Assembly (NCBI GenBank): GCA_904418845.1
Contig: CAJFQC010000008.1
Span: 62,001-126,000 of the forward strand
Reading direction: 5' to 3'
Origin: an uncultured Ruminococcus sp.
GTDB lineage: Bacteria; Bacillota; Clostridia; Lachnospirales; Lachnospiraceae
Length of the DNA: 64,000 bases
Every line of letters starts with the position of its first letter. Positions within the stretch are counted from its first letter, which is position 1. The position numbers and the translations under genes are program-made. The notes under the pieces were generated by a model. It was not told the DNA's origin, made no database searches, and worked only from the letters and a program-made list of their open reading frames with translations. Shown here piece after piece: positions 1-64,000 of this stretch.

Positions 1-1
1 A

Positions 2-553
2 TTTATGGGCTCGGATGCCGCGTCGATCATCCGCAATACAGATTTTTCCAAAGACCGCCCCTACATCTTAAAAGGGAAAATACCGGGGGACAGGATACAG
101 GACGGGCTCGAGCGGATTTATCTCGTGAAAGGAAACACATACGAGGCATCCGTTGCAATGACGGGAGCGCTTTACAGTCTGCTCTCAGTGTTCATGCACT
201 ACGCGGACCGTAAGGAACCGGAAAAGGATATACGGCTGACATATGTAGAAAAAGCGGAGAGTTATATCGGAACAAATTATTCCTATCCTATCACCGTGGA
301 GGATGTGGCGGCCTATGCAGGGATCAGCCGCAGCCACCTTTTTCGGTCATTTCAGGATCATATGGGAAAATCGCCCAAGGAATATCTGACGGAATACAGG
401 ATTAAACAGGCTTGTCGTCTGCTTAAAGAGACGGATCTTTCTGTATCGGCCATCGCGTATTCCGTGGGATTTGAAAACAACCTTTATTTTTCCAAAGCCT
501 TTAAAAAACAGAAGGGCTTAAGCCCGTCGGATTACCGTCTTATTCATCTGTGA
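2..553 (+). CDS. AraC family transcriptional regulator, 5' truncated by the window edge
   Basis: The frame is already open at the window start, so this is the C-terminal part of a longer protein. The last ~100 residues form an AraC/XylS DNA-binding domain with two helix-turn-helix units: the first around VEDVAAYAGISRSHLFRSF, the second around SAIAYSVGFENNLYFSKAFK, ending in the typical GLSPSDYR. The ~80 residues before it would be the end of an effector-binding or dimerisation domain, perhaps cupin-like, but too little is visible to say. Family members usually activate a nearby sugar-use operon; the target would lie outside this window. The first Met at position 5 is probably internal. Confidence 0.9.
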   Translation, partial: FMGSDAASIIRNTDFSKDRPYILKGKIPGDRIQDGLERIYLVKGNTYEASVAMTGALYSLLSVFMHYADRKEPEKDIRLTYVEKAESYIGTNYSYPITVEDVAAYAGISRSHLFRSFQDHMGKSPKEYLTEYRIKQACRLLKETDLSVSAIAYSVGFENNLYFSKAFKKQKGLSPSDYRLIHL

Positions 554-620
554 ATGTGGACAAGAACCTTTACATACTCTGTAAAGTGATGATCCTGCGC
601 GGGTATTATTGGATCAGAGT

Positions 621-1412
621 ATGGCAGGGAACTGTGGGGTGGAGAAGATAAGGACAGATGGAAAGTTAAAGATATGGATGCAGACGCTGGCTCTGGCCGC
701 TGTGTTTATGTTCTATCCAGTCTCAGCGCTGTGGTCCCAGGGGGGAACAGAAGAGTCAGAAGAAGCCTCTGTCGGTGGGGAAGCAGGAAAGTCAGAAGAG
801 TCGTCCGACGAGGAGGAAACAGCGGAGCCGCGGCAGAGCGTGCCGGAAGAAGAAAAGCCGCGGATTGCCCTTACTTTTGACGACGGACCAAACGCAGAGC
901 ACACGCCTGTGCTGCTGGACGGTTTGAAAGAGCGGGACGTGAGGGCCACATTTTTTGTCATCGGCGCGAACATTGAAAAAGAGGACAATGCATCCCTTAT
1001 CAAAAGGATGCAGGAGGAAGGGCATGCTATTGGCAATCATACGTATCACCATGTGGACCTCTCAAAAATGAATTCCGAAGATGCTCTTAAAGAACTTGAT
1101 ATGACGGATAGTTTGATAGAACATATTACAGGGGAGGCGCCGCTTCTTGTGCGTCCTCCATTTGGCGCTTTCCCCCAGGGGGCGGAGGAAGAGAGTAAAC
1201 TGTATGTGAAATGGACGGTGGACTCCGAAGACTGGGTTACAAGAAATACAGAGGCAGCAGTAAGAAAAGTAGTGACGGATACAAAGGAAAATGATATCAT
1301 TCTCATGCACGACTGTTATGGGACTTCTGTAGAAGCGGCACTGCAGATCGTAGATATCCTTCAGGAGAAAGGATATGATTTTGTAACAGTGGAGGAGCTT
1401 CTTATGGAGTAG
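621..1412 (+). CDS. Secreted or membrane-anchored polysaccharide deacetylase (NodB homology, CE4)
   Basis: Predicted 263-residue extracytoplasmic CE4 deacetylase. A short basic N-terminus is followed by a hydrophobic segment (LALAAVFMFYPVSALW), a signal peptide or anchor, then an acidic Ser/Glu-rich linker of ~50 residues. The NodB domain carries the expected motifs: TFDDGP (catalytic Asp and metal-binding Asp), GNHTYHH (metal His pair), RPPFG, DSEDW and ILMHD. The likely substrate is N-acetylated cell-wall glycan (peptidoglycan GlcNAc or MurNAc), inferred from the family. The start is uncertain: a TTG at 609, ATG at 621 and GTG at 639 are all in frame with weak ribosome binding sites. Confidence 0.88.
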   Translation: MAGNCGVEKIRTDGKLKIWMQTLALAAVFMFYPVSALWSQGGTEESEEASVGGEAGKSEESSDEEETAEPRQSVPEEEKPRIALTFDDGPNAEHTPVLLDGLKERDVRATFFVIGANIEKEDNASLIKRMQEEGHAIGNHTYHHVDLSKMNSEDALKELDMTDSLIEHITGEAPLLVRPPFGAFPQGAEEESKLYVKWTVDSEDWVTRNTEAAVRKVVTDTKENDIILMHDCYGTSVEAALQIVDILQEKGYDFVTVEELLME

Positions 1413-1498
1413 GACTGTTTTTGATATAGTGAACGGCGCATATCGTAAATCCGGAAGCCGTGCAAGTGAGAAAATTAGAGATGGAAAAGGATGTATAT

Positions 1499-2224
1499 AT
1501 GATGGTACATGAGTTTTCGAGGACCGGGCTTTTGATAGGAGAGGATAAGTTAAAGAGGCTGAGAGAAGCTTCTGTGATGGTGTTCGGCGTGGGCGGCGTA
1601 GGCTCCCACTGTATTGAGACCCTGGCCAGAAGCGGCGTGGGCAGGCTGACACTGATCGACAATGACACGGTTTCGGTGACAAATATCAACCGGCAGTCTA
1701 TTGCGTATCACAGCACGCTGGGGCGTTATAAGACAGAGGTGATGCGGGAGAGGATAAAAGATATCTGTCCCCATATCATCATAGAGACATATGAGATGTT
1801 CGTTCTGCAGGAGAATATCAGGGAACTTTTTGATAAGGCGGGGAGACCGGATTATATCATCGATGCCATAGACACGGTGAGCGCCAAGCTGGCGCTTGTG
1901 GAGCTTGCGCAGGAGAAGAATATTCCCATCATCAGCAGCATGGGAACGGGAAATAAGCTGCACGGAGAATTGTTTGAGATCGCGGACATATCAGAGACAA
2001 GCGTGTGCCCGCTGTGCCGTGTGATGAGAAAGGAATTAAAGAACCGGGGAATCACGCACCTGAAGGTACTCTATTCGAAGGAAAAACCTGTGGATACAAA
2101 CGGACGGTCTACCGGGGAGGACACGGGAGTAAGAAGAGCTGTTCCGGGAAGTATCTCGTTTGTGCCGCCTGTGGCCGGACTTCTGATCGCGGGGGACGTT
2201 GTGAGAGATCTGGCCGGATTGTGA
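1499..2224 (+). CDS. tcdA: tRNA threonylcarbamoyladenosine dehydratase
   Basis: A 241-residue E1-like (ThiF/MoeB fold) enzyme that in characterised homologues (TcdA/CsdL) uses ATP to cyclise t6A37 in ANN-decoding tRNAs to ct6A. The nucleotide-binding motif VFGVGGVGSHCIETLARSG is near the N-terminus, followed by LIDNDTVSVTNINRQ and the AIDTVSAKLALVELA segment; GSISFVPPVAGLLIAGDVVRDL is the family's C-terminal signature. The CPLCR motif is near residue 165. ATG 1499 or 1502 follows an AAAAGG motif at 1485-1490; a GTG at 1460 is in frame but lacks a good site. The gene lies just upstream of rarA and is probably cotranscribed with it. Confidence 0.9.
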   Translation: MMVHEFSRTGLLIGEDKLKRLREASVMVFGVGGVGSHCIETLARSGVGRLTLIDNDTVSVTNINRQSIAYHSTLGRYKTEVMRERIKDICPHIIIETYEMFVLQENIRELFDKAGRPDYIIDAIDTVSAKLALVELAQEKNIPIISSMGTGNKLHGELFEIADISETSVCPLCRVMRKELKNRGITHLKVLYSKEKPVDTNGRSTGEDTGVRRAVPGSISFVPPVAGLLIAGDVVRDLAGL

Positions 2225-2309
2225 CCGTTTGAAAAGAGATCAGGCGGGGACAGTGGGCGGCAGGCGATCTGGGATATACAGTACGCGTGTGTCAAAGGAG
2301 GAAGTAAGG

Positions 2310-3629
2310 ATGGATCTGTTTGATTATATGAGAGAAAAGGAGCAGGAGAAGGAATCTCCGCTGGCATCAAGGATGCGTCCGACTGCGCTGGACGAGGTAG
2401 TGGGACAGCAGCATATCATCGGGAAGGATAGGCTTCTGTACCGCGCCATCAAGGCGGATAAGTTAAGCTCAGTCATTTTTTACGGGCCGCCGGGAACAGG
2501 GAAGACAACGCTGGCCAAAGTTATCGCCAATACCACAAGCGCGGAGTTTAAGCAGATCAATGCTACCGTGGCGGGGAAGAAAGACATGGAAGAAGTGGTG
2601 CGCCAGGCAAAGGATATGCAGGGCATGTACGGGAAGAAAACCATTCTTTTCATTGATGAGATCCACAGGTTTAACAAAGGGCAACAGGATTATCTCCTGC
2701 CCTTTGTGGAGGACGGCACCATCATATTGATCGGGGCTACCACGGAGAATCCTTATTTTGAGGTAAATGGAGCTCTTATTTCACGGTCCAGTATTTTTGA
2801 ACTGAAACCACTGGAAAAGGAAAATATTAAGATACTTCTTCAACGTGCGGTAAATGACGCGGAGAAGGGAATGGGAAGCTTCCATGCGCAGTTGGACGAC
2901 GACGCTCTGGAGTTCCTTGCCGACATGGCAGGAGGAGACGCGAGAAATGCCCTGAATGCCATTGAGCTTGGCGTGCTCACCACAGAGAGAGGTGAAGACG
3001 GGATCATCCACATTACAGTGGAAGTGGCGTCTGAGTGTATCCAGAAAAGGGTCGTCAACTATGACAAAAAGGGAGACAACCACTATGACATCATCTCTGC
3101 GTTTATCAAAAGCATGCGCGGCTCTGATCCCGACGCGGCGGTATACTATCTGGCAAAAATGCTCTACGCGGGGGAAGATGTGAAGTTCATTGCCCGACGT
3201 ATCATGATCTGCGCTTCCGAGGATGTGGGAAACGCGGATCCCATGGCGCTGACTGTGGCGGTGGCGGCGGCTCAGGCAGTGGAGCGCGTCGGCATGCCGG
3301 AATCACAGATCATCTTATCCCAGGCAGTGACCTACGTGGCCTGTGCCCCGAAGAGCAATGCCGCCGTGAACGCCATCTATGAGGCGAGCCGGGCAGTACA
3401 GCAGTATCAGACCACAGTGCCCTCACATCTTAAAGATGCCCACTATAAGGGTTCACACAAGCTGGGACACGGCATCGGATACAAATATGCCCACGATTAT
3501 CCGGGACATTATGTGGAGCAGCAGTATCTTCCGGATGAAATAAAAGACGCCAGATTCTATGAACCCGGCGATCTTGGCTATGAAAAACGCATAAAGCGAT
3601 ATCTTAAGAAAATACGCGGTGAAAAATAA
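2310..3629 (+). CDS. rarA: Replication-associated recombination protein A (AAA+ ATPase, MgsA/RarA)
   Basis: A 439-residue AAA+ ATPase of the RarA/MgsA/WRNIP1 family that acts at stalled replication forks and gaps. It has Walker A (GPPGTGKTT), Walker B (LFIDEIHRFNKGQQD), sensor 1 (IGATTENPYFEVN), and the C-terminal tetramerisation region with DPDAAVYYLAKML and GHGIGYKYAHDYPGHYVEQQYLP, diagnostic for the family. The start is ATG 2310, preceded by AAAGGAGG at 2295-2302; an upstream in-frame TTG at 2229 is rejected because it lacks a site and adds residues the family does not have. It converges on the DUF4364 gene with only ~25 bases between stop codons. Confidence 0.95.
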   Translation: MDLFDYMREKEQEKESPLASRMRPTALDEVVGQQHIIGKDRLLYRAIKADKLSSVIFYGPPGTGKTTLAKVIANTTSAEFKQINATVAGKKDMEEVVRQAKDMQGMYGKKTILFIDEIHRFNKGQQDYLLPFVEDGTIILIGATTENPYFEVNGALISRSSIFELKPLEKENIKILLQRAVNDAEKGMGSFHAQLDDDALEFLADMAGGDARNALNAIELGVLTTERGEDGIIHITVEVASECIQKRVVNYDKKGDNHYDIISAFIKSMRGSDPDAAVYYLAKMLYAGEDVKFIARRIMICASEDVGNADPMALTVAVAAAQAVERVGMPESQIILSQAVTYVACAPKSNAAVNAIYEASRAVQQYQTTVPSHLKDAHYKGSHKLGHGIGYKYAHDYPGHYVEQQYLPDEIKDARFYEPGDLGYEKRIKRYLKKIRGEK

Positions 3630-3654
3630 ACTCCGCAGAGACGGCGGTATACGG

Positions 3655-4167
3655 TCAGAGGAGATGGGCGAGGATCATCGCATATAACTCCTGATTTTTC
3701 AGATTCCAGTGATTTACAATGGCTTCTGCCTCTTTCTCGGTGGGAACGGTCAGCTTCAGATCAATGAGGCCGGAGCCATTTTCTACGATTTGGCAGCGCA
3801 CCTCATACTCTTTGTTTGTATTTAAGTAATAATCAGATTTTACCGCGGCCTCCTCTTTTAAGTCGTACTGTTTTTCTCTCAGGAAATCATCAATATCTTT
3901 GCGGATGGCGGCGGAGATCTTTCTGCTGAAAAAATGGATCGTCTCCATGCCGTTTTCAGTCAGGTGGTAAAGGGTGCGGTTATGAGTTGCCTCCGTGCGG
4001 ATCAGATCGGCCCGCGCAAGCTCCGACAGGGCTTCCTGAAGCTTAAAGTAGGAGGTATATCCCTTGTCCAGCACAAACTCTGATATCTGTGATGTGGTAA
4101 GTGGAAAATCCACTTTTTTCAACATATACAGTATGATCAGTTTGTATAATGTAAATGTCTCAGCCAT
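3655..4167 (-). CDS. DUF4364 family protein, PadR/winged-helix-like
   Basis: A 170-residue protein of the DUF4364 family common in Clostridia. The N-terminal ~75 residues look like a winged helix (TTSQISEFVLDKGYTSYFKLQEAL, then LIRTEATHNRTLYHLTENG as recognition helix and wing), so a transcriptional regulator is plausible, but no target is known. The start at 4167 is chosen from the GGGAAAGGAG site just upstream; it overlaps the end of the radical SAM gene by 8 bases, implying translational coupling. It is the last gene of the mae-radical SAM-DUF4364 operon. Confidence 0.85.
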   Translation of the reverse strand: MAETFTLYKLIILYMLKKVDFPLTTSQISEFVLDKGYTSYFKLQEALSELARADLIRTEATHNRTLYHLTENGMETIHFFSRKISAAIRKDIDDFLREKQYDLKEEAAVKSDYYLNTNKEYEVRCQIVENGSGLIDLKLTVPTEKEAEAIVNHWNLKNQELYAMILAHLL

Positions 4168-5098
4168 GATACTCCTTTCCCTGCCATATTTCATTTTCTT
4201 TCAGATATTGATGCAGACGGTTCAGCACCGTCCGCTTGGCGCCTGTCCACAGAGGCGCGATGAGGAGGTCTTTGGGCCCGTCCCCGGTCAGCCTGTGAAT
4301 AATGATATCCGGCCTTAATCTTAAGATACATTTTCCAAGCAGACAGAGGTATTCTTCTATATCCGGAGTATGGAAATGATCTTTCCGGTAAATCTCTGCA
4401 AGGTCTGTCCCATCCAGTATGTGCAGAAGCTGCAGTTTGGCGCCCTGTATGTCGCAGCGGTTCAAGTATTCCACAGTCTCAAGCATCATCTCTTGGGTCT
4501 CCCCCGGAAGAAAAAGGATTACATGGACAATGACTGTAATGTCCGCTTGCCGAAGTTCTCTGACCGCCCGGTCAAACACTTCCAGTTCATAGCCTCTGCG
4601 GATGAAGCGGGCGCTCTGCGGATGGATAGTCTGAAGTCCAAGCTCTACCCATACAGGCTTGACGCTGTTCAGCCGCTTTAGAAGCTCCAGCACATCGGTC
4701 CCCAGACAATCAGGCCTGGTAGCGATGGAAAGCACCTTTACATCAGGATCCTGTATGGCCTCCGTGAAAATACGCTCCAGATAGTCAACCGAGGCGTATG
4801 TGTTCGTAAATGCCTGAAAATAAGCAATATAGGAACGGACAGGACGCTTTTTAAGAAGCTGTGCCTTTCCTGCGGCAAGCTGCTTCGTAATGGAGAGAGC
4901 AGCATTTCCGGCAAAGTCACCGGAGCCGCTGGCACTGCAGAAGATGCAGCCGCCTGTTCCGATGTGCCCGTCCCGGTTGGGACAGGTCATCCCTCCGTTT
5001 AAAGTGATTTTGTATACTTTCTCCCCAAAGGTTTCCTTTAAATAAGAATCCAGTGAGCGGTAAGGCCGCCCTTCCCAGCGCTTCATACATTTTTCCAT
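4160..5098 (-). CDS. TIGR01212 family radical SAM protein (YhcC-like)
   Basis: A 312-residue radical SAM enzyme of the YhcC/TIGR01212 family. The 4Fe-4S cluster site is the spaced variant CPNRDGHIGTGGCIFC near residue 40, with 12 residues between the first two Cys, as is usual for the family. Downstream are the TIM-barrel elements VLSIATRPDCL and VELGLQTIH, and HVILFLPGET. The substrate is unestablished. The start codon overlaps the malic enzyme stop codon (TGATG at 5096-5100), so the two are translationally coupled. Confidence 0.9.
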   Translation of the reverse strand: MEKCMKRWEGRPYRSLDSYLKETFGEKVYKITLNGGMTCPNRDGHIGTGGCIFCSASGSGDFAGNAALSITKQLAAGKAQLLKKRPVRSYIAYFQAFTNTYASVDYLERIFTEAIQDPDVKVLSIATRPDCLGTDVLELLKRLNSVKPVWVELGLQTIHPQSARFIRRGYELEVFDRAVRELRQADITVIVHVILFLPGETQEMMLETVEYLNRCDIQGAKLQLLHILDGTDLAEIYRKDHFHTPDIEEYLCLLGKCILRLRPDIIIHRLTGDGPKDLLIAPLWTGAKRTVLNRLHQYLKENEIWQGKEYHG

Positions 5099-6246
5099 CA
5101 GATATGTTCCCTGATGGCACGGCTTACGGTGTCCGCCACGCGGGGATCAAATGCCTTCGGAAGGATGTTGTCCTGATTTAATTCATCTTCAGGCACAAGA
5201 CCTGCGATGGCTTTTGCCGCGGCAAGCTTCATCTCTTCTGTGATCTGCCTGGCGCGTCCTTCGAGGGCCCCCTTAAAGATACCGGGGAAGGCGACCACAT
5301 TGTTGACCTGGTTCGGGAAGTCGGAGCGTCCTGTGCCTACCACGCGGGCGCCGGCTGCTTTCGCCAGATCCGGCATAATCTCCGGCACCGGGTTGGCCAT
5401 GGCGAAGAGGATGGCGTCCTTGTTCATGGAAGAAACCATTTCCTGTGACACAATCCCTGGGGCGGAGACGCCGACAAAGATATCCGCGTCTTTTAACGCA
5501 TCTGCAAGAGTTCCGGTGCGTTCCTCTAGATTGGTCACTTCCGCCATCTTTTTCTGCATCCAGTTGAGCTCTTCAGAGGCCTTTGATATGATTCCATTAA
5601 TATCACACATTGTAATGTGAGGAAATCCATATGTGAGGAGAAGCTTTGTGATAGCGACACCCGCGCTTCCGGCTCCGTTTACCACGATGCGGCAGTCCTC
5701 CTTTTTCTTTCCGGTCACCTTCAGGGCGTTGATAATCCCCGCCAGGACAACGATGGCTGTCCCGTGCTGGTCATCATGGAATACCGGAATGGAGAGGAGT
5801 TCTTTTAAACGTGTCTCGATTTCAAAACAGCGGGGCGCCGAGATGTCCTCAAGGTTGATGCCGCCGAAAGCCGGGGCGATGCTGACGACCGTGCGGATGA
5901 TCTCCTCCGTGTCCTGCGTGTCAAGGCAGATGGGTACAGCGTTCACGCCGCCGAATTCCTTGAAAAGGACTGCTTTTCCCTCCATGACGGGCATGGCGGC
6001 GAGAGCGCCGATATTTCCAAGGCCCAGAACCGCGCTTCCGTCTGATACCACGGCCACAGTGTTTGCTTTCATTGTATATTTGTATGCGGCTTCGGGATTT
6101 CTGGCGATCACTTTACAAGGCTCGGCTACCCCCGGTGTGTAAGCGATTGCGAGATCCTCACGGGAATTGACATGTGCTTTTGCCGTCGTTTCCAGTTTGC
6201 CGTTCCATTGTTCGTGCATCTGAAGTGCTTTTTCACTGTTTGACAT
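5098..6246 (-). CDS. NAD(P)-dependent malic enzyme (oxaloacetate-decarboxylating)
   Basis: A 382-residue bacterial short-form malic enzyme converting malate to pyruvate and CO2 with reduction of NAD(P)+. Seen motifs: AYTPGVAEPC (catalytic Tyr), VSDGSAVLGLGNIGALAAMPVMEGKA, FHDDQHGTAIV (metal site), the Rossmann motif VVNGAGSAGVAI and the C-terminal FPGIFKGALE. It lacks the phosphotransacetylase-like tail of long forms. ATG 6246 follows GAGG at a suitable distance; an earlier in-frame ATG at 6273 has no good site. First gene of a minus-strand operon, with a ~100-base leader from a promoter that is back to back with that of rho. Confidence 0.94.
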   Translation of the reverse strand: MSNSEKALQMHEQWNGKLETTAKAHVNSREDLAIAYTPGVAEPCKVIARNPEAAYKYTMKANTVAVVSDGSAVLGLGNIGALAAMPVMEGKAVLFKEFGGVNAVPICLDTQDTEEIIRTVVSIAPAFGGINLEDISAPRCFEIETRLKELLSIPVFHDDQHGTAIVVLAGIINALKVTGKKKEDCRIVVNGAGSAGVAITKLLLTYGFPHITMCDINGIISKASEELNWMQKKMAEVTNLEERTGTLADALKDADIFVGVSAPGIVSQEMVSSMNKDAILFAMANPVPEIMPDLAKAAGARVVGTGRSDFPNQVNNVVAFPGIFKGALEGRARQITEEMKLAAAKAIAGLVPEDELNQDNILPKAFDPRVADTVSRAIREHI

Positions 6247-6354
6247 ATTGATTACCTCACTGTCTTTCATCATTGAACATTCACGCAGACGCCGTTCGCA
6301 AAGATGTGAATGCCATAAAGCAGTCTGTCTTTCGCAGACGCGTGAACTGTGTTT

Positions 6355-6384
6355 ATCATATCACTTCAGGCCCTGTCTTGACAA
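6355..6384 (-). promoter_or_regulatory. Sigma-A-type promoter for the malic enzyme operon
   Basis: Read on the minus strand: TTGTCA (6379-6384), 18-base spacer, TATGAT (6355-6360). Its -35 hexamer overlaps the -35 of the plus-strand rho promoter. Inferred from sequence match only. Confidence 0.55.
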
Positions 6385-6406
6385 GTCTGTGCGCGAAATG
6401 TATAAT
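6378..6406 (+). promoter_or_regulatory. Consensus sigma-A promoter of rho
   Basis: TTGACA at 6378-6383 and TATAAT at 6401-6406 with a 17-base spacer: a perfect match to the housekeeping consensus. Transcription would start near 6413 and give a leader of ~135 bases before rho, long enough for autoregulation, as is known for rho genes elsewhere. The 304-base gap between the two coding regions otherwise holds only this promoter pair and the two leaders. Confidence 0.85.
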
Positions 6407-6550
6407 GTACCCATATTTAATGCAAATTATCGATTTTATGTCAATTCCGACGAAAATTCCCGAAGCATTTAATAACCGCAGAACACAAGAAACTAAATAA
6501 CATGTAACCATAGTCATACTATTTATGACCGATCAGGAAAGGAAAGGATT

Positions 6551-7900
6551 ATGACAAGAGCAAAGTATGAGTCACTTCCGCTGGCAACATTGAAAGAACT
6601 TGCAAAGGCAAGGAAAATGAAAGGTGTATCTGCTTTAAAGAAGAGCGACCTTATTGATGCTATGCTTGCGCTTGACGAGCAGGAGGAGCAAAAGGAGGCG
6701 GCCACTGAGGCGAAAGAAGAAGTAAAAGAAGAGATGAGGGAGAAAAAGACGGAGACAGATATCGAGCAGTTAGACAGTGGATGCACTGCCAACGGTATTC
6801 TTGAGGTTATGCAGGACGGATTTGGGTTTATCCGCAGCGACAACTATCTTCCGGGAGACAACGATGTGTATGTGTCTCCTGCGCAGATCCGCAGATTCGG
6901 ACTGAAGACGGGTGATATCCTTACGGGAAATACAAGAGTCAAGACGCAGGGGGAGAAGTTCAGCGCGCTTCTGTATGTGTCTACTATCAACGGGCTGCGT
7001 CCGTCTGAGGCGATGCAGCGCAAAAACTTTGAAGATCTTACGCCGATCTTTCCAAATCAAAGGATCCGTCTTGAGACGCCGGACAGCAGTACGGCAATGA
7101 GGATCATGGATCTGGTCTCCCCTATCGGAAAGGGCCAGAGAGGTATGATCGTGTCCCCGCCGAAGGCCGGAAAGACCACTCTTTTAAAAGAAGTTGCCCT
7201 CTCTGTCCAGAAGACAGAGCCGAATATGCATCTGCTCATCCTTCTGATCGATGAAAGACCGGAGGAGGTAACAGATATCAGAGAAGCCATTGGGGGTCCC
7301 AATGTGGAAGTGATCTACTCTACATTTGACGAGCTCCCGGAGCATCACAAAAGGGTGTCCGAGATGGTGATCGCAAGAGCGAAGCGTCTTGTAGAACATG
7401 GCAAAGATGTGATGATTCTTTTAGACAGCATCACAAGACTTTCCAGAGCCTACAACCTGATCGTGCCGCCGTCGGGAAGAACACTCTCCGGAGGCCTTGA
7501 TCCGGCCGCTCTTTACAGCCCGAAGCGCTTCTTTGGAGCGGCACGAAATATGAGAGAGGGCGGAAGCCTGACTATCCTTGCGACAGCGCTTGTGGATACA
7601 GGAAGCAAGATGGATGACGTTGTGTATGAGGAGTTCAAGGGAACGGGCAACATGGAGCTTATGCTCGACCGTAAACTTCAGGAGAAGAGGGTGTTCCCGG
7701 CTATTGATATTCCCAAATCCGGCACAAGAAGAGAAGATCTTCTTTTAAATAAGGAAGAACAGGAAGCTATCTATATCATCCGGAGAGGCATGAATGGCAT
7801 GAAGGCAGAAGAAGCAGTGGATAATCTCCTGAATATGTTCACAAGGACGAAGTCCAATGCCGAACTGGTGCATCAGGTGATACGGCAAAAGTTTATCTGA
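6551..7900 (+). CDS. rho: Transcription termination factor Rho
   Basis: A 449-residue hexameric RNA-dependent ATPase that terminates transcription. Domain order: Rho N-terminal SAP-like region ([29 protein letters not shown], residues ~9-38), a charged Glu/Lys linker to ~70, the cold-shock-like RNA-binding domain ([20 protein letters not shown]), then the ATPase core with Walker A ([15 protein letters not shown]), Walker B ([16 protein letters not shown]), Q-loop ([15 protein letters not shown]) and R-loop region. ATG 6551 has GGAAAGGAAAGG upstream. Near-family length with a modest acidic/basic insertion in the N-terminal linker. Confidence 0.98.
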
Positions 7901-7908
7901 CAGTTCCG

Positions 7909-7937
7909 CCGCAGTCAGTGCGTAAGTGCGGTTTTAC
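7909..7937 (+). terminator. Possible weak terminator after rho
   Basis: A short stem (CCGCA pairing with TGCGG) followed by TTTT just after the rho stop codon. The stem is only 5 bp, so this may be incidental. Confidence 0.3.
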
Positions 7938-7980
7938 GAATGGCGCGTTTGAACTGTATAAGAATTTGCGGAGAAAAGAG

Positions 7981-8009
7981 TTGCAAAAGAAATTATCTTA
8001 TGCTACAAT
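7981..8009 (+). promoter_or_regulatory. Sigma-A promoter of rpmE
   Basis: TTGCAA at 7981-7986, 17-base spacer, TACAAT at 8004-8009; transcription would begin about 50 bases before the rpmE start codon. Confidence 0.75.
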
Positions 8010-8064
8010 TAGAGAGCTGTTTAGAGGTTATAATTAAGTAATTAAAAATAGAGAGGTGAAAATC

Positions 8065-8265
8065 ATGCGCGAAGGAATCCATCCAGAATATCATCAGGCA
8101 ACTGTGACATGCAACTGCGGAAATACATTTGTAACAGGTTCCACAAAGGAGAACATCCACGTCGAGATCTGCTCCAAGTGCCACCCGTTCTACACAGGAC
8201 AGCAGAAAGCAGCACAGGCACGCGGCCGTGTTGATAAGTTCAACAAGAAATACGGTATCAAATAA
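8065..8265 (+). CDS. rpmE: 50S ribosomal protein L31, zinc-binding form
   Basis: A 66-residue L31. It has the zinc-ribbon Cys pairs CNC near residue 16 and CSKC near residue 37, the Cys+ form that is replaced under zinc starvation in organisms with a second copy. The C-terminus [12 protein letters not shown] is typical. ATG 8065 follows GAGAGGTG at a good distance; the GTG inside that site (8056) is in frame but is not the start. Monocistronic, with its own promoter and a likely terminator. Confidence 0.96.
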
Positions 8266-8281
8266 GAAACGAACAAAGCAG

Positions 8282-8313
8282 GCTGAGGTGGAAGCATCTC
8301 AGCTTGTTTGTTT
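8282..8313 (+). terminator. Intrinsic terminator of rpmE
   Basis: GCTGAG (8282-8287) pairs with CTCAGC (8298-8303), followed by the T-rich tail TTGTTTGTTT, 16 bases after the rpmE stop codon. Confidence 0.6.
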
Positions 8314-8398
8314 ATAATTCAGCTACGGACCGGTCTGTGTTGTCAGACCATGAATGCATGGAAATGCGTGCTGAACGGAATACATAACAGGAGGTACT

Positions 8399-9313
8399 AT
8401 GAAGTCATCGAACATAGGAGGACAAGCGGTATTAGAGGGAATCATGATGAGAAACGGCGGGAAGTATTCTGTCGCCGTCCGTAAGCCCGACGGAGAGATC
8501 GCTGTGGACGTGCAGGATTATAAAAGCTTTATCCCCTGGAATACGCCGCTTAAGATCCCTTTTGTGCGCGGGATATTTAATTTTATTGATTCTCTTGTTG
8601 TGGGGATGAAGACGCTGGCTTATTCCGCCAGTTTTTACGAGGAAGAAGAGGAAGTAGAGATGACGGCAGAGGAAGCTGCAAAAGCGGAGAAGAAAGAAAA
8701 GATCTTTATGAGCCTGGTCATGGCGCTGTCCGTTGTTATAGCAGGCGCACTTTTTATGGTGCTCCCGTATTTTCTGAGCCATTTTGTGGAACAACGCACT
8801 TCTTCCAGAGTGATTATGACGATATTTGAGGGTGTGATCCGTGTGGTGATCTTTCTCGGGTATATTTTTCTGATCTCCAGGACAAAAGACATCAGGCGGA
8901 CGTTTATGTACCACGGCGCGGAGCATAAGTGTATCAATTGTATCGAACACGGTCTGGAATTAAACGTGGGCAATGTAAGAAAAAGCTCCAAGCAGCATAA
9001 GCGCTGTGGAACGAGTTTTTTGTTCTTTGTCATGGTAGTCAGTATCATTTTCTGTTTCTTTATCACTACAGATTCTCAGGTGCTGCGCGTTATCATAAGA
9101 ATCGCGCTTCTTCCTGTTATCGCGGGAGTATCGTATGAGATCATCCGTCTGGCCGGAAACAGTGACAACCCGGTGATCAATCTCTTGAGCCGGCCGGGAA
9201 TGTGGGTGCAGAACATGACCACAAAGGAGCCGGAGGACGACATGATCGAGGTTGCGATCCGTGCCGTTGAGGAAGTATTCGACTGGCGTACATGGCAGAA
9301 GGAGAACGCATGA
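8399..9313 (+). CDS. DUF1385 membrane protein (YqhQ-like)
   Basis: A 304-residue integral membrane protein of the DUF1385/YqhQ family. It begins with the family signature NIGGQAVLEGIMMRNG, continues with FVRGIFNFIDSLVVGMKTL, an acidic stretch, and about four hydrophobic segments (residues ~100-125, 140-160, 205-225, 232-250). Conserved YHGAEHKCINCIEHG and QHKRCGTSFLF lie between membrane segments and could bind metal. The molecular function is not established. Good GGAGG site before ATG 8399. Its stop overlaps the prmC start (ATGA), a pairing common in Firmicutes, which suggests cotranslation but not a shared function. Confidence 0.9.
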   Translation: MKSSNIGGQAVLEGIMMRNGGKYSVAVRKPDGEIAVDVQDYKSFIPWNTPLKIPFVRGIFNFIDSLVVGMKTLAYSASFYEEEEEVEMTAEEAAKAEKKEKIFMSLVMALSVVIAGALFMVLPYFLSHFVEQRTSSRVIMTIFEGVIRVVIFLGYIFLISRTKDIRRTFMYHGAEHKCINCIEHGLELNVGNVRKSSKQHKRCGTSFLFFVMVVSIIFCFFITTDSQVLRVIIRIALLPVIAGVSYEIIRLAGNSDNPVINLLSRPGMWVQNMTTKEPEDDMIEVAIRAVEEVFDWRTWQKENA

Positions 9314-10275
9314 CATTAAAGGACGCATATATACAGGGAAGTGAAGAGTTAAAAAGAGCGGGGCTTCCAGAAGCCGGCCTGGACGCGTGGTATCTGCTGG
9401 AATATGCAACAGGCATCAGCCGCGCGGCCTACTATGCAGATCCCGGAAAGGAGCTTGCATCTCCGGAGCAAGAGCAATACAAAATCTGTCTTGAAAACCG
9501 AAAGAAGCGTATCCCTCTGCAGCATATTACCGGAGTCCAGGAGTTTATGGGCCTTTCCTTCTCTGTAAACGAGCATGTGCTTATTCCGAGACAGGACACG
9601 GAGATTCTTGTAGAAAAAGCGCTGGAATTGATGGGCAAAGGCGGGGGTCCATGTGAGGAAGGGAAAATGCGGATACTTGATCTTTGCACGGGATCCGGCT
9701 GCGTTCTTTTAAGCGTGCTTCACTATGCGGCGAGTACACTGTCTGTCTCAGGCAGAGCCGGCACGGCAGAAAGCGCGCATGGAAATGCCCGGACAGAGAC
9801 GGCGGGAGGCACAGCAGACGCAAGCCCGGCAGGGGATATCATAATAGAAGGAACAGGAACAGATATTTCGGGGGACGCGCTGGTCACTGCCAGGAAAAAT
9901 GCAGATGAATTAGGAATAAAGGCAGAGTTTATACAGGGGGATCTGTTTGAAAATATCAGCGGCAGGTTTGCCATGATCCTGTCTAATCCACCGTACATTA
10001 AAACAAAGGAGATCGATTCACTCCAGGAGGAAGTCAGGCTCCATGATCCAAGAATAGCGCTGGATGGAAAAGAGGACGGACTGTACTTTTACCGCAGGAT
10101 CATCAAGGAGAGCCGGAACTATCTTCTGCCGCAGAGTTATCTGGTCTTGGAGATCGGATACGATCAGGCAGAAGATGTAGGAAACCTGATGTCAGCGGCC
10201 GGATATGCGGGCATTACAGTAAAAAAGGATCTTGCGGGGCTTGACCGCGTGGTGTGCGGACGATATATTAGATAA
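9310..10275 (+). CDS. prmC: Peptide chain release factor N5-glutamine methyltransferase (with low-complexity insertion)
   Basis: A 321-residue SAM-dependent methyltransferase that methylates the GGQ glutamine of release factors; prfA is the next gene. The N-terminal helical substrate-binding domain covers residues 1-80. SAM motif I is [17 protein letters not shown], and the catalytic NPPY motif is in [20 protein letters not shown]. Odd: between motif I and [16 protein letters not shown] there is an insertion of ~40 residues rich in Ala, Gly, Thr and Ser (coding ~9730-9850), making the protein ~40 residues longer than usual. The reading frame is intact. ATG 9310 follows AGAAGGAG inside the end of the upstream gene. 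Confidence 0.93.
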
Positions 10276-10345
10276 AAAGCGCCGGTCTTTGTACGGTGCT
10301 CTTCGGTTCAATGAGACTTATTTTAAAGAGAAGGACGAAAGCGAA

Positions 10346-11416
10346 ATGTTTGATAAATTAGAGGATCTTTTGATCAGATATGAAGAAGTGATGGGAGAAC
10401 TTCAGGAGCCGGGCGTGGCTGACGATCAGCAGCGCTTCCGTAAGCTTATGAAAGAGCAGAGTGATCTTGCGCCCATCGTGGAAGCGTACAATGAGTATAA
10501 GAAATGTAAGCAGAATATCGACGACAGCCTTGCCATGCTGGAAGATGAGACAGATGAGGAGATGCGGGAACTGGCAAAAGAAGAGCTGAATGAGTCAAAG
10601 AAGCGCACGGAGGAACTGGAGCAGGAGCTTAAGATCCTTCTTCTTCCCAAGGATCCCAACGACGACAAGAATGTCATTGTGGAGATCCGCGGTGGCGCAG
10701 GCGGCGACGAGGCGGCTCTTTTCGCGGCGGAGGTCTACCGCATGTATGTGCACTACGCGGACAGCCGCGGATGGAGAACAGAGATGATCTCCTTAAATGA
10801 GAACGGCATCGGCGGCTTTAAAGAGTGTGTGTTCATGATCACAGGCCAGGGGGCATATTCCAGGCTGAAATATGAAAGCGGGGTACATCGTGTGCAGAGA
10901 GTTCCCGAGACAGAGAGCGGGGGCAGGATTCATACTTCTACCGTGACCGTTGCCATCATGCCCGAGGCGGAGGAAGTGGACGTAGTTATTGATGAGAAGG
11001 ATATCCGCATTGATGTGATGCGTGCGTCAGGAAACGGCGGACAGTGTGTCAACACAACGGATTCCGCAGTCCGCCTGACCCATTTTCCGACGGGTATCGT
11101 GATCTACAGCCAGACCGAGAAGTCCCAGCTTCAGAACAAGGAGAAGGCGTTCCGTCTGCTCAGATCCAAGCTGTATGATCTGGAACTGGAGAAACAGCAG
11201 GCGTCTGAGGCTGAGGCAAGAAGAAGCCAGATCGGCACAGGAGACCGTTCCGAAAAGATCCGTACCTATAACTTCCCCCAGGGGCGTGTGACGGATCACA
11301 GGATTAAATTAACGCTGCATAAGCTGGATACGATCTTAAACGGAGATCTGGATGAGATTATCGACAGCCTGATCGCAGCAGACCAGACGGCAAAGCTGGC
11401 AAAGATGGAGGACTGA
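10346..11416 (+). CDS. prfA: Peptide chain release factor 1
   Basis: A 356-residue class I release factor recognising UAA and UAG. The codon-recognition tripeptide is PET, in [15 protein letters not shown] (PxT family motif), and the peptidyl-tRNA hydrolysis motif GGQ is in [21 protein letters not shown]-terminal coiled-coil domain and C-terminal region are full length. ATG 10346 follows AAGGA with about ten bases between. It follows prmC, whose product modifies the GGQ glutamine, with a 70-base gap. Confidence 0.97.
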
Positions 11417-11422
11417 TGATAA

Positions 11423-12319
11423 ATGAAAGAGATAGAATTTAAACGTCCTGAGCTGGAGGATAAAGAGATTATCACATCTTATTTCGAGAAAGCGCCCAGC
11501 CGGAGCTGTGAGCGTACATTTGTGAATGTGTATCTCTGGTCGAGGCATTATAAAGTAAGATATGCAGTGATTGAGGAGGCGCTCGTATTCAAAAGCGAGG
11601 ACAGGGGCACGGCGTTTGCCTATCCCGCGGGTGAGCCGGAAAGTGTTAAGAAAGCGCTTGAATTTCTTATGGCATATTGTAAAGAGCGGGAATGTCCGTT
11701 TATTCTATACAACGTGACGCCTGAGATGTTTACCCAGCTTGAGGGCTGGTATCCGGGCAGATTCACAGTAGAATACGACCGCGACATCGCGGACTATGTG
11801 TATGAGTCGGAGAAACTTGCCACTCTTGCGGGAAAAAAGCTGCACGGTAAGCGGAATCATATCAACAAATTTAAGAGCCTGTATCCTGGCTGGATCTATG
11901 AGGAGCTAAGTGATGATAATGTGGAGGACTGTTTCCAGATGGCTCTGAAATGGAGGAATAAGAACGGATGCGAGGATGACCCGGAAAAAAACGCGGAGAT
12001 GTGCGTGACGCTCAACTCTCTGCGGCTCTATAAAGAGCTGGGGTTAAAAGGCGGCGTTTTGAAGGTGGACGGAAAGATTGTTGCGTTTACCGTGGGAGAG
12101 CGGCTCTGCGACGACACATTTGTAGTTCATATTGAGAAAGCGTTTACAGATGTGGAGGGAGCTTACCCAATGATCAACCAGCAGTTCGTGCAGCACGAAT
12201 GTACGGACTATACGTATGTGAACAGAGAGGAAGATACCGGGGCAGAGGGGCTTCGAAAGGCAAAATTATCCTACCGGCCGGCATTTCTGGAGGAAAAAGG
12301 AGTCGTAAGAGAAGCCTGA
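11423..12319 (+). CDS. DUF2156 domain protein (GNAT-fold, LPG-synthase C-terminal-like)
   Basis: A 298-residue soluble protein of the DUF2156/phosphatidylglycerol lysyltransferase C-terminal family, built from two GNAT-like folds. Characteristic parts are KLHGKRNHINKFKSLYPGW in the middle and GGVLKVDGKIVAFTVGERL, DTFVVHIEKAF and YVNREEDTGAEGLRKAKLSYRP near the end. There are no transmembrane segments, so it is not a full MprF. Relatives may transfer an aminoacyl group from tRNA, but no substrate is known. It starts 6 bases after the prfA stop with GGAGG upstream, so it is in the prmC-prfA operon. Confidence 0.85.
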   Translation: MKEIEFKRPELEDKEIITSYFEKAPSRSCERTFVNVYLWSRHYKVRYAVIEEALVFKSEDRGTAFAYPAGEPESVKKALEFLMAYCKERECPFILYNVTPEMFTQLEGWYPGRFTVEYDRDIADYVYESEKLATLAGKKLHGKRNHINKFKSLYPGWIYEELSDDNVEDCFQMALKWRNKNGCEDDPEKNAEMCVTLNSLRLYKELGLKGGVLKVDGKIVAFTVGERLCDDTFVVHIEKAFTDVEGAYPMINQQFVQHECTDYTYVNREEDTGAEGLRKAKLSYRPAFLEEKGVVREA

Positions 12320-12358
12320 GAGCAATTATAAAAGCCTGAAAGAAACGGAGTGACAGCG

Positions 12359-13546
12359 ATGATATCAAAAAAAATGGAAAACATGGTGGCAAATAGTTCC
12401 GCGATCCGCGCGATGTTCGAGGAGGGAAACCGTCTGGCAAAGCTTTACGGTGCGGAGAATGTATTTGATTTTAGTCTCGGCAACCCTAACGTTCCGGCGC
12501 CGGAGGTGGTGAAGAAGGCAATCATTGATCTTCTCAGTAAGGAGGATCCGGTAGTCCTTCACGGATACACCAACAGCAACGCGGGCTATGAGGATGTGCG
12601 CCAGGCTGTGGCAGAGTCCTTAAATGAGCGTTTCGGAACGACTTTTTCAGCTCACAATATCACGATGACCGTGGGCGCTGCGGGCGGTCTTAACGTGATC
12701 TTAAAATCACTCATCAATCCGGGGGACGAGGTCATTGTATTTGCGCCTTATTTTGGAGAATACAGAAGCTACACAAACAACTATGACGGTGTACTTGTGG
12801 AAGTCTCACCGGATACGGCGACCTTTCAGCCGAAGCTTGACGAGTTTGAGGCGAAGATCACCCCAAAGACAAGGGCGGTCATCGTAAATACTCCGAACAA
12901 TCCGACAGGCGTTGTATATTCAGAAGAGACGATTAAAAAGATGGCGGCAGTCATGGAGAAGAAGCAGAAAGAGTTCGGAACAGACATCTATCTCATCTCC
13001 GACGAGCCGTACAGAGAGCTTGCCTATGACGGAGTTGAGGTGCCTTATCTGACAAAATATTATGCGAATACGATCGTAGGTTATTCTTACAGCAAATCTC
13101 TCTCTCTTCCGGGAGAGCGTATCGGATACCTTGTCATTCCGGATGAGGCTGCCGACAGTGAGAATGTGATCACGGCGGCAAACGTGTCGACCCGCATACT
13201 CGGTTTTGTAAATGCGCCGACACTTCAGCAGAAAGTTGTGAAAGCGTGCTTAAATGAAAAGACAGATATTTCTTTCTATAACAGAAACAGAGAGACTCTC
13301 TACAACGGGCTGAAAGACTTAGGATTTGAGTGTATCAAGCCGGAGGGCGCGTTCTATCTTTTTGTGAAATCTCCGGTGGCGGATGAGAAGGAGTTCTGCG
13401 CGGCAGCAAAGAAATATAATATCCTTATCGTGCCGGGAAGCTCTTTCGCGTGTCCGGGCTATGTGAGAATCGCATACTGCGTCTCCTATGAGACGATCGT
13501 CAATTCCCTGCCGAAGTTTAAAGAACTGGCGGAGGAGTATAAGTAA
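12359..13546 (+). CDS. PLP-dependent class I/II aminotransferase (aspartate-aminotransferase-like)
   Basis: A 395-residue fold-type I aminotransferase. Seen: NPNVPAPE near the N-terminus, the VGAAGGLN cofactor-phosphate region, NTPNNPTG (Asn contacting the PLP ring), YLISDEPYREL (Asp to pyridine nitrogen) and the PLP-lysine in YSYSKSLSLPGERIGYL. The C-terminus FVKSPVADEKEFCAAAKKYNILIVPGSSF fits aspartate or aromatic aminotransferases; the exact amino acid cannot be read from the sequence. ATG 12359 has GGAG 8 bases upstream. Its stop codon is directly followed by the hisC ATG. Confidence 0.9.
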   Translation: MISKKMENMVANSSAIRAMFEEGNRLAKLYGAENVFDFSLGNPNVPAPEVVKKAIIDLLSKEDPVVLHGYTNSNAGYEDVRQAVAESLNERFGTTFSAHNITMTVGAAGGLNVILKSLINPGDEVIVFAPYFGEYRSYTNNYDGVLVEVSPDTATFQPKLDEFEAKITPKTRAVIVNTPNNPTGVVYSEETIKKMAAVMEKKQKEFGTDIYLISDEPYRELAYDGVEVPYLTKYYANTIVGYSYSKSLSLPGERIGYLVIPDEAADSENVITAANVSTRILGFVNAPTLQQKVVKACLNEKTDISFYNRNRETLYNGLKDLGFECIKPEGAFYLFVKSPVADEKEFCAAAKKYNILIVPGSSFACPGYVRIAYCVSYETIVNSLPKFKELAEEYK

Positions 13547-14638
13547 ATGGCGGTCAGAGCAGAGCTTTTAAAAAATATTCGTACTGTTGATCCTTATGTC
13601 CCTGGGGAGCAGCCTCAGGAGAAAGTAGTCAAGCTGAATACAAATGAAAATCCCTATCCCCCTGCTCCTGGAGTGGAGAAGGCACTGAGGAATCTTGAAC
13701 CGGCAGATTTCCGTCTGTATCCGGATCCCGCATCAAGCGAACTTATAAAAGCGCTGGCCAAGGAGTATGAGGTGGGAGAGGATCAGGTGTTTGCAGGAGT
13801 AGGTTCAGACGATGTACTGGCCCTGTGTTTTCTGACTTTCTTTAATTCGGATAAGCCGGTTCTTTTCCCGGATATTACATATTCCTTCTACAAGGTGTGG
13901 GCGCAGCTTTACCGGATACCTTACGAGTGTCCGAAGCTTAATGAGAATTTCCGCATTGTAAGAGAGGACTATTATAAAGAAAACGGGGGGATCATCTTCC
14001 CGAATCCGAATGCTCCCACAGCCATCTATGAGAAGCTGGATTTTGTGGCGGACATCTTAGAGCACAACCGGGATTCTATTGTGATCGTGGACGAAGCGTA
14101 TATTGATTTCGCGGGACGTTCGGCAGTAGAGCTGATCGGGAAGTATGACAACCTGATCGTTACCCAGACCTTTTCTAAGTCGCGGAGCATGGCAGGTATG
14201 CGTATCGGGTATGCCATTTCCAATCCGGAGCTGCTCAGATGTTTAAATGATGTGAAATACTCTTTCAATTCTTATACCATGAACAGAGCGGCTCTTGTCT
14301 GCGGCGCGGCGTCCGTAAGTGACAGAGAATATTTTAAAGAGGGCATCCGTAAGATAGTAGAGACGAGAGAATGGGCGAAGGGAGAACTTGCGAAGCTCGG
14401 ATTCGTATTTACGGATTCTAAGGCGAACTTTTTGTTTGCCCGCCATACGGAACATGACGCCAGTATGATCTTTGAAATGCTTAAGCGCGAAGGAATCTAT
14501 GTAAGGCACTGGAATGATGAGCGGATCAGACAGTATCTGCGGATCACGGTTGGCACAAGGGAAGAGATGGACAGATTATTTGACTGTCTGAAAGAGAAAC
14601 TTGGTTTAGAAAAAAGAAAACAGGAGAATAAAGAATGA
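13547..14638 (+). CDS. hisC: Histidinol-phosphate aminotransferase
   Basis: A 363-residue class II PLP aminotransferase; family role: imidazole acetol-phosphate plus glutamate to histidinol-phosphate in histidine synthesis. Motifs: KLNTNENPYPPAPGV, YPDPASSELIKALA, IIFPNPNAPTA, IVDEAYIDFAG and the PLP-lysine in TFSKSRSMAGMRIGYAI. It is outside any his operon here; relatives in Clostridia may act on other amino acids, so the assignment is by family. It abuts the upstream aminotransferase with no gap and overlaps the DUF368 gene by 4 bases (ATGA), so the three are one transcription unit. Confidence 0.9.
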   Translation: MAVRAELLKNIRTVDPYVPGEQPQEKVVKLNTNENPYPPAPGVEKALRNLEPADFRLYPDPASSELIKALAKEYEVGEDQVFAGVGSDDVLALCFLTFFNSDKPVLFPDITYSFYKVWAQLYRIPYECPKLNENFRIVREDYYKENGGIIFPNPNAPTAIYEKLDFVADILEHNRDSIVIVDEAYIDFAGRSAVELIGKYDNLIVTQTFSKSRSMAGMRIGYAISNPELLRCLNDVKYSFNSYTMNRAALVCGAASVSDREYFKEGIRKIVETREWAKGELAKLGFVFTDSKANFLFARHTEHDASMIFEMLKREGIYVRHWNDERIRQYLRITVGTREEMDRLFDCLKEKLGLEKRKQENKE

Positions 14639-15483
14639 TAAAAAAAATGTTACAGGGCATGGTCGTAGGAATCGCAAACATCATACCGGGAGTGAGCGGC
14701 GGTACCATGATGGTCGCAATGGGACTTTATGATAAGCTGATCCATGCGATCACACATTTAAAGTCGGAATTTAAAGAGAGCATGAAGCTTCTGATCCCTA
14801 TTTTTATCGGGGCAGGGCTGGCGATCGTGACACTGGCAAGACTGTTTGAGTTCCTGCTGGAGCGTTATCCCATACCGACGAACTTCGCTTTCTGCGGGCT
14901 GATCGCTGGAAGCCTTCCGTTTATATTTAAGAAGGTAAAAGGACATACTGTATCAATAGGCAAGATCATCGCTTTCCTCATTTTCTTTGCCGTCGTCGTT
15001 CTGATGGCTGCGATGGGAGAAACAAGCGGAAATGCGGCGGATGTAAGTTTTGGACTTGTCAATGTAATCAAGCTTCTGCTGGTCGGTATTATTGCAGCGG
15101 CAACAATGGTTATTCCGGGGGTCAGTGGTTCTATGATGCTTATGCTTCTCGGATATTACGATACAATCTTGAAGTCCATCAATCAGTTTATTGACGCGCT
15201 GATCGCTTTTGATATGCAGGGGCTTCTTGTGCAGTGTGGAGTTCTGGTGCCTTTTGGCATTGGTGTTGTACTGGGAATATTCCTGATCGCCAAACTGATT
15301 GAGTTCATTTTCTCAAAGGCGGAGATCCACGCCTACTACGCGATCATCGGACTGATCATTGCGTCCCCGATCGCGATCCTTTTAAAGACCGACTGGAGCG
15401 GCTTCTCTGTCATGACTTTGATCGTGGGAATTGTAACATTCGTGGCAGGATGGTTTGTGGCATCAAAATTGGGAGGAGAATAG
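14635..15483 (+). CDS. DUF368 family membrane protein, probable undecaprenyl-phosphate transporter (PopT-like)
   Basis: A 282-residue polytopic membrane protein with about eight hydrophobic segments. It has the family's internal duplication: IANIIPGVSGGTM near the N-terminus and TMVIPGVSGSMMLML in the second half, each followed by a GLYDK/GYYD-type stretch. DUF368 proteins have been shown in other bacteria to recycle undecaprenyl phosphate across the cytoplasmic membrane, alongside DedA-family proteins; the function here is inferred. The link to the aminotransferases upstream is only operon position. The gene ends 48 bases before a new promoter. Confidence 0.88.
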   Translation: MIKKMLQGMVVGIANIIPGVSGGTMMVAMGLYDKLIHAITHLKSEFKESMKLLIPIFIGAGLAIVTLARLFEFLLERYPIPTNFAFCGLIAGSLPFIFKKVKGHTVSIGKIIAFLIFFAVVVLMAAMGETSGNAADVSFGLVNVIKLLLVGIIAAATMVIPGVSGSMMLMLLGYYDTILKSINQFIDALIAFDMQGLLVQCGVLVPFGIGVVLGIFLIAKLIEFIFSKAEIHAYYAIIGLIIASPIAILLKTDWSGFSVMTLIVGIVTFVAGWFVASKLGGE

Positions 15484-15530
15484 GAGCGGACTGAACTGTT
15501 ACTGGGACTGAAGGGCTCCGGCTTTCTGCG

Positions 15531-15559
15531 TTGACAGTGCCAGAGGAAATCCGTATAAT
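15531..15559 (+). promoter_or_regulatory. Consensus sigma-A promoter
   Basis: TTGACA at 15531-15536, 17-base spacer, TATAAT at 15554-15559, a perfect consensus match, driving the small membrane protein at 15589 and possibly ispG beyond it. Confidence 0.85.
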
Positions 15560-15588
15560 GAGATACAGAAAAGGAAAGGGAATATCTT

Positions 15589-15987
15589 ATGATCTTAAAG
15601 AATGACGAAGAAAAGCGAAGTACACTCTGGCGAACTGTCCTCACTGTATCTACGATCCTTATCATCATTGTGGCAGTATTCTTTATCGTCCGTCTTTTTG
15701 TGGGGAATCCCCTCAAAGGGACATGGGTCAGTGAAGACAGCGGCGCAGTCCTTGAGATTCTTGATGACGGAGAACTTAAGATGAGCGGGGCAGGAGACGG
15801 CAGCGGAAAGGAAGAAATTTCAGCGACCTGTGTGGTGGACACAAAGGAAAAGATTCTTACTGTCCATACAGATTTCGGAACTGCGGAGGGCGTTCTGTCC
15901 GGATCTTATGATTACAATCTTGAGCAGGACATACTGACCCTGACGGAACGTGAGTATGGCGATCAGTTAGTATTTATCCGCAAGTAA
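15589..15987 (+). CDS. Small membrane-anchored protein of unknown function (lipocalin-like/DUF5640-like region)
   Basis: 132 residues: a short charged N-terminus, one transmembrane helix (TVLTVSTILIIIVAVFFIVRLFV, residues ~15-37) and an extracytoplasmic ~90-residue beta-rich domain beginning NPLKGTWVSEDSGAVLEIL. The G-x-W-x-x-D opening and alternating strands resemble small DUF5640/lipocalin-like domains; this is a resemblance, not an identification. A consensus promoter lies 30 bases upstream and GGAAAGGG precedes ATG 15589. It may form a transcription unit with ispG, 120 bases downstream. Confidence 0.75.
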   Translation: MILKNDEEKRSTLWRTVLTVSTILIIIVAVFFIVRLFVGNPLKGTWVSEDSGAVLEILDDGELKMSGAGDGSGKEEISATCVVDTKEKILTVHTDFGTAEGVLSGSYDYNLEQDILTLTEREYGDQLVFIRK

Positions 15988-16106
15988 TCCTAAGAGGCAG
16001 AGCTTTTATATGTGTGATAAAATAAGAGGAGAGTTCCGTTCTGCGGGGCTCTTCTGTCGTTAATGAGAGACGATTTAAGAGCGGGGATATAAGAGAGGAG
16101 AAGGAC

Positions 16107-17174
16107 ATGCACAGAAATAAGACAAAGGAAATATCGATCGGCAGTGTGAAGATCGGCGGAGAGAATCCTGTGGCGATCCAGTCTATGACGAATACAAAGA
16201 CTGAGGATGCAGAGGCTACTGCGGCGCAGATCTTAAAGCTTGAGGCGGCAGGATGCGAGATCATCCGTTGTGCGGTTCCCACCATGGAAGCGGCAGAAGC
16301 TCTCAAAGGTATAAAAAAGCAGATCCACATCCCGCTGGTGGCAGATATCCATTTTGACTATCGTCTTGCTATCGCTGCTATCGAGAACGGCGCGGATAAG
16401 ATCCGTATCAATCCGGGAAATATCGGTTCAGAAGAGAAAGTAAAGGCTGTCGTTGACAAGGCAAAAGAGTACAATGTGCCTATCCGTGTAGGCGTGAACA
16501 GCGGCTCCCTTGAGAAACATCTGCTGGAAAAATACGGCGGAGTGACCGCAGATGGCATCGTAGAGAGCGCGCTTGATAAGGTGCGTATGATCGAGGACAT
16601 GGGATATGACAATCTCGTGGTGAGTATCAAGTCTTCGGATGTGCTGATGTGCGTGAAAGCCCATGAGCTGATTGCAGAGAAGTGTTCCTATCCGCTTCAT
16701 GTGGGCATCACAGAGTCCGGCACTGTCTATTCCGGCAACGTAAAATCCTCGGTGGGTCTGGGTATCATTCTGTACGAAGGCATCGGAAATACGATCCGCG
16801 TATCTCTGACCGGTGATCCGCTGGAAGAGATACGCACAGCCAAACTTATCTTAAAGGCACTGGGTCTTAGAAAAGGCGGCATTGAGGTGGTGTCCTGTCC
16901 GACCTGCGGAAGGACGAAAATCGACCTTATCGGACTTGCCAATGAGGTGGAAAAGACGGTTGCCGACATTCCTCTTGATATCAAAGTGGCAGTTATGGGA
17001 TGCGTGGTGAACGGACCCGGAGAGGCAAGAGAGGCAGATATAGGCATCGCGGGCGGCATCGGGGAAGGACTGCTTATAAAAAAGGGCGAGATCGTGAAGA
17101 AAGTAAAAGAGGAGGAACTGCTGGACACATTGAGGGAGGAATTGCTGAACTGGAATGATAACAGCGGGAAATAG
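16107..17174 (+). CDS. ispG: 4-hydroxy-3-methylbut-2-en-1-yl diphosphate synthase (flavodoxin type)
   Basis: A 355-residue IspG/GcpE, converting MEcPP to HMBPP in the MEP isoprenoid pathway. The N-terminal TIM barrel includes [23 protein letters not shown] and RINPGNIG; the C-terminal 4Fe-4S domain has [10 protein letters not shown] and the third cluster Cys in [11 protein letters not shown]. It is the usual two-domain bacterial form without the plant insertion. ATG 16107 follows GAGAGGAGAAGG. A likely downstream use of the product is undecaprenyl phosphate, which the DUF368 protein nearby would recycle. Confidence 0.97.
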
Positions 17175-17316
17175 GCCCCCGGACACGCTTACGCCCGGGC
17201 CGCAACGCAACAGTCATAGAACCATAAGGAACACGGTCCAAGTACCGGCGCCGTTCTACGGCCTGATTATCAGACAACTGTGTAACATACAGCAACAATA
17301 GCAGGAGAGTGTGATT

Positions 17317-20300
17317 TTGGAACAGACGAGAAGTGAGAAGATTTTTTTTCATGTATTCCCTACTCTGAGGGTGGAGGAGGATGTCCAGATTCTTTTTGAG
17401 GATGTGGAGGTGAGGAAGATCACGACGAATTCGCACCGTGATTTTCTTCGTGTGCATATTTTCAGCCGACATTTGATCCAGAAGAAGCAGATCCGGCAGA
17501 TGGAGCAGAGGATTAAAGAACAGCTCTTTGCTAAAACCAAAGTGAGCGTTGAGATAATAGAGGAGTATACCCTTTCCGGGCAGTATACGCCGGAGGCGCT
17601 CATGCAGGAATACAGGGAGAGCCTTCTTCTTGAGCTGAGGGAGACCAGTGTGCTGGCTGCCAACATGTTCGCGCAGGCGAAGATTCGTTATGAAGAGGGA
17701 AATGTAGTCTGCCTTGAACTGCTGGATACGATTGTTTCAGAAGGACGCAAGGAAGAGATTCTTTCATTTCTTGAAAAGCTTTTTGCCGAACGGTTCCATA
17801 TGCCTGCGGATATCCGTGTGGCTTACCGCGAATCGGAGGGAGCCGGAACGAGAGAATATAATGAGCAGAGGATCCAGCAGGAGATCAACGCCATTTTCGA
17901 GCGGAGGGCCAGACAGCGGGGCGAGGAATGGACACAGCCGGGTACAGGGGGACAGGCTTCTGGAAGCGGCGCGAAGGATACAGAAAAATCAGAAGCGGCG
18001 GGCATGTCAAAAGCGGGCGTTTCTTCCGGTGTATCTGCCGGAGCCGACTCTGCGGGGAACGGCATAGACTCTGGTTCGGACTCTGCGAAGAACGCTTCCG
18101 GGAAAGGGGTGTCCACAGGCGGCAGTTCTGGCGGCTCCGGCGCGGGAAGAGGAAAGAAAGGCTTCAAGAAGGGTGAATTTAAGAAAGATTTCTACCGTCC
18201 GGTTAAGACAGGAGATGACCCGAATCTGATCTACGGCAGGAGCTTTGACGATGAACCGCTCACGCTTGATCAGGTCATTACGGAGATGGGAGAGATCACC
18301 ATTCACGGGAAGATCATTAATTTTGACACAAGAGAGATACGCAATGAAAAGACGATCATCATGTTTGCCGTGACAGATTTTACCGATACGATCACAGTCA
18401 AGATGTTTGCCCGCAACGACCAGCTCCCTGAGATCTTAGGAGAGCTGAAAAAGGGAGCTTTCGTCAAGATCAAGGGGGTGACTACCATCGATAAATTTGA
18501 CGGAGAGCTGACTATCGGTTCTGTTACAGGGATCAAGAAGATCGGGGACTTTACTGTGTCAAGGAAAGACTTAAGTCCGCTCAAGCGCGTGGAGCTGCAC
18601 TGCCATACGAAGATGAGCGACATGGACGGCGTCTCCGAGGTGAAGGATATCGTAAAGCGGGCTCATGACTGGGGACATCCTGCTATTGCCATCACAGATC
18701 ACGGCGTGGCGCAGGCATTTCCGGACGCGAACCATTATATTGAGACTCTGGATAAAGACGATCCTTTCAAGATCATTTACGGCGTGGAAGGCTATGTGGT
18801 GGATGACTTGACTGAGATCGCCGTAAATGCGGGAGATGAGTCGCTTGATGATACATACATCGTGTTCGATATCGAGACAACGGGATTCAGCTCCATTCGT
18901 GACCGGATCATTGAGATCGGGGCTGTCAAAGTCGTAAACGGTGAGATTGTGGATAAGTTCAGCACATTTGTAAATCCTGGACGTCCGATTCCTTTTGAGA
19001 TCATAAACCTGACCGGCATCACGGATGAGATGGTCATGGGATCTCCGGTCATCGATACAGTGCTCCCTCAGTTCCTTGAATTTGTCGGGGATGGGGTGTT
19101 AGTAGCGCACAATGCGGGATTTGACGTGGGATTTATCGAGCAGAACTGCCGTAATCTCGGACTGGACGACCATTTCGTATATGCGGACACAGTAGCGCTG
19201 GCCAGGGTGCTCCTTCCTACGCTGTCCAAGTACAAGCTGAATATCGTTGCAAAGGCGCTGAACATTTCCCTTGAGAACCATCACCGGGCTGTGGACGATG
19301 CCGGGGCGACGGCGGAGATCTTCGTGAAATTTGTGGAGATGTTAAAGAAGGACAATATCACGACCTTAAAGGAAGTGAACCGTTACGGAGACCGGAATGT
19401 GAACGCCATCCGCAAGATGCCTACCCATCATATCATCATCCTTGCGAAGAATGATATCGGCAGATACAATCTGTACCAGCTTATTACGGAATCTCATCTG
19501 ACTTATTACGCAAGACGGCCAAGGATACCTAAGAGCCTGCTCAATGAACACAGGGAAGGGCTTCTCATCGGAAGTGCATGTGAGGCGGGTGAGCTGTACC
19601 AGGCGGTGCTTGAGAAGCGTTCCGCCCAGCAGATCGCCAGGCTGGCGGATTTCTATGACTATTATGAGATCCAGCCCATCGGGAACAATCGGTTCATGAT
19701 CGAGAGCGAACGTGTGGCAGATGTCACGTCAGAGGAGGATCTGAGGAACCTGAACCGGGAGATCGTGGAGCTGGGCGAGAAGTTCGGCAAACCTGTGGTC
19801 GCCACGTGCGACGTGCATTTCCTGGATCCTGAGGACGAGGTCTACCGCCGGATCATCATGGCAGGCAAGGGATTTGACGACGCGGACGTGCAGCCGCCGC
19901 TGTATCTGCGCACAACAGAAGAGATGCTTGACGAGTTCTCTTATCTCGGCGCGGCAAAAGCGAGGGAAATCGTCATAGACAATCCAGTGAAGATCGCGGG
20001 CATGATTGAGAAGATCGCTCCTGTCAATCCCAACAAATGCCCTCCGGTGATCGAGAACTCGGATCAGGAGTTAAGAGACATCTGCTACCGGAAAGCTCAC
20101 GAGATGTACGGGGATGATCTGCCAAAGCAGGTGTCCGAGCGTCTTGAGAAAGAGCTGAACTCGATCATCTCCAACGGGTACGCGGTTATGTATATCATTG
20201 CCCAGAGGCTGGTGTGGAAATCCAATGCGGACGGTTATCTGGTAGGCTCCCGGGGTTCGGTCGGCTCGTCTTTTGCGGCCACTATGGCGGGAATCACAGA

Positions 20301-21969
20301 GGTAAATCCGTTGAGTCCCCACTATTATTGTGGGAAATGCCATTACAGTGACTTTGATTCTGACGAAGTGCGCTCATATGCCGGAGGCTGCGGATTCGAC
20401 ATGCCGGATAAGAACTGCCCGGTGTGCGGCGAGCCGCTTGTCAAGGCGGGCTTCGATATCCCCTTTGAGACCTTTCTTGGGTTCAAGGGAGACAAGGAGC
20501 CGGATATTGATCTGAACTTTTCAGGTGATTATCAGGCAAAGGCCCATAAGTATACAGAGGTTCTCTTCGGAGAAGGACACACCTTTAAGGCAGGAACCAT
20601 CGGCACAATGGCAGACAAGACAGCATATGGGTTTGTGCGGAATTATTATGAGGAGCACGAACAGAGAAAGCGAAAGTGCGAGATCGAACGTATCACGGTG
20701 GGGTGCACAGGCATCCGGCGGAGCACCGGGCAGCATCCGGGAGGTATCGTTGTACTCCCCCACGGGCATGACATCAACGAGTTTACACCAGTACAGCACC
20801 CGGCAAATGATATGGAGTGCGGCATCATCACCACTCATTTTGACTATCACTCTATTGATCATAACCTGTTAAAGCTCGATATACTCGGGCACGACGATCC
20901 GACGATGATCCGCACGCTTGAGGATTATATTACATCGGATGCTATGGAAAATGAGTACAATGCGGAGCATCCCTTTATCGCCACGCAGATCCCGTTGGAC
21001 GATGAGAAGGTGATTGAGCTCTTCCACGGAACGAGCGTGCTCGGTATCAAACCGGAGGATATCGACGGCTGTAAGCTGGGATGCCTTGGCATCCCGGAGT
21101 TCGGTACAGAGTTTGTTCTCCAGATGGTAGAGGATACCAGGCCCCAGACCCTTTCTGACCTGATCCGTATTTCAGGGCTGTCCCACGGGACAAATGTATG
21201 GCTTGGCAATGCGCAGGAGCTGGTGAAGTCGGGAAAGGCCACTATCTCTACGGCAATCTGCACCCGAGATGATATCATGATTTATCTTATCAATCAGGGC
21301 GTGGAGAGTTCACTTGCGTTTACCATCATGGAGAGCGTGCGAAAGGGTAAGGGCTTAAAGCCTGAGTGGGAAGAAGCGATGAAAGCGCAGGACGTGCCGG
21401 ACTGGTATATCTGGTCCTGTAAGAAGATCAGCTACATGTTCCCGAAAGCCCACGCGGCCGCTTATGTTATGATGGCGTACCGTATTGCCTACTGCAAGAT
21501 CAACTATCCGCTTGCCTATTATGCCGCGTATTTCGGTATCCGTGCGGACGCGTTCTCCTATGAGATCATGTGCCAGGGCAAGGATAAGCTGGATTATTAT
21601 ATTAAAGACTACAAGAGGCGCAGTGATTCCCTGAGCAAGAAAGAGCAGGATGTGATGAAGGATATGAAGATTGTTCAGGAGATGTATGCGAGAGGCTTCG
21701 AGTTTACGCCCATTGACATCTACAGGGCGAAGGCAAAGATGTTCCAGATCATCGACGGAAAGCTCATGCCTTCCCTGGCCAGCATTGAGGGTATGGGAGA
21801 TAAGGCGGCAGAGGCAGTGGAGGAGGCGTCCAAGGACGGCCCGTATCTGTCGCTGGACGATTTCCGCCAGAGGACCAAGGTCAGCAAGACGGTCATTGAT
21901 CTGATGTCGGACCTGGGATTGTTCGGGGACCTGCCGCAGAGCAATCAGCTGTCATTATTCGATCTGTAG
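17317..21969 (+). CDS. polC: DNA polymerase III PolC-type, replicative polymerase with 3'-5' exonuclease
   Basis: A ~1550-residue Gram-positive replicative polymerase. Order: N-terminal domains (1-200); a Gly/Ser/Ala-rich linker (~205-290); an OB fold; the PHP domain (VELHCHTKMSDMDGVSEVKD, AITDHGVAQAFP) interrupted by a DEDDh exonuclease (IVFDIETTGFS, VAHNAGFDVGF, HRAVDDAGAT); then the palm, fingers and helix-hairpin-helix regions with the C-x2-C...C-x2-C zinc element (CGKC, CPVC) and KEPDIDLNFSGDYQ holding catalytic Asp residues. The end NQLSLFDL is a typical beta-clamp-binding motif. The start is best as TTG 17317, nine bases after AGGAG (17303-17307); GTG 17311 is too close to that site. 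The linker is the oddity. Confidence 0.97.
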   Translation: MEQTRSEKIFFHVFPTLRVEEDVQILFEDVEVRKITTNSHRDFLRVHIFSRHLIQKKQIRQMEQRIKEQLFAKTKVSVEIIEEYTLSGQYTPEALMQEYRESLLLELRETSVLAANMFAQAKIRYEEGNVVCLELLDTIVSEGRKEEILSFLEKLFAERFHMPADIRVAYRESEGAGTREYNEQRIQQEINAIFERRARQRGEEWTQPGTGGQASGSGAKDTEKSEAAGMSKAGVSSGVSAGADSAGNGIDSGSDSAKNASGKGVSTGGSSGGSGAGRGKKGFKKGEFKKDFYRPVKTGDDPNLIYGRSFDDEPLTLDQVITEMGEITIHGKIINFDTREIRNEKTIIMFAVTDFTDTITVKMFARNDQLPEILGELKKGAFVKIKGVTTIDKFDGELTIGSVTGIKKIGDFTVSRKDLSPLKRVELHCHTKMSDMDGVSEVKDIVKRAHDWGHPAIAITDHGVAQAFPDANHYIETLDKDDPFKIIYGVEGYVVDDLTEIAVNAGDESLDDTYIVFDIETTGFSSIRDRIIEIGAVKVVNGEIVDKFSTFVNPGRPIPFEIINLTGITDEMVMGSPVIDTVLPQFLEFVGDGVLVAHNAGFDVGFIEQNCRNLGLDDHFVYADTVALARVLLPTLSKYKLNIVAKALNISLENHHRAVDDAGATAEIFVKFVEMLKKDNITTLKEVNRYGDRNVNAIRKMPTHHIIILAKNDIGRYNLYQLITESHLTYYARRPRIPKSLLNEHREGLLIGSACEAGELYQAVLEKRSAQQIARLADFYDYYEIQPIGNNRFMIESERVADVTSEEDLRNLNREIVELGEKFGKPVVATCDVHFLDPEDEVYRRIIMAGKGFDDADVQPPLYLRTTEEMLDEFSYLGAAKAREIVIDNPVKIAGMIEKIAPVNPNKCPPVIENSDQELRDICYRKAHEMYGDDLPKQVSERLEKELNSIISNGYAVMYIIAQRLVWKSNADGYLVGSRGSVGSSFAATMAGITEVNPLSPHYYCGKCHYSDFDSDEVRSYAGGCGFDMPDKNCPVCGEPLVKAGFDIPFETFLGFKGDKEPDIDLNFSGDYQAKAHKYTEVLFGEGHTFKAGTIGTMADKTAYGFVRNYYEEHEQRKRKCEIERITVGCTGIRRSTGQHPGGIVVLPHGHDINEFTPVQHPANDMECGIITTHFDYHSIDHNLLKLDILGHDDPTMIRTLEDYITSDAMENEYNAEHPFIATQIPLDDEKVIELFHGTSVLGIKPEDIDGCKLGCLGIPEFGTEFVLQMVEDTRPQTLSDLIRISGLSHGTNVWLGNAQELVKSGKATISTAICTRDDIMIYLINQGVESSLAFTIMESVRKGKGLKPEWEEAMKAQDVPDWYIWSCKKISYMFPKAHAAAYVMMAYRIAYCKINYPLAYYAAYFGIRADAFSYEIMCQGKDKLDYYIKDYKRRSDSLSKKEQDVMKDMKIVQEMYARGFEFTPIDIYRAKAKMFQIIDGKLMPSLASIEGMGDKAAEAVEEASKDGPYLSLDDFRQRTKVSKTVIDLMSDLGLFGDLPQSNQLSLFDL

Positions 21970-22043
21970 CGGAAATACATAAGGCGGTTTCAATGAGCAG
22001 TGGCATTTTGAAAAAGAGTGCATAGACGGATAGAGTATGGCTG

Positions 22044-22052
22044 TGGTATACT
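22044..22052 (+). promoter_or_regulatory. Possible extended -10 promoter of glyA
   Basis: TG-G-TATACT at 22044-22052 is an extended -10 without a clear -35; it would give a ~140-base leader to glyA. I saw no recognisable riboswitch in that leader. Confidence 0.4.
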
Positions 22053-22197
22053 GTTTGATAAAGCAGAGCCATGCGACGGCATACAAGGTATCACGTTCGT
22101 ATGAAGAAACAAATGCGACGACACATGGCGAGAGAAACGAGCGGGGAAAAGTTCAGTTTCCGAGCTGTTCTGCCGCAGAAAAATGGAGGATAAGGAT

Positions 22198-23433
22198 ATG
22201 TACGACTTTGACGAAATCAGGAACGCAGACCCGCAGATCGCAGATGCGATCACCGCAGAGATGGAGAGACAGAATTCCCACATCGAGCTGATCGCATCGG
22301 AAAACTGGGTGAGCAAGGCGGTGATGGCAGCCATGGGCAGTCCGCTGACAAACAAATATGCGGAAGGGTATCCGGGCAAGAGATATTATGGCGGATGCCA
22401 GTGTGTCGACGTGGCGGAGGATCTGGCGAAAGAGCGTGCGAAGGAGATTTTTGGCTGTGAATACGTGAATGTGCAGCCACACTCCGGAGCACAGGCTAAT
22501 ATGGCAGTCTTTTTCGCTATGCTGACACCGGGCGATACTGTGATGGGCATGAATCTCGACCACGGCGGGCACCTGACACATGGTTCACCGGTCAATATGT
22601 CCGGAAAATATTTCAACATCGTTCCTTATGGCGTCAATGACGAGGGCGTGATCGATTACGATAATGTTCTCGCCATTGCAAAAGAATGTAAGCCAAGGCT
22701 CATCATTGCAGGTGCAAGCGCATATGCAAGGACAATTGATTTCAGACGTTTCCGCGAAATTGCGGATGAAGTTGGTGCATACCTTATGGTAGATATGGCG
22801 CATATCGCGGGTCTGGTGGCGGCAGGATTACATCCAAGCCCGATTCCCTATGCGCATGTGACAACAACGACTACGCATAAAACATTGAGAGGTCCCAGAG
22901 GCGGAATGATCCTTTCCAGCAATGAAGTGAATGAAAAATTTAATTTCAATAAGGCTATATTCCCCGGGATACAAGGCGGACCGCTCATGCACGTGATCGC
23001 GGCGAAAGCTGTCTGCTTCAAAGAGGCGCTTCAGCCGGAGTTTAAAGAATACCAGGCGCAGATAATCAAAAATGCCAAGGCGCTTTGTGAAGGACTCCAG
23101 AAGCGCGGTATCAAAATCGTGTCAGGCGGAACAGATAACCATCTTATGCTGGTTGACTTAACCGAGAAGAATGTGAGCGGGAAAGAACTTGAGAAACGCC
23201 TTGACGATGCCCACATTACCTGCAATAAGAACACGATCCCCAATGATCCGCGTTCCCCATTTGTCACAAGCGGCGTGAGACTGGGAACGCCCGCAGTCAC
23301 AACGCGCGGCATGAAGGAGGATGACATGGATAAGATTGCGGAGATCATTGCCATAGTCATCAAGAGCGAGGAGAATGTAGAAGCTGCCAGAAAACTGGCG
23401 GCGGAGCTGACGGAGAAGTATCCACTGTGTTAA
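22198..23433 (+). CDS. glyA: Serine hydroxymethyltransferase
   Basis: A 411-residue PLP enzyme interconverting serine and glycine with tetrahydrofolate, the main one-carbon entry point. Motifs: [38 protein letters not shown] (two parts), [24 protein letters not shown], and the PLP-lysine in [18 protein letters not shown] 22198 follows GGAGGATAAGG; ATG 22183 is in frame but part of the site region. It has its own leader after polC and is followed by a long gene-free stretch with a hairpin and a terminator. Confidence 0.97.
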
Positions 23434-23458
23434 ATGAGGTGATGTCGAGGAGATAGAA

Positions 23459-23510
23459 TACAGCCGCGATGAAAATATGTCTGCGGGGATATATTTTCAT
23501 CGCGGCTGTA
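23459..23510. repeat. Perfect 20-bp inverted repeat after glyA
   Basis: The arms at 23459-23478 and 23491-23510 are perfectly complementary over 20 bases with a 12-base loop. It begins 26 bases after the glyA stop codon. No T tract follows, so it would be a very stable mRNA 3' hairpin rather than a classical terminator. Confidence 0.85.
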
Positions 23511-23551
23511 CTGTTCGCTTCGACAAATCCCAATTTATTTTTGTCTATTCT

Positions 23552-23576
23552 GCCGGATTGTATTCCGGCGTTTTTT
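23552..23576 (+). terminator. Intrinsic terminator downstream of glyA
   Basis: GCCGGA (23552-23557) pairs with TCCGGC (23564-23569), loop of 6, followed by G and TTTTTT at 23571-23576. Together with the inverted repeat upstream it closes the glyA unit. The rest of the 496-base gap (23577-23850) shows no convincing gene; the open frame running through it is low in coding character. Confidence 0.7.
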
Positions 23577-23854
23577 ATGCTATCCTTTCTTCACCGATAC
23601 GGACGGCGTTCTTGCCGTTCTGTCATTCATGCCCTTCAGGCTTCTCATTTTCGGTGGCTCCCATTCGGAACATTTACCCGACGATGAATGTAACCTGGCA
23701 GATTCAGATTCATCAATGCTCAGTTTTTATCTTACTGAACGCCGCGCAAAGGAGGAAAAGTGTATATCAGATGTTTTATCAAAAACCTCTCAATAACAGA
23801 AAAGTCCGTTTTAACGGACATGTAAAAGTGTATAATAAAAAAGCAAGTTTGTTG

Positions 23855-23883
23855 TTGACATTTGACAACAAGTATAATACTAT
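23855..23883 (+). promoter_or_regulatory. recA promoter
   Basis: TTGACA at 23855-23860, 17-base spacer, TACTAT at 23878-23883. Overlapping alternatives exist (a second TTGACA at 23862, TATAAT at 23873 and 23881), but only this pairing gives a 17-base spacer. The LexA box sits just downstream, over the likely start point. Confidence 0.65.
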
Positions 23884-23894
23884 AATATCGGATG

Positions 23895-23908
23895 CGAACA
23901 ATTGTTCG
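23895..23908. promoter_or_regulatory. LexA (SOS) box of recA
   Basis: CGAACAATTGTTCG is a perfect 14-base palindrome matching the Gram-positive LexA/DinR consensus CGAACRNRYGTTYG in its half-sites. It lies 10 bases after the -10 element and 21 bases before the recA start, so bound LexA would block transcription. SOS induction of recA-recX is inferred. Confidence 0.88.
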
Positions 23909-23929
23909 ATACAAGAAAAGGAGAATTGA

Positions 23930-24967
23930 ATGATGGCAGGAAATGATGAGAAGAAAAAAGCATTAGACGCGGCGATTGCGAAGCTTGAGAAAGATTTTGG
24001 AAAAGGTACGGTTATGAAGCTGGGAGAGTCCGGCGCGCATGTGGCTGTTGAGACGGTGCCTACAGGCTGTTTAAGCCTTGACCTTGCGCTTGGCCTTGGC
24101 GGAGTGCCGAAGGGACGCGTGATTGAGATATACGGACCGGAGTCCAGTGGTAAGACGACAGTAGCGCTGCATATGATTGCAGAGGTGCAGAAGAGGGGCG
24201 GCATCGCAGGATTCATTGATGCGGAGCATGCCATGGATCCAGTATATGCGAAGAATATCGGCGTAGATATCGATGAGCTTTACATATCTCAGCCAGACAG
24301 TGGAGATCAGGCGTTGGAGATCGCAGAGACCATGGTGCGTTCCGGTGCAATTGATATCATTGTCATTGATTCTGTCGCGGCTCTTGTGCCGAAGCAGGAG
24401 ATTGAGGGTGATATGGGAGACAGCCATGTGGGACTGCAGGCGAGATTGATGTCGCAGGCGCTCCGTAAGCTCACTCCGGTGATCAGCAAGTCCAACTGCG
24501 TGGTTATCTTTATCAATCAGCTCCGTGAAAAAGTAGGCGTGATGTTCGGCAATCCGGAGACGACGACAGGAGGACGCGCCCTGAAATTCTACGCGTCCGT
24601 GCGCATGGATGTGAGAAGGATCGAGACATTAAAGCAGAGCGGGGAGATGGTTGGAAACCGCACGCGCATCAAGATCGTGAAAAATAAGATTGCACCTCCG
24701 TTTAAAGAGGCAGAGTTCGATATTATGTTTGGAAAAGGAATTTCCAGAGAAGGCGACATCCTTGATCTTGCGACGAATATCGATCTGGTAAAGAAGAGCG
24801 GTGCATGGTATGCGTACGAAGGAGAGAAGATCGGACAGGGAAGAGAGAATGCCAAGGCATATCTTGAGAGCCATCCGGAAGTGATGGAAGAGCTGGACCG
24901 CAAAGTGCGTGCCCATTACGATTTGTCAGGAGAAAAAGACATCGAAAAAGGCGGGGAGAAAGAATGA
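23930..24967 (+). CDS. recA: Recombinase A
   Basis: A 345-residue RecA, the strand-exchange ATPase and coprotease for LexA. Walker A is GPESSGKTT, Walker [12 protein letters not shown]2-adjacent [21 protein letters not shown] is present, and the C-terminus is acidic ([12 protein letters not shown]). AAAAGGAG at 23916-23923 precedes ATG 23930; a second ATG follows directly. A LexA box controls it. The stop overlaps the recX start (ATGA), coupling RecA to its modulator. Confidence 0.98.
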
Positions 24968-25587
24968 TCGTCACGAGAGTTGAAGCGCTGACAAAAATGA
25001 AATACAAAGTATATCTTGACGGACAGTTTGCCTTTGTGCTTTACAAGGGCGAACTGTCCCGTTTTGGCATCAAAGAAAGAGAGGATATCACGGAACAGGC
25101 AGTGGAGAAAATCCGTGTGGAAGTGATCCTTAAGCGTGCAAAGCTGCGCGCCCTGCACCTTCTTGAAGATATGGACCGTACAGAGGCAGCACTCAGGGAA
25201 AAGCTCATGCAGGGGATGTATCCCCCGGACGCTGTAGAGGGAGCAATCAGGTATGTGAAGTCTTTCGGATATCTGAATGATGCGCGATATGCGGAGAATT
25301 TTGTGCGGAGCAGGAAAGACAGCAAGAGCCGGAAGGAGATATGGGCGATGCTTATGAACAAAGGTGTGTCCGCGGAATTGGCTGAGGCTGCTTTTGAGGC
25401 GTGTTATGACAGTGATGAAGATGGCGGGGAGCAGGAGGCGATCCGCAGAATATTGCGCAAGAAACGGTACGATCCGGCGGAGGATGACGAGGCAAAAACA
25501 CAGAAAATATACGGATATCTGGCACGGAAAGGTTTCCGCTATGACGCTGTCCGTCAAGTGATACAAAATTATAATCACCATGCTTGA
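24964..25587 (+). CDS. recX: Regulatory protein RecX
   Basis: A 207-residue RecX, which binds RecA filaments and limits their activity. The three-helix repeats are visible: [41 protein letters not shown] and [20 protein letters not shown], each with the family's Y-L/F-N-D-x-x-Y-A-type or helix pattern. The ~55-residue N-terminal extension ([29 protein letters not shown] region) is usual in Firmicutes. Overlaps recA by 4 bases; same SOS operon. The rny promoter overlaps its stop codon. Confidence 0.94.
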
Positions 25588-25612
25588 CATTGTTGTGAAA
25601 ACAGTATAAAAT
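25584..25612 (+). promoter_or_regulatory. Promoter of rny
   Basis: TTGACA at 25584-25589, 17-base spacer, TAAAAT at 25607-25612, overlapping the last codon of recX. Confidence 0.6.
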
Positions 25613-25668
25613 TTAACTGTTGTATTTTAGTAATATGTACAATGAAAATTAAATAAGGAGGTGCTCCT

Positions 25669-27223
25669 GTGCAATTAAGTCTAGGCTTATGTATACTGAT
25701 TGCCGTGGCCCTCGCGTTGATAGTTGGGATCATTTCTCATTTTGCGACGATTTCCAATCTGAAGAAGAATGCCGAGAGTAAGATCGGAAACGCGGAAGCA
25801 AAAGCGAGAGAGATCATTGACGATGCTGTGAAAACTGCTGAGACGACGAAAAAGGAAGCTCTTTTGGAAGTAAAAGAGGAGTCTATCAAGACAAAGAATG
25901 ATCTTGAGAAAGAGACGAAGGAAAGAAGAGCGGAGCTGCAGCGCTATGAAAAGAGAGTGCTTGCAAAGGAAGAGGCGGTTGACAAGCGTTCGGACGTCCT
26001 GGAACACCGGGAGTCAAAGCTTACAGCAAAGGAAGAACAACTTCGCCAGCGTGAAGCCAGGGCAGAAGAACTAAGTCAGAAACGTGTGCAGGAACTGGAA
26101 CGAATCTCAGGACTTACCTCCGAACAGGCAAAAGAATATCTGTTGAAAACTGTTGAAGAAGATGTTAAGCATTGCGAAGATGGTCAGAGAGCTGGAAGCC
26201 CAGGCAAAAGAGGAGGCTGACAAGAAAGCGAAAGAATATGTTGTCAATGCCATCCAGAGATGTGCCGCGGACCATGTAGCAGAGACGACGATCTCTGTCG
26301 TACAGCTTCCGAGCGATGAGATGAAAGGACGCATTATCGGCCGGGAAGGAAGAAATATCCGGACTTTGGAGACGCTTACAGGTGTGGAATTGATCATTGA
26401 CGATACACCGGAGGCGGTCGTTCTCTCCGGATTTGATCCTATCCGCCGTGAGGTTGCCAGGATCGCTCTTGAGAGATTGATCGTGGACGGACGTATTCAT
26501 CCGGCCAGGATTGAGGAAATGGTAGAGAAGGCTCAGAAGGAAGTCGACTCGATGATCAGAGAAGAAGGAGAGGCCGCAGCGCTCGAGGTGGGAGTGCCGG
26601 GCATCCATCCGGAACTGATCCGTCTCCTCGGACGCATGAAGTTCAGAACAAGCTACGGGCAGAACGCTCTGAAGCACTCGATCGAGGTGGCTCAGCTTGC
26701 AGGACTTCTGGCGGGTGAAATCGGCATTGATGTCAGAATGGCAAAACGTGCCGGACTTTTGCATGATATAGGAAAATCTATCGACCATGATGTAGAGGGG
26801 TCACATATTCAGATAGGTGTGGATCTGTGCAGAAAGTACAAGGAATCCGCAACTGTTATTAATGCTGTGGAAGCGCATCACGGTGATGTGGAGCCGCAGA
26901 CACTGATCGCCTGCGTGGTACAGGCTGCCGATACGATTTCAGCGGCAAGGCCGGGTGCAAGGCGTGAGACCATTGAAACATATACAAACAGATTGAAACA
27001 GTTAGAAGAGATTACCAACCAGTTTAAAGGTGTGGACAAATCTTTTGCCATTCAGGCAGGTAGAGAGATTCGTGTTATGGTAGTTCCGGAGCAGGTATCT
27101 GATGATGATATGGTGCTTGTGGCAAGGGATATCGCGAAGCAGATAGAGTTTGAGCTGGAATATCCCGGACAGATCAAAGTAAATGTAATCCGTGAATCAC
27201 GGGCGACAGATTACGCGAAATAG
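25669..27223 (+). pseudogene. rny: Ribonuclease Y gene split by a frameshift
   Basis: RNase Y is normally one ~520-residue protein. Here frame 1 runs from GTG 25669 (good AAGGAGGTG site) to a stop at 26220: an N-terminal membrane helix (LCILIAVALALIVGIISHF) and a long coiled coil to VEEDVKH, then unrelated residues. The rest continues in the next frame from about 26174 to 27223: [19 protein letters not shown], the KH domain ([19 protein letters not shown]) and the HD domain ([23 protein letters not shown]), ending ATDYAK. After the His codon ending at 26171, family members have Glu-x-Ala, but a single T precedes the Ala codon, consistent with a 5-base deletion. A TTG at 26153 or ATG at 26162 could restart the catalytic part as a ~353-residue soluble protein. 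True mutation and sequencing error cannot be separated here. Confidence 0.85.
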
Positions 27224-27253
27224 CAATGGATCACAACAACAGATGAAAGACCG

Positions 27254-27281
27254 GCCCCTGTCGCAAGACAGGGGCTTTTTT
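27254..27281 (+). terminator. Intrinsic terminator of rny
   Basis: GCCCCTGTC (27254-27262) pairs with GACAGGGGC (27267-27275), GCAA tetraloop, followed by TTTTTT. A strong classical terminator 30 bases after the rny stop. Confidence 0.92.
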
Positions 27282-27360
27282 CGTTTTATCGGGAAAGTCC
27301 TGCGGGCTGAACTATAGTTTTTTCTGATAGTAATCTGGGGAAAGGGAAGGAAAATTAAGT

Positions 27361-27900
27361 ATGAGTGAGCAGATCAAACGATTAAAAAGAGAGTTGAAAT
27401 TTAAAGGGGCGATCATTGATTTTTATCAGGATACGATGGAGATCAACGGAGACCACACGGCAGTCTGGGACTTCATCAGGCACAAGGGAGCGGCAGCGGT
27501 CGTTCCGGTGACAGAGGAGGGGAAGATCCTCATGGTGCGTCAGTACAGAAATGCCCTTGACCGTTATACGCTTGAGATTCCGGCGGGAGCACTGGATGAA
27601 GAAAACGAGCCGGGAAGAGAGTGTGCCGCCCGGGAATTGGAGGAGGAGACCGGTTTCCGCAGCGAGAATCTCGAATGGCTCATCACTCTGCGCACGACAG
27701 TTGCCTTCTGTAATGAGCGGATCGAAGTCTATGTGGCAAAGGATCTGATCCCCTCAAAACAGAATCTGGATCAGGATGAATTTATCGATCTTCAGACATA
27801 TACATTGGATGAACTTAAGGAAAAGATATTTTCCGGAGAGATCGAGGATGCCAAGACTGTGGCATCCCTCATGGCATACGCTGTCAAATACAAAGAATAA
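27361..27900 (+). CDS. Nudix hydrolase, ADP-ribose pyrophosphatase-like
   Basis: A 179-residue Nudix hydrolase of the NudF/ADP-ribose diphosphatase group. The Nudix helix is within GALDEENEPGREC...AARELEEETGF, containing the REx2EE metal-binding core; IPAG before it and VRQYRNALDRYTLEIP are typical of the ADPRase subgroup. Likely reaction: ADP-ribose to AMP and ribose 5-phosphate. GGGAAGG precedes ATG 27361. It lies directly upstream of the SpoIIM-like gene, as nudF does near spoIIM in Bacillus subtilis. Confidence 0.9.
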   Translation: MSEQIKRLKRELKFKGAIIDFYQDTMEINGDHTAVWDFIRHKGAAAVVPVTEEGKILMVRQYRNALDRYTLEIPAGALDEENEPGRECAARELEEETGFRSENLEWLITLRTTVAFCNERIEVYVAKDLIPSKQNLDQDEFIDLQTYTLDELKEKIFSGEIEDAKTVASLMAYAVKYKE

Positions 27901-27962
27901 AAGAACAGACCCGGCATATAATGAAATATCCATCGACATCCTGACTGATAGGAGGAGACAGC

Positions 27963-28502
27963 ATGAGGATATTTCGAACAAGAAAGCAGCTTCTAGTTTT
28001 CTTTATGCCGGGGTTTTTGCTCGGCATTATTTATGTGAATTTTATCGCAAAAAAATATATGGCTGAGCCGGGGATATTCAGCGACTATTTTCTGAAGCAG
28101 TTCCGGTCGGCTACAGTGGAAGTGAGGGAATATATCTGGTATCTGCTGAAGATCAGGGCAGTGCCGTTTCTTGTACTGGCAGGGTTTTCGTTCACAAAAG
28201 TGAGAAAGGCGGCGTCCGTCTTGTTTCTCATTTGGACGGGCACCGCTTTTGGAATTCTGATATCTGCTGCTGTGCTGAACTTAGGACTCAAGGGAAGCCT
28301 GCTGTGTGTTGCAGGGCTGTTTCCCCAATTTTTGTTCTACATACCGGCGTATCTTGTGCTGCTCTGGCATTGCTATATGATTCCGCAGAGCGGCTGGAAC
28401 CGTCAGAAAACAATATTCACTTCCCTGATGATGGCGGTGGGGATCATGCTGGAGCTGTATGTCAACCCGGTCCTTGTGAAAGCATTTCTCTCGGTAATGT
28501 GA
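27963..28502 (+). CDS. Stage II sporulation protein M-like membrane protein
   Basis: A 179-residue protein with about five transmembrane segments (residues ~8-27, 60-78, 84-105, 113-137, 148-168). The layout with an N-terminal helix, a loop (MAEPGIFSDYFLKQF) and four further helices, and the Nudix neighbour, match SpoIIM, part of the engulfment machinery with SpoIID and SpoIIP in endospore formers. Sequence motifs are weak, so the assignment rests on length, topology and synteny. TAGGAGGAGACAGC precedes ATG 27963. Confidence 0.65.
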   Translation: MRIFRTRKQLLVFFMPGFLLGIIYVNFIAKKYMAEPGIFSDYFLKQFRSATVEVREYIWYLLKIRAVPFLVLAGFSFTKVRKAASVLFLIWTGTAFGILISAAVLNLGLKGSLLCVAGLFPQFLFYIPAYLVLLWHCYMIPQSGWNRQKTIFTSLMMAVGIMLELYVNPVLVKAFLSVM

Positions 28503-28529
28503 CCGCTGTGCGTTAGCCGCACTGCGGTC
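28501..28529. terminator. Hairpin between convergent genes
   Basis: A 12-bp stem with one mismatch (28501-28512 with 28518-28529, 5-base loop) overlaps the stop codon of the SpoIIM-like gene and lies between the two convergent genes. There is no T tract, so termination is uncertain. Confidence 0.45.
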
Positions 28530-28560
28530 CATGTATATCCGGGGCACAGGTTGGGCATTA

Positions 28561-29907
28561 TCAGCAGCCGGTTCCATACCGGTCCGGTTCAGATTTGAGC
28601 CGTGCCTGTGTCAGGAGTACGAGAAACGCCAGAGCGGAAACGATCAGCTGGCTGACGAGCAGACTCCAAAGATAACCTTGTATCCCGAAACTGGGAATGG
28701 CAAGAAAAACTCCCGCGATGCGGACGAGCAGTCCGATTGTGTTGATGAGGAAAGTAAATGTTGTTTTTCCCAGACCATTGATGGCGCTCATCAGGGCGGT
28801 GTTCGTGTACATAAACGGACAGATCCATGCGAGGGTGAGGATGAACCTCCCCGCGGAACTGCTGTGGAAGAGTACAGTTCCGATGAGGTTTCCGAAGATA
28901 AGAAAGAACAGGCAGCTTGACAATCCGAGGATAAGGCAGCTTCCCACTGCTTTTTTGAGGAGCTGAACGATACCGGTACGGTTTCCGGAAGCCTGGGCCG
29001 CGCTCACTGCCGGCATGAGGACAGTCCCTACCGAGTTGGTAATGGCAGACGGGAACAGGATGCAGGGCAGTGCCATTCCTGTCAGCACTCCGTACATACT
29101 GAGCGCTTCGCTTGCGCTCATCCCGGAGAGTTTGAGACAGGCAGGGATAGAAGCGGCTTCTACGCTTTGCAGCAGAGTGACTGCCGTGCGGTTGGCGGTC
29201 AGAGGTACAGAGAGGGAGAGCAGTTCCCGCAGATTTCCTGTAAGGGCAGAAAGGGCAGGGCGCCGCAGGACGGGTTCTTGCCTGGACAGAAAACGGGAGG
29301 AGAATAAAGCAGAGGCAAATTCTCCCGCCACGATCCCGGCCGCAGCAATTTGGATTGAAGGAACACGCCCGCTCTGTTTCATAAACAAAAACAGGAAAAA
29401 AACAAACAGTATACGCAGTACCTGTTCTACAAGCTGGCTTAGCGCGGGGAGCGCGGCTTTTTGAAGCCCGAAGCTGTATCCGCAGATACAGCTGTGTATA
29501 GCAGCACAGGGCAGGGCATAGGAAATGATCACCAGCAGTTCTGCGCATCGGGGATCACCGAGGAAGTGCTGTGCGATAAACGGGGCGTTCTGTTGGACAA
29601 GGATCACTTCCACGAAAGTGAGCAGAAGAGTAAGGCTAAGAGCAGTGTAAAGTATGCTCTTAGCCTCTTTTTGTCTTCCCAGTGACACTTTTTCCGCTAC
29701 CATGCGGGAGACGGCTGTGTGTATGCCTGCGGTGCTGAGAGAAAGGCAGAGTGCGTATACGGGAAATACAAGCTGATACAATCCTACATTTTCCTCGCCA
29801 AAGGCGTGGCTTAAAAAGATGCGGAAGAAGAAGCCCATGAATCGTGTGATGAACCCGGTGGCAGTCAATATCATGGCTCCCTGGAATAATTTGTGCTTTG
29901 AAGACAT
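28561..29907 (-). CDS. SpoVB/MurJ-like polysaccharide flippase (MOP superfamily)
   Basis: A 448-residue membrane protein with about 12-14 hydrophobic helices, of the stage V sporulation protein B/oligosaccharide flippase group. The N-terminus FQGAMILTATGFITRFMGFFFRIFLSHAFG matches the group's start, and GLYQLVFPVYALCLSLSTAGIHTAVSRMVAEK is typical of helices 2-3. SpoVB-type proteins are thought to move lipid-linked precursors across the membrane for spore cortex or wall synthesis. Only a weak GAGG precedes the start. It converges on the SpoIIM-like gene. Confidence 0.85.
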   Translation of the reverse strand: MSSKHKLFQGAMILTATGFITRFMGFFFRIFLSHAFGEENVGLYQLVFPVYALCLSLSTAGIHTAVSRMVAEKVSLGRQKEAKSILYTALSLTLLLTFVEVILVQQNAPFIAQHFLGDPRCAELLVIISYALPCAAIHSCICGYSFGLQKAALPALSQLVEQVLRILFVFFLFLFMKQSGRVPSIQIAAAGIVAGEFASALFSSRFLSRQEPVLRRPALSALTGNLRELLSLSVPLTANRTAVTLLQSVEAASIPACLKLSGMSASEALSMYGVLTGMALPCILFPSAITNSVGTVLMPAVSAAQASGNRTGIVQLLKKAVGSCLILGLSSCLFFLIFGNLIGTVLFHSSSAGRFILTLAWICPFMYTNTALMSAINGLGKTTFTFLINTIGLLVRIAGVFLAIPSFGIQGYLWSLLVSQLIVSALAFLVLLTQARLKSEPDRYGTGC

Positions 29908-30046
29908 ATCTGCAACCTCATATGGCGCTTTTGCAATAGCTCAAGACGCTCCAGTCCGCTCGTAAAACCGCATTTCGCGCTAATTATGGCGGCCGGTGCA
30001 TGACTGAACTATTACACACTTTTTACAGCATATGTCAATTCACGGC

Positions 30047-30075
30047 TTGACAGAACAAAGCCTGAGTGATATCCT
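30047..30075 (+). promoter_or_regulatory. Promoter of the Rrf2-isc operon
   Basis: TTGACA at 30047-30052, 17-base spacer, TATCCT at 30070-30075; start near 30082, inside a candidate operator. Confidence 0.6.
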
Positions 30076-30083
30076 ACAAAAGT

Positions 30084-30108
30084 AAATCCCAGTAAAATAC
30101 TAGGAAAT
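30084..30108. promoter_or_regulatory. Candidate Rrf2/IscR-type operator
   Basis: An imperfect palindrome: arms AAATCCCAGTA (30084-30094) and TACTAGGAAAT (30098-30108) match at 8 of 11 positions around an AAA centre. Its position over the start point of the operon whose first gene encodes an Rrf2 regulator suggests autorepression. Inference only. Confidence 0.5.
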
Positions 30109-30160
30109 AGACAGGAGCTTTGCGATACAAGAGAAAAGCTTTGATAAAGAAGGTGAGAAA

Positions 30161-30616
30161 GTGAAGCTGTCTACAAAAGGAAGATACGGGCTGCGGGCGC
30201 TGATCGATCTTGCGCAGAACAGCAAAGAAACACCGGTTTCGATCACCAGCATATCGGCGCGGCAGGACTTGTCGGAGCGGTATCTGGAGCAGCTGATGTC
30301 TATGCTGAAAAAGGCGGGCCTGGTAGAGAGTGTCAGGGGAGCGCAAGGCGGATATGTTCTGGCGAAGGATATAAAAGAGATCTCTGTCGGCGACGTGCTG
30401 CGGGCGCTGGAAGGTTCGCTGGAACCTGTGGAGTGCGCAGGGCTTGAACCGGACGGTGGATGCAGAGCTTCTGACAGCTGCGTGACGAAATACGTCTGGC
30501 AGAGGATCAACGAGAGCATAAACCGGACGGTGGACGAGATCATGCTCGACCAGCTCGTACAGGAAAGCGGGAAAAAAGAATACACAGGCGCGGACCGCGC
30601 GGGGTGCAAAAATTAG
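30161..30616 (+). CDS. Rrf2 family transcriptional regulator (IscR/CymR-like)
   Basis: A 151-residue Rrf2 winged-helix regulator. The N-terminus MKLSTKGRYGLRALIDLAQ and the recognition region SERYLEQLMSMLKKAGLVESVRGAQGGYVLAK are classic. Three Cys (in VECAGLEPDGG-CRASDSC) lie where IscR holds its Fe-S cluster, though the spacing C-x9-C-x5-C differs from Escherichia coli IscR. As the first gene before iscS and iscU it likely senses Fe-S or cysteine status and represses this operon. GTG 30161 follows AAGGTGAG. Confidence 0.92.
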   Translation: MKLSTKGRYGLRALIDLAQNSKETPVSITSISARQDLSERYLEQLMSMLKKAGLVESVRGAQGGYVLAKDIKEISVGDVLRALEGSLEPVECAGLEPDGGCRASDSCVTKYVWQRINESINRTVDEIMLDQLVQESGKKEYTGADRAGCKN

Positions 30617-30633
30617 AATATACGGAGGCAGAT

Positions 30634-31824
30634 ATGAAAAAATTGATCTATCTTGACAATGCGGCAACGACAAAGACATCTCCGGAAGTGGTAGAGGCGA
30701 TGCTGCCGTACTTTACAGAGAATTATGGGAATCCGTCCAGTGTATACGGATTTGCTTCGGCGAATAAAGAAGTCATTACAAAGCAAAGAGAGATCATTGC
30801 AAATGTCCTTGGCGCAAAGGACAATGAGATCTACTTTACGGCGGGCGGGACAGAGTCTGACAACTGGGCGCTGACGGCTACAGCTGAAGCTTATGCGTCA
30901 AAAGGAAAGCATATCATCACCAGCAAGATCGAACACCATGCGATCCTGCATACTTGTGATTATCTTGAAAAACGTGGTTATGAGGTGACTTATCTGGATG
31001 TAGATGAGAACGGGCTTGTAGATCCGAAAGACGTAGAGAAGGCGATCCGGCCGGATACGATCCTTGTGTCTGTTATGTTTGCCAACAATGAGATCGGTTC
31101 TGTCCAGCCCATAGCCGAGATAGGAAAGATCGCTCACGGGCACGGCGTTCTTTTCCATACAGACGCAGTGCAGGCATTTACACAGGTGCCGATCAATGTG
31201 GATGAATGTAATATCGACATGCTCAGCGCCAGCGGACATAAGCTGAACGGTCCGAAAGGAATCGGATTCCTTTATATCAGAAAAGGAGTGAAGATCCGCT
31301 CCTTTATCCACGGCGGAGCACAGGAGAGAAGACGCCGCGCCGGAACGGAAAACGTGCCGGGTATCGTGGGGCTTGGAAAAGCGGTAGAGCTTGCCGCCGC
31401 GTCCATGAAAGAAAGAACGGAAAAGGAGTCCGGGCTGCGCGACTATCTGATCAGCAGGATAGAAGAGGAGATCCCATATTGCAGACTGAACGGAGACCGC
31501 GTGAAACGTCTCCCAAACAACGTGAACTTCAGTTTCCGGTTCGTGGAGGGCGAATCCCTGCTCATCATGCTTGATATGAAGGGCATCTGTGCTTCCAGTG
31601 GTTCCGCGTGCACGTCGGGTTCTCTGGATCCGTCACATGTGCTTCTTGCGATCGGGCTGCCTCATGAGATCGCCCACGGATCGCTGCGCATGACACTGGG
31701 TGCGGACACAACGAAGGAAGACATTGACTATGTGGCAGACTGTTTAAAAGAGATCGTCGCGCATCTTAGGAGCATGTCGCCGCTGTATGAAGATTTTATA
31801 AAAAAACAGGCAAAGGAGAAATAA
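30634..31824 (+). CDS. iscS: Cysteine desulfurase
   Basis: A 396-residue NifS/IscS-type PLP enzyme releasing sulfur from cysteine as a persulfide for Fe-S clusters and tRNA thiolation. Seen: YLDNAATTKTSPEV, the PLP-lysine in SASGHKLNGPKGIGFLY, HGGAQERRRRAGTENVPGIVGLG, and the active-site Cys loop ASSGSACTSGSLDPSHVLLAIG. ATG 30634 follows GGAGG; the coding start lies just after the Rrf2 stop. The partners are immediate neighbours: IscU (scaffold) and MnmA (tRNA 2-thiouridylase), both sulfur acceptors. Confidence 0.95.
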   Translation: MKKLIYLDNAATTKTSPEVVEAMLPYFTENYGNPSSVYGFASANKEVITKQREIIANVLGAKDNEIYFTAGGTESDNWALTATAEAYASKGKHIITSKIEHHAILHTCDYLEKRGYEVTYLDVDENGLVDPKDVEKAIRPDTILVSVMFANNEIGSVQPIAEIGKIAHGHGVLFHTDAVQAFTQVPINVDECNIDMLSASGHKLNGPKGIGFLYIRKGVKIRSFIHGGAQERRRRAGTENVPGIVGLGKAVELAAASMKERTEKESGLRDYLISRIEEEIPYCRLNGDRVKRLPNNVNFSFRFVEGESLLIMLDMKGICASSGSACTSGSLDPSHVLLAIGLPHEIAHGSLRMTLGADTTKEDIDYVADCLKEIVAHLRSMSPLYEDFIKKQAKEK

Positions 31825-31827
31825 GTA

Positions 31828-32271
31828 ATGTATACAGAAAAAGTAATGGATCACTTTCAGCATCCGAGAAATGTAGGAGAGATCGAAAACGCCAGCGGTG
31901 TGGGAACGGTCGGAAACGCAAAGTGCGGAGATATCATGAGAATCTATCTGGATATCGATGAAAATCAGATCATCCGTGATGTAAAGTTTAAGACATTCGG
32001 CTGTGGCGCTGCCGTAGCTACGAGCAGCATGGCAACAGAGCTTGTAAAAGGAAAGAGCGTCCGGGAAGCGATGGAAGTGACGAACAAAGCGGTCATGGAG
32101 GCATTAGACGGGCTTCCGCCGGTAAAAGTGCACTGTTCGCTTCTCGCGGAGGAGGCGATCCACGCAGCTCTCTGGGACTACGCTGAGAAGAACGGAATTA
32201 AGATTGAGGGACTGACAAAGCCCAAGTCTGATATCCACGAGGGTGAGGAAGAGGAAGAAGAGGAATATTGA
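31828..32271 (+). CDS. iscU: Fe-S cluster assembly scaffold IscU/NifU-like
   Basis: A 147-residue scaffold on which Fe-S clusters are built from IscS-derived sulfur. The three ligand Cys are in [27 protein letters not shown] and [13 protein letters not shown], with the conserved Asp after the first. The protein ends in an acidic tail (GEEEEEEEY) beyond the usual family end. It starts 3 bases after the iscS stop, and its stop overlaps the mnmA start (TGATG). Confidence 0.95.
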
Positions 32272-33353
32272 TGAGCAGAGTCGTCGTCGGGATGTCGGGA
32301 GGAGTAGATTCCTCCGTGGCAGCATACCTTTTGAAAGAGCAGGGATATGAAGTGGTCGGAGTGACCATGCAGATCTGGCAGGATGAAGACGCCTGTTCCA
32401 TAGAGGAAAATGGCGGATGCTGCGGCCTGAGCGCCGTGGAGGACGCAAGGAGGGTGGCAGCGGCTCTCGGAATTCCTTATTATGTGATGAATTTCAAGCA
32501 GGAGTTCCAAAAGAACGTGATAGACTATTTTACAGATGAATATTTAAACGGGCGCACACCTAATCCGTGTATCGCCTGTAACCGTTATGTGAAGTGGGAG
32601 GCGCTTTTAAACCGGAGTCTTTCCATCGGAGCGGATTATATCGCTACGGGACACTACGCACGCATCGAACAGCTCCCGAACGGAAGATATACACTGAAAC
32701 GCTCAAAGACACTGGCAAAGGACCAGACATACGCCCTTTACAATCTGACACAAGAGCAGCTTAAGAGAACGCTTATGCCGGTGGGCGCTTATTCGAAAGA
32801 TGAGATACGTGCCATGGCAGAGAAGATCGGGCTTCTTGTGGCAGACAAGCCGGACAGTCAGGATATCTGCTTTGTGCCGGACGGAGACTATGCCTCGTTT
32901 ATAGAGGAGACGGTCAGAGAGCGGACTGGAAAGGAACTTCCGTCCGGAAACTTCGTGACTCTGGATGGACACGTTCTCGGAAGACATAAAGGCATCATCC
33001 ATTATACGGCAGGGCAGAGAAAAGGGCTGGGACTTGCTCTCGGATATCCGGCGTTCGTCCTTGAGATCCGCCCAGAGACCAACGAGGTGGTCATCGGGAC
33101 ATATGAAGAATCACTGACGCATACGGCAAAAGCGGACAGGCTGAATTTTATGAGCGTGGAAGATCTGACGGAGTCAAGGCGGGTGTTTGCCAAGATCCGT
33201 TATAATCACAAGGGCGCGTGGTGCACGGTAGAAAAAAGCGGCAGCGACGAAGTGACCTGTCATTTCGAAGAGCCTCAGAGGGCGGTGACACCGGGGCAGG
33301 CGCTTGTATTTTATGACGGAGAATATGTTCTGGGAGGAGGAACCATCCTGTGA
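32271..33353 (+). CDS. mnmA: tRNA-specific 2-thiouridylase
   Basis: A 360-residue ATP-dependent enzyme that thiolates U34 of Lys, Glu and Gln tRNAs. PP-loop [15 protein letters not shown] at the N-terminus, nucleophile Cys in [12 protein letters not shown], and second catalytic Cys in [36 protein letters not shown] marks the central domain. The start ATG 32271 overlaps the iscU stop. Position after iscS and iscU fits sulfur delivery by the desulfurase. Confidence 0.96.
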
Positions 33354-34225
33354 GCAGTAAAGTATACGAAAAAACAGGCGGACAGTTCGGGCAGAGCAGG
33401 ATCCTCTGCGATGCCCATATGCACACGGACTTTTCCACGGACTGCGCTTCGCCGGTGCGCAGCATGCTGGATGCCGCGGTGGAAAAAGGATTACATGCTG
33501 TCTGTATTACAGATCATATGGATCTGGATTTCCCGCCCCAGGAAAGAGAGGAACATCCGGCGGATGCGCAGCCTTTTCAGTTTGATGTGAAAGAATATTT
33601 TCGCGTGCTGGCTCCACTGAAGGAAGAATACAGAGACCGGCTGGAAGTGCGGATCGGCATTGAGCTTGGTCTCCAGCCTCATCTGGGGGCATGGTACAAA
33701 GAACTGCTGGCAGGCTATCCTTTTGATTTTGCCATCGGCTCTATTCATCTGGTGCGGGGAATGGACCCATATTACGGGAAGCTGTTCGAGGGAAGACCGG
33801 ATGCGGACGCCTACAGGGAGGCATTTGAGGAGACGCTGTGCTGTATAGAACAGAATGAGGACTTCGACACACTGGGACATCTGGACTATGTGGTGCGCTA
33901 TGGGAAGCATCAGGAAAAAGAGTATTCCTACAGGGCATTTGCGGATGAAATCGACGAAGTGCTGAAAAAGCTTATATCCATGGGAAAAGGCCTGGAGGTC
34001 AATACCGGAGGTTTAAAATACGGGCTTGGATTTACAAACCCGCATCCAGACGTAATAAAGAGGTACCGCGAGCTGGGCGGTGAGATCATCACCGTAGGAG
34101 CGGATGCGCACAGACCGGAGTATGTGGGGTACGAGTTTAAAAAAGCCGCCGATATACTTGAGGCGTGCGGATTCCGCTATTACGCTGAGTTTAAAGAGCG
34201 CAGACCTGTTTTCAGAAGGCTTTGA
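33350..34225 (+). CDS. PHP-type histidinol-phosphatase (HisJ/HisK family)
   Basis: A 291-residue PHP-domain phosphoesterase. Metal-binding motifs: [52 protein letters not shown] and [11 protein letters not shown]. The family hydrolyses histidinol phosphate in histidine synthesis; related enzymes act on other phosphates, and there is no his operon here. GTG 33350 overlaps the mnmA stop and follows GGGAGGAGG, so it is the last gene of the Fe-S/tRNA-thiolation operon. Why it belongs there is unclear. Confidence 0.85.
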
Positions 34226-34258
34226 CCCACCCGTTTTAACAGATTTTGAGATTAGTAC

Positions 34259-34287
34259 TTGAATTTTTGTTTCCGTTTTAGTACAAT
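34259..34287 (+). promoter_or_regulatory. Promoter of gap
   Basis: TTGAAT at 34259-34264, 17-base spacer, TACAAT at 34282-34287, giving a leader of ~95 bases. Confidence 0.7.
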
Positions 34288-34339
34288 TATTCTAGTTGAT
34301 GAATCCTTAACAATTTCTGTTTGCAGGGATTCATTGTTA

Positions 34340-34356
34340 TGACTGTGACACAGTCA
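34340..34356. promoter_or_regulatory. Palindrome in the gap leader
   Basis: TGACTGTG-A-CACAGTCA is a perfect 17-base palindrome between the promoter and the gap ribosome binding site. It may be a repressor operator (analogous in position to CggR sites, but not in sequence) or an mRNA hairpin. A second weaker stem (TGAATCC 34300-34306 with GGATTCA 34327-34333) precedes it. Confidence 0.5.
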
Positions 34357-34388
34357 AATATTTTTAAAATTCTTAGGAGGAATTAATC

Positions 34389-35408
34389 ATGGCAGTAAAA
34401 GTAGCGATCAATGGATTTGGACGTATCGGACGTCTTGCTTTCAGACAGATGTTTGGAGCAGAGGGGTTTGAGATCGTAGCAATCAACGACCTTACATCTC
34501 CGAAAATGCTGGCTCACTTATTGAAATATGACTCGACACAGGGCAAATACGCTCTGGCTGACAAGGTTGAGGCAGGAGAGGATTCCATCATCGTTGACGG
34601 AAAAGAGATCAAGATCTACGCGAAGGCTGACGCAAAAGAGCTTCCGTGGGGCGAGATCGGTGTTGACGTTGTTCTGGAGTGTACAGGATTCTACACATCC
34701 AAAGCAAAAGCTCAGGCTCACATCGATGCAGGCGCTAAGAAAGTTGTTATCTCCGCTCCGGCAGGCAATGACCTTCCGACAATCGTTTACAATGTAAACC
34801 ACGAGAATCTTACAAAGGATGACAACATCATTTCTGCTGCATCCTGCACAACAAACTGCCTCGCTCCGATGGCTAAGGCGCTGAATGATCTTGCACCGAT
34901 CAAATCCGGTATCATGTGCACGATCCACGCTTACACAGGCGATCAGATGACACTTGACGGACCGCAGAGAAAAGGTGATCTGAGAAGATCCCGTGCGGCA
35001 GCATGCAACATCGTTCCGAACAGCACAGGCGCAGCTAAGGCTATCGGCCTTGTTATCCCGGAACTCAACGGCAAGCTGATCGGTTCTGCACAGCGTGTTC
35101 CTACTCCGACAGGTTCTACAACAATCCTTACGGCAGTTGTAGAGGGAGAGGTTACGGTTGATCAGATCAACGAGGCTATGAAGGCGGCAGCTAACGAGTC
35201 TTACGGCTACAACACAGATGAGATCGTATCCAGCGATATTGTCGGTATGTCTTACGGCTCACTGTTCGATGCCACACAGACAATGGCTCTTCCGGCCGGC
35301 GACGGCACAACAGAGGTTCAAGTTGTTTCATGGTATGACAACGAGAACTCCTACACAAGCCAGATGGTAAGAACAATCAAATACTTCGGAAAACTTCTTG
35401 GGGCTTAA
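34389..35408 (+). CDS. gap: Glyceraldehyde-3-phosphate dehydrogenase, type I
   Basis: A 339-residue NAD-dependent enzyme converting glyceraldehyde 3-phosphate to 1,3-bisphosphoglycerate. N-terminal NAD fold [15 protein letters not shown], catalytic Cys in [17 protein letters not shown], phosphate-binding [23 protein letters not shown]. The ribosome binding site TTAGGAGG is near perfect and codon use is narrow, as expected for high expression. First gene of the gap-pgk-tpiA cluster; no cggR-like regulator is adjacent. Confidence 0.98.
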
Positions 35409-35463
35409 TCCTTACTGAAAGGACAAGCGGCCACAAGTTAGTCCGTAATAATTGACTCACAAT

Positions 35464-35499
35464 GGGGTCCGGTCTTATTGTTGGACCGGATCCCGTTTT
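35464..35499 (+). terminator. Hairpin between gap and pgk
   Basis: GGGGTCCGGTC (35464-35474) pairs with GACCGGATCCC (35484-35494) with one wobble and a 9-base loop, followed by GTTTT. The short T tail suggests partial termination, or protection of a processed gap mRNA, allowing more gap than pgk. Confidence 0.6.
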
Positions 35500-35579
35500 G
35501 CGTGAGGGGACAAGCCAGGCGGCGGTCTGAGTTGTTCCCGCTCGTTTTGTTATTTTAAAATATTTAGGAGGCAGTAAAA

Positions 35580-36779
35580 ATGGCAGCACTCAACAAAAAA
35601 TCAGTAGACGATATCAATGTAAAAGGCAAAAGAGTTCTTGTAAGATGTGACTTCAACGTTCCGCTCATTGACGGTAAGATCACAGACGAGAACCGTATTG
35701 TGGCAGCTCTTCCGACAATTAAGAAGCTGATCGCAGACGGCGGCAAAGTGATCCTTTGCTCACATCTGGGCAAGCCGAAGGGAGAGCCGAAGCCAGAGAT
35801 GTCTCTTGCACCGGTAGCAGTAAGACTGGCTGAGCTCCTTGGGCAGGAAGTGAAATTCGCGGCAGATCCGGAAGTGGTAGGGCCGAACGCAAAGGCGGCA
35901 GTAGAGGCTATGAACGACGGAGACGTAGTTCTTCTTGAGAACACACGTTACAGAGCAGAAGAGACAAAGAACGGCGAAGCATTCAGCAAAGAGCTTGCTT
36001 CTCTGTGTGATGTATTCGTAAACGATGCATTCGGTACCGCTCACAGAGCTCACTGCTCTAACGTAGGTGTTACACAGTATGTTGACACAGCAGTGGTAGG
36101 ATACCTGATGCAGAAAGAGATCGATTTCCTCGGAAACGCGGTAGAGAACCCGGAGAGACCGTTCGTAGCTATCCTTGGCGGATCTAAGGTTTCCAGCAAG
36201 ATTTCTGTGATCAATAACCTGCTTGAAAAGGTTGACACACTCATTATCGGCGGCGGAATGTGCTACACATTCACAAAAGCTCAGGGCGGAAATGTAGGAA
36301 CATCCCTTCTTGAGGAAGATTACCTTCAGTACGCGCTTGACATGATCGAGAAGGCAAAGGAAAAAGGCGTGAAGCTTCTTCTTCCTGTTGATGCAGTTAT
36401 TGCAGACGCATTTTCCAACGACGCGAACACAAAGGTTGTTGCGCAGAACGATATCCCGGACGGCTGGATGGGCCTTGATATCGGGCCGGAGACGGCGAGA
36501 ATGTATGCGGATGCTGTGAAATCCGCTAAGACTGTTGTATGGAACGGACCGATGGGATGCTTCGAGATGCCGAAGTTCGCAGACGGAACAAAGACAGTTG
36601 CAGAGGCTCTGGCAAATACAGACGCTGTAACAATCATCGGCGGCGGCGACTCGGCGGCGGCTGTAAACCAGCTTGGCTACGGCGACAAGATGACACATAT
36701 CTCCACAGGCGGCGGCGCTTCCCTTGAGTTCCTTGAGGGTAAGGAACTGCCGGGCGTAGCGGCAGCGAACGACCGGTAA
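35580..36779 (+). CDS. pgk: Phosphoglycerate kinase
   Basis: A 399-residue monomeric kinase making ATP from 1,3-bisphosphoglycerate. Motifs: [40 protein letters not shown], and the C-terminal nucleotide loop [16 protein letters not shown] with [26 protein letters not shown] precedes ATG 35580. Between gap and tpiA in the standard order; codon use is strongly biased like gap. Confidence 0.98.
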
Positions 36780-36854
36780 GCGGTGTATATGCCCCGATTG
36801 CGGCGTCAGTTGCGGCAAGGAGATCGATAAGAAATATCAAGGAGAAATAATAAG

Positions 36855-37604
36855 ATGGCAAGAAAGAAAATTATCGCAGGCAACTGGAAGATGAACAAGA
36901 CTCCGAGTGAGGCAGTTGCACTGGTAGAAGAATTAAAACCGCTCGTTGCAAACGAGGAGGTTGACGTAGTATTCTGTGTTCCGGCGATCGACATCGTACC
37001 GGTCGTTGAAGCTGTAAAGGGTACGAACATTCAGGTTGGCGCTGAGAACATGTATTTTGAGGAGAGCGGAGCTTACACAGGCGAGATCGCTCCCAACATG
37101 CTTGTAGATGCAGGTGTGAAATACGTTGTTCTCGGACACTCTGAGAGAAGAGATTACTTCGGCGAGACAAACGAGGATGTGAACAAGAAAGTCCTCAAAG
37201 CGCTTGAGCACGGTATTACGCCGATCATGTGCTGCGGTGAGACTCTGGAGCAGAGAGAGCAGGGCGTGACGATGGATTTCATTCGTCAGCAGGTGAAGGT
37301 AGGCCTTCAGAACGTAACGGCAGATCAGGCAAAGACGATGGTTATCGCCTACGAGCCGATCTGGGCGATAGGAACAGGAAAGACAGCTACCACAGAGCAG
37401 GCTGAGGAAGTCTGCAAGGGCATCCGCGAGTGTATCGCTGAGGTTTACGACGAGGCGACGGCGGAGGCGATCCGTATCCAGTACGGCGGTTCCGTAAACG
37501 CAGGAAACGCGGCGGAGCTTTTCGCCCAGGCTGACATCGACGGCGGTCTGGTAGGAGGAGCTTCTCTGAAGGCTGACTTCGGTAAAATTGTCTGCTACAA
37601 ATAA
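36855..37604 (+). CDS. tpiA: Triosephosphate isomerase
   Basis: A 249-residue TIM barrel interconverting dihydroxyacetone phosphate and glyceraldehyde 3-phosphate. Catalytic Lys in AGNWKMNKT, His in [11 protein letters not shown], Glu in [15 protein letters not shown], and phosphate-binding [29 protein letters not shown] precedes ATG 36855. Last gene of the gap cluster; a strong terminator follows. Confidence 0.98.
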
Positions 37605-37635
37605 GCGGTATTGTTCCGATATTGCAGAATCAGTT

Positions 37636-37675
37636 CCCTGGCTCCGGCAGATCATGTCCAGAGCCGGGGCTTTTT
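37636..37675 (+). terminator. Intrinsic terminator of the gap-pgk-tpiA cluster
   Basis: CCCTGGCTCCGG (37636-37647) pairs with CCAGAGCCGGGG (37658-37669) with two wobble pairs, followed by C and TTTTT. Confidence 0.88.
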
Positions 37676-37750
37676 GCCGCTTTATTCCAAGATGCTTGCT
37701 CTTGTGTAAATTTACTAAAAGTGAGTTTCCCAATTTGTCTGATATGACAA

Positions 37751-37779
37751 TGGACATGAAAGATGCGTTTTGATATAAT
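37751..37779 (+). promoter_or_regulatory. Promoter of the beta-glucoside operon
   Basis: TGGACA at 37751-37756, 17-base spacer, TATAAT at 37774-37779 with an extended TG at 37771. Transcription would start near 37786, a few bases before the first RAT element. Confidence 0.8.
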
Positions 37780-37792
37780 TTACACGTCGATT

Positions 37793-37873
37793 GGATTGTT
37801 ACTCGTTGAGGCATTACTGATGACATGGGTCACTTATGGAGTGACGTGTTTTTGTGCCTTGAGGAGTTTTTTT
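37793..37873 (+). promoter_or_regulatory. RAT1 antiterminator element and overlapping terminator before the antiterminator gene
   Basis: The ribonucleic antiterminator (RAT) begins GGATTGTTAC at 37793 and runs to GGCATTAC near 37818. The terminator left arm CTCGTTGAGGCA (37802-37813) lies inside it and pairs with TGCCTTGAGGAG (37855-37866), followed by TTTTTTT at 37867-37873; an inner stem GTCACT/AGTGAC sits in the loop. RAT formation and terminator formation are mutually exclusive, the classic LicT/BglG switch. Seen in sequence; the protein-RNA specificity is inferred from the adjacent gene. Confidence 0.85.
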
Positions 37874-37886
37874 ATTGGAGACAAAA

Positions 37887-38732
37887 ATGCGTGTAGTAAA
37901 GAAGCTGAACAATAATTTTGCAATCTGCGTTGACGGAGAGGGAAAAGAGCTGATCGCGGCGGGAAAAGGGATCGGCTTCCCGAAAACCCCTTATGAATTA
38001 GAGGACTTAAACCTGATTACGCGGACATTTTACAACATCGATCAGAAATATACCGGGTTGTTCAATGAACTGCCGGAGGCAGTCATTCATTTTACCGCAA
38101 AGCTGATCGACATTGCCCGCAATGAGCTGAAATATGAACTGAATCCGAATGTGGTCATGACGATGTCGGATCATATCAATTTTTGTATCCAGAGAGCGAA
38201 GCAGGACATTTACGTGCAGATGCCGCTTATCTATGAGGTGGAGCAGACATTCCCGGCTGAGGCGAAGATCGGGAAATATGCAGTGAAGCAGGTCGAGCGC
38301 CGCTTCCACGTCAGGCTGAATCAGAATGAAGCTTCAGGCATTGCGATGAATCTGGTAAACGCACGGTATAATCCGAAAAGCGGGACTGACGTGACAGAAG
38401 ATCTTCAGAAGCAGTATGACGATATTCTGGAGGATACGATCAGTATTGTGGAGGACGAGACGGGGATTATGATCGAGAGGGATTCCTTTAATTTCGCCCG
38501 GTATTCTTCTCATTTGATGTATCTGCTCAACCGGATCGCGGATCACCGGACGCTGGATTCCGAAAATGGGGTCATGTATCAGTCCATGAGGGAAGAATTT
38601 CCCGAGATTGCCGCATGTGTGGATCTGATTGACAGGTATTTCCGCAGAAAGTTAAAAATAGATCTCTCAAAAGAAGAAAAATTATATCTGATCCTGCACA
38701 TCAACAGGATATGCACAAGAGAAGGATTGTAA
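37887..38732 (+). CDS. BglG/LicT family transcription antiterminator
   Basis: A 281-residue antiterminator: N-terminal RNA-binding CAT domain (MRVVKKLNNNFAICVDGEGKE...KGIGFPK, residues 1-55), then PRD1 (~70-165) and PRD2 (~175-281). It binds RAT RNA and is controlled by PTS phosphorylation on PRD histidines. By comparison with LicT, His is kept in PRD1 (SDHINF) and twice in PRD2 (SSHLMYLL, LILHINRI), but the second PRD1 His is replaced by Asn (GIAMNLVNAR). ATG 37887 follows GGAG (37877-37880), just after the terminator T tract; a TTG at 37875 is an alternative. The second RAT overlaps its stop codon. Confidence 0.93.
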   Translation: MRVVKKLNNNFAICVDGEGKELIAAGKGIGFPKTPYELEDLNLITRTFYNIDQKYTGLFNELPEAVIHFTAKLIDIARNELKYELNPNVVMTMSDHINFCIQRAKQDIYVQMPLIYEVEQTFPAEAKIGKYAVKQVERRFHVRLNQNEASGIAMNLVNARYNPKSGTDVTEDLQKQYDDILEDTISIVEDETGIMIERDSFNFARYSSHLMYLLNRIADHRTLDSENGVMYQSMREEFPEIAACVDLIDRYFRRKLKIDLSKEEKLYLILHINRICTREGL

Positions 38733-38799
38733 CCGATACGGGCATTACCTTCCATGGCAGACATCTGCGCGCGGCGCGGGTCTGTTGTGGGAGGTTTTT
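38724..38799 (+). promoter_or_regulatory. RAT2 antiterminator element and overlapping terminator before the PTS gene
   Basis: A second RAT begins GGATTGTAAC at 38724, inside the last codons of the antiterminator gene (its TAA is part of the RAT), and ends with GGCATTACC at ~38749. A 16-position stem, with wobble pairs, joins 38747-38762 to 38780-38795 and is followed by TTTTT (38795-38799). RAT1 and RAT2 share GGATTGTxAC and GGCATTAC at equal spacing. The layout of one switch before and one after the antiterminator gene is that of the Escherichia coli bgl operon. Confidence 0.85.
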
Positions 38800-38907
38800 G
38801 TATTTCCGGGGATGAGCGCGCAGGAACCGGAATGTATACAGCGCCGCGAAAAAAGTCGGCGCAGGATCGCAGTCATATGCCGGAACAAAGAATAGGAGGA
38901 AGAGGAA

Positions 38908-42240
<3,333 letters not shown>

Positions 42241-42241
<1 letters not shown>

Positions 42242-43080
42242 TGGAGAGCAGGAAGATCATTTTCCTTGATGTGGACGGAACGCTCGTCGATTATGAGGGC
42301 CGCATCCCGGACAGCGCAGCCAGGGCGGTCCGTCTCGCCAGAGAGAAGGGACACAAGGTCTATATCTGCACGGGACGGAGCCGGGCGGAGGTCTATCCTG
42401 AGATCTGGGATATCGGTCTGGACGGGATGATCGGCGGGAACGGAAATTATGTGGAGGATGGCGGGCAGGCGCTTATGCACCGCTGCCTCTCACTTGACGA
42501 GTGTCGCGGCATCGTAGACTGGCTCCACGAGCGGAAGCTGGAGTTCTATCTGGAGAGTAACGCGGGGCTCTTCGGAAGCGAGAAGTTTGAGACTGCCGGG
42601 GAGCCGGCGATCCGGCTTTACAGCACGAGAAAGAGCGGGGAAGCTTCGAGCATACAGACCGTGAGAGACGCGTTCCCGGATATGATATTCGGAGCCAAGC
42701 TTTACCGGGATGATGTGAATAAGATCAGTTTTGTGCTCAACTCCTATGAGGACTATCTTGCCGCCGCCGCGGAGTTTCCTGAGCTGAAGGCAGGGACATG
42801 GGGCGGCGCCGGGGAGACGGCGCTGTTCGGCGACCTTGCTTTGAAGGATATTGATAAGGCGTATGCCATGGACGTCCTTCTTAAGCATCTGGATGCGTCC
42901 GTGGAAGACGCAGTCGCTTTTGGGGACGCTAAGGTGGACATACCGATGCTGGAACACAGCGGCGTGGGCGTTGCCATGGGAAACGGCGGAGAAGAGATCC
43001 GGGCGGCAGCGGATTATGTGACGGATGATGTGGAGAACGACGGACTTCAGAAGGCATTTTCACATCTGGGGCTGATTTAA
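42241..43080 (+). CDS. Cof-type HAD-IIB sugar phosphatase
   Basis: A 279-residue HAD hydrolase with a C2 cap. Motif I FLDVDGTLVDYEG (nucleophile Asp), motif II YICTGRS, motif IV VAFGDAKVDIPMLEHSGVGVAMGNG. Such enzymes dephosphorylate sugar phosphates or other small phosphates. The ATG overlaps the glucosidase stop, so it is translated with the operon; it may relieve sugar-phosphate build-up during beta-glucoside use, which is inference from position. Confidence 0.9.
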
Positions 43081-43156
43081 GCCGCCGTGAAGGAGAAGTG
43101 CGCCGCAGTGAGACATTTTACTGCTTTGCGGTATTGCGGCGGTTCGCAAAGCGTTT

Positions 43157-43182
43157 AAAAGGTGGGCTTGCCCACTTTTTTT
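43157..43182 (+). terminator. Intrinsic terminator of the beta-glucoside operon
   Basis: GTGGG-CTTG-CCCAC hairpin flanked by AAAAG and TTTTTTTT, about 80 bases after the last stop. Confidence 0.85.
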
Positions 43183-43212
43183 TGCAACGGGCAAATATGT
43201 AGATTGCCTGTC

Positions 43213-43241
43213 TTGAAAATTCTGTGAAAAACGGGTACAAT
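43213..43241 (+). promoter_or_regulatory. Promoter of gpmI
   Basis: TTGAAA at 43213-43218, 17-base spacer, TACAAT at 43236-43241. Confidence 0.75.
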
Positions 43242-43289
43242 AAAAAGCGGAGTGAAAGCCCCAAATGCAAAGATAAAGGAGATATGGAT

Positions 43290-44828
43290 ATGAGTAAGAA
43301 ACCAACCGTATTGATGATATTAGACGGCTACGGATTAAGAGCCGATAAGAAGGGAAATGCCGTTGCCGAGGGAAAGACTCCGGTGATGGACAAGCTGATG
43401 GCTGAGTACCCGTTCGTCAAGGGGAATGCCAGCGGAATGGCGGTAGGTCTTCCGGACGGACAGATGGGTAACTCCGAGGTGGGACACCTGAACATGGGCG
43501 CGGGCCGCATTGTATATCAGGATCTGACAAAGATCACAAAGGCAATTCAGGACGGAGATTTCTTTGAAAACAAAGCTCTCCTCGCAGCGTGTGAGAACGC
43601 TAAGACAAATAATTCTTCCCTGCATATGATGGGACTGGTGTCTGACGGCGGCGTGCACAGCCATAACACGCACATCTACGGACTGCTTGAGCTGGCGAAG
43701 AGACAGGGGCTTGAGAAAGTCTATGTTCACTGCTTCCTCGATGGACGTGACACCCCTCCGGCGTCAGGAAAAGAGTATGTAGAAGAGCTGGAAGCAAAGA
43801 TGAAAGAGATCGGTGTCGGTGAAGTCGCAACAGTGGCGGGACGCTACTATGCCATGGACAGAGACAACCGCTGGGACCGTGTAGAGAAGGCGTATAAGGC
43901 TCTCGTAAAGGGCGAAGGCGTGGAAACGGATTCCGCCACGGCAGGCATTCAGGCTTCCTATGACAAAGAAGTTACGGACGAGTTCGTGGAGCCTATGATC
44001 GTGATGAAGGGCAGTTCCCCGACAGCTACGGTGAAGGACGGAGATTCCATTATCTTCTTTAACTTCCGCCCGGACCGTGCGCGAGAGATCACAAGAACAT
44101 TCTGCGACGATGAGTTCACAGGTTTTGACAGGGGCGAGAGAGTGAAGACGACCTATGTATGCTTCACAGAGTATGACGTTACAATTCCGAACAAGCAGGT
44201 CGCATTTGTAAAAGAAGAGATCACTAATACATTCGGCGAGTTTCTTGCGGCGAACGGACTGAAGCAGGCGCGCATTGCAGAGACAGAGAAGTACGCGCAT
44301 GTGACGTTCTTCTTTAACGGCGGTGTGGAAGAGCCGAATCCGGGCGAGGACAGGATTCTTGTGAAATCGCCGAAGGTTGCAACATATGATCTGAAACCGG
44401 AGATGAGCGCGTACGAAGTGTGCGATAAGCTGGTGGAGGCGATCAAGTCCGATAAATATAATGTGATCATCATTAACTTTGCGAATCCAGATATGGTCGG
44501 ACATACAGGTGTTGAGTCTGCCGCGATCAAAGCAATTGAGGCGGTTGATGAGTGTGTGGGCAGAGCAGTAGATGCGATCAAAGAGGTTGACGGCCAGATG
44601 TTCATCTGCGCGGACCACGGAAACGCAGAGCAGCTCATTGACGAGGAGACCGGCGAACCGTTTACAGCGCATACGACGAATCCGGTTCCGTTTATCCTTG
44701 TGAATGCAGACCCGTCCTACAAGTTAAGAGAAGGCGGATGCCTTGCGGACATTGCTCCGACTCTGATCGAGATGATGGGAATGGAACAGCCGAGAGAGAT
44801 GAGCGGTAAGTCGCTGATCGCAAAATAG
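43290..44828 (+). CDS. gpmI: 2,3-bisphosphoglycerate-independent phosphoglycerate mutase
   Basis: A 512-residue Mn-dependent mutase of the alkaline phosphatase superfamily, 3-phosphoglycerate to 2-phosphoglycerate. Metal-binding Asp in VLMILDGYG, catalytic Ser in [34 protein letters not shown], and C-terminal metal sites [11 protein letters not shown] and [12 protein letters not shown] 43290 follows AAAGGAG by eight bases. It has its own promoter and a terminator downstream, apart from the gap cluster. Confidence 0.98.
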
Positions 44829-44901
44829 GGAGTATGCCAAGCCAAAGATGCAGACTCGATAAACAAGAATGAAAGTTCTTAACAGAATAGTAAGTTATTT
44901 G

Positions 44902-44934
44902 CAGAGGCACGGAGAATACCGCGCCTCTGTTTTT
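44902..44934 (+). terminator. Intrinsic terminator of gpmI
   Basis: CAGAGGC (44902-44908) pairs with GCCTCTG (44923-44929), followed by TTTTT. It lies upstream of the chosen greA start, which argues against longer in-frame starts of greA. Confidence 0.85.
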
Positions 44935-44970
44935 AAGGCGTATGGGCGGATACAGGAAGGAGCAGTATTA

Positions 44971-45474
44971 ATGCGCGAAAAGCTGACAAAAAGTGATGTG
45001 GAAAAGATCCGGGCTGAGATCGAGCACCGCAGGCTCGTAGAGAGAAAAGAACTGATCGAGGCCGTGAAGGAAGCACGTTCTCACGGTGATCTGAGTGAGA
45101 ATTTTGAATATTATGCGGCAAAAAAGGAAAAGAACCGCAATGAGAGCCGCATTCGTTATCTAGAGAGGATGCTTAAGACGGCGGTTATTGTGGAGGATCA
45201 TTCCGGGGCGGACGAAGTTGGACTCAATAATACGGTAGAGATCTACTGTGAGGACGATAACCAGGTAGAGACATACCGCATTGTTACATCTGTCAGAGGG
45301 AGTTCGCTTAATGGCCTGGTAAGCATCGAATCACCGATCGGGAAGGCGCTTCTCGGCCGCAAGGAAGGCGACCGGGTATATGTGAAGGTCAATGATGATT
45401 TCGGATATTATGCGGTGATACGGAAAATCATTAAGACAGAGAGTGAGGAGGAAGATCATATACGGAGTTTCTGA
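44971..45474 (+). CDS. greA: Transcript cleavage factor GreA/GreB family
   Basis: A 167-residue Gre factor that stimulates transcript cleavage by backtracked RNA polymerase. N-terminal coiled coil (residues ~1-75) with the tip region GDLSENFEYYAAKKEK carrying the acidic residues, then the FKBP-like C-terminal domain with ISIE-like VSIESPIGKALLGRKEGDRV. AAGGAG at 44957-44962 decides ATG 44971; an upstream in-frame ATG at 44869 would have to read through the gpmI terminator hairpin. Confidence 0.92.
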   Translation: MREKLTKSDVEKIRAEIEHRRLVERKELIEAVKEARSHGDLSENFEYYAAKKEKNRNESRIRYLERMLKTAVIVEDHSGADEVGLNNTVEIYCEDDNQVETYRIVTSVRGSSLNGLVSIESPIGKALLGRKEGDRVYVKVNDDFGYYAVIRKIIKTESEEEDHIRSF

Positions 45475-45547
45475 CTGAGACAAAGATACCTGTGCTCTCA
45501 GTTTCACGTCGTGGAAGAATAAAAAGCAAAGGAGAGAATCATATTTT

Positions 45548-46204
45548 ATGAAAGTAAGTACAGTATTATTTGATTTGGACGGCACGATCACGGACTCTGC
45601 TCCGGGGATTATAAACAGTATCCGGTATTCTCTTGAAAAACATGGGATCGCCATCCCGGAAGAGCAGGAACTCCGCAAGTTTGTAGGACCACCCCTTAAG
45701 GAACAGTTCCAGAAAGTGTTTGGTCTGACTGATGCAGAGGCGGGACAGATGATGAATTCATACCGGGAATACTACGGTACAAAGGGAATCTTTGAGAACC
45801 GGGTGTATAAGGGTGTGCCTGAGATGCTGTCCCGGCTTCAAAGCGCAGGGATGAGGATTATGATGGCAACCTCCAAGGCGGAGAAATATGCCCGCATCAT
45901 CGCGGAGCACTTTAGCTTTGCAAAGTATTTTGAATATATCGGCGGAGCATGTATGGACGGAACAAGGATCGATAAACACGAGGTCATTGAATATGTCCTT
46001 AAAACCTGTAAGGTTACGGACAGGGGGCGTGTGATTATGGTAGGAGACCGCTCTCACGACATGATCGGAGCAAAGCGGGCAGGGATACACAGCCTTGGTG
46101 TTCTCTATGGCTATGGTACGCGTGAAGAACTGGAACAGAACGGGGCAGAAGTGTTCGCCGCGACGCCGGGTGAAGCCGTTGAACTGCTTCTTACAATAAA
46201 ATAG
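45548..46204 (+). CDS. HAD family hydrolase, phosphoglycolate phosphatase-like
   Basis: A 218-residue HAD-IA phosphatase of the Gph/PgmB-like group. Motif I LFDLDGTITDSAPGI, motif II MMATSKAEKYARI, motif III Lys in ACMDGTRIDKHEVI, motif IV VMVGDRSHDMIGAKRAG. The C1 cap (residues ~15-85) is the usual helical one. Substrate is not determined by the sequence. GGAGAGAATC lies ~13 bases before ATG 45548, a rather long spacing. Possibly monocistronic. Confidence 0.88.
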   Translation: MKVSTVLFDLDGTITDSAPGIINSIRYSLEKHGIAIPEEQELRKFVGPPLKEQFQKVFGLTDAEAGQMMNSYREYYGTKGIFENRVYKGVPEMLSRLQSAGMRIMMATSKAEKYARIIAEHFSFAKYFEYIGGACMDGTRIDKHEVIEYVLKTCKVTDRGRVIMVGDRSHDMIGAKRAGIHSLGVLYGYGTREELEQNGAEVFAATPGEAVELLLTIK

Positions 46205-46285
46205 TCTTTCCCAGATAATCCTGGATGATCCTGCTTTGCAAGCGAGTATTTGCTGAGTGAATATTAAAGGCGACCGTGGAAAACA

Positions 46286-46900
46286 TTACAGCGCCTCCTT
46301 GTTAAAATCATGGTTATTGATCTTACGGATGACCCGGCAGGGATTCCCCACGGCAAGAGAATTGGCAGGGATGTCCTTTGTGACGACACTTCCGGCGCCG
46401 ATCACGGAACCATCTCCGATGGTCACACCAGGAAGCACGATGACGCCTCCGCCGAGCCAGCATCCATTCCCAATTTTTATGGGAAGAGCGTAAGTGCGGC
46501 AGAAATATTCTCCTGTATCCGGGGACCAGTCCGGGGTGAGGCGCTCCGCCAGTTCGACAGGATGTGCGGCTGTATAGAGATGCACATTGGAAGCAATCAG
46601 CACATTGCTTCCGATCTCGATTTTATTACAGTCTACAAAGGTACAGTTCATATTGATGGAGACATTATTGCCGATATAGATATTGTATCCGTAATCACAG
46701 AGAAAAGGCTGTGCCACTGATACATTTGTCCCGATCCTGTTAAACAGACGGTTCAGAACCGCAGTCTTTTCTTCTTTCTGATCATACTGCAGGGCATGAT
46801 ATTCCCTTAATAATTCTCTCGTTTTTCGTTTCAGTTGGAGAAAAATCTCATTGTGGCAGTCGTAATATTCTCCGGCCAGACATTTTTCCAGTTCTGTCAT
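46286..46900 (-). CDS. Sugar O-acetyltransferase (maltose/galactoside type)
   Basis: A 204-residue left-handed beta-helix acetyltransferase of the Maa/LacA family, transferring acetyl from acetyl-CoA to sugars. N-terminal helical region with CLAGEYYDCHNEIF, hexapeptide repeats (IGNNVSINMNCTFVD, IEIGSNVLIASNVHL), catalytic His in LYTAAHPVE, then IGNGCWLGGGVIVLPGVTIGDGSVIGAG and the typical end GNPCRVIRKI. AAGGAGG precedes the start at 46900. Transcribed against its upstream neighbour; probably a single-gene unit. Confidence 0.93.
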   Translation of the reverse strand: MTELEKCLAGEYYDCHNEIFLQLKRKTRELLREYHALQYDQKEEKTAVLNRLFNRIGTNVSVAQPFLCDYGYNIYIGNNVSINMNCTFVDCNKIEIGSNVLIASNVHLYTAAHPVELAERLTPDWSPDTGEYFCRTYALPIKIGNGCWLGGGVIVLPGVTIGDGSVIGAGSVVTKDIPANSLAVGNPCRVIRKINNHDFNKEAL

Positions 46901-47094
46901 TGATACTTCCTCCTTATATATGTATATAGACACTCGGATCTGATCTTCATTTTAGAGATGAAGTCATTCTCCTATCCCATAATTATACAATAAAAACCGA
47001 TATTTTACATACAATTTTCAATTCTGCCGGGATAGTTTTCTTTGGGCTGCTTGGCGGATGTTTATTCCTCTATCGGATCGATGTATAAAGAATG

Positions 47095-47149
47095 ATCCCC
47101 TGTGGGGCGAGGACATATCGTGCGGATATCTCCTTACCCCACAGGGGAT
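47095..47149. terminator. Long hairpin downstream of the activase-like gene
   Basis: A 13-bp perfect outer stem (47095-47107 with 47137-47149) encloses a second, nearly perfect stem (GGACATATC with GATATCTCC). The plus side is followed by ATTTTCTTT and the minus side by CATTCTTT. It most likely ends the minus-strand giant gene, whose stop is 44 bases away. The rest of the 292-base gap (46901-47192) holds only the acetyltransferase leader and AT-rich sequence. Confidence 0.7.
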
Positions 47150-47192
47150 TTTCTTTGCAGTGTTCAGAGCTGCCACATTGTATTTTCCTTAA

Positions 47193-50100
47193 TCAGTTTT
47201 CCGCCTCAAGGTTTTTAAACGCCGTCGAAAGCATGAGCTTGATTCTGTTTAACTGATTAACTTCACTTGCACCCGGGTCAAAGTCGATGGCCACCACATT
47301 TGAATGAGGATGCAGCCTTCTTAGTTCCTTGATAACTCCTTTTCCTACCACATGGTTCGGCAGACAGGCAAACGGCTGGGTACATACGATGTTTCCGGCG
47401 CCGCTGTGGATAAGCTCTAACATTTCGCCGGTCAGGAACCATCCTTCTCCGGTCTGGTTTCCGATGGACACGATCTCAGAAGCCATCTTTGCCAGATCCT
47501 CGATGTGTGCCGGCGGATCGAAGTGCTTGCTCTCTGCAAATGCTTTTGTTGCCGGAGCGCGCAGCCATTCGACGGCCTTGATGCCGAGGTTTCCGATCAG
47601 TGCCTTGGACTTCTTGAATCCAAGGTGCGATACCTTGAAGTTCTGGTTGTAGAAGCAGTACTGCATAAAGTCGATCAGATCAGGCACAACAGCCTCTGCG
47701 CCTTCCGCTTCGAGAAGGTCTACCAGATGGTTGTTCGCTGCCGGAAGGAACTTCACAAGGATTTCGCCGACGACGCCGACTCTCGGCTTCTTGATATCCA
47801 GTGTCTCAATGTTGTCAAAATCATTTATAATATCGCGGCAGAGCTTCTTGAACTTCCTGCGCGAAGGGTATCCTTCTGATACGAATTTCTGGCATACGCT
47901 TACCCATTTTCTGTGCATGGCGTTGGTTGTGCCCGGTACTGCCTCGTAGGGGCGCATACGGTAAACGCACTTCATGAAGATGTCGCCGAACACAGCCGCA
48001 TATGCAATGCGCACTGCCAGCGGGAGCGTGATCTTGAATCCCGGGTTGGCCTCCAGACCGCTTAAGTTGATGGAGATGACCGGAATATGCTCGTATCCTG
48101 CCTTCTTTAATGCGCGTCGGATGAAACCGATATAATTGGAAGCGCGGCATCCGCCGCCTGTCTGGCTGATGATGACTGCCAGATGGTCCGTGTCATATTG
48201 TCCGGACAGGATGGCGTCCATGATCTGACCGACAACGATCAGAGACGGATAGCATGCGTCGTTGTTTACATATTTCAATCCCATGTCTACTGCCTGACGG
48301 TTGTCGTTGGGAAGTACCTCAATGTTGTAGCCGGCCGCTTTAAACGCAGGCTCCAGCAGCTCGAAGTGGATGGGCGACATCTGCGGGCAGAGAATAGTAT
48401 GTGTCTTGCGCATTTCCTTTGTAAAGGGCACTTTCTCAATAGACGACGGGCGGAGGGTGCGCTCGGTCTTGTGCTGCTCGCGCACGCGGATCGCCGCCAG
48501 AAGGGAGCGCACGCGGATACGGGCCGCTCCTAAGTTGTTGACCTCGTCGATCTTCAGCGTGGTGTAGATCTTATCCGAATCGGTCAGGATCTCAGCTACC
48601 TGATCTGTTGTGACAGCGTCCAGCCCGCATCCGAAGGAATTAAGCTGGATGAGATCCAGGTTCTCTGTCGTTTTTACATAGTTTGCCGCAGCATACAGAC
48701 GGGAGTGGTACATCCACTGGTCCATTACATTCAGCGGCCGCTCCACCTGATGCAGATGGGAGACGGAATCCTCGGTCAGCACGGCGATATTGTAGGAATT
48801 GATCATTTCGGGCAGTCCATGATGTACTTCCGGATCAATATGGTAAGGACGGCCCGCCAGCACGATGCCCCGGCTGCCGGTATCATTTAAGAATTTGATC
48901 GTCTCTTCACCCTTGCGGCGCATATCCTCACGGCATGCGGCAAGCTCATTCCATGCGTCATGCACGGCGGATTTGATCTCGCTTTCGGAAAGGGAGAACT
49001 TATCGCCCAATTCCCTGATCAGGCGGTAGGAGATAGTCTCCTCGCTCTGAAGAGAAAGGAAGGGATGAATGAAATCTACCTCCCCGTGCACGATAGCGTC
49101 CATGTTGTTCTTGATATTCTCCGGGTAGGAAGTAACAATCGGGCAGTTGTAGTGGTTGTTCGCCTCTTCAAATTCGTTCCTCTCATAAGGGATGGACGGA
49201 TAGAAGATGTGCGTGATGCCTTTGTTGATCAGCCACTGTACATGTCCGTGCGCCAGCTTCGCCGGATAGCACTCAGACTCACTGGGGATGGACTCAATGC
49301 CCAGCTCATAGATCTTTCTCGTAGAAGCCGGGGAAAGTACCACTCGAAAGCCCAGTTTTGTGAAAAACGTAAACCAGAACGGATAGTTCTCATACATGTT
49401 CAGGACACGGGGGATGCCGATGACGCCCCTCTTTGCGTCCGCTTCCTCAAGCGGCTCATAGTCAAAATAGCGGTGGAACTTGTAGTCGAACAGGTTTGGC
49501 ATTGTGTTTTTTGATTTTTCTTTTCCAAGGCCGCGCTCGCAGCGGTTTCCGGTGATGAACTTTCGTCCGCTGCTGAAATGATTGATGGTCAGACGGCAGG
49601 TGTTCGTACATTTGCGGCATTTCGTCATGGTCGTGGAGTATTCCAGCGACGTGATATCCTCAATAGAAAGCATGGTCGTGCCTTCACACTCTGTATAGCG
49701 CTCGCGGGCAATAAGAGCCGCGCCGAAAGCGCCCATGATTCCCGCGATATCCGGGCGGATGGCCTCACAGTCTGCTATCTTCTCAAAGCTTCTTAAGACT
49801 GCGTTGTTGTAGAAAGTTCCACCCTGGACAACAATGTGGTTTCCAAGCTCGGAAGCGCTGGACACCTTGATGACTTTGAAAAGAGCGTTCTTAATGACAG
49901 AGTAGGCAAGTCCGGCAGAAATATCTGCTACGGATGCACCCTCTTTCTGGGCCTGTTTTACCTTAGAGTTCATGAACACCGTACAGCGTGTGCCAAGGTC
50001 AATCGGATTCTGAGCGTACAGCGCTTCGTGGGCAAAGTCCTCCACAGTATAATTCAGCGATTTCGCAAAAGTCTCGATGAAAGAACCGCATCCGGAAGAG

Positions 50101-51440
50101 CACGCCTCGTTGAGCTGCACGCTGTCCACGGTCTGATTCTTGATTTTGATGCACTTCATATCTTGTCCGCCGATGTCCAGGATACAGTCGACATCCGGCT
50201 CGAAGAACGCAGCCGCATAGTAGTGGGCGACTGTTTCCACCTCGCCCTCGTCGAGCATGAGCGCCGCTTTGATCAGCGCCTCGCCGTACCCGGTAGAGCA
50301 GGAGTGAACGATCTCCACATCTTCCGGCAGCAGATCATAGATTTCCTTAATAGCGGAGATGGTAGTTCCCAGCGGATCTCCTTCATTATTGTGATAGAAG
50401 GAGTATAAAAGGGTTCCGTCCTCGCCGACAAGCGCTGCCTTTGTGGTTGTGGAACCGGCGTCGATGCCCAGGAAGGCTTTCCCTTTATAAGTGGCAAGAT
50501 CCTTGACCGGTACTTGATGCTTCGCATGGCGCGCAGTGAATTCTTCGAACTCTGCCGCGGCGGCGAACAGGGGATCCAGACGCTCGACTTCGATCTCCAT
50601 CTGAATCCGCTTCTCCAGACGGTTCTGAAGCTCTCTGAGCGCGACCGGAGTGTCTTTCTTTGAGTTCAGTGCGGAACCGATCGCCGCAAAAAGATGGGAG
50701 TGGTTCGGCGCGATGATATGCTCGTCATCCAGCTTCAGCGTGCGGATGAAGGCTGCGCGAAGCTCGGAAAGGAAATGGAGAGGTCCTCCGAGAAACGCCA
50801 CATGTCCGCGGATTGGCTTACCGCAGGCAAGACCGCTGATGGTCTGGTTGACAACAGCCTGAAAAATGGATGCCGCCAGGTCTTCTTTGGAGGCCCCTTC
50901 GTTGATGAGGGGCTGGATATCCGACTTGGCAAACACACCGCAGCGCGCGGCAATAGAGTAGAGCGCCTGATAATTCTTGGCGTATTCATTAAGACCCGAC
51001 GCGTCTGTCTGCAAGAGAGAAGCCATCTGGTCGATAAAAGAACCTGTACCACCGGCACAGACACCGTTCATTCGCTGTTCTACATTTCCGCCTTCAAAGT
51101 AAATGATCTTCGCGTCCTCGCCGCCCAGCTCGATGGCGACGTCTGTCTGCGGCGCATAGTCCTGAAGCGCCGTGGACACTGCGATGACCTCCTGGACAAA
51201 AGGCACGCCCAGGTGCTTCGCCAGCGTCAGGCCGCCGCTTCCGGTGATGACCGGAGAGACGTGGATCGGACCGAGCTTATACAAGGCGCGGCCCAAAAGG
51301 TCGGATAACGTCTCCTGGATATTGGCAAAGTGTCTCTCGTAGTCGGAGAAGAGAACTTCATTTTCCTCATCCAGAATCGCGATCTTAACTGTTGTGGAAC
51401 CGATGTCGATTCCAAGAGTATGTAATTCTTTCAGATTCAT
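47193..51440 (-). CDS. Giant acyl-CoA dehydratase activase-related protein (two BadF/BcrA ATPase domains, DUF2229, HgdB-like)
   Basis: A 1415-residue fusion. Residues ~8-275 are an ASKHA ATPase ([53 protein letters not shown]); ~325-595 a second ([44 protein letters not shown]). The paired Gly/Cys positions fit the Fe-S site of 2-hydroxyglutaryl-CoA dehydratase activators (HgdC). A Cys cluster follows ([17 protein letters not shown]), then DUF2229 (~675-900, [15 protein letters not shown]) and an HgdB-like C-terminal part (~1040-1410, [42 protein letters not shown]). Such proteins are widespread in Clostridia with no proven substrate. It carries its own activator-like and subunit-like parts; no separate dehydratase genes are nearby. 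Confidence 0.93.
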
Positions 51441-51519
51441 TGTATGATCTCCAATCTTCTGTACTAAATATATGAGTTTCTTCTTATTAAATGCGTTTGC
51501 ATATTTTACAACAACCTAC

Positions 51520-51548
51520 ATTATACGACAGGAAATCAGAAAAGACAA
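51520..51548 (-). promoter_or_regulatory. Promoter of the giant activase-like gene
   Basis: On the minus strand TTGTCT (51543-51548), 17-base spacer, TATAAT (51520-51525); leader of ~75 bases. Confidence 0.75.
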
Positions 51549-51643
51549 TTGTTATTATTATGCGGGTTTTGAAAATAATGCCGCCTCATATAGATAATTT
51601 ACATAAAGATCGTGTTAAACATGCGAAAAAGGGCAACATATAT

Positions 51644-51672
51644 TTGACAAACAGGTTGACGGACGGTATTAT
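51644..51672 (+). promoter_or_regulatory. Promoter of the rhomboid-like gene and pyk
   Basis: TTGACA at 51644-51649, 17-base spacer, TATTAT at 51667-51672. The start point (~51679) lies after the in-frame ATG at 51676, which supports the TTG start at 51721. Divergent from the activase-like gene. Confidence 0.75.
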
Positions 51673-51720
51673 TGTATGGAACTAAAAACAATTTCTATAA
51701 AAGTAAGGAGTAGGATATAT

Positions 51721-52566
51721 TTGAACTGGCTGAATAAATTAGAGAAAAAGATCGGACGTTTCGCTATACCGAACCTGACGGTATATCTGCTGGCAGGGTA
51801 TGTTATCGGATTTGCAGTTATGTATCTGATGCCGGGCCTTATCGGCTGGCTTACACTGGAGCCCGCGTATATCGTGAGGGGACAGGTGTGGCGAATCATC
51901 TCATGGGTACTGATCCCGCCGACGACACAGCCCATCAGTCTGCTGTTTCTCGTTCTCCTGTATTATTCGCTGGGAACGGCGCTTGAGCGGACATGGGGAA
52001 CCTTCCGGTACAATGTATATATTTTTTCCGGGATCATTTTTACAGTGATCGCAGTGTTGGCTCTTTATGGGGTTCTTTATCTGGTGTATGACACAGAAGT
52101 GATGCTTTCCATGATCAGCCTTGTCAGCACGAACTATATCACAATGTCCATATTCCTTGCGTTTGCCGCTATTTACCCGGATATGGAGGTGTACCTGTAC
52201 TTTATCCTTCCGATCAAGATGAAGTGGATGGCAATAGTCTATGCCGCTATGGCGTTATACTATTTCGTCACAGGCGGACTGGTCAGTCGTGTCGCCATCG
52301 GCGCGTCACTTTTGAACTTCGTGATCTTCTTCTTTTCAAATCGGAATATGCGTAAGTTTTCGCCGAAAGAACGGGCGCGCAAAGCAAAATTCAAAAAGCA
52401 GTCAGCGCCGCATATGCACTATGCGGGCGGGGCGAAGCACCGCTGCGCGGTGTGCGGCAGGACGGAGCTTGACGATCCTTGTCTGGAATTTCGTTTCTGC
52501 TCGAAATGCAACGGCAATTATGAATACTGCCAGGACCACTTGTTCACTCATGAGCATGTGAAATAA
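51721..52566 (+). CDS. Rhomboid-like membrane protein lacking the catalytic motif, with C-terminal zinc-binding domain
   Basis: About 281 residues with six hydrophobic segments (residues ~18-36, 60-80, 88-112, 125-145, 150-170, 177-197) laid out as in rhomboid proteases (RGQVWRIISWVL, and SLGTALERTWGTFRYNVYIFSG matching the family's L1 region). The catalytic GxSG motif expected in helix 4 is missing: that segment reads STNYITMSIFLAFAA, and no catalytic His follows. The C-terminal ~50 residues have CAVCGRTELDD, RFCSKCNGNYEYC and HLFTHEH, likely binding zinc. So probably an inactive rhomboid. TTG 51721 is ten bases after AAGGAG; pyk follows after 25 bases. Confidence 0.82.
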   Translation: MNWLNKLEKKIGRFAIPNLTVYLLAGYVIGFAVMYLMPGLIGWLTLEPAYIVRGQVWRIISWVLIPPTTQPISLLFLVLLYYSLGTALERTWGTFRYNVYIFSGIIFTVIAVLALYGVLYLVYDTEVMLSMISLVSTNYITMSIFLAFAAIYPDMEVYLYFILPIKMKWMAIVYAAMALYYFVTGGLVSRVAIGASLLNFVIFFFSNRNMRKFSPKERARKAKFKKQSAPHMHYAGGAKHRCAVCGRTELDDPCLEFRFCSKCNGNYEYCQDHLFTHEHVK

Positions 52567-52591
52567 TCATTAAAGGAGAGAGTCAATATTT

Positions 52592-54028
52592 ATGAAAAAG
52601 ACAAAAGTAGTCTGCACGATGGGTCCAAATACGAATGACAGAGAGCTTATGAAGAAGCTTATGGAAAACGGTATGGATGTTGCCCGTTTTAACTTTTCCC
52701 ACGGGGACCACGAGGAGCAGAAAGGGAGAATGGATCTGCTCAAAGAGCTGCGTGAGGAACTGCACACGAACACAGCGATCCTTCTGGATACAAAAGGACC
52801 GGAGATCCGTACAGGAATTCTCAAAGACGGAAAAAAAGTCATGCTGGAAGCCGGCGCTCAGTTCACTCTTACTGTAGATGACATTGTGGGAGACCAGAGC
52901 AAGGTATCCATCACATATGAAGGACTTGTCCAGGATGTAGACGCCGGCAAAGTGATCCTCATCGACGACGGACTGATCGAACTGAAAGTTGTTGAAAAGA
53001 CTGAGAAAGACATTGTCTGTGAGGTTATAAACGGCGGAGAGCTCGGCGAGAAGAAGGGCGTGAATGTACCTAACGTAGCGGTGAGACTTCCTGCTATCAC
53101 AGAGAAGGATAAGGACGATATCCGCTTCGGTGTGGAGCAGGGAATCGACTTTATCGCCGCGTCCTTTGTGAGAAATGCGGAGTGCGTGCTTGAGATCAAG
53201 GCGTTTTTGAAAGAGCTGAACGCTCCGTTTATTCCCATCATTGCAAAGATCGAGAACGCTGAGGGTATCAAGAATATCGACGAGATTATCCGTGCGGCGG
53301 ACGGTATCATGGTAGCCCGCGGTGATCTCGGAGTGGAGATTCCGGCAGAGGAAGTTCCATACCTTCAGAAAATGCTTATTCAGAAATGTAACAGCAACTT
53401 CAAGACAGTTATTACAGCCACTCAGATGCTGGATTCTATGATGAGAAATCCGCGTCCGACAAGGGCAGAGGTGACGGATGTTGCCAATGCGGTATACGAC
53501 GGAACAGACGCAGTGATGCTCTCAGGAGAGACCGCGCAGGGTAAATATCCTCTCGAGGCGCTCCAGATGATGGTCCACATCATTGAGAACACAGAGCAGC
53601 ATCTTGACTATGACAGAATGTTAGAGAACAGAGGAGGAGACTTGAATAAAGGTCTGTCCAGCGCTATCGGATATTCTTCAGTACTGGCGGCTGCGAACCT
53701 GAATGCAAAATGCATCCTTACTCCGTCCGTATCAGGAGCGACTACAAGAGTTGTCTCCAACTTAAGACCGAAGCAGCTCATTCTCGGTGTGACTCCGAAT
53801 GACAGAACACTGAGAAGAATGTCTATATACTGGGGCGTAAAGCCAATCAAGTCACAGCAGTTCAACACAACGGATGATATCTGTGACGGGGCAATCGAGC
53901 TGGCGAAAGTGAAACAGTACGTAGAGAGTGGAGATGTTGTTGTACTTACAGCAGGAATCCCGTCTCCGAATGTAATAAAAGAGAGAAGCGCGGCAAGCAA
54001 CATGATGCGTATTGCCACGGTAGAGTAA
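52592..54028 (+). CDS. pyk: Pyruvate kinase
   Basis: A 478-residue pyruvate kinase, phosphoenolpyruvate plus ADP to pyruvate plus ATP. Seen: VVCTMGPNTND, ARFNFSHGDHEEQ, LDTKGPEIRTG, PIIAKIENAEGIKN (catalytic Lys), MVARGDLGVEIP and TATQMLDSMMRNPRPTRAEVTDVANAV. It ends after the standard C-terminal allosteric domain and lacks the extra PEP-utilising domain found in Bacillus. AAAGGAGAG precedes ATG 52592. Likely cotranscribed with the rhomboid-like gene; terminator follows. Confidence 0.98.
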   Translation: MKKTKVVCTMGPNTNDRELMKKLMENGMDVARFNFSHGDHEEQKGRMDLLKELREELHTNTAILLDTKGPEIRTGILKDGKKVMLEAGAQFTLTVDDIVGDQSKVSITYEGLVQDVDAGKVILIDDGLIELKVVEKTEKDIVCEVINGGELGEKKGVNVPNVAVRLPAITEKDKDDIRFGVEQGIDFIAASFVRNAECVLEIKAFLKELNAPFIPIIAKIENAEGIKNIDEIIRAADGIMVARGDLGVEIPAEEVPYLQKMLIQKCNSNFKTVITATQMLDSMMRNPRPTRAEVTDVANAVYDGTDAVMLSGETAQGKYPLEALQMMVHIIENTEQHLDYDRMLENRGGDLNKGLSSAIGYSSVLAAANLNAKCILTPSVSGATTRVVSNLRPKQLILGVTPNDRTLRRMSIYWGVKPIKSQQFNTTDDICDGAIELAKVKQYVESGDVVVLTAGIPSPNVIKERSAASNMMRIATVE

Positions 54029-54060
54029 AAATATTAGGAAATTATGCATAAGACTGAAAG

Positions 54061-54101
54061 CAACTCCGACGCCGGTTAAAAGAGGCGCCGGAGTTGTTTT
54101 T
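54061..54101 (+). terminator. Intrinsic terminator of pyk
   Basis: CAACTCCGACGCC (54061-54073) pairs with GGCGCCGGAGTTG (54084-54096) with one mismatch, then TTTTT. Confidence 0.92.
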
Positions 54102-54127
54102 GCAAAAGAACATCTGAAAATTTTCGG

Positions 54128-54156
54128 TTGACAGTCAGACGAAACTATAATATAGT
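54128..54156 (+). promoter_or_regulatory. Promoter of the TrmB-lysA-like operon
   Basis: TTGACA at 54128-54133, 17-base spacer, TATAGT at 54151-54156. A near-palindrome (ATAGTGTTC 54152-54160, GAACTACTAT 54168-54177) overlaps the -10 and start point and is a candidate operator. Confidence 0.65.
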
Positions 54157-54229
54157 GTTCCTGAAAAGAACTACTATGCAGCACGTTGTTTTGGTTTGCT
54201 GATAAAAATATTTTTGAAAGAAGGATATT

Positions 54230-54937
54230 ATGGAGGAGAGCAGAGCGACGGAATACCTGGTACATTTCGGACTTTCCAGACAGGAGGCTCTTGTCTATGA
54301 GCAGCTTCTTGCCCGCGGGAAGCAGACTGGATATGAGATAGCAAGGGATACCGGCATATCCCGATCCAACGCGTACACTTCGCTTGCCGCTCTGGTGGAA
54401 AAGGGAGCAGCTTATCTGGTAGAAGAATCCGCAAAAAAATATATTCCGGTCTGTCCGGAAGAATTTTGCGGCAACCGAATCCGCCGGATGCAGGAGGAAC
54501 AGAACTGGCTTGCCGAGAATCTGCCGAGAGAGGCATCTGAAGAAGAAGGCTATATCACTGTGGACAGAGAGGAAAATATAAGAGACAGAATTTGTAATCT
54601 GCTGGATAAGGCTGAGGAGAGAGTTTATTTTTCCTGTTCGGCTGTCTGTCTGGAGCAGTTCAGGGATAAGCTGTCTGCGATGGCAAAGGACGGGAAAAAG
54701 ATCGTGCTTATTACAGACAGGCCGTTTTCGATACAAGGGGCCATTATCTATATGACAGAGGACCGGGGTCACCAGATAGGACTTATTACAGATTCCAGAT
54801 ATGTGCTCTCGGGAGAATTTGGCCAGGGCAGCATGAATACATGCCTGTACTCCGGGCAGAAAAATTTTGCCAGGCTGTTTAAAACAGCCATGGCAAACGA
54901 AATCGAACTGATTAAAATACGAAAAGGAGAGAGATAA
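54230..54937 (+). CDS. TrmB family transcriptional regulator
   Basis: A 235-residue TrmB-type regulator. The N-terminal winged helix (residues ~5-75) contains LSRQEALVYEQLLARGKQTGYEIARDTGISRSNAYTSL in two recognisable parts and the wing YLVEESAKKYIPV; a helical linker (RRMQEEQNWLAENL) leads to a C-terminal phospholipase-D-like sensor domain (ITVDREENIRDRICNLLDKAEERVYFS; YMTEDRGHQIGLITDSRYVLSGEF). TrmB proteins often sense sugars, but the gene is coupled to a decarboxylase one base downstream, so it probably controls that gene and itself. AGAAGGATATT precedes ATG 54230. Confidence 0.9.
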   Translation: MEESRATEYLVHFGLSRQEALVYEQLLARGKQTGYEIARDTGISRSNAYTSLAALVEKGAAYLVEESAKKYIPVCPEEFCGNRIRRMQEEQNWLAENLPREASEEEGYITVDREENIRDRICNLLDKAEERVYFSCSAVCLEQFRDKLSAMAKDGKKIVLITDRPFSIQGAIIYMTEDRGHQIGLITDSRYVLSGEFGQGSMNTCLYSGQKNFARLFKTAMANEIELIKIRKGER

Positions 54938-54938
54938 G

Positions 54939-56210
54939 ATGAAGAAGAGACCATTTGTGACAAAGGAACAGATCGAAGAGATTGTTAAAACTTACCCCAC
55001 ACCATTCCATCTATATGATGAAAAAGGAATCCGTGAAAATGTAAAAGCGCTGAAGGAAGCATTTTCATGGAATAAGGGATACAAAGAATATTTCGCAGTG
55101 AAGGCCACTCCGAATCCGTTTCTTATCAAGATATTAAACGAGTACGGCTGCGGCTGCGACTGCTCTTCCTATACGGAACTAATGCTCTCTGACGCGCTGG
55201 ACATCAGAGGGGAAGATATCATGTTTTCTTCCAATGACACTCCTGCGGAGGAGTTTGCTCTGGCAGATAAGCTGGGTGCTATCATCAACCTGGATGACAT
55301 CACGCATATTGATTTCCTTGAGAAAACGATCGGACATATCCCGGAGACAATAAGCTGTCGTTATAATCCGGGCGGACTGTTCAAAATCAGTAATGACATT
55401 ATGGACAATCCGGGGGACGCAAAGTACGGCATGACAACGGAGCAGATCCTTGAGGCGTATAAAATCTTAAAGAGCAAAGGAGCCAAAGAGTTTGGCGTGC
55501 ACGCGTTTCTGGCAAGCAATACGGTGACCAACGACTATTATCCGATGCTGGCGAAGGTGCTCTTTGAACAGGCGGTAAGACTGTCAAAGGAGGCTGGTGT
55601 GCATATCAAGTTTATCAATCTTTCTGGCGGGATCGGTATCCCCTACAGACCGGATCAGGAGCCGAACGATATCTATGCCATCGGCGAGGGAGTGAGAAAG
55701 GTTTATGAGGAAGTGCTTGTTCCGGCGGGAATGGGAGATGTGGAGATCTACACAGAGCTGGGCCGCTATATGATGGGTCCCTATGGCTGCCTGGTGACAA
55801 AAGCGATCCATGAGAAGCATACACATAAGGATTATATCGGTGTAGACGCATGTGCGGTGAATTTGATGCGTCCGGCAATGTACGGCGCATATCATCATAT
55901 CACAGTGCTGGGCAAAGAGGACGCTCCCTGCGACCACAAATATGACGTCACAGGCTCTCTGTGCGAAAACAACGACAAGTTTGCCATTGACAGGATGCTG
56001 CCCGGCATCGAGAAAGGAGACTATCTTGTCATCCACGATGCGGGCGCACATGGATTTGCCATGGGATATAACTATAACGGAAAACTGAAATCCGCGGAAC
56101 TGCTCCTGAAAGAGGATGGCAGCGTGCAGCTTATCCGCAGGGCAGAGACGCCGGCAGATTACTTTGCTACGTTTGACTGCTTTGAGATCGGGAAAAAACT
56201 GGTCAGGTAA
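54939..56210 (+). CDS. Diaminopimelate decarboxylase-like fold III PLP enzyme
   Basis: A 423-residue alanine-racemase-fold decarboxylase. PLP-lysine in KEYFAVKATPNPF, cofactor-phosphate glycines in NLSGGIGIPYRPDQEPND, catalytic Cys-x3-Asp element in GSLCENNDKFAIDR, and Tyr-containing HDAGAHGFAMGYNYNGKLKSAELLL. The family includes LysA (meso-diaminopimelate to lysine) and relatives acting on arginine or carboxynorspermidine; LysA is the usual annotation for this clostridial type. Its coupling to a TrmB regulator rather than other lysine genes leaves some doubt. AAAGGAGAG precedes ATG 54939. Confidence 0.87.
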   Translation: MKKRPFVTKEQIEEIVKTYPTPFHLYDEKGIRENVKALKEAFSWNKGYKEYFAVKATPNPFLIKILNEYGCGCDCSSYTELMLSDALDIRGEDIMFSSNDTPAEEFALADKLGAIINLDDITHIDFLEKTIGHIPETISCRYNPGGLFKISNDIMDNPGDAKYGMTTEQILEAYKILKSKGAKEFGVHAFLASNTVTNDYYPMLAKVLFEQAVRLSKEAGVHIKFINLSGGIGIPYRPDQEPNDIYAIGEGVRKVYEEVLVPAGMGDVEIYTELGRYMMGPYGCLVTKAIHEKHTHKDYIGVDACAVNLMRPAMYGAYHHITVLGKEDAPCDHKYDVTGSLCENNDKFAIDRMLPGIEKGDYLVIHDAGAHGFAMGYNYNGKLKSAELLLKEDGSVQLIRRAETPADYFATFDCFEIGKKLVR

Positions 56211-56259
56211 TCTGCTGATGATACCAGTAAAATCAGCAAACAGGTTGCCGTTTTAAAAA

Positions 56260-56277
56260 GCAGAAAAAGATTTCTGC
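56260..56277. terminator. Small hairpin before the rubredoxin promoter
   Basis: GCAGAAA-AAGA-TTTCTGC, 7-bp stem, 50 bases after the lysA-like stop and touching the rubredoxin -35. No T tail, so it could be a weak terminator or an operator. Confidence 0.35.
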
Positions 56278-56278
56278 G

Positions 56279-56307
56279 TTGAAAAAGCATTGGGGATATG
56301 CTATTAT
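56279..56307 (+). promoter_or_regulatory. Promoter of the rubredoxin gene
   Basis: TTGAAA at 56279-56284, 17-base spacer, TATTAT at 56302-56307. Confidence 0.7.
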
Positions 56308-56390
56308 GAATAAGGGACAGCCCCAAATAGAGCTATACCGGAAAGAGCAGAGACTCCCGGTATTTTCAAGAGAAGAGGAGGTAAATGAAA

Positions 56391-56552
56391 ATGAAGAAAT
56401 ATGTATGTGACGTATGCGGATATATTTATGACGAGGTCGTCGGCGATCCGGATAACGGTATCGAGGCCGGTACAAAGTGGGAGGACGTGCCGGAAGATTT
56501 TGTCTGCCCGCTGTGTGGAGTAGGAAAAGATCAGTTCTCAGAGGCTGAGTAA
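56391..56552 (+). CDS. Rubredoxin
   Basis: A 53-residue one-iron electron carrier, typical full length for the family. The Fe(Cys)4 site is formed by [11 protein letters not shown] at the N-terminus and [13 protein letters not shown] near the end; [19 protein letters not shown] between them is characteristic. ATG 56391 lies nine bases after GGAGG (56377-56381); an in-frame ATG at 56385 is too close to it. Single gene with its own promoter and a terminator-like hairpin. In anaerobes rubredoxin usually passes electrons to oxygen- or peroxide-reducing enzymes; no partner is adjacent. Confidence 0.96.
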
Positions 56553-56578
56553 TTCTGTCATTCAGAGTGAACGTCGTT

Positions 56579-56604
56579 GCCGTCCCATTCAGAAGTGGGG
56601 CGGC
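56579..56604 (+). terminator. Terminator-like hairpin after rubredoxin
   Basis: GCCGTCCCA (56579-56587) pairs with TGGGGCGGC (56596-56604) with one wobble; the tail is only mildly T-rich. Confidence 0.55.
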
Positions 56605-56668
56605 AGTATCTGTTTACAGAGGAACAATCATTATACGGGTATGCAAGATGTTTTTCGGCGCTTAGGAC

Positions 56669-56731
56669 GTAAACAGACGGGCGCCGGGAGTTTTTCCGAC
56701 AGATGGTGAGTAAACAGACAGACGCCGGGAG
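56669..56731. repeat. Imperfect 22-base direct repeat upstream of the flavoprotein gene
   Basis: The 22-base units at 56669-56690 and 56710-56731 differ at two positions; each starts GTAAACAGAC and ends GCCGGGAG. The second copy supplies the ribosome binding site of the flavoprotein gene. The unit repeats at 41 bases, suggesting a local duplication. Confidence 0.75.
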
Positions 56732-56736
56732 AGACT

Positions 56737-58146
56737 ATGACGGAAAATAAGAAAATATACACAGATAGGGAAAAAGAGATGGGCAGATATGATGTGATTA
56801 TAATCGGAGCAGGGCCGGGAGGCATCTTTGCGGCATATGAGCTGTCTCAAAAAGCGCCGGAGCTTAAGGTGGCGGTCTTTGAGGCAGGGAATCCTTTGGA
56901 GAAGAGAAAGTGTCCGATCGATGGAAAGAAGGTAAAGAGCTGTATCAAATGCAAGACATGTGCTATCATGAGCGGATTCGGCGGGGCGGGAGCTTTCTCC
57001 GACGGGAAATATAATATCACCAATGATTTCGGGGGCACGCTGTACGAATATATCGGCAAGGAGACAGCCCTTGGCCTGATGCACTATGTGGATGAGATCA
57101 ATGTACGGTACGGCGGGGAAGACATGAAGATGTATTCTACCGCAGGTACGAAGTTCAAGAAGCTGTGCATGCAGAATAAGCTGAAGCTTCTGGATGCTTC
57201 TGTGCGCCACCTTGGAACCGACATCAATTACGTGGTATTGGAGAATATATTCGAAGAACTGAAGGATAAAGTGGAGTTCCGCTTTAACTGTCATGTTGAT
57301 AACATCGAGCTTGCGGACAACGGATACAGGATCATCACAAAGACCGGCGCAGACGAGTGCGGCAAGTGTATTGTGTCAGTCGGCCGCAGCGGCAGCAAAT
57401 GGATGGAAGAGGTGTGCGAGAGCCTGGACATCCCGACAAAATCGAATCGCGTAGACATTGGAGTGCGTGTAGAGATTCCGGCTGTCATCTTCTCTCATCT
57501 GACAGACGAGCTGTATGAGAGTAAGATCGTGTACCGCACAGAGAAGTTCGAAGATAAGGTACGCACCTTCTGTATGAATCCCTACGGCATTGTGGTAAAT
57601 GAGAACACCAATGGCATTGTGACTGTGAACGGACACAGCTACGAGAATCCGGAGAAACAAACTGAGAATACGAATTTTGCTCTCCTTGTGGAGAAACATT
57701 TTTCAGAGCCTTTTAAGGACAGCAATGAGTATGGCGAGAGTATTGCCCGCCTGTCTAACATGCTTGGCGGCGGTGTGCTGGTGCAGCGGTTCGGAGATCT
57801 GATCCGTGGAAGAAGGAGTACGGCAAAGAGGATCGAGGAAGGGTTCGTGCGTCCGACCCTGTCCGCAGAGCCGGGAGACTTAAGCCTTGTGCTTCCCAAG
57901 CGTATACTGGACGGGATCATCGAGATGGTGTATGCCCTTGATAAGATCGCTCCGGGAACAGCAAATGACGATACTTTGCTCTATGGGGTGGAAGTGAAGT
58001 TCTATAATATGGAAGTGAAGCTTAACGAGCATCTTGAGACAAGGTACAAAGGCCTCTATGTGATCGGCGACGGCAGCGGAGTGACTCATTCTCTGTCCCA
58101 TGCGTCGGCAAGCGGCGTGTATGTGGCAAGAGAGATCATCGGCTGA
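56737..58146 (+). CDS. FAD-dependent oxidoreductase, COG2509 family
   Basis: A 469-residue flavoprotein of the uncharacterised FAD-dependent dehydrogenase family (COG2509). N-terminal FAD fold DVIIIGAGPGGIFAAYEL at residues ~19-36, then VAVFEAGNP, a Cys-rich segment KRKCPIDGKKVKSCIKCKTC and CAIMSGFGGAGAFSDGKYN, IVSVGRSGSKWMEEV, and the C-terminal FAD contact YVIGDGSGVTHSLSHASASGVYVA. The four Cys around residues 63-77 could bind a metal or Fe-S cluster. No substrate is known. ATG 56737 follows GGGAGAG; ATG 56779 (before GRYDVIII) is a plausible shorter start. Confidence 0.9.
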   Translation: MTENKKIYTDREKEMGRYDVIIIGAGPGGIFAAYELSQKAPELKVAVFEAGNPLEKRKCPIDGKKVKSCIKCKTCAIMSGFGGAGAFSDGKYNITNDFGGTLYEYIGKETALGLMHYVDEINVRYGGEDMKMYSTAGTKFKKLCMQNKLKLLDASVRHLGTDINYVVLENIFEELKDKVEFRFNCHVDNIELADNGYRIITKTGADECGKCIVSVGRSGSKWMEEVCESLDIPTKSNRVDIGVRVEIPAVIFSHLTDELYESKIVYRTEKFEDKVRTFCMNPYGIVVNENTNGIVTVNGHSYENPEKQTENTNFALLVEKHFSEPFKDSNEYGESIARLSNMLGGGVLVQRFGDLIRGRRSTAKRIEEGFVRPTLSAEPGDLSLVLPKRILDGIIEMVYALDKIAPGTANDDTLLYGVEVKFYNMEVKLNEHLETRYKGLYVIGDGSGVTHSLSHASASGVYVAREIIG

Positions 58147-58237
58147 AGTTTCTATTGAATTGTAAACAAATATATTTTGTCTGAACCGGAGCGCGTGGCG
58201 GCATTCATAATGAAGCCATGCGCAGCTGCAAACGGGA

Positions 58238-58279
58238 ATCCCGCAGAAACGGTATCTGCTGATACAGTTTCTGCGGGAT
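58238..58279. terminator. Bidirectional hairpin between convergent genes
   Basis: A 13-bp perfect stem (58238-58250 with 58267-58279, 16-base loop) lies between the flavoprotein stop and the converging spore coat gene. T tracts are poor on both sides. Confidence 0.6.
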
Positions 58280-58292
58280 ATTGCAATGTCCG

Positions 58293-58541
58293 TTATTTCA
58301 TCTGTACGATAGACTTCACATGATTGATCTCTTCCTGTGTCGCCTTTTCCGCAGGTACATAATAGCTTCTTTCGCGAGCCGCCTCGTACATCTTTTCCTG
58401 TGACATCTCACACTGATTTCTCATCTGCTTTAAGCACTGTTTTAACTCTTTGTTTTCTGTCTGCGGGATCATATCCCCGAACATCTTCAGTTCGCCGTTA
58501 ATACCGACAAGGGCGTCGGCAACCATTGTTTTTTCGTCCAT
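58293..58541 (-). CDS. CotF-like spore coat protein, longer copy
   Basis: An 82-residue helical protein, with no membrane segments, resembling the C-terminal half of CotF-type spore coat proteins of Clostridia (VGINGELKMFGDMIPQTENKELKQCLKQMRNQCEMSQEKMYEAARERSYYVPAEKA, read in parts). The tail RSYYVPAEKATQEEI is typical. GAGGTG precedes the ATG at 58541. It is the second of a pair with the gene at 58606, the two probably forming both halves of a split CotF-like helical bundle. Confidence 0.75.
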   Translation of the reverse strand: MDEKTMVADALVGINGELKMFGDMIPQTENKELKQCLKQMRNQCEMSQEKMYEAARERSYYVPAEKATQEEINHVKSIVQMK

Positions 58542-58605
58542 TTTTTCACCTCATGATTGAAAATTGTTCTGTTCAGCGATTACCCGGTGCATGGCTGAAC
58601 CGATT

Positions 58606-58788
58606 CTACAAGAATTTCATAAGTTCCTGTTTGTTTTTCATTGCGGAATCTGCCGCGTCCTGAAACAGCTTTTTGATCTCGGGATCCTCGGTCTGTGACG
58701 CATAGTCTGTCATCTTGCAGTGCGTTGTAGAATAACCGCCGATAAGATGACGCAGGTTTTGCAGATCAAGAATGGATATCTCTGCCAT
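58606..58788 (-). CDS. CotF-like spore coat protein, short copy
   Basis: A 60-residue helical protein (SILDLQNLRHLIGGYSTTHCKM, then EDPEIKKLFQDAADSAMKNKQELMKFL) similar to the N-terminal part of CotF-like coat proteins, which carry the LxxLxHLI motif. A perfect AAGGAGG site precedes the ATG at 58788. It is 64 bases upstream of the longer partner on the same strand, so the two are probably one operon expressed in sporulation; I could not place a sporulation sigma promoter with confidence. Confidence 0.75.
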   Translation of the reverse strand: MAEISILDLQNLRHLIGGYSTTHCKMTDYASQTEDPEIKKLFQDAADSAMKNKQELMKFL

Positions 58789-58912
58789 AGTTGCAACCTC
58801 CTTAAAAATAAATGATTTTTCAAGGGTTAGTATGTGCGGTGCATCTTCTGCTTATGCGTTTCCAATCCAAATATTACTTTCTTTTGTGAAACGACATATT
58901 ATTCGTCAATCT

Positions 58913-59623
58913 CTATATACTGACGTCAAGTGCGTGCGCAACAAATTCATGGAAGAGAGCCCGCATTTCCGAAGAAGTGCGGTACATGCACTCCGGGTGC
59001 CACTGCACTCCTATAGCAAATGGATGCGAGGCGATCTCCACTGCTTCGATGGTGCCGTCCTGTGCCCGGGCGCTGACGGATACGCCTTTCCCGGGGAGAT
59101 TGACCGCCTGGTGATGGAAGCTGTTCACATAAAGGCATGATCCTGCATATTCTTTCAGTCTGCTTCCATGTTCAATACGGATACGGTGGCTGACTTCACT
59201 GCGGCATGCAGACTGCTGCATATGATTTAAAACTTTGCCGGGAATGAGAGACATATCCTGCCAGATCGTGCCGCCGCACGCTACGTTTAGGATCTGCATT
59301 CCCCGGCAGATGGCGAGGACAGGTTTGCGCGAGGAAAGGATGCGCTTCATAAGGCGGATCTGGAACAGGTCTACCGTGATGTCTGTTTTTCCATTTCCGT
59401 TTTGCGGTTCTTCTCCAAAGAGAAGAGGGGTGATGTCCTCACCGCCGCAGAATAAAAAACCGTCGCAGAGTTTTACATACTCATTGATTATGCGGTCACT
59501 GCGCACGAGAGGAAGGACAAGGGGAAGACCTTTTGAGTAACGGATGGACTGGATGTAAGGATTAGTGACAAACTGGCGGTCCTGTGTGAAACCGCATACA
59601 ACAATACCGATCTTAGGTTCCAT
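58913..59623 (-). CDS. Class I glutamine amidotransferase-like, peptidase C26 (gamma-glutamyl-GABA hydrolase family)
   Basis: A 236-residue C26 hydrolase. Nucleophile Cys in PVLAICRGMQILNVACGG, His-x-Glu in AIGVQWHPECMYRTSSE, and the family's DGFLFCGGEDITPLLFGEE. Relatives cleave gamma-glutamyl amides such as gamma-glutamyl-GABA (PuuD). The start at 59623 (CAGGAAA upstream) removes a hydrophobic-looking in-frame extension to 59689. Divergent from the M19 dipeptidase, separated by only ~110 AT-rich bases; together they may degrade gamma-glutamyl peptides, which is inference. Confidence 0.9.
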   Translation of the reverse strand: MEPKIGIVVCGFTQDRQFVTNPYIQSIRYSKGLPLVLPLVRSDRIINEYVKLCDGFLFCGGEDITPLLFGEEPQNGNGKTDITVDLFQIRLMKRILSSRKPVLAICRGMQILNVACGGTIWQDMSLIPGKVLNHMQQSACRSEVSHRIRIEHGSRLKEYAGSCLYVNSFHHQAVNLPGKGVSVSARAQDGTIEAVEIASHPFAIGVQWHPECMYRTSSEMRALFHEFVAHALDVSI

Positions 59624-59732
59624 AAATATTTCCTGTTCTTGTACAATAATGATATGATAGATTATGTAAAAACGAAAAATATTATACATAGCATAATATA
59701 TAAAAATTATAATATAAACCGGGGAGGAATCT

Positions 59733-60695
59733 ATGGGCTGGATTGATATGCACTGTGATACACTCAGTGAACTAATGAGGATGAAAAAAGGAACTCTTCA
59801 AGAAAATGGACTTTGTGTGGATTTCAAGAGACTAAAGCAGACCGGAGCGGTGGCACAATTCTTCGCATGCTATGTAAATATAGCTGAATTTACGGGAGAT
59901 GGACTGATGTGGGATCATGCATATGAGAGAGTTCTGTCCATGACGGACTATGCCCGGAGATCGGCAGGGAAAGATTTTTGCCTGGCATATACTGCGGACG
60001 ATATTCTTTCTGCAAAAAAAGAAAAAAAGGTGGCAGGCTTTCTTACCGTTGAAGAAGGCGGTGTGTTAAACGGAAAGGCAGAACGGCTTGAGGAACTGCA
60101 CAACAGAGGTGTACGGCTGATCACGCTCACTTGGAATCATGATAACTGTATCGGCAGTCCAAACAGCAGAGATTCCGAGGTGATGAGCAGAGGGCTGACC
60201 GGGTTTGGGATGGAGACTGTAGAACGGATGAACGAGATGGGCATGATCGTTGATGTCTCCCACCTTTCAGACGGAGGATTTTACGACTGTATCAGGCAAA
60301 GCAGAGCGCCTGTTGTAGCTTCTCACTCTAATGCGAGGGTGCTGTGCGAGCATCCGCGCAACCTGACAGATGAAATGCTCTATACCCTTGGAGAGAAGGG
60401 CGGCGCTGCCGGGTTGAATTTTTATTCACCGTTTCTGAAAGAAGGGGGCGGAGCAGATATTTCTGATGTCGCCCGCCATGCGGCATATATGATAGACCGG
60501 GCGGGAGAAGAAGCCGTCGCACTTGGGGCGGATTTGGATGGATTTGAAAAAACTGACCTTCCGGACGGTATCGAAGGAGTTCAGGATATGGAACGTCTGT
60601 GGACAGCTTTTGAAAAAGCAGGACTCACACCGCGCCAGATAGATAAGATTGCGTACAAAAATGTGATGAGGATTCTGCGGGAAGTCTTAGGATAA
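59733..60695 (+). CDS. Membrane-dipeptidase-like peptidase M19
   Basis: A 320-residue zinc dipeptidase of the M19 (renal dipeptidase) family. Metal ligands: His-x-Asp in WIDMHCDTLSEL, Glu in GFLTVEEGGVL, and His residues in VDVSHLSDGGF and VVASHSNARVLCEHPRNL; Asp in LGADLDGFEK. It has no signal peptide, so it is cytosolic, unlike the mammalian enzyme. Family members hydrolyse dipeptides, often with a D-residue at the C-terminus. GGGGAGG precedes ATG 59733. Divergent from the C26 peptidase. Confidence 0.92.
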   Translation: MGWIDMHCDTLSELMRMKKGTLQENGLCVDFKRLKQTGAVAQFFACYVNIAEFTGDGLMWDHAYERVLSMTDYARRSAGKDFCLAYTADDILSAKKEKKVAGFLTVEEGGVLNGKAERLEELHNRGVRLITLTWNHDNCIGSPNSRDSEVMSRGLTGFGMETVERMNEMGMIVDVSHLSDGGFYDCIRQSRAPVVASHSNARVLCEHPRNLTDEMLYTLGEKGGAAGLNFYSPFLKEGGGADISDVARHAAYMIDRAGEEAVALGADLDGFEKTDLPDGIEGVQDMERLWTAFEKAGLTPRQIDKIAYKNVMRILREVLG

Positions 60696-60840
60696 GCTGA
60701 GTCCTGAGATGAACAGTACTTAGAGAAAATTCTGCAGTTATAAAATCTTTAATTGTCATCAGAAAAACTTAAGGTTTAGTTAAAAGAATCCGCTGTATCA
60801 AAGGAATATAATCTTCTCATGCAAAAGGAGGAGATTGCAG

Positions 60841-61662
60841 ATGACAGACAAAAAAGTGTATGACAGAAGAAGGCGGAATCTTGCGGAGCGGAGAAGAAGG
60901 GGTATCATAAGACTTGTGCGCGGAGCTTTGGCAGCCGTGATCTTTTTTGTGGGAGCACTTGCCGTTAAGAAGGTGCTTGGTGATCATCTTATCCTGACAG
61001 AAGAGGGGATTTCATGGAATACAGGGGTTTATGCGGTGATCTCAGAGGCAGGAGATGTGTCCGATACGCTGGGAGAACTTTTGGAAAACAATCCCGAGAC
61101 CGCGGATTTTATAAAGAACTATCCGGATATGAAGGATAACCTGCCGGCGGAAGACATAGGAAATGTGACAGAGGGAGTCATTCCGCGTCTTCTTCAGTGG
61201 GATGAGCGCTGGGGATATCAGATATATGGTGACAATATGATTGCAGTGAACGGATGTGGTCCAACAGCGCTCTCCATGGTAGTGTCAGGGCTGACGGGAG
61301 ACAGTACGGTTACGCCATACAAAGTAGCAAAATTCGCGGAAGAGCAGGGGTACTATACAGGCGAGGCGGGCACAAGCTGGAGCCTGATGACAGAAGGCGC
61401 GCAGCAGTTAGGCATCCGGGGAGAAGAACTGGGGTTGAGCAAAGAAGAGATATTCTCGGCTCTTGAGAACGGAAAGCCCATTATATGCAGTGTGAGGCCG
61501 GGAGATTTCACGACGACAGGACATTTTATTGTCCTTACAGGCGTGGAGGAGGGACAGATCAGGGTCAATGATCCCAACAGTGTAAAGCGCAGCGAGAAGC
61601 TGTGGGAATATGAAACACTGGAATACCAGATCAACAATCTGTGGGCGTATACCAGGGGGTGA
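60841..61662 (+). CDS. C39-like papain-fold peptidase, membrane-anchored
   Basis: A 273-residue protein: basic N-terminus (RRRRNLAERRRRGIIR), one membrane helix (GALAAVIFFVGALAVKKVL, residues ~27-45), an extracytoplasmic linker, and a C39_2-type domain from ~120. Nucleophile Cys in AVNGCGPTALSMV, His in TTTGHFIVLTGVEEGQ, and Asn/Asp in IRVNDPNSVKRSE. The order Gln (LLQWDERWGYQIYG), Cys, His fits a papain-fold peptidase. AAAGGAGGAG precedes ATG 60841. An in-frame run of 54 sense codons follows the TGA stop. Confidence 0.9.
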   Translation: MTDKKVYDRRRRNLAERRRRGIIRLVRGALAAVIFFVGALAVKKVLGDHLILTEEGISWNTGVYAVISEAGDVSDTLGELLENNPETADFIKNYPDMKDNLPAEDIGNVTEGVIPRLLQWDERWGYQIYGDNMIAVNGCGPTALSMVVSGLTGDSTVTPYKVAKFAEEQGYYTGEAGTSWSLMTEGAQQLGIRGEELGLSKEEIFSALENGKPIICSVRPGDFTTTGHFIVLTGVEEGQIRVNDPNSVKRSEKLWEYETLEYQINNLWAYTRG

Positions 61663-61817
61663 CAAGGCGCAGATGACTCCGCCTCAATCAAAAATCACAC
61701 CAAGCCCGCTGCGTTCATACCAGCATCGCACCGTTTTAGGCCTGGAGAAAATTCGGGAATAATCTCTGGAGTTCCGAAAGACGATGAACGGTTTATAAAT
61801 CTTTTGGAAAGATATGC

Positions 61818-61883
61818 AAAAAAGTAAAAAGCTGTAAACGCTGCCCTCATTTGACAAGTTATGTGATGGGCACGGCTTACAGC
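61818..61883 (-). terminator. Intrinsic terminator of argG
   Basis: On the minus strand a ~16-position stem (61868-61883 with 61831-61846, a few mismatches or wobbles) is followed by a T-rich run (61818-61830). Confidence 0.8.
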
Positions 61884-61922
61884 CTTTTGCAGTTTTATCC
61901 ATGATCCGGGTTATCCCCGACC

Positions 61923-63149
61923 TTATTTCTGTCCTTTGATCTCCTGCATTTTCATCGCGCGTACCTTGAGCGGGAGTCCGAACAGGTTGATGAAGCCTTC
62001 TGCGTCGTGGTGGTCGTACAGTTCTCCAGTCGTGAAGCTTGCCAGTGATTCACTGTATAGTGAATATGGAGAAGTTTCTCCTGCTTTAATAATATTTCCT
62101 TTGTAAAGTTTAAACTTAACTTCGCCAGTTACATATTTCTGTGTTACATCGATGAAAGCCTGAATTGCTTCACGAAGTGGTGTGAACCATTTTCCTTCGT
62201 ATACGATCTGGGCAAATTTATTTCCGAGATCTTTCTTCACTTCATATGTAGCGCGGTCAAGAACAAGCTCCTCCAACTGTTCGTGTGCTTCCATGAGAAT
62301 CGTTCCGCCTGGTGTTTCATATACGCCGCGGGATTTCATGCCTACGACACGGTTTTCAACGATGTCAACGATGCCGATGCCATGTTTTCCGCCCAGAGCG
62401 TTCAGCTCTGTGATGATCTCGGATACTTTCATTTCTTTCCCGTTTAAGCTCTTCGGAACGCCCGCCTCAAATGTCATAGTCACATACTCGCCTTCGTCCG
62501 GGGCTTTCTCCGGTGTCACGCCTAGTACGAGCAGATCGTCATAGTTCGGTTCGTTTGCCGGGTCTTCCAGTTCCAGTCCCTCGTGGCTGATATGCCAGAG
62601 GTTGCGGTCACGGCTGTAGCTGTGCTTTGCGTCAAAGGGAAGATCGATGCCGTGCTGTTTGCAGTATTCGATCTCTTCTTCACGGGACTGCATGGTCCAT
62701 ACATCTGTCATACGCCACGGAGCGATGATCTTGATGTCCGGGGCAAGTGCTTTGATGCCCAGCTCGAAACGGATCTGGTCATTTCCTTTTCCTGTCGCAC
62801 CGTGGCAGATCGCTGTTGCGCCTTCTTTCCGCGCAATCTCTACCAGCTTTTTCGCGATGACCGGACGGGCCATGGATGTTCCGAGAAGATATTTGTTCTC
62901 ATATACAGCCCCTGCTTTTACGCACGGCATGATGTAGTCGTCACAGAACTCATCGATGATGTTTTCAATATATAATTTGGAAGCTCCTGAAAGTTTTGCT
63001 CTTTCCTCAAGTCCATCCAGCTCCTCGCCCTGTCCGCAGTCAATGCAGCAGCAGATGACTTCATAATCAAAGTTCTCTTTCAGCCACGGGATGATAGCAG
63101 TAGTGTCAAGACCGCCTGAATATGCTAATACAACTTTTTCTTTGCTCAT
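61923..63149 (-). CDS. argG: Argininosuccinate synthase
   Basis: A 408-residue enzyme joining citrulline and aspartate with ATP, the seventh step of arginine synthesis. ATP PP-loop [17 protein letters not shown], citrulline/aspartate-binding [35 protein letters not shown], and the C-terminal region ending EIKGQK. No argH follows; the gene stands alone. Its upstream region has a promoter and Arg-box-like sequences, so ArgR control by arginine is likely. A GGAGGC site precedes the start. Confidence 0.97.
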
Positions 63150-63245
63150 TTTGTATGCCTCCTGAATGTATTTTTATGAATTTTTCCGACTGGAAGAACC
63201 GGGCGGAAATGTTGTTTTTATAAGCTCTTTTACAAGCTACAACAT

Positions 63246-63274
63246 ACTATACACTAGAAGCTATAATTATGCAA
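63246..63274 (-). promoter_or_regulatory. Promoter of argG
   Basis: On the minus strand TTGCAT (63269-63274), 17-base spacer, TATAGT (63246-63251); leader of ~90 bases. Confidence 0.75.
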
Positions 63275-63325
63275 GAGTAAATTTATAAAAACATATTTAT
63301 GCAAAATAATGAATAATATGCATAA
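63267..63325. promoter_or_regulatory. Arg-box-like operator region upstream of argG
   Basis: Several overlapping half-sites of ArgR type lie over and just upstream of the -35: AATGAATAATATGCATAA at 63308-63325, TTATGCAAAATAATGAAT overlapping it at 63298-63315, and AATTATGCAAGAGTAAAT around 63266-63283. The match to the ArgR/AhrC consensus (TGAAT/ATGCA half-sites about ten bases apart) is by eye. The rest of the 356-base gap up to 63505 shows no gene. Confidence 0.55.
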
Positions 63326-63505
63326 AATACACCCAAACAGGACGAAATGTTGTTCGCTATGCAAAATGTCATATTTTTTTCAGGTGCAGAAGGCTGACGC
63401 GTGGTATGATGTATCATTCAAGTGAACTTCTTTGAAGCAGATGAATTGGATAAAGAACGGATGCTCTCTGACGGACATAAACTGAATAAAAAAGGGAGAG
63501 ATCAG

Positions 63506-64000
63506 ATGATCTCTATCAGTTTATGTATGATCGTAAAAGATGAAGAAGCTGTGCTGGGCAGATGTCTGGACAGCGTGAAAAGTGCGGTAGATGAGATTGT
63601 GATCGTGGATACAGGGTCCAAGGACAGGACGAAGGAAATCGCGGCAGAATATACAGACAGGATCTATGATTTCACCTGGACAGATGATTTCTCGGCGGCG
63701 AGGAACTTTGCCTTGTCAAAAGGCTATAAAGACTACCTCATGTGGCTGGATGCAGATGATGTGATATCTGAAAAAAATACGCAGAAGCTTAAAGAACTGA
63801 AAGTTACCCTGACACCGGATGTAGATGTAGTTATGATGCCTTATACAGTGGCATTTGACGAAAAAGGGAGGAGTACTTTTAGTTATTACAGGGAAAGGCT
63901 TATAAAAAACCACAGTGGCTTTTGCTTCGTAGGGCGTGTTCACGAAGTGATTCCGCCGCGGGGAAAGATCCATTATGCAGATATTCCTGTCGAACACCGG
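63506..64000 (+). CDS. Family 2 glycosyltransferase, 3' truncated by the window edge
   Basis: The first 165 residues of a GT2 glycosyltransferase, open to the window end. The start ISLCMIVKDEEAVLGRCLDSV, nucleotide-binding EIVIVDTGSKDRTKEIA and the metal-binding DxD in LMWLDADDVIS are clear, as is the acceptor-side VGRVHEVIPP. This variant, with RNFALSKG before the DxD, is typical of GT2 proteins with C-terminal TPR repeats, which would lie beyond the window. GGGAGAG precedes ATG 63506. Likely acts in cell-surface glycan synthesis; substrate unknown. Confidence 0.93.
   Translation, partial: MISISLCMIVKDEEAVLGRCLDSVKSAVDEIVIVDTGSKDRTKEIAAEYTDRIYDFTWTDDFSAARNFALSKGYKDYLMWLDADDVISEKNTQKLKELKVTLTPDVDVVMMPYTVAFDEKGRSTFSYYRERLIKNHSGFCFVGRVHEVIPPRGKIHYADIPVEHR

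Follow-up and report, generated by a model that had tools for sequence, protein, structure and literature searches.

Much mRNA decay in Bacillus subtilis, and probably in many other bacteria as well, begins with RNase Y. The message of the enzyme is itself a target in B. subtilis: according to the accessible part of one study (PMC10303841), RNase Y cuts its own 5'-untranslated region (5'-UTR) and early open reading frame (ORF), and the regions that control rny were placed in the 5'-UTR and within ~100 nt of the start of the ORF, with a 600-nt fusion being the most susceptible. The second described system which is close to the present case concerns RNase III, which in B. subtilis cuts duplexes formed between distant parts of one mRNA; in the available portion of that report (PMC11780869) the duplexes measure 10-36 bp with at most 505 nt between the cleavage sites, and rny is not named there as an RNase III target. 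As far as the titles and abstract openings of the open-licence literature go, neither a long-range duplex in rny nor RNase Y in Lachnospiraceae was found.

The locus studied here lies in a window of 64,000 nt, namely the whole stretch of DNA that was analysed, from an uncultured Ruminococcus sp. of the Lachnospiraceae, and all features described below are on the forward strand. Its rny has the domain order and sequence of RNase Y (Rny/YmdA, TIGR03319) together with a promoter and a terminator of its own; it differs from that family in that the frame is broken in the assembly between the coiled coil and the KH domain. We speak of a membrane-anchored endoribonuclease by sequence class, so that the activity of these frames is predicted at most. 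A sigma-70-like promoter with 11 of 12 consensus bases is found at 25584..25612, within a 50-nt run (25580-25629) of alignment columns at least 83% identical among 24 same-genus loci. The intrinsic terminator hairpin at 27253..27276 comes from a signal scan in which promoter-like sites occurred at the chance rate (2 versus 2.0 expected) and terminator-like ones little above it (3 versus 1.4). Between promoter and gene lies a conserved leader with a Shine-Dalgarno (SD) sequence (25652..25669), an 18-nt run which is fully invariant in the 24 loci. The initial annotation, made from this DNA alone, had taken the flanks of the gene to be intact, and both the promoter and the terminator are indeed present. 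The two genes upstream resemble recA and recX.

Between these flanks the gene is read in two pieces. The N-terminal fragment (25669..26220, 183 aa) has a GTG start, a membrane helix which was recognised by eye alone and a coiled coil, and ends after the frame break. It overlaps an ORF of 356 aa in a different frame (26153..27223), which contains the KH and HD domains, and these two ORFs stand in place of the continuous frame of about 515-525 codons expected for RNase Y. In the profile search, positions 4-163 of TIGR03319 (RNase_Y) are matched by the shorter ORF and positions 164-514 by the longer one. The Pfam search places the RNase_Y_N region (PF12072, 155 bits) in 25669-26217, and the end of PF12072 with KH_1 and HD all in the 356-aa frame, where PF00013 (KH) scores 32 bits (cut-off 21.5) and PF01966 (HD) 72 bits (cut-off 22) in 26153-27220. 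The ORFs, TIGR03319 and Pfam thus confirm the proposal that first drew attention to this gene, that its N-terminal and KH/HD parts stand in different frames. The break itself falls between 26172 and 26173: after 26172, five alignment columns are absent, each of which is carried by at least 90% of the 24 same-genus loci, and no second gap of such kind within rny is listed in that alignment. The place of the break and the loss of five bases had therefore been read correctly, and the comparison with close relatives that had been recommended, once run, gave one frame in the relatives with the five bases present. By eye there is no slippery heptamer at the junction. In the window's own genome (2.40 Mb, 51 contigs, completeness 95.28), the C-terminal part of RNase Y has a single match, and the search of the whole assembly found no second rny copy.

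The break is rare and shows no sign of age. A frame of at least 499 aa is present in 55 of the 58 genomes with an rny match (61 were searched, the own genome included); the three with short frames are the window's genome, G030, where the contig ends, and G058, where the match starts at contig base 1. Among the genomes inspected, the short or split rny of G030, G058, G082 and G242 results from contig ends rather than frame breaks, and among the matches listed the frame of G477 has 458 aa. One same-genus frame (L135, G557:C65, 2246-3733) has 496 aa; some of the N-terminal helix region is missing in comparison with relatives, as are several residues close to the C-terminus. The junction sequence occurs in one of 58 same-genus genomes (at most 3 mismatches) and in one of 200 family genomes taken nearly one per genus (at most 2 mismatches), each time the window's own, and has no exact match in viral contigs. 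In the comparison with the nearest relative (L003), 17 synonymous and 4 non-synonymous codon differences fall in the 167 codons of the N half, and 58 and 3 in the 348 of the C half. A decayed pseudogene was accordingly rejected: there is one lesion, the ratio of synonymous to non-synonymous differences is 75:7, and relaxed selection is not seen. Since neither half shows decay, the break must have happened very recently or result from an error in the assembly. When the ORFs of four relatives were compared with the own contig over 132 kb (ORFs of at least 100 aa; 25, 57, 20 and 18 matched, amounting to 14,568 aa for the best relative, G033), rny was the sole frame-shifted gene found. Many further rows of this comparison were flagged for stops, short coverage or extra matches; the six that were checked residue by residue proved to differ in their starts or stops or to be shadow frames, the rest being judged from the table. 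One flagged ORF, in three pieces near 29741-30252, coincides partly with intergenic DNA and partly with a long ORF that is read in a different frame. On the best reading, one recent event produced the break: the sampled strain mutated, or the assembly went wrong at a block that is identical in related species.

The five-base loss lies just outside two conserved segments, here called El1 and El2, both of which are intact. El1 (26089..26166) covers codons 145-170, in a numbering that starts at GGA four codons before the GTG start, and is the 5' arm of a predicted long-range mRNA duplex; the 3' arm, El2 (26987..27091), belongs to the same coding sequence and follows about 820 nt further downstream. 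Within about 4 kb of the alignment of 24 loci, no run of columns at least 83% identical exceeds the 77 nt of 26089-26165, and the promoter run of 50 comes next. In 32 same-genus gene sequences (31 genomes, G001 being represented twice; 2 of 34 loci were dropped as they had no long frame), codons 145-169 keep nearly one codon each, the means of 12-codon windows being about 0.95-0.98 versus a gene mean of 0.71, and the constraint drops at codon 170. The El1 stretch is again the strongest anomaly after the leader in 66 genes of the family-level set, which consists of loci L031-L096 by match rank, some of them titled just Clostridia, Bacillota or Oscillospiraceae, and of f1 genomes by kinship table. 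Among 204 non-redundant genes (212 frames before a 97% identity filter), the top constraint falls, along with the leader, on codons 154, 159, 449, 164, 155, 166, 165 and 158, and codons 443-478 form a second, weaker constrained stretch. High synonymous constraint is also found in the 204 genes at codons 219, 296-297, 333-334 and 437, which the duplex of El1 and El2 does not explain. The El1 core has one exact match and two matches with 3 mismatches in the own genome, and the three Rfam 15 matches within 25000-27500 each score far under the gathering threshold. A local hairpin in El1 was considered and rejected, RNAalifold giving merely -4 to -8 kcal/mol. As the initial annotation was made without relatives, the embedded RNA element could not have been seen in it.

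The proximity of El1 bears on how the break is explained. We see roughly an even chance that it is a mis-assembly, in which, supposing a mixed sample, the identical block would have tangled the assembly graph, the join 3' of the block would have lost five bases, and the rny of the organism would be intact. In many species of the genus, El1 and the adjoining bases agree completely over 77-101 nt; of 32 same-genus loci, 17 match the block exactly for 77 nt or more, in stretches of up to 101 nt ending at 26172. In other assemblies, 7 of 11 contig ends in or near rny, a small and hand-picked set, are at or beside conserved segments: at or near El1 in G030, both G082 pieces and G242, in El2 in L104, and at the leader in G014 and G015, the four in L011, L017, L030 and L183 being away from them. 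Such clustering at the leader, El1 and El2 is what one would expect if assembly graphs break at blocks that species have in identical form. Contig ends elsewhere prove nothing on this join; with the break at the 3' edge of the shared block, however, they make a mis-assembly plausible, though not proven. The reading is further favoured by rny being the sole gene found with a frame break where the contig was compared, by the long frames in 55 of 58 genomes noted above, where two of the three exceptions are cut by contig ends and the third is the window's, and by the quasi-essential nature of RNase Y in B. subtilis, as stated in the accessible text of PMC8266666.

We consider it somewhat short of an even bet that the break is a real and very recent mutation, which would leave the strain without full-length RNase Y, or with a re-initiated soluble KH-HD piece, and dependent on RNase J together with an enzyme of RNase E/G type. 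Both halves are open and conserved, and the genome encodes RNase III, an RNase J above the cut-off, and a 419-aa frame which resembles RNase E/G at 280 bits, below the cut-off of 326. B. subtilis is viable without rny or with solely cytoplasmic RNase Y, although, in the part of the report at hand (PMC11313650), the generation time of the null strain is more than two-fold longer and the strain with the cytoplasmic form is similarly impaired. The junction is, however, in none of the relatives searched, selection is not visibly relaxed, and the internal starts first proposed, TTG 26153 and ATG 26162, sit within El1 with no good SD sequence ahead of them by eye. A soluble piece made from either, if real, would necessarily start inside El1; the duplex, if formed, would cover both starts. 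It is highly improbable that programmed +1 frameshifting bypasses the break to yield the full-length protein. A +1 shift would connect the two frames, and the first ORF ends with an SD-like run followed by TGA-C, but relatives whose gene is intact carry nearly the same DNA, so nothing at the junction evolved for a shift, and the peptide read before the stop would displace conserved residues of the coil. This candidate was rejected, given that relatives read the gene in one frame and that the junction pattern is confined to the own genome in both searches. The observation of the break is correct; as biology, the break is ordinary or artefactual.

The two constrained stretches, in turn, are complementary to each other in nested order, and form a predicted long-range mRNA structure whose arms are conserved and complementary over species beyond what shifted registers give. 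The window's own arms make 60 pairs at -51.7 kcal/mol, from 26091-27087 to 26166-26987, with 9 bp as the longest uninterrupted helices of the predicted duplex. A fold of the own mRNA (25622-27285) contains 42 arm-to-arm pairs; of the 14 sequences in this set of folds, 12 have 23-52 and the other two, which are distant, have none. In an unbiased scan of 780 window pairs (24-codon windows in 18 species, with 8 synonymous shuffles each and the leader outside the scan), codons 145-168 against 457-480 rank first at -8.84 kcal/mol below the synonymous shuffles, the next being -5.28. Over 180 sequences, that is the 204 minus 23 outgroups and L133 (lost through the codon numbering) and including 31 same-genus loci, 51 pairs are 86.2% paired versus 25-48% at 44 shifts that keep the codon phase, a percentage favoured by the pairing register having been read from one relative in the set; the figure is 83.9% over 149 sequences when the same-genus loci are left out. 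The summed covariation excess over independent columns, which the choice of register does not favour, is 0.80, and the best of the 44 shifts reaches 0.17.

For 102 of the 204 genes, the mean arm-to-arm energy is -46.9 kcal/mol versus -30.5 for other windows of the gene, and in 79 of these 102 species the arms are unequalled by any control window. At least 15 arm-to-arm pairs appear in the folds of whole coding sequences in 22 of 30 family-level species versus 1 of 30 synonymous shuffles, and the duplex is present in 3 of 23 outgroup folds versus 0 of 23 shuffles. Eight variable pairs between third positions, set against a null with matched marginals, give a Fisher p of 3e-8 with the pairs treated as independent, and double changes from one Watson-Crick pair to another number 31 in 81 disjoint species pairs versus at most 21 at 55 shifts. 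The relatedness of the species is handled by matched nulls and neighbour contrasts rather than by a phylogenetic model. Synonymous-site constraint, nested complementarity and its conservation are shown by computation, along with some covariation, on which the evidence is divided.

Several results count against the duplex. Given the two arms of 203 sequences joined together, RNAalifold does not return it. An ordinary RNA helix should tolerate G-U pairs, yet where both partners of a pair vary, G-U is depleted just as A-C is (0.765 and 0.749 of expectation, respectively). Differences in GC content between species may add to the covariation signal. There are 11 pairs in which 3 or more sequences carry a double change, which is not above the shifted registers (5-16); the pairs 155-468 and 154-470 show no covariation excess, and the strongest constraint of all, at codon 154, is unexplained by covariation. 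A first covariation ranking with mixed column types placed 150-472 at rank 15 and 157-466 at rank 161 of 52,507, with the others from 434 to 45,823. With synonymous shuffles of single species, the median z is -2.78 for 6 species of the genus, -1.44 for 36 at the family level and -0.60 for 23 outgroup species, and those beyond all 60 shuffles are 2, 8 and 0 respectively; the duplex is missing from the fold in 8 of 30 family-level species. In B. subtilis, a fusion with the initial 93 nt of the ORF equals the 600-nt fusion in autoregulation, according to the accessible text of PMC10303841, and so a downstream element is unneeded there.

Two other readings of the conserved block have to be weighed against these data. 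In the more probable of them, El1 pairs not with El2 but with the ribosome-binding site of rny (ACCTCC with GGAGGT), and initiation is repressed. The leader is the top nucleotide constraint in both the 66- and the 204-sequence sets, has one match in the own genome (at most 3 mismatches), and by eye its segment GGAGGTGCTCC (25657-25667) could form a small SD hairpin. The leader sequence at 25640-25669 reads TACAATGAAAAYTNAATAAGGAGGTGCTCC and recurs, with small changes, in most of the family-level loci printed (L031-L110, L235-L244), the TGAAAAYTNAATA part preceding rny also in certain more distant Clostridia; outside the family, other pairings in the SD hairpin may, by eye, stand in for GGAG/CTCC. 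Of 99 loci, 79 have the leader GGAGGT(G/A)C(T/C)C together with the in-gene ACCTC(C/T), 10 have neither and 10 have just one, after 10 of 109 loci were left out where the protein motif for locating the site was unmatched; common descent may account for such co-occurrence. Five loci carry ACCTCY with no leader motif, among them L005, L017 and L075, where no leader was found, and L070, which looks mis-assigned. In 43 of 153 species no place in the coding sequence is a better partner for the leader than El1, whose median rank is 5 of about 498, the leader having been outside the scan of 780 window pairs. El2, however, accounts for far more of the constrained codons, and does so with covariation, so we regard pairing with the ribosome-binding site as improbable. 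We think it more doubtful still that the constraint acts on the DNA or on codon translation with complementarity as a by-product. That G-U pairs are not favoured would agree with it, but the complementarity is nested over 51 pairs and lost at all 44 codon-phase shifts, and the duplex enters the fold of just one in 30 synonymous shuffles.

Taking the locus as a whole, we assign a probability of about 0.6 to the joint reading that rny is broken by a net loss of five bases, through recent mutation or mis-assembly, and that the adjoining block is an arm of a conserved duplex with a post-transcriptional role. With B. subtilis it would then share an rny mRNA controlled post-transcriptionally and a very strong SD sequence, possibly in local structure, whereas a long-range duplex between codons ~147-166 and ~449-480 is not described for B. 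subtilis in the accessible part of PMC10303841. A role for the duplex can be pictured as follows. When ribosomes on the rny message are sparse, the arms would pair; the paired message would be handled differently, most likely through cleavage by RNase III or a change in half-life; and the supply of RNase Y would thereby be set post-transcriptionally. RNase III reading a duplex inside rny seems the most economical version, a stabilising role or an SD switch being possible too. The duplex predicted here differs from the RNase III targets of B. subtilis in the available portion of PMC11780869, as its arms are about 820 nt apart, its helices are at most 9 bp uninterrupted, and both arms belong to one coding sequence. 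A wider proposal, tentative and rather unlikely as a whole, is that the duplex works as a lock on rny in Lachnospiraceae: thin translation would let the arms close, RNase III or another reader of double strands would cut or mark the message, RNase Y supply would be coupled to translation and to a second RNase, pairing of ACCUCC in El1 with the SD sequence would act as a switch, and the near-identical arm would be a predictable site of assembly damage.

A broken RNase Y taken by itself would be an ordinary pseudogene or an assembly flaw, and the duplex embedded in the gene matters more. Blocks that are identical between species can damage assemblies in exactly those genes which then look interestingly broken. 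The predicted conserved duplex in rny is therefore the part worth following: lying between two coding segments of the gene in many species of a large gut family, it is a concrete and testable candidate for a control element.
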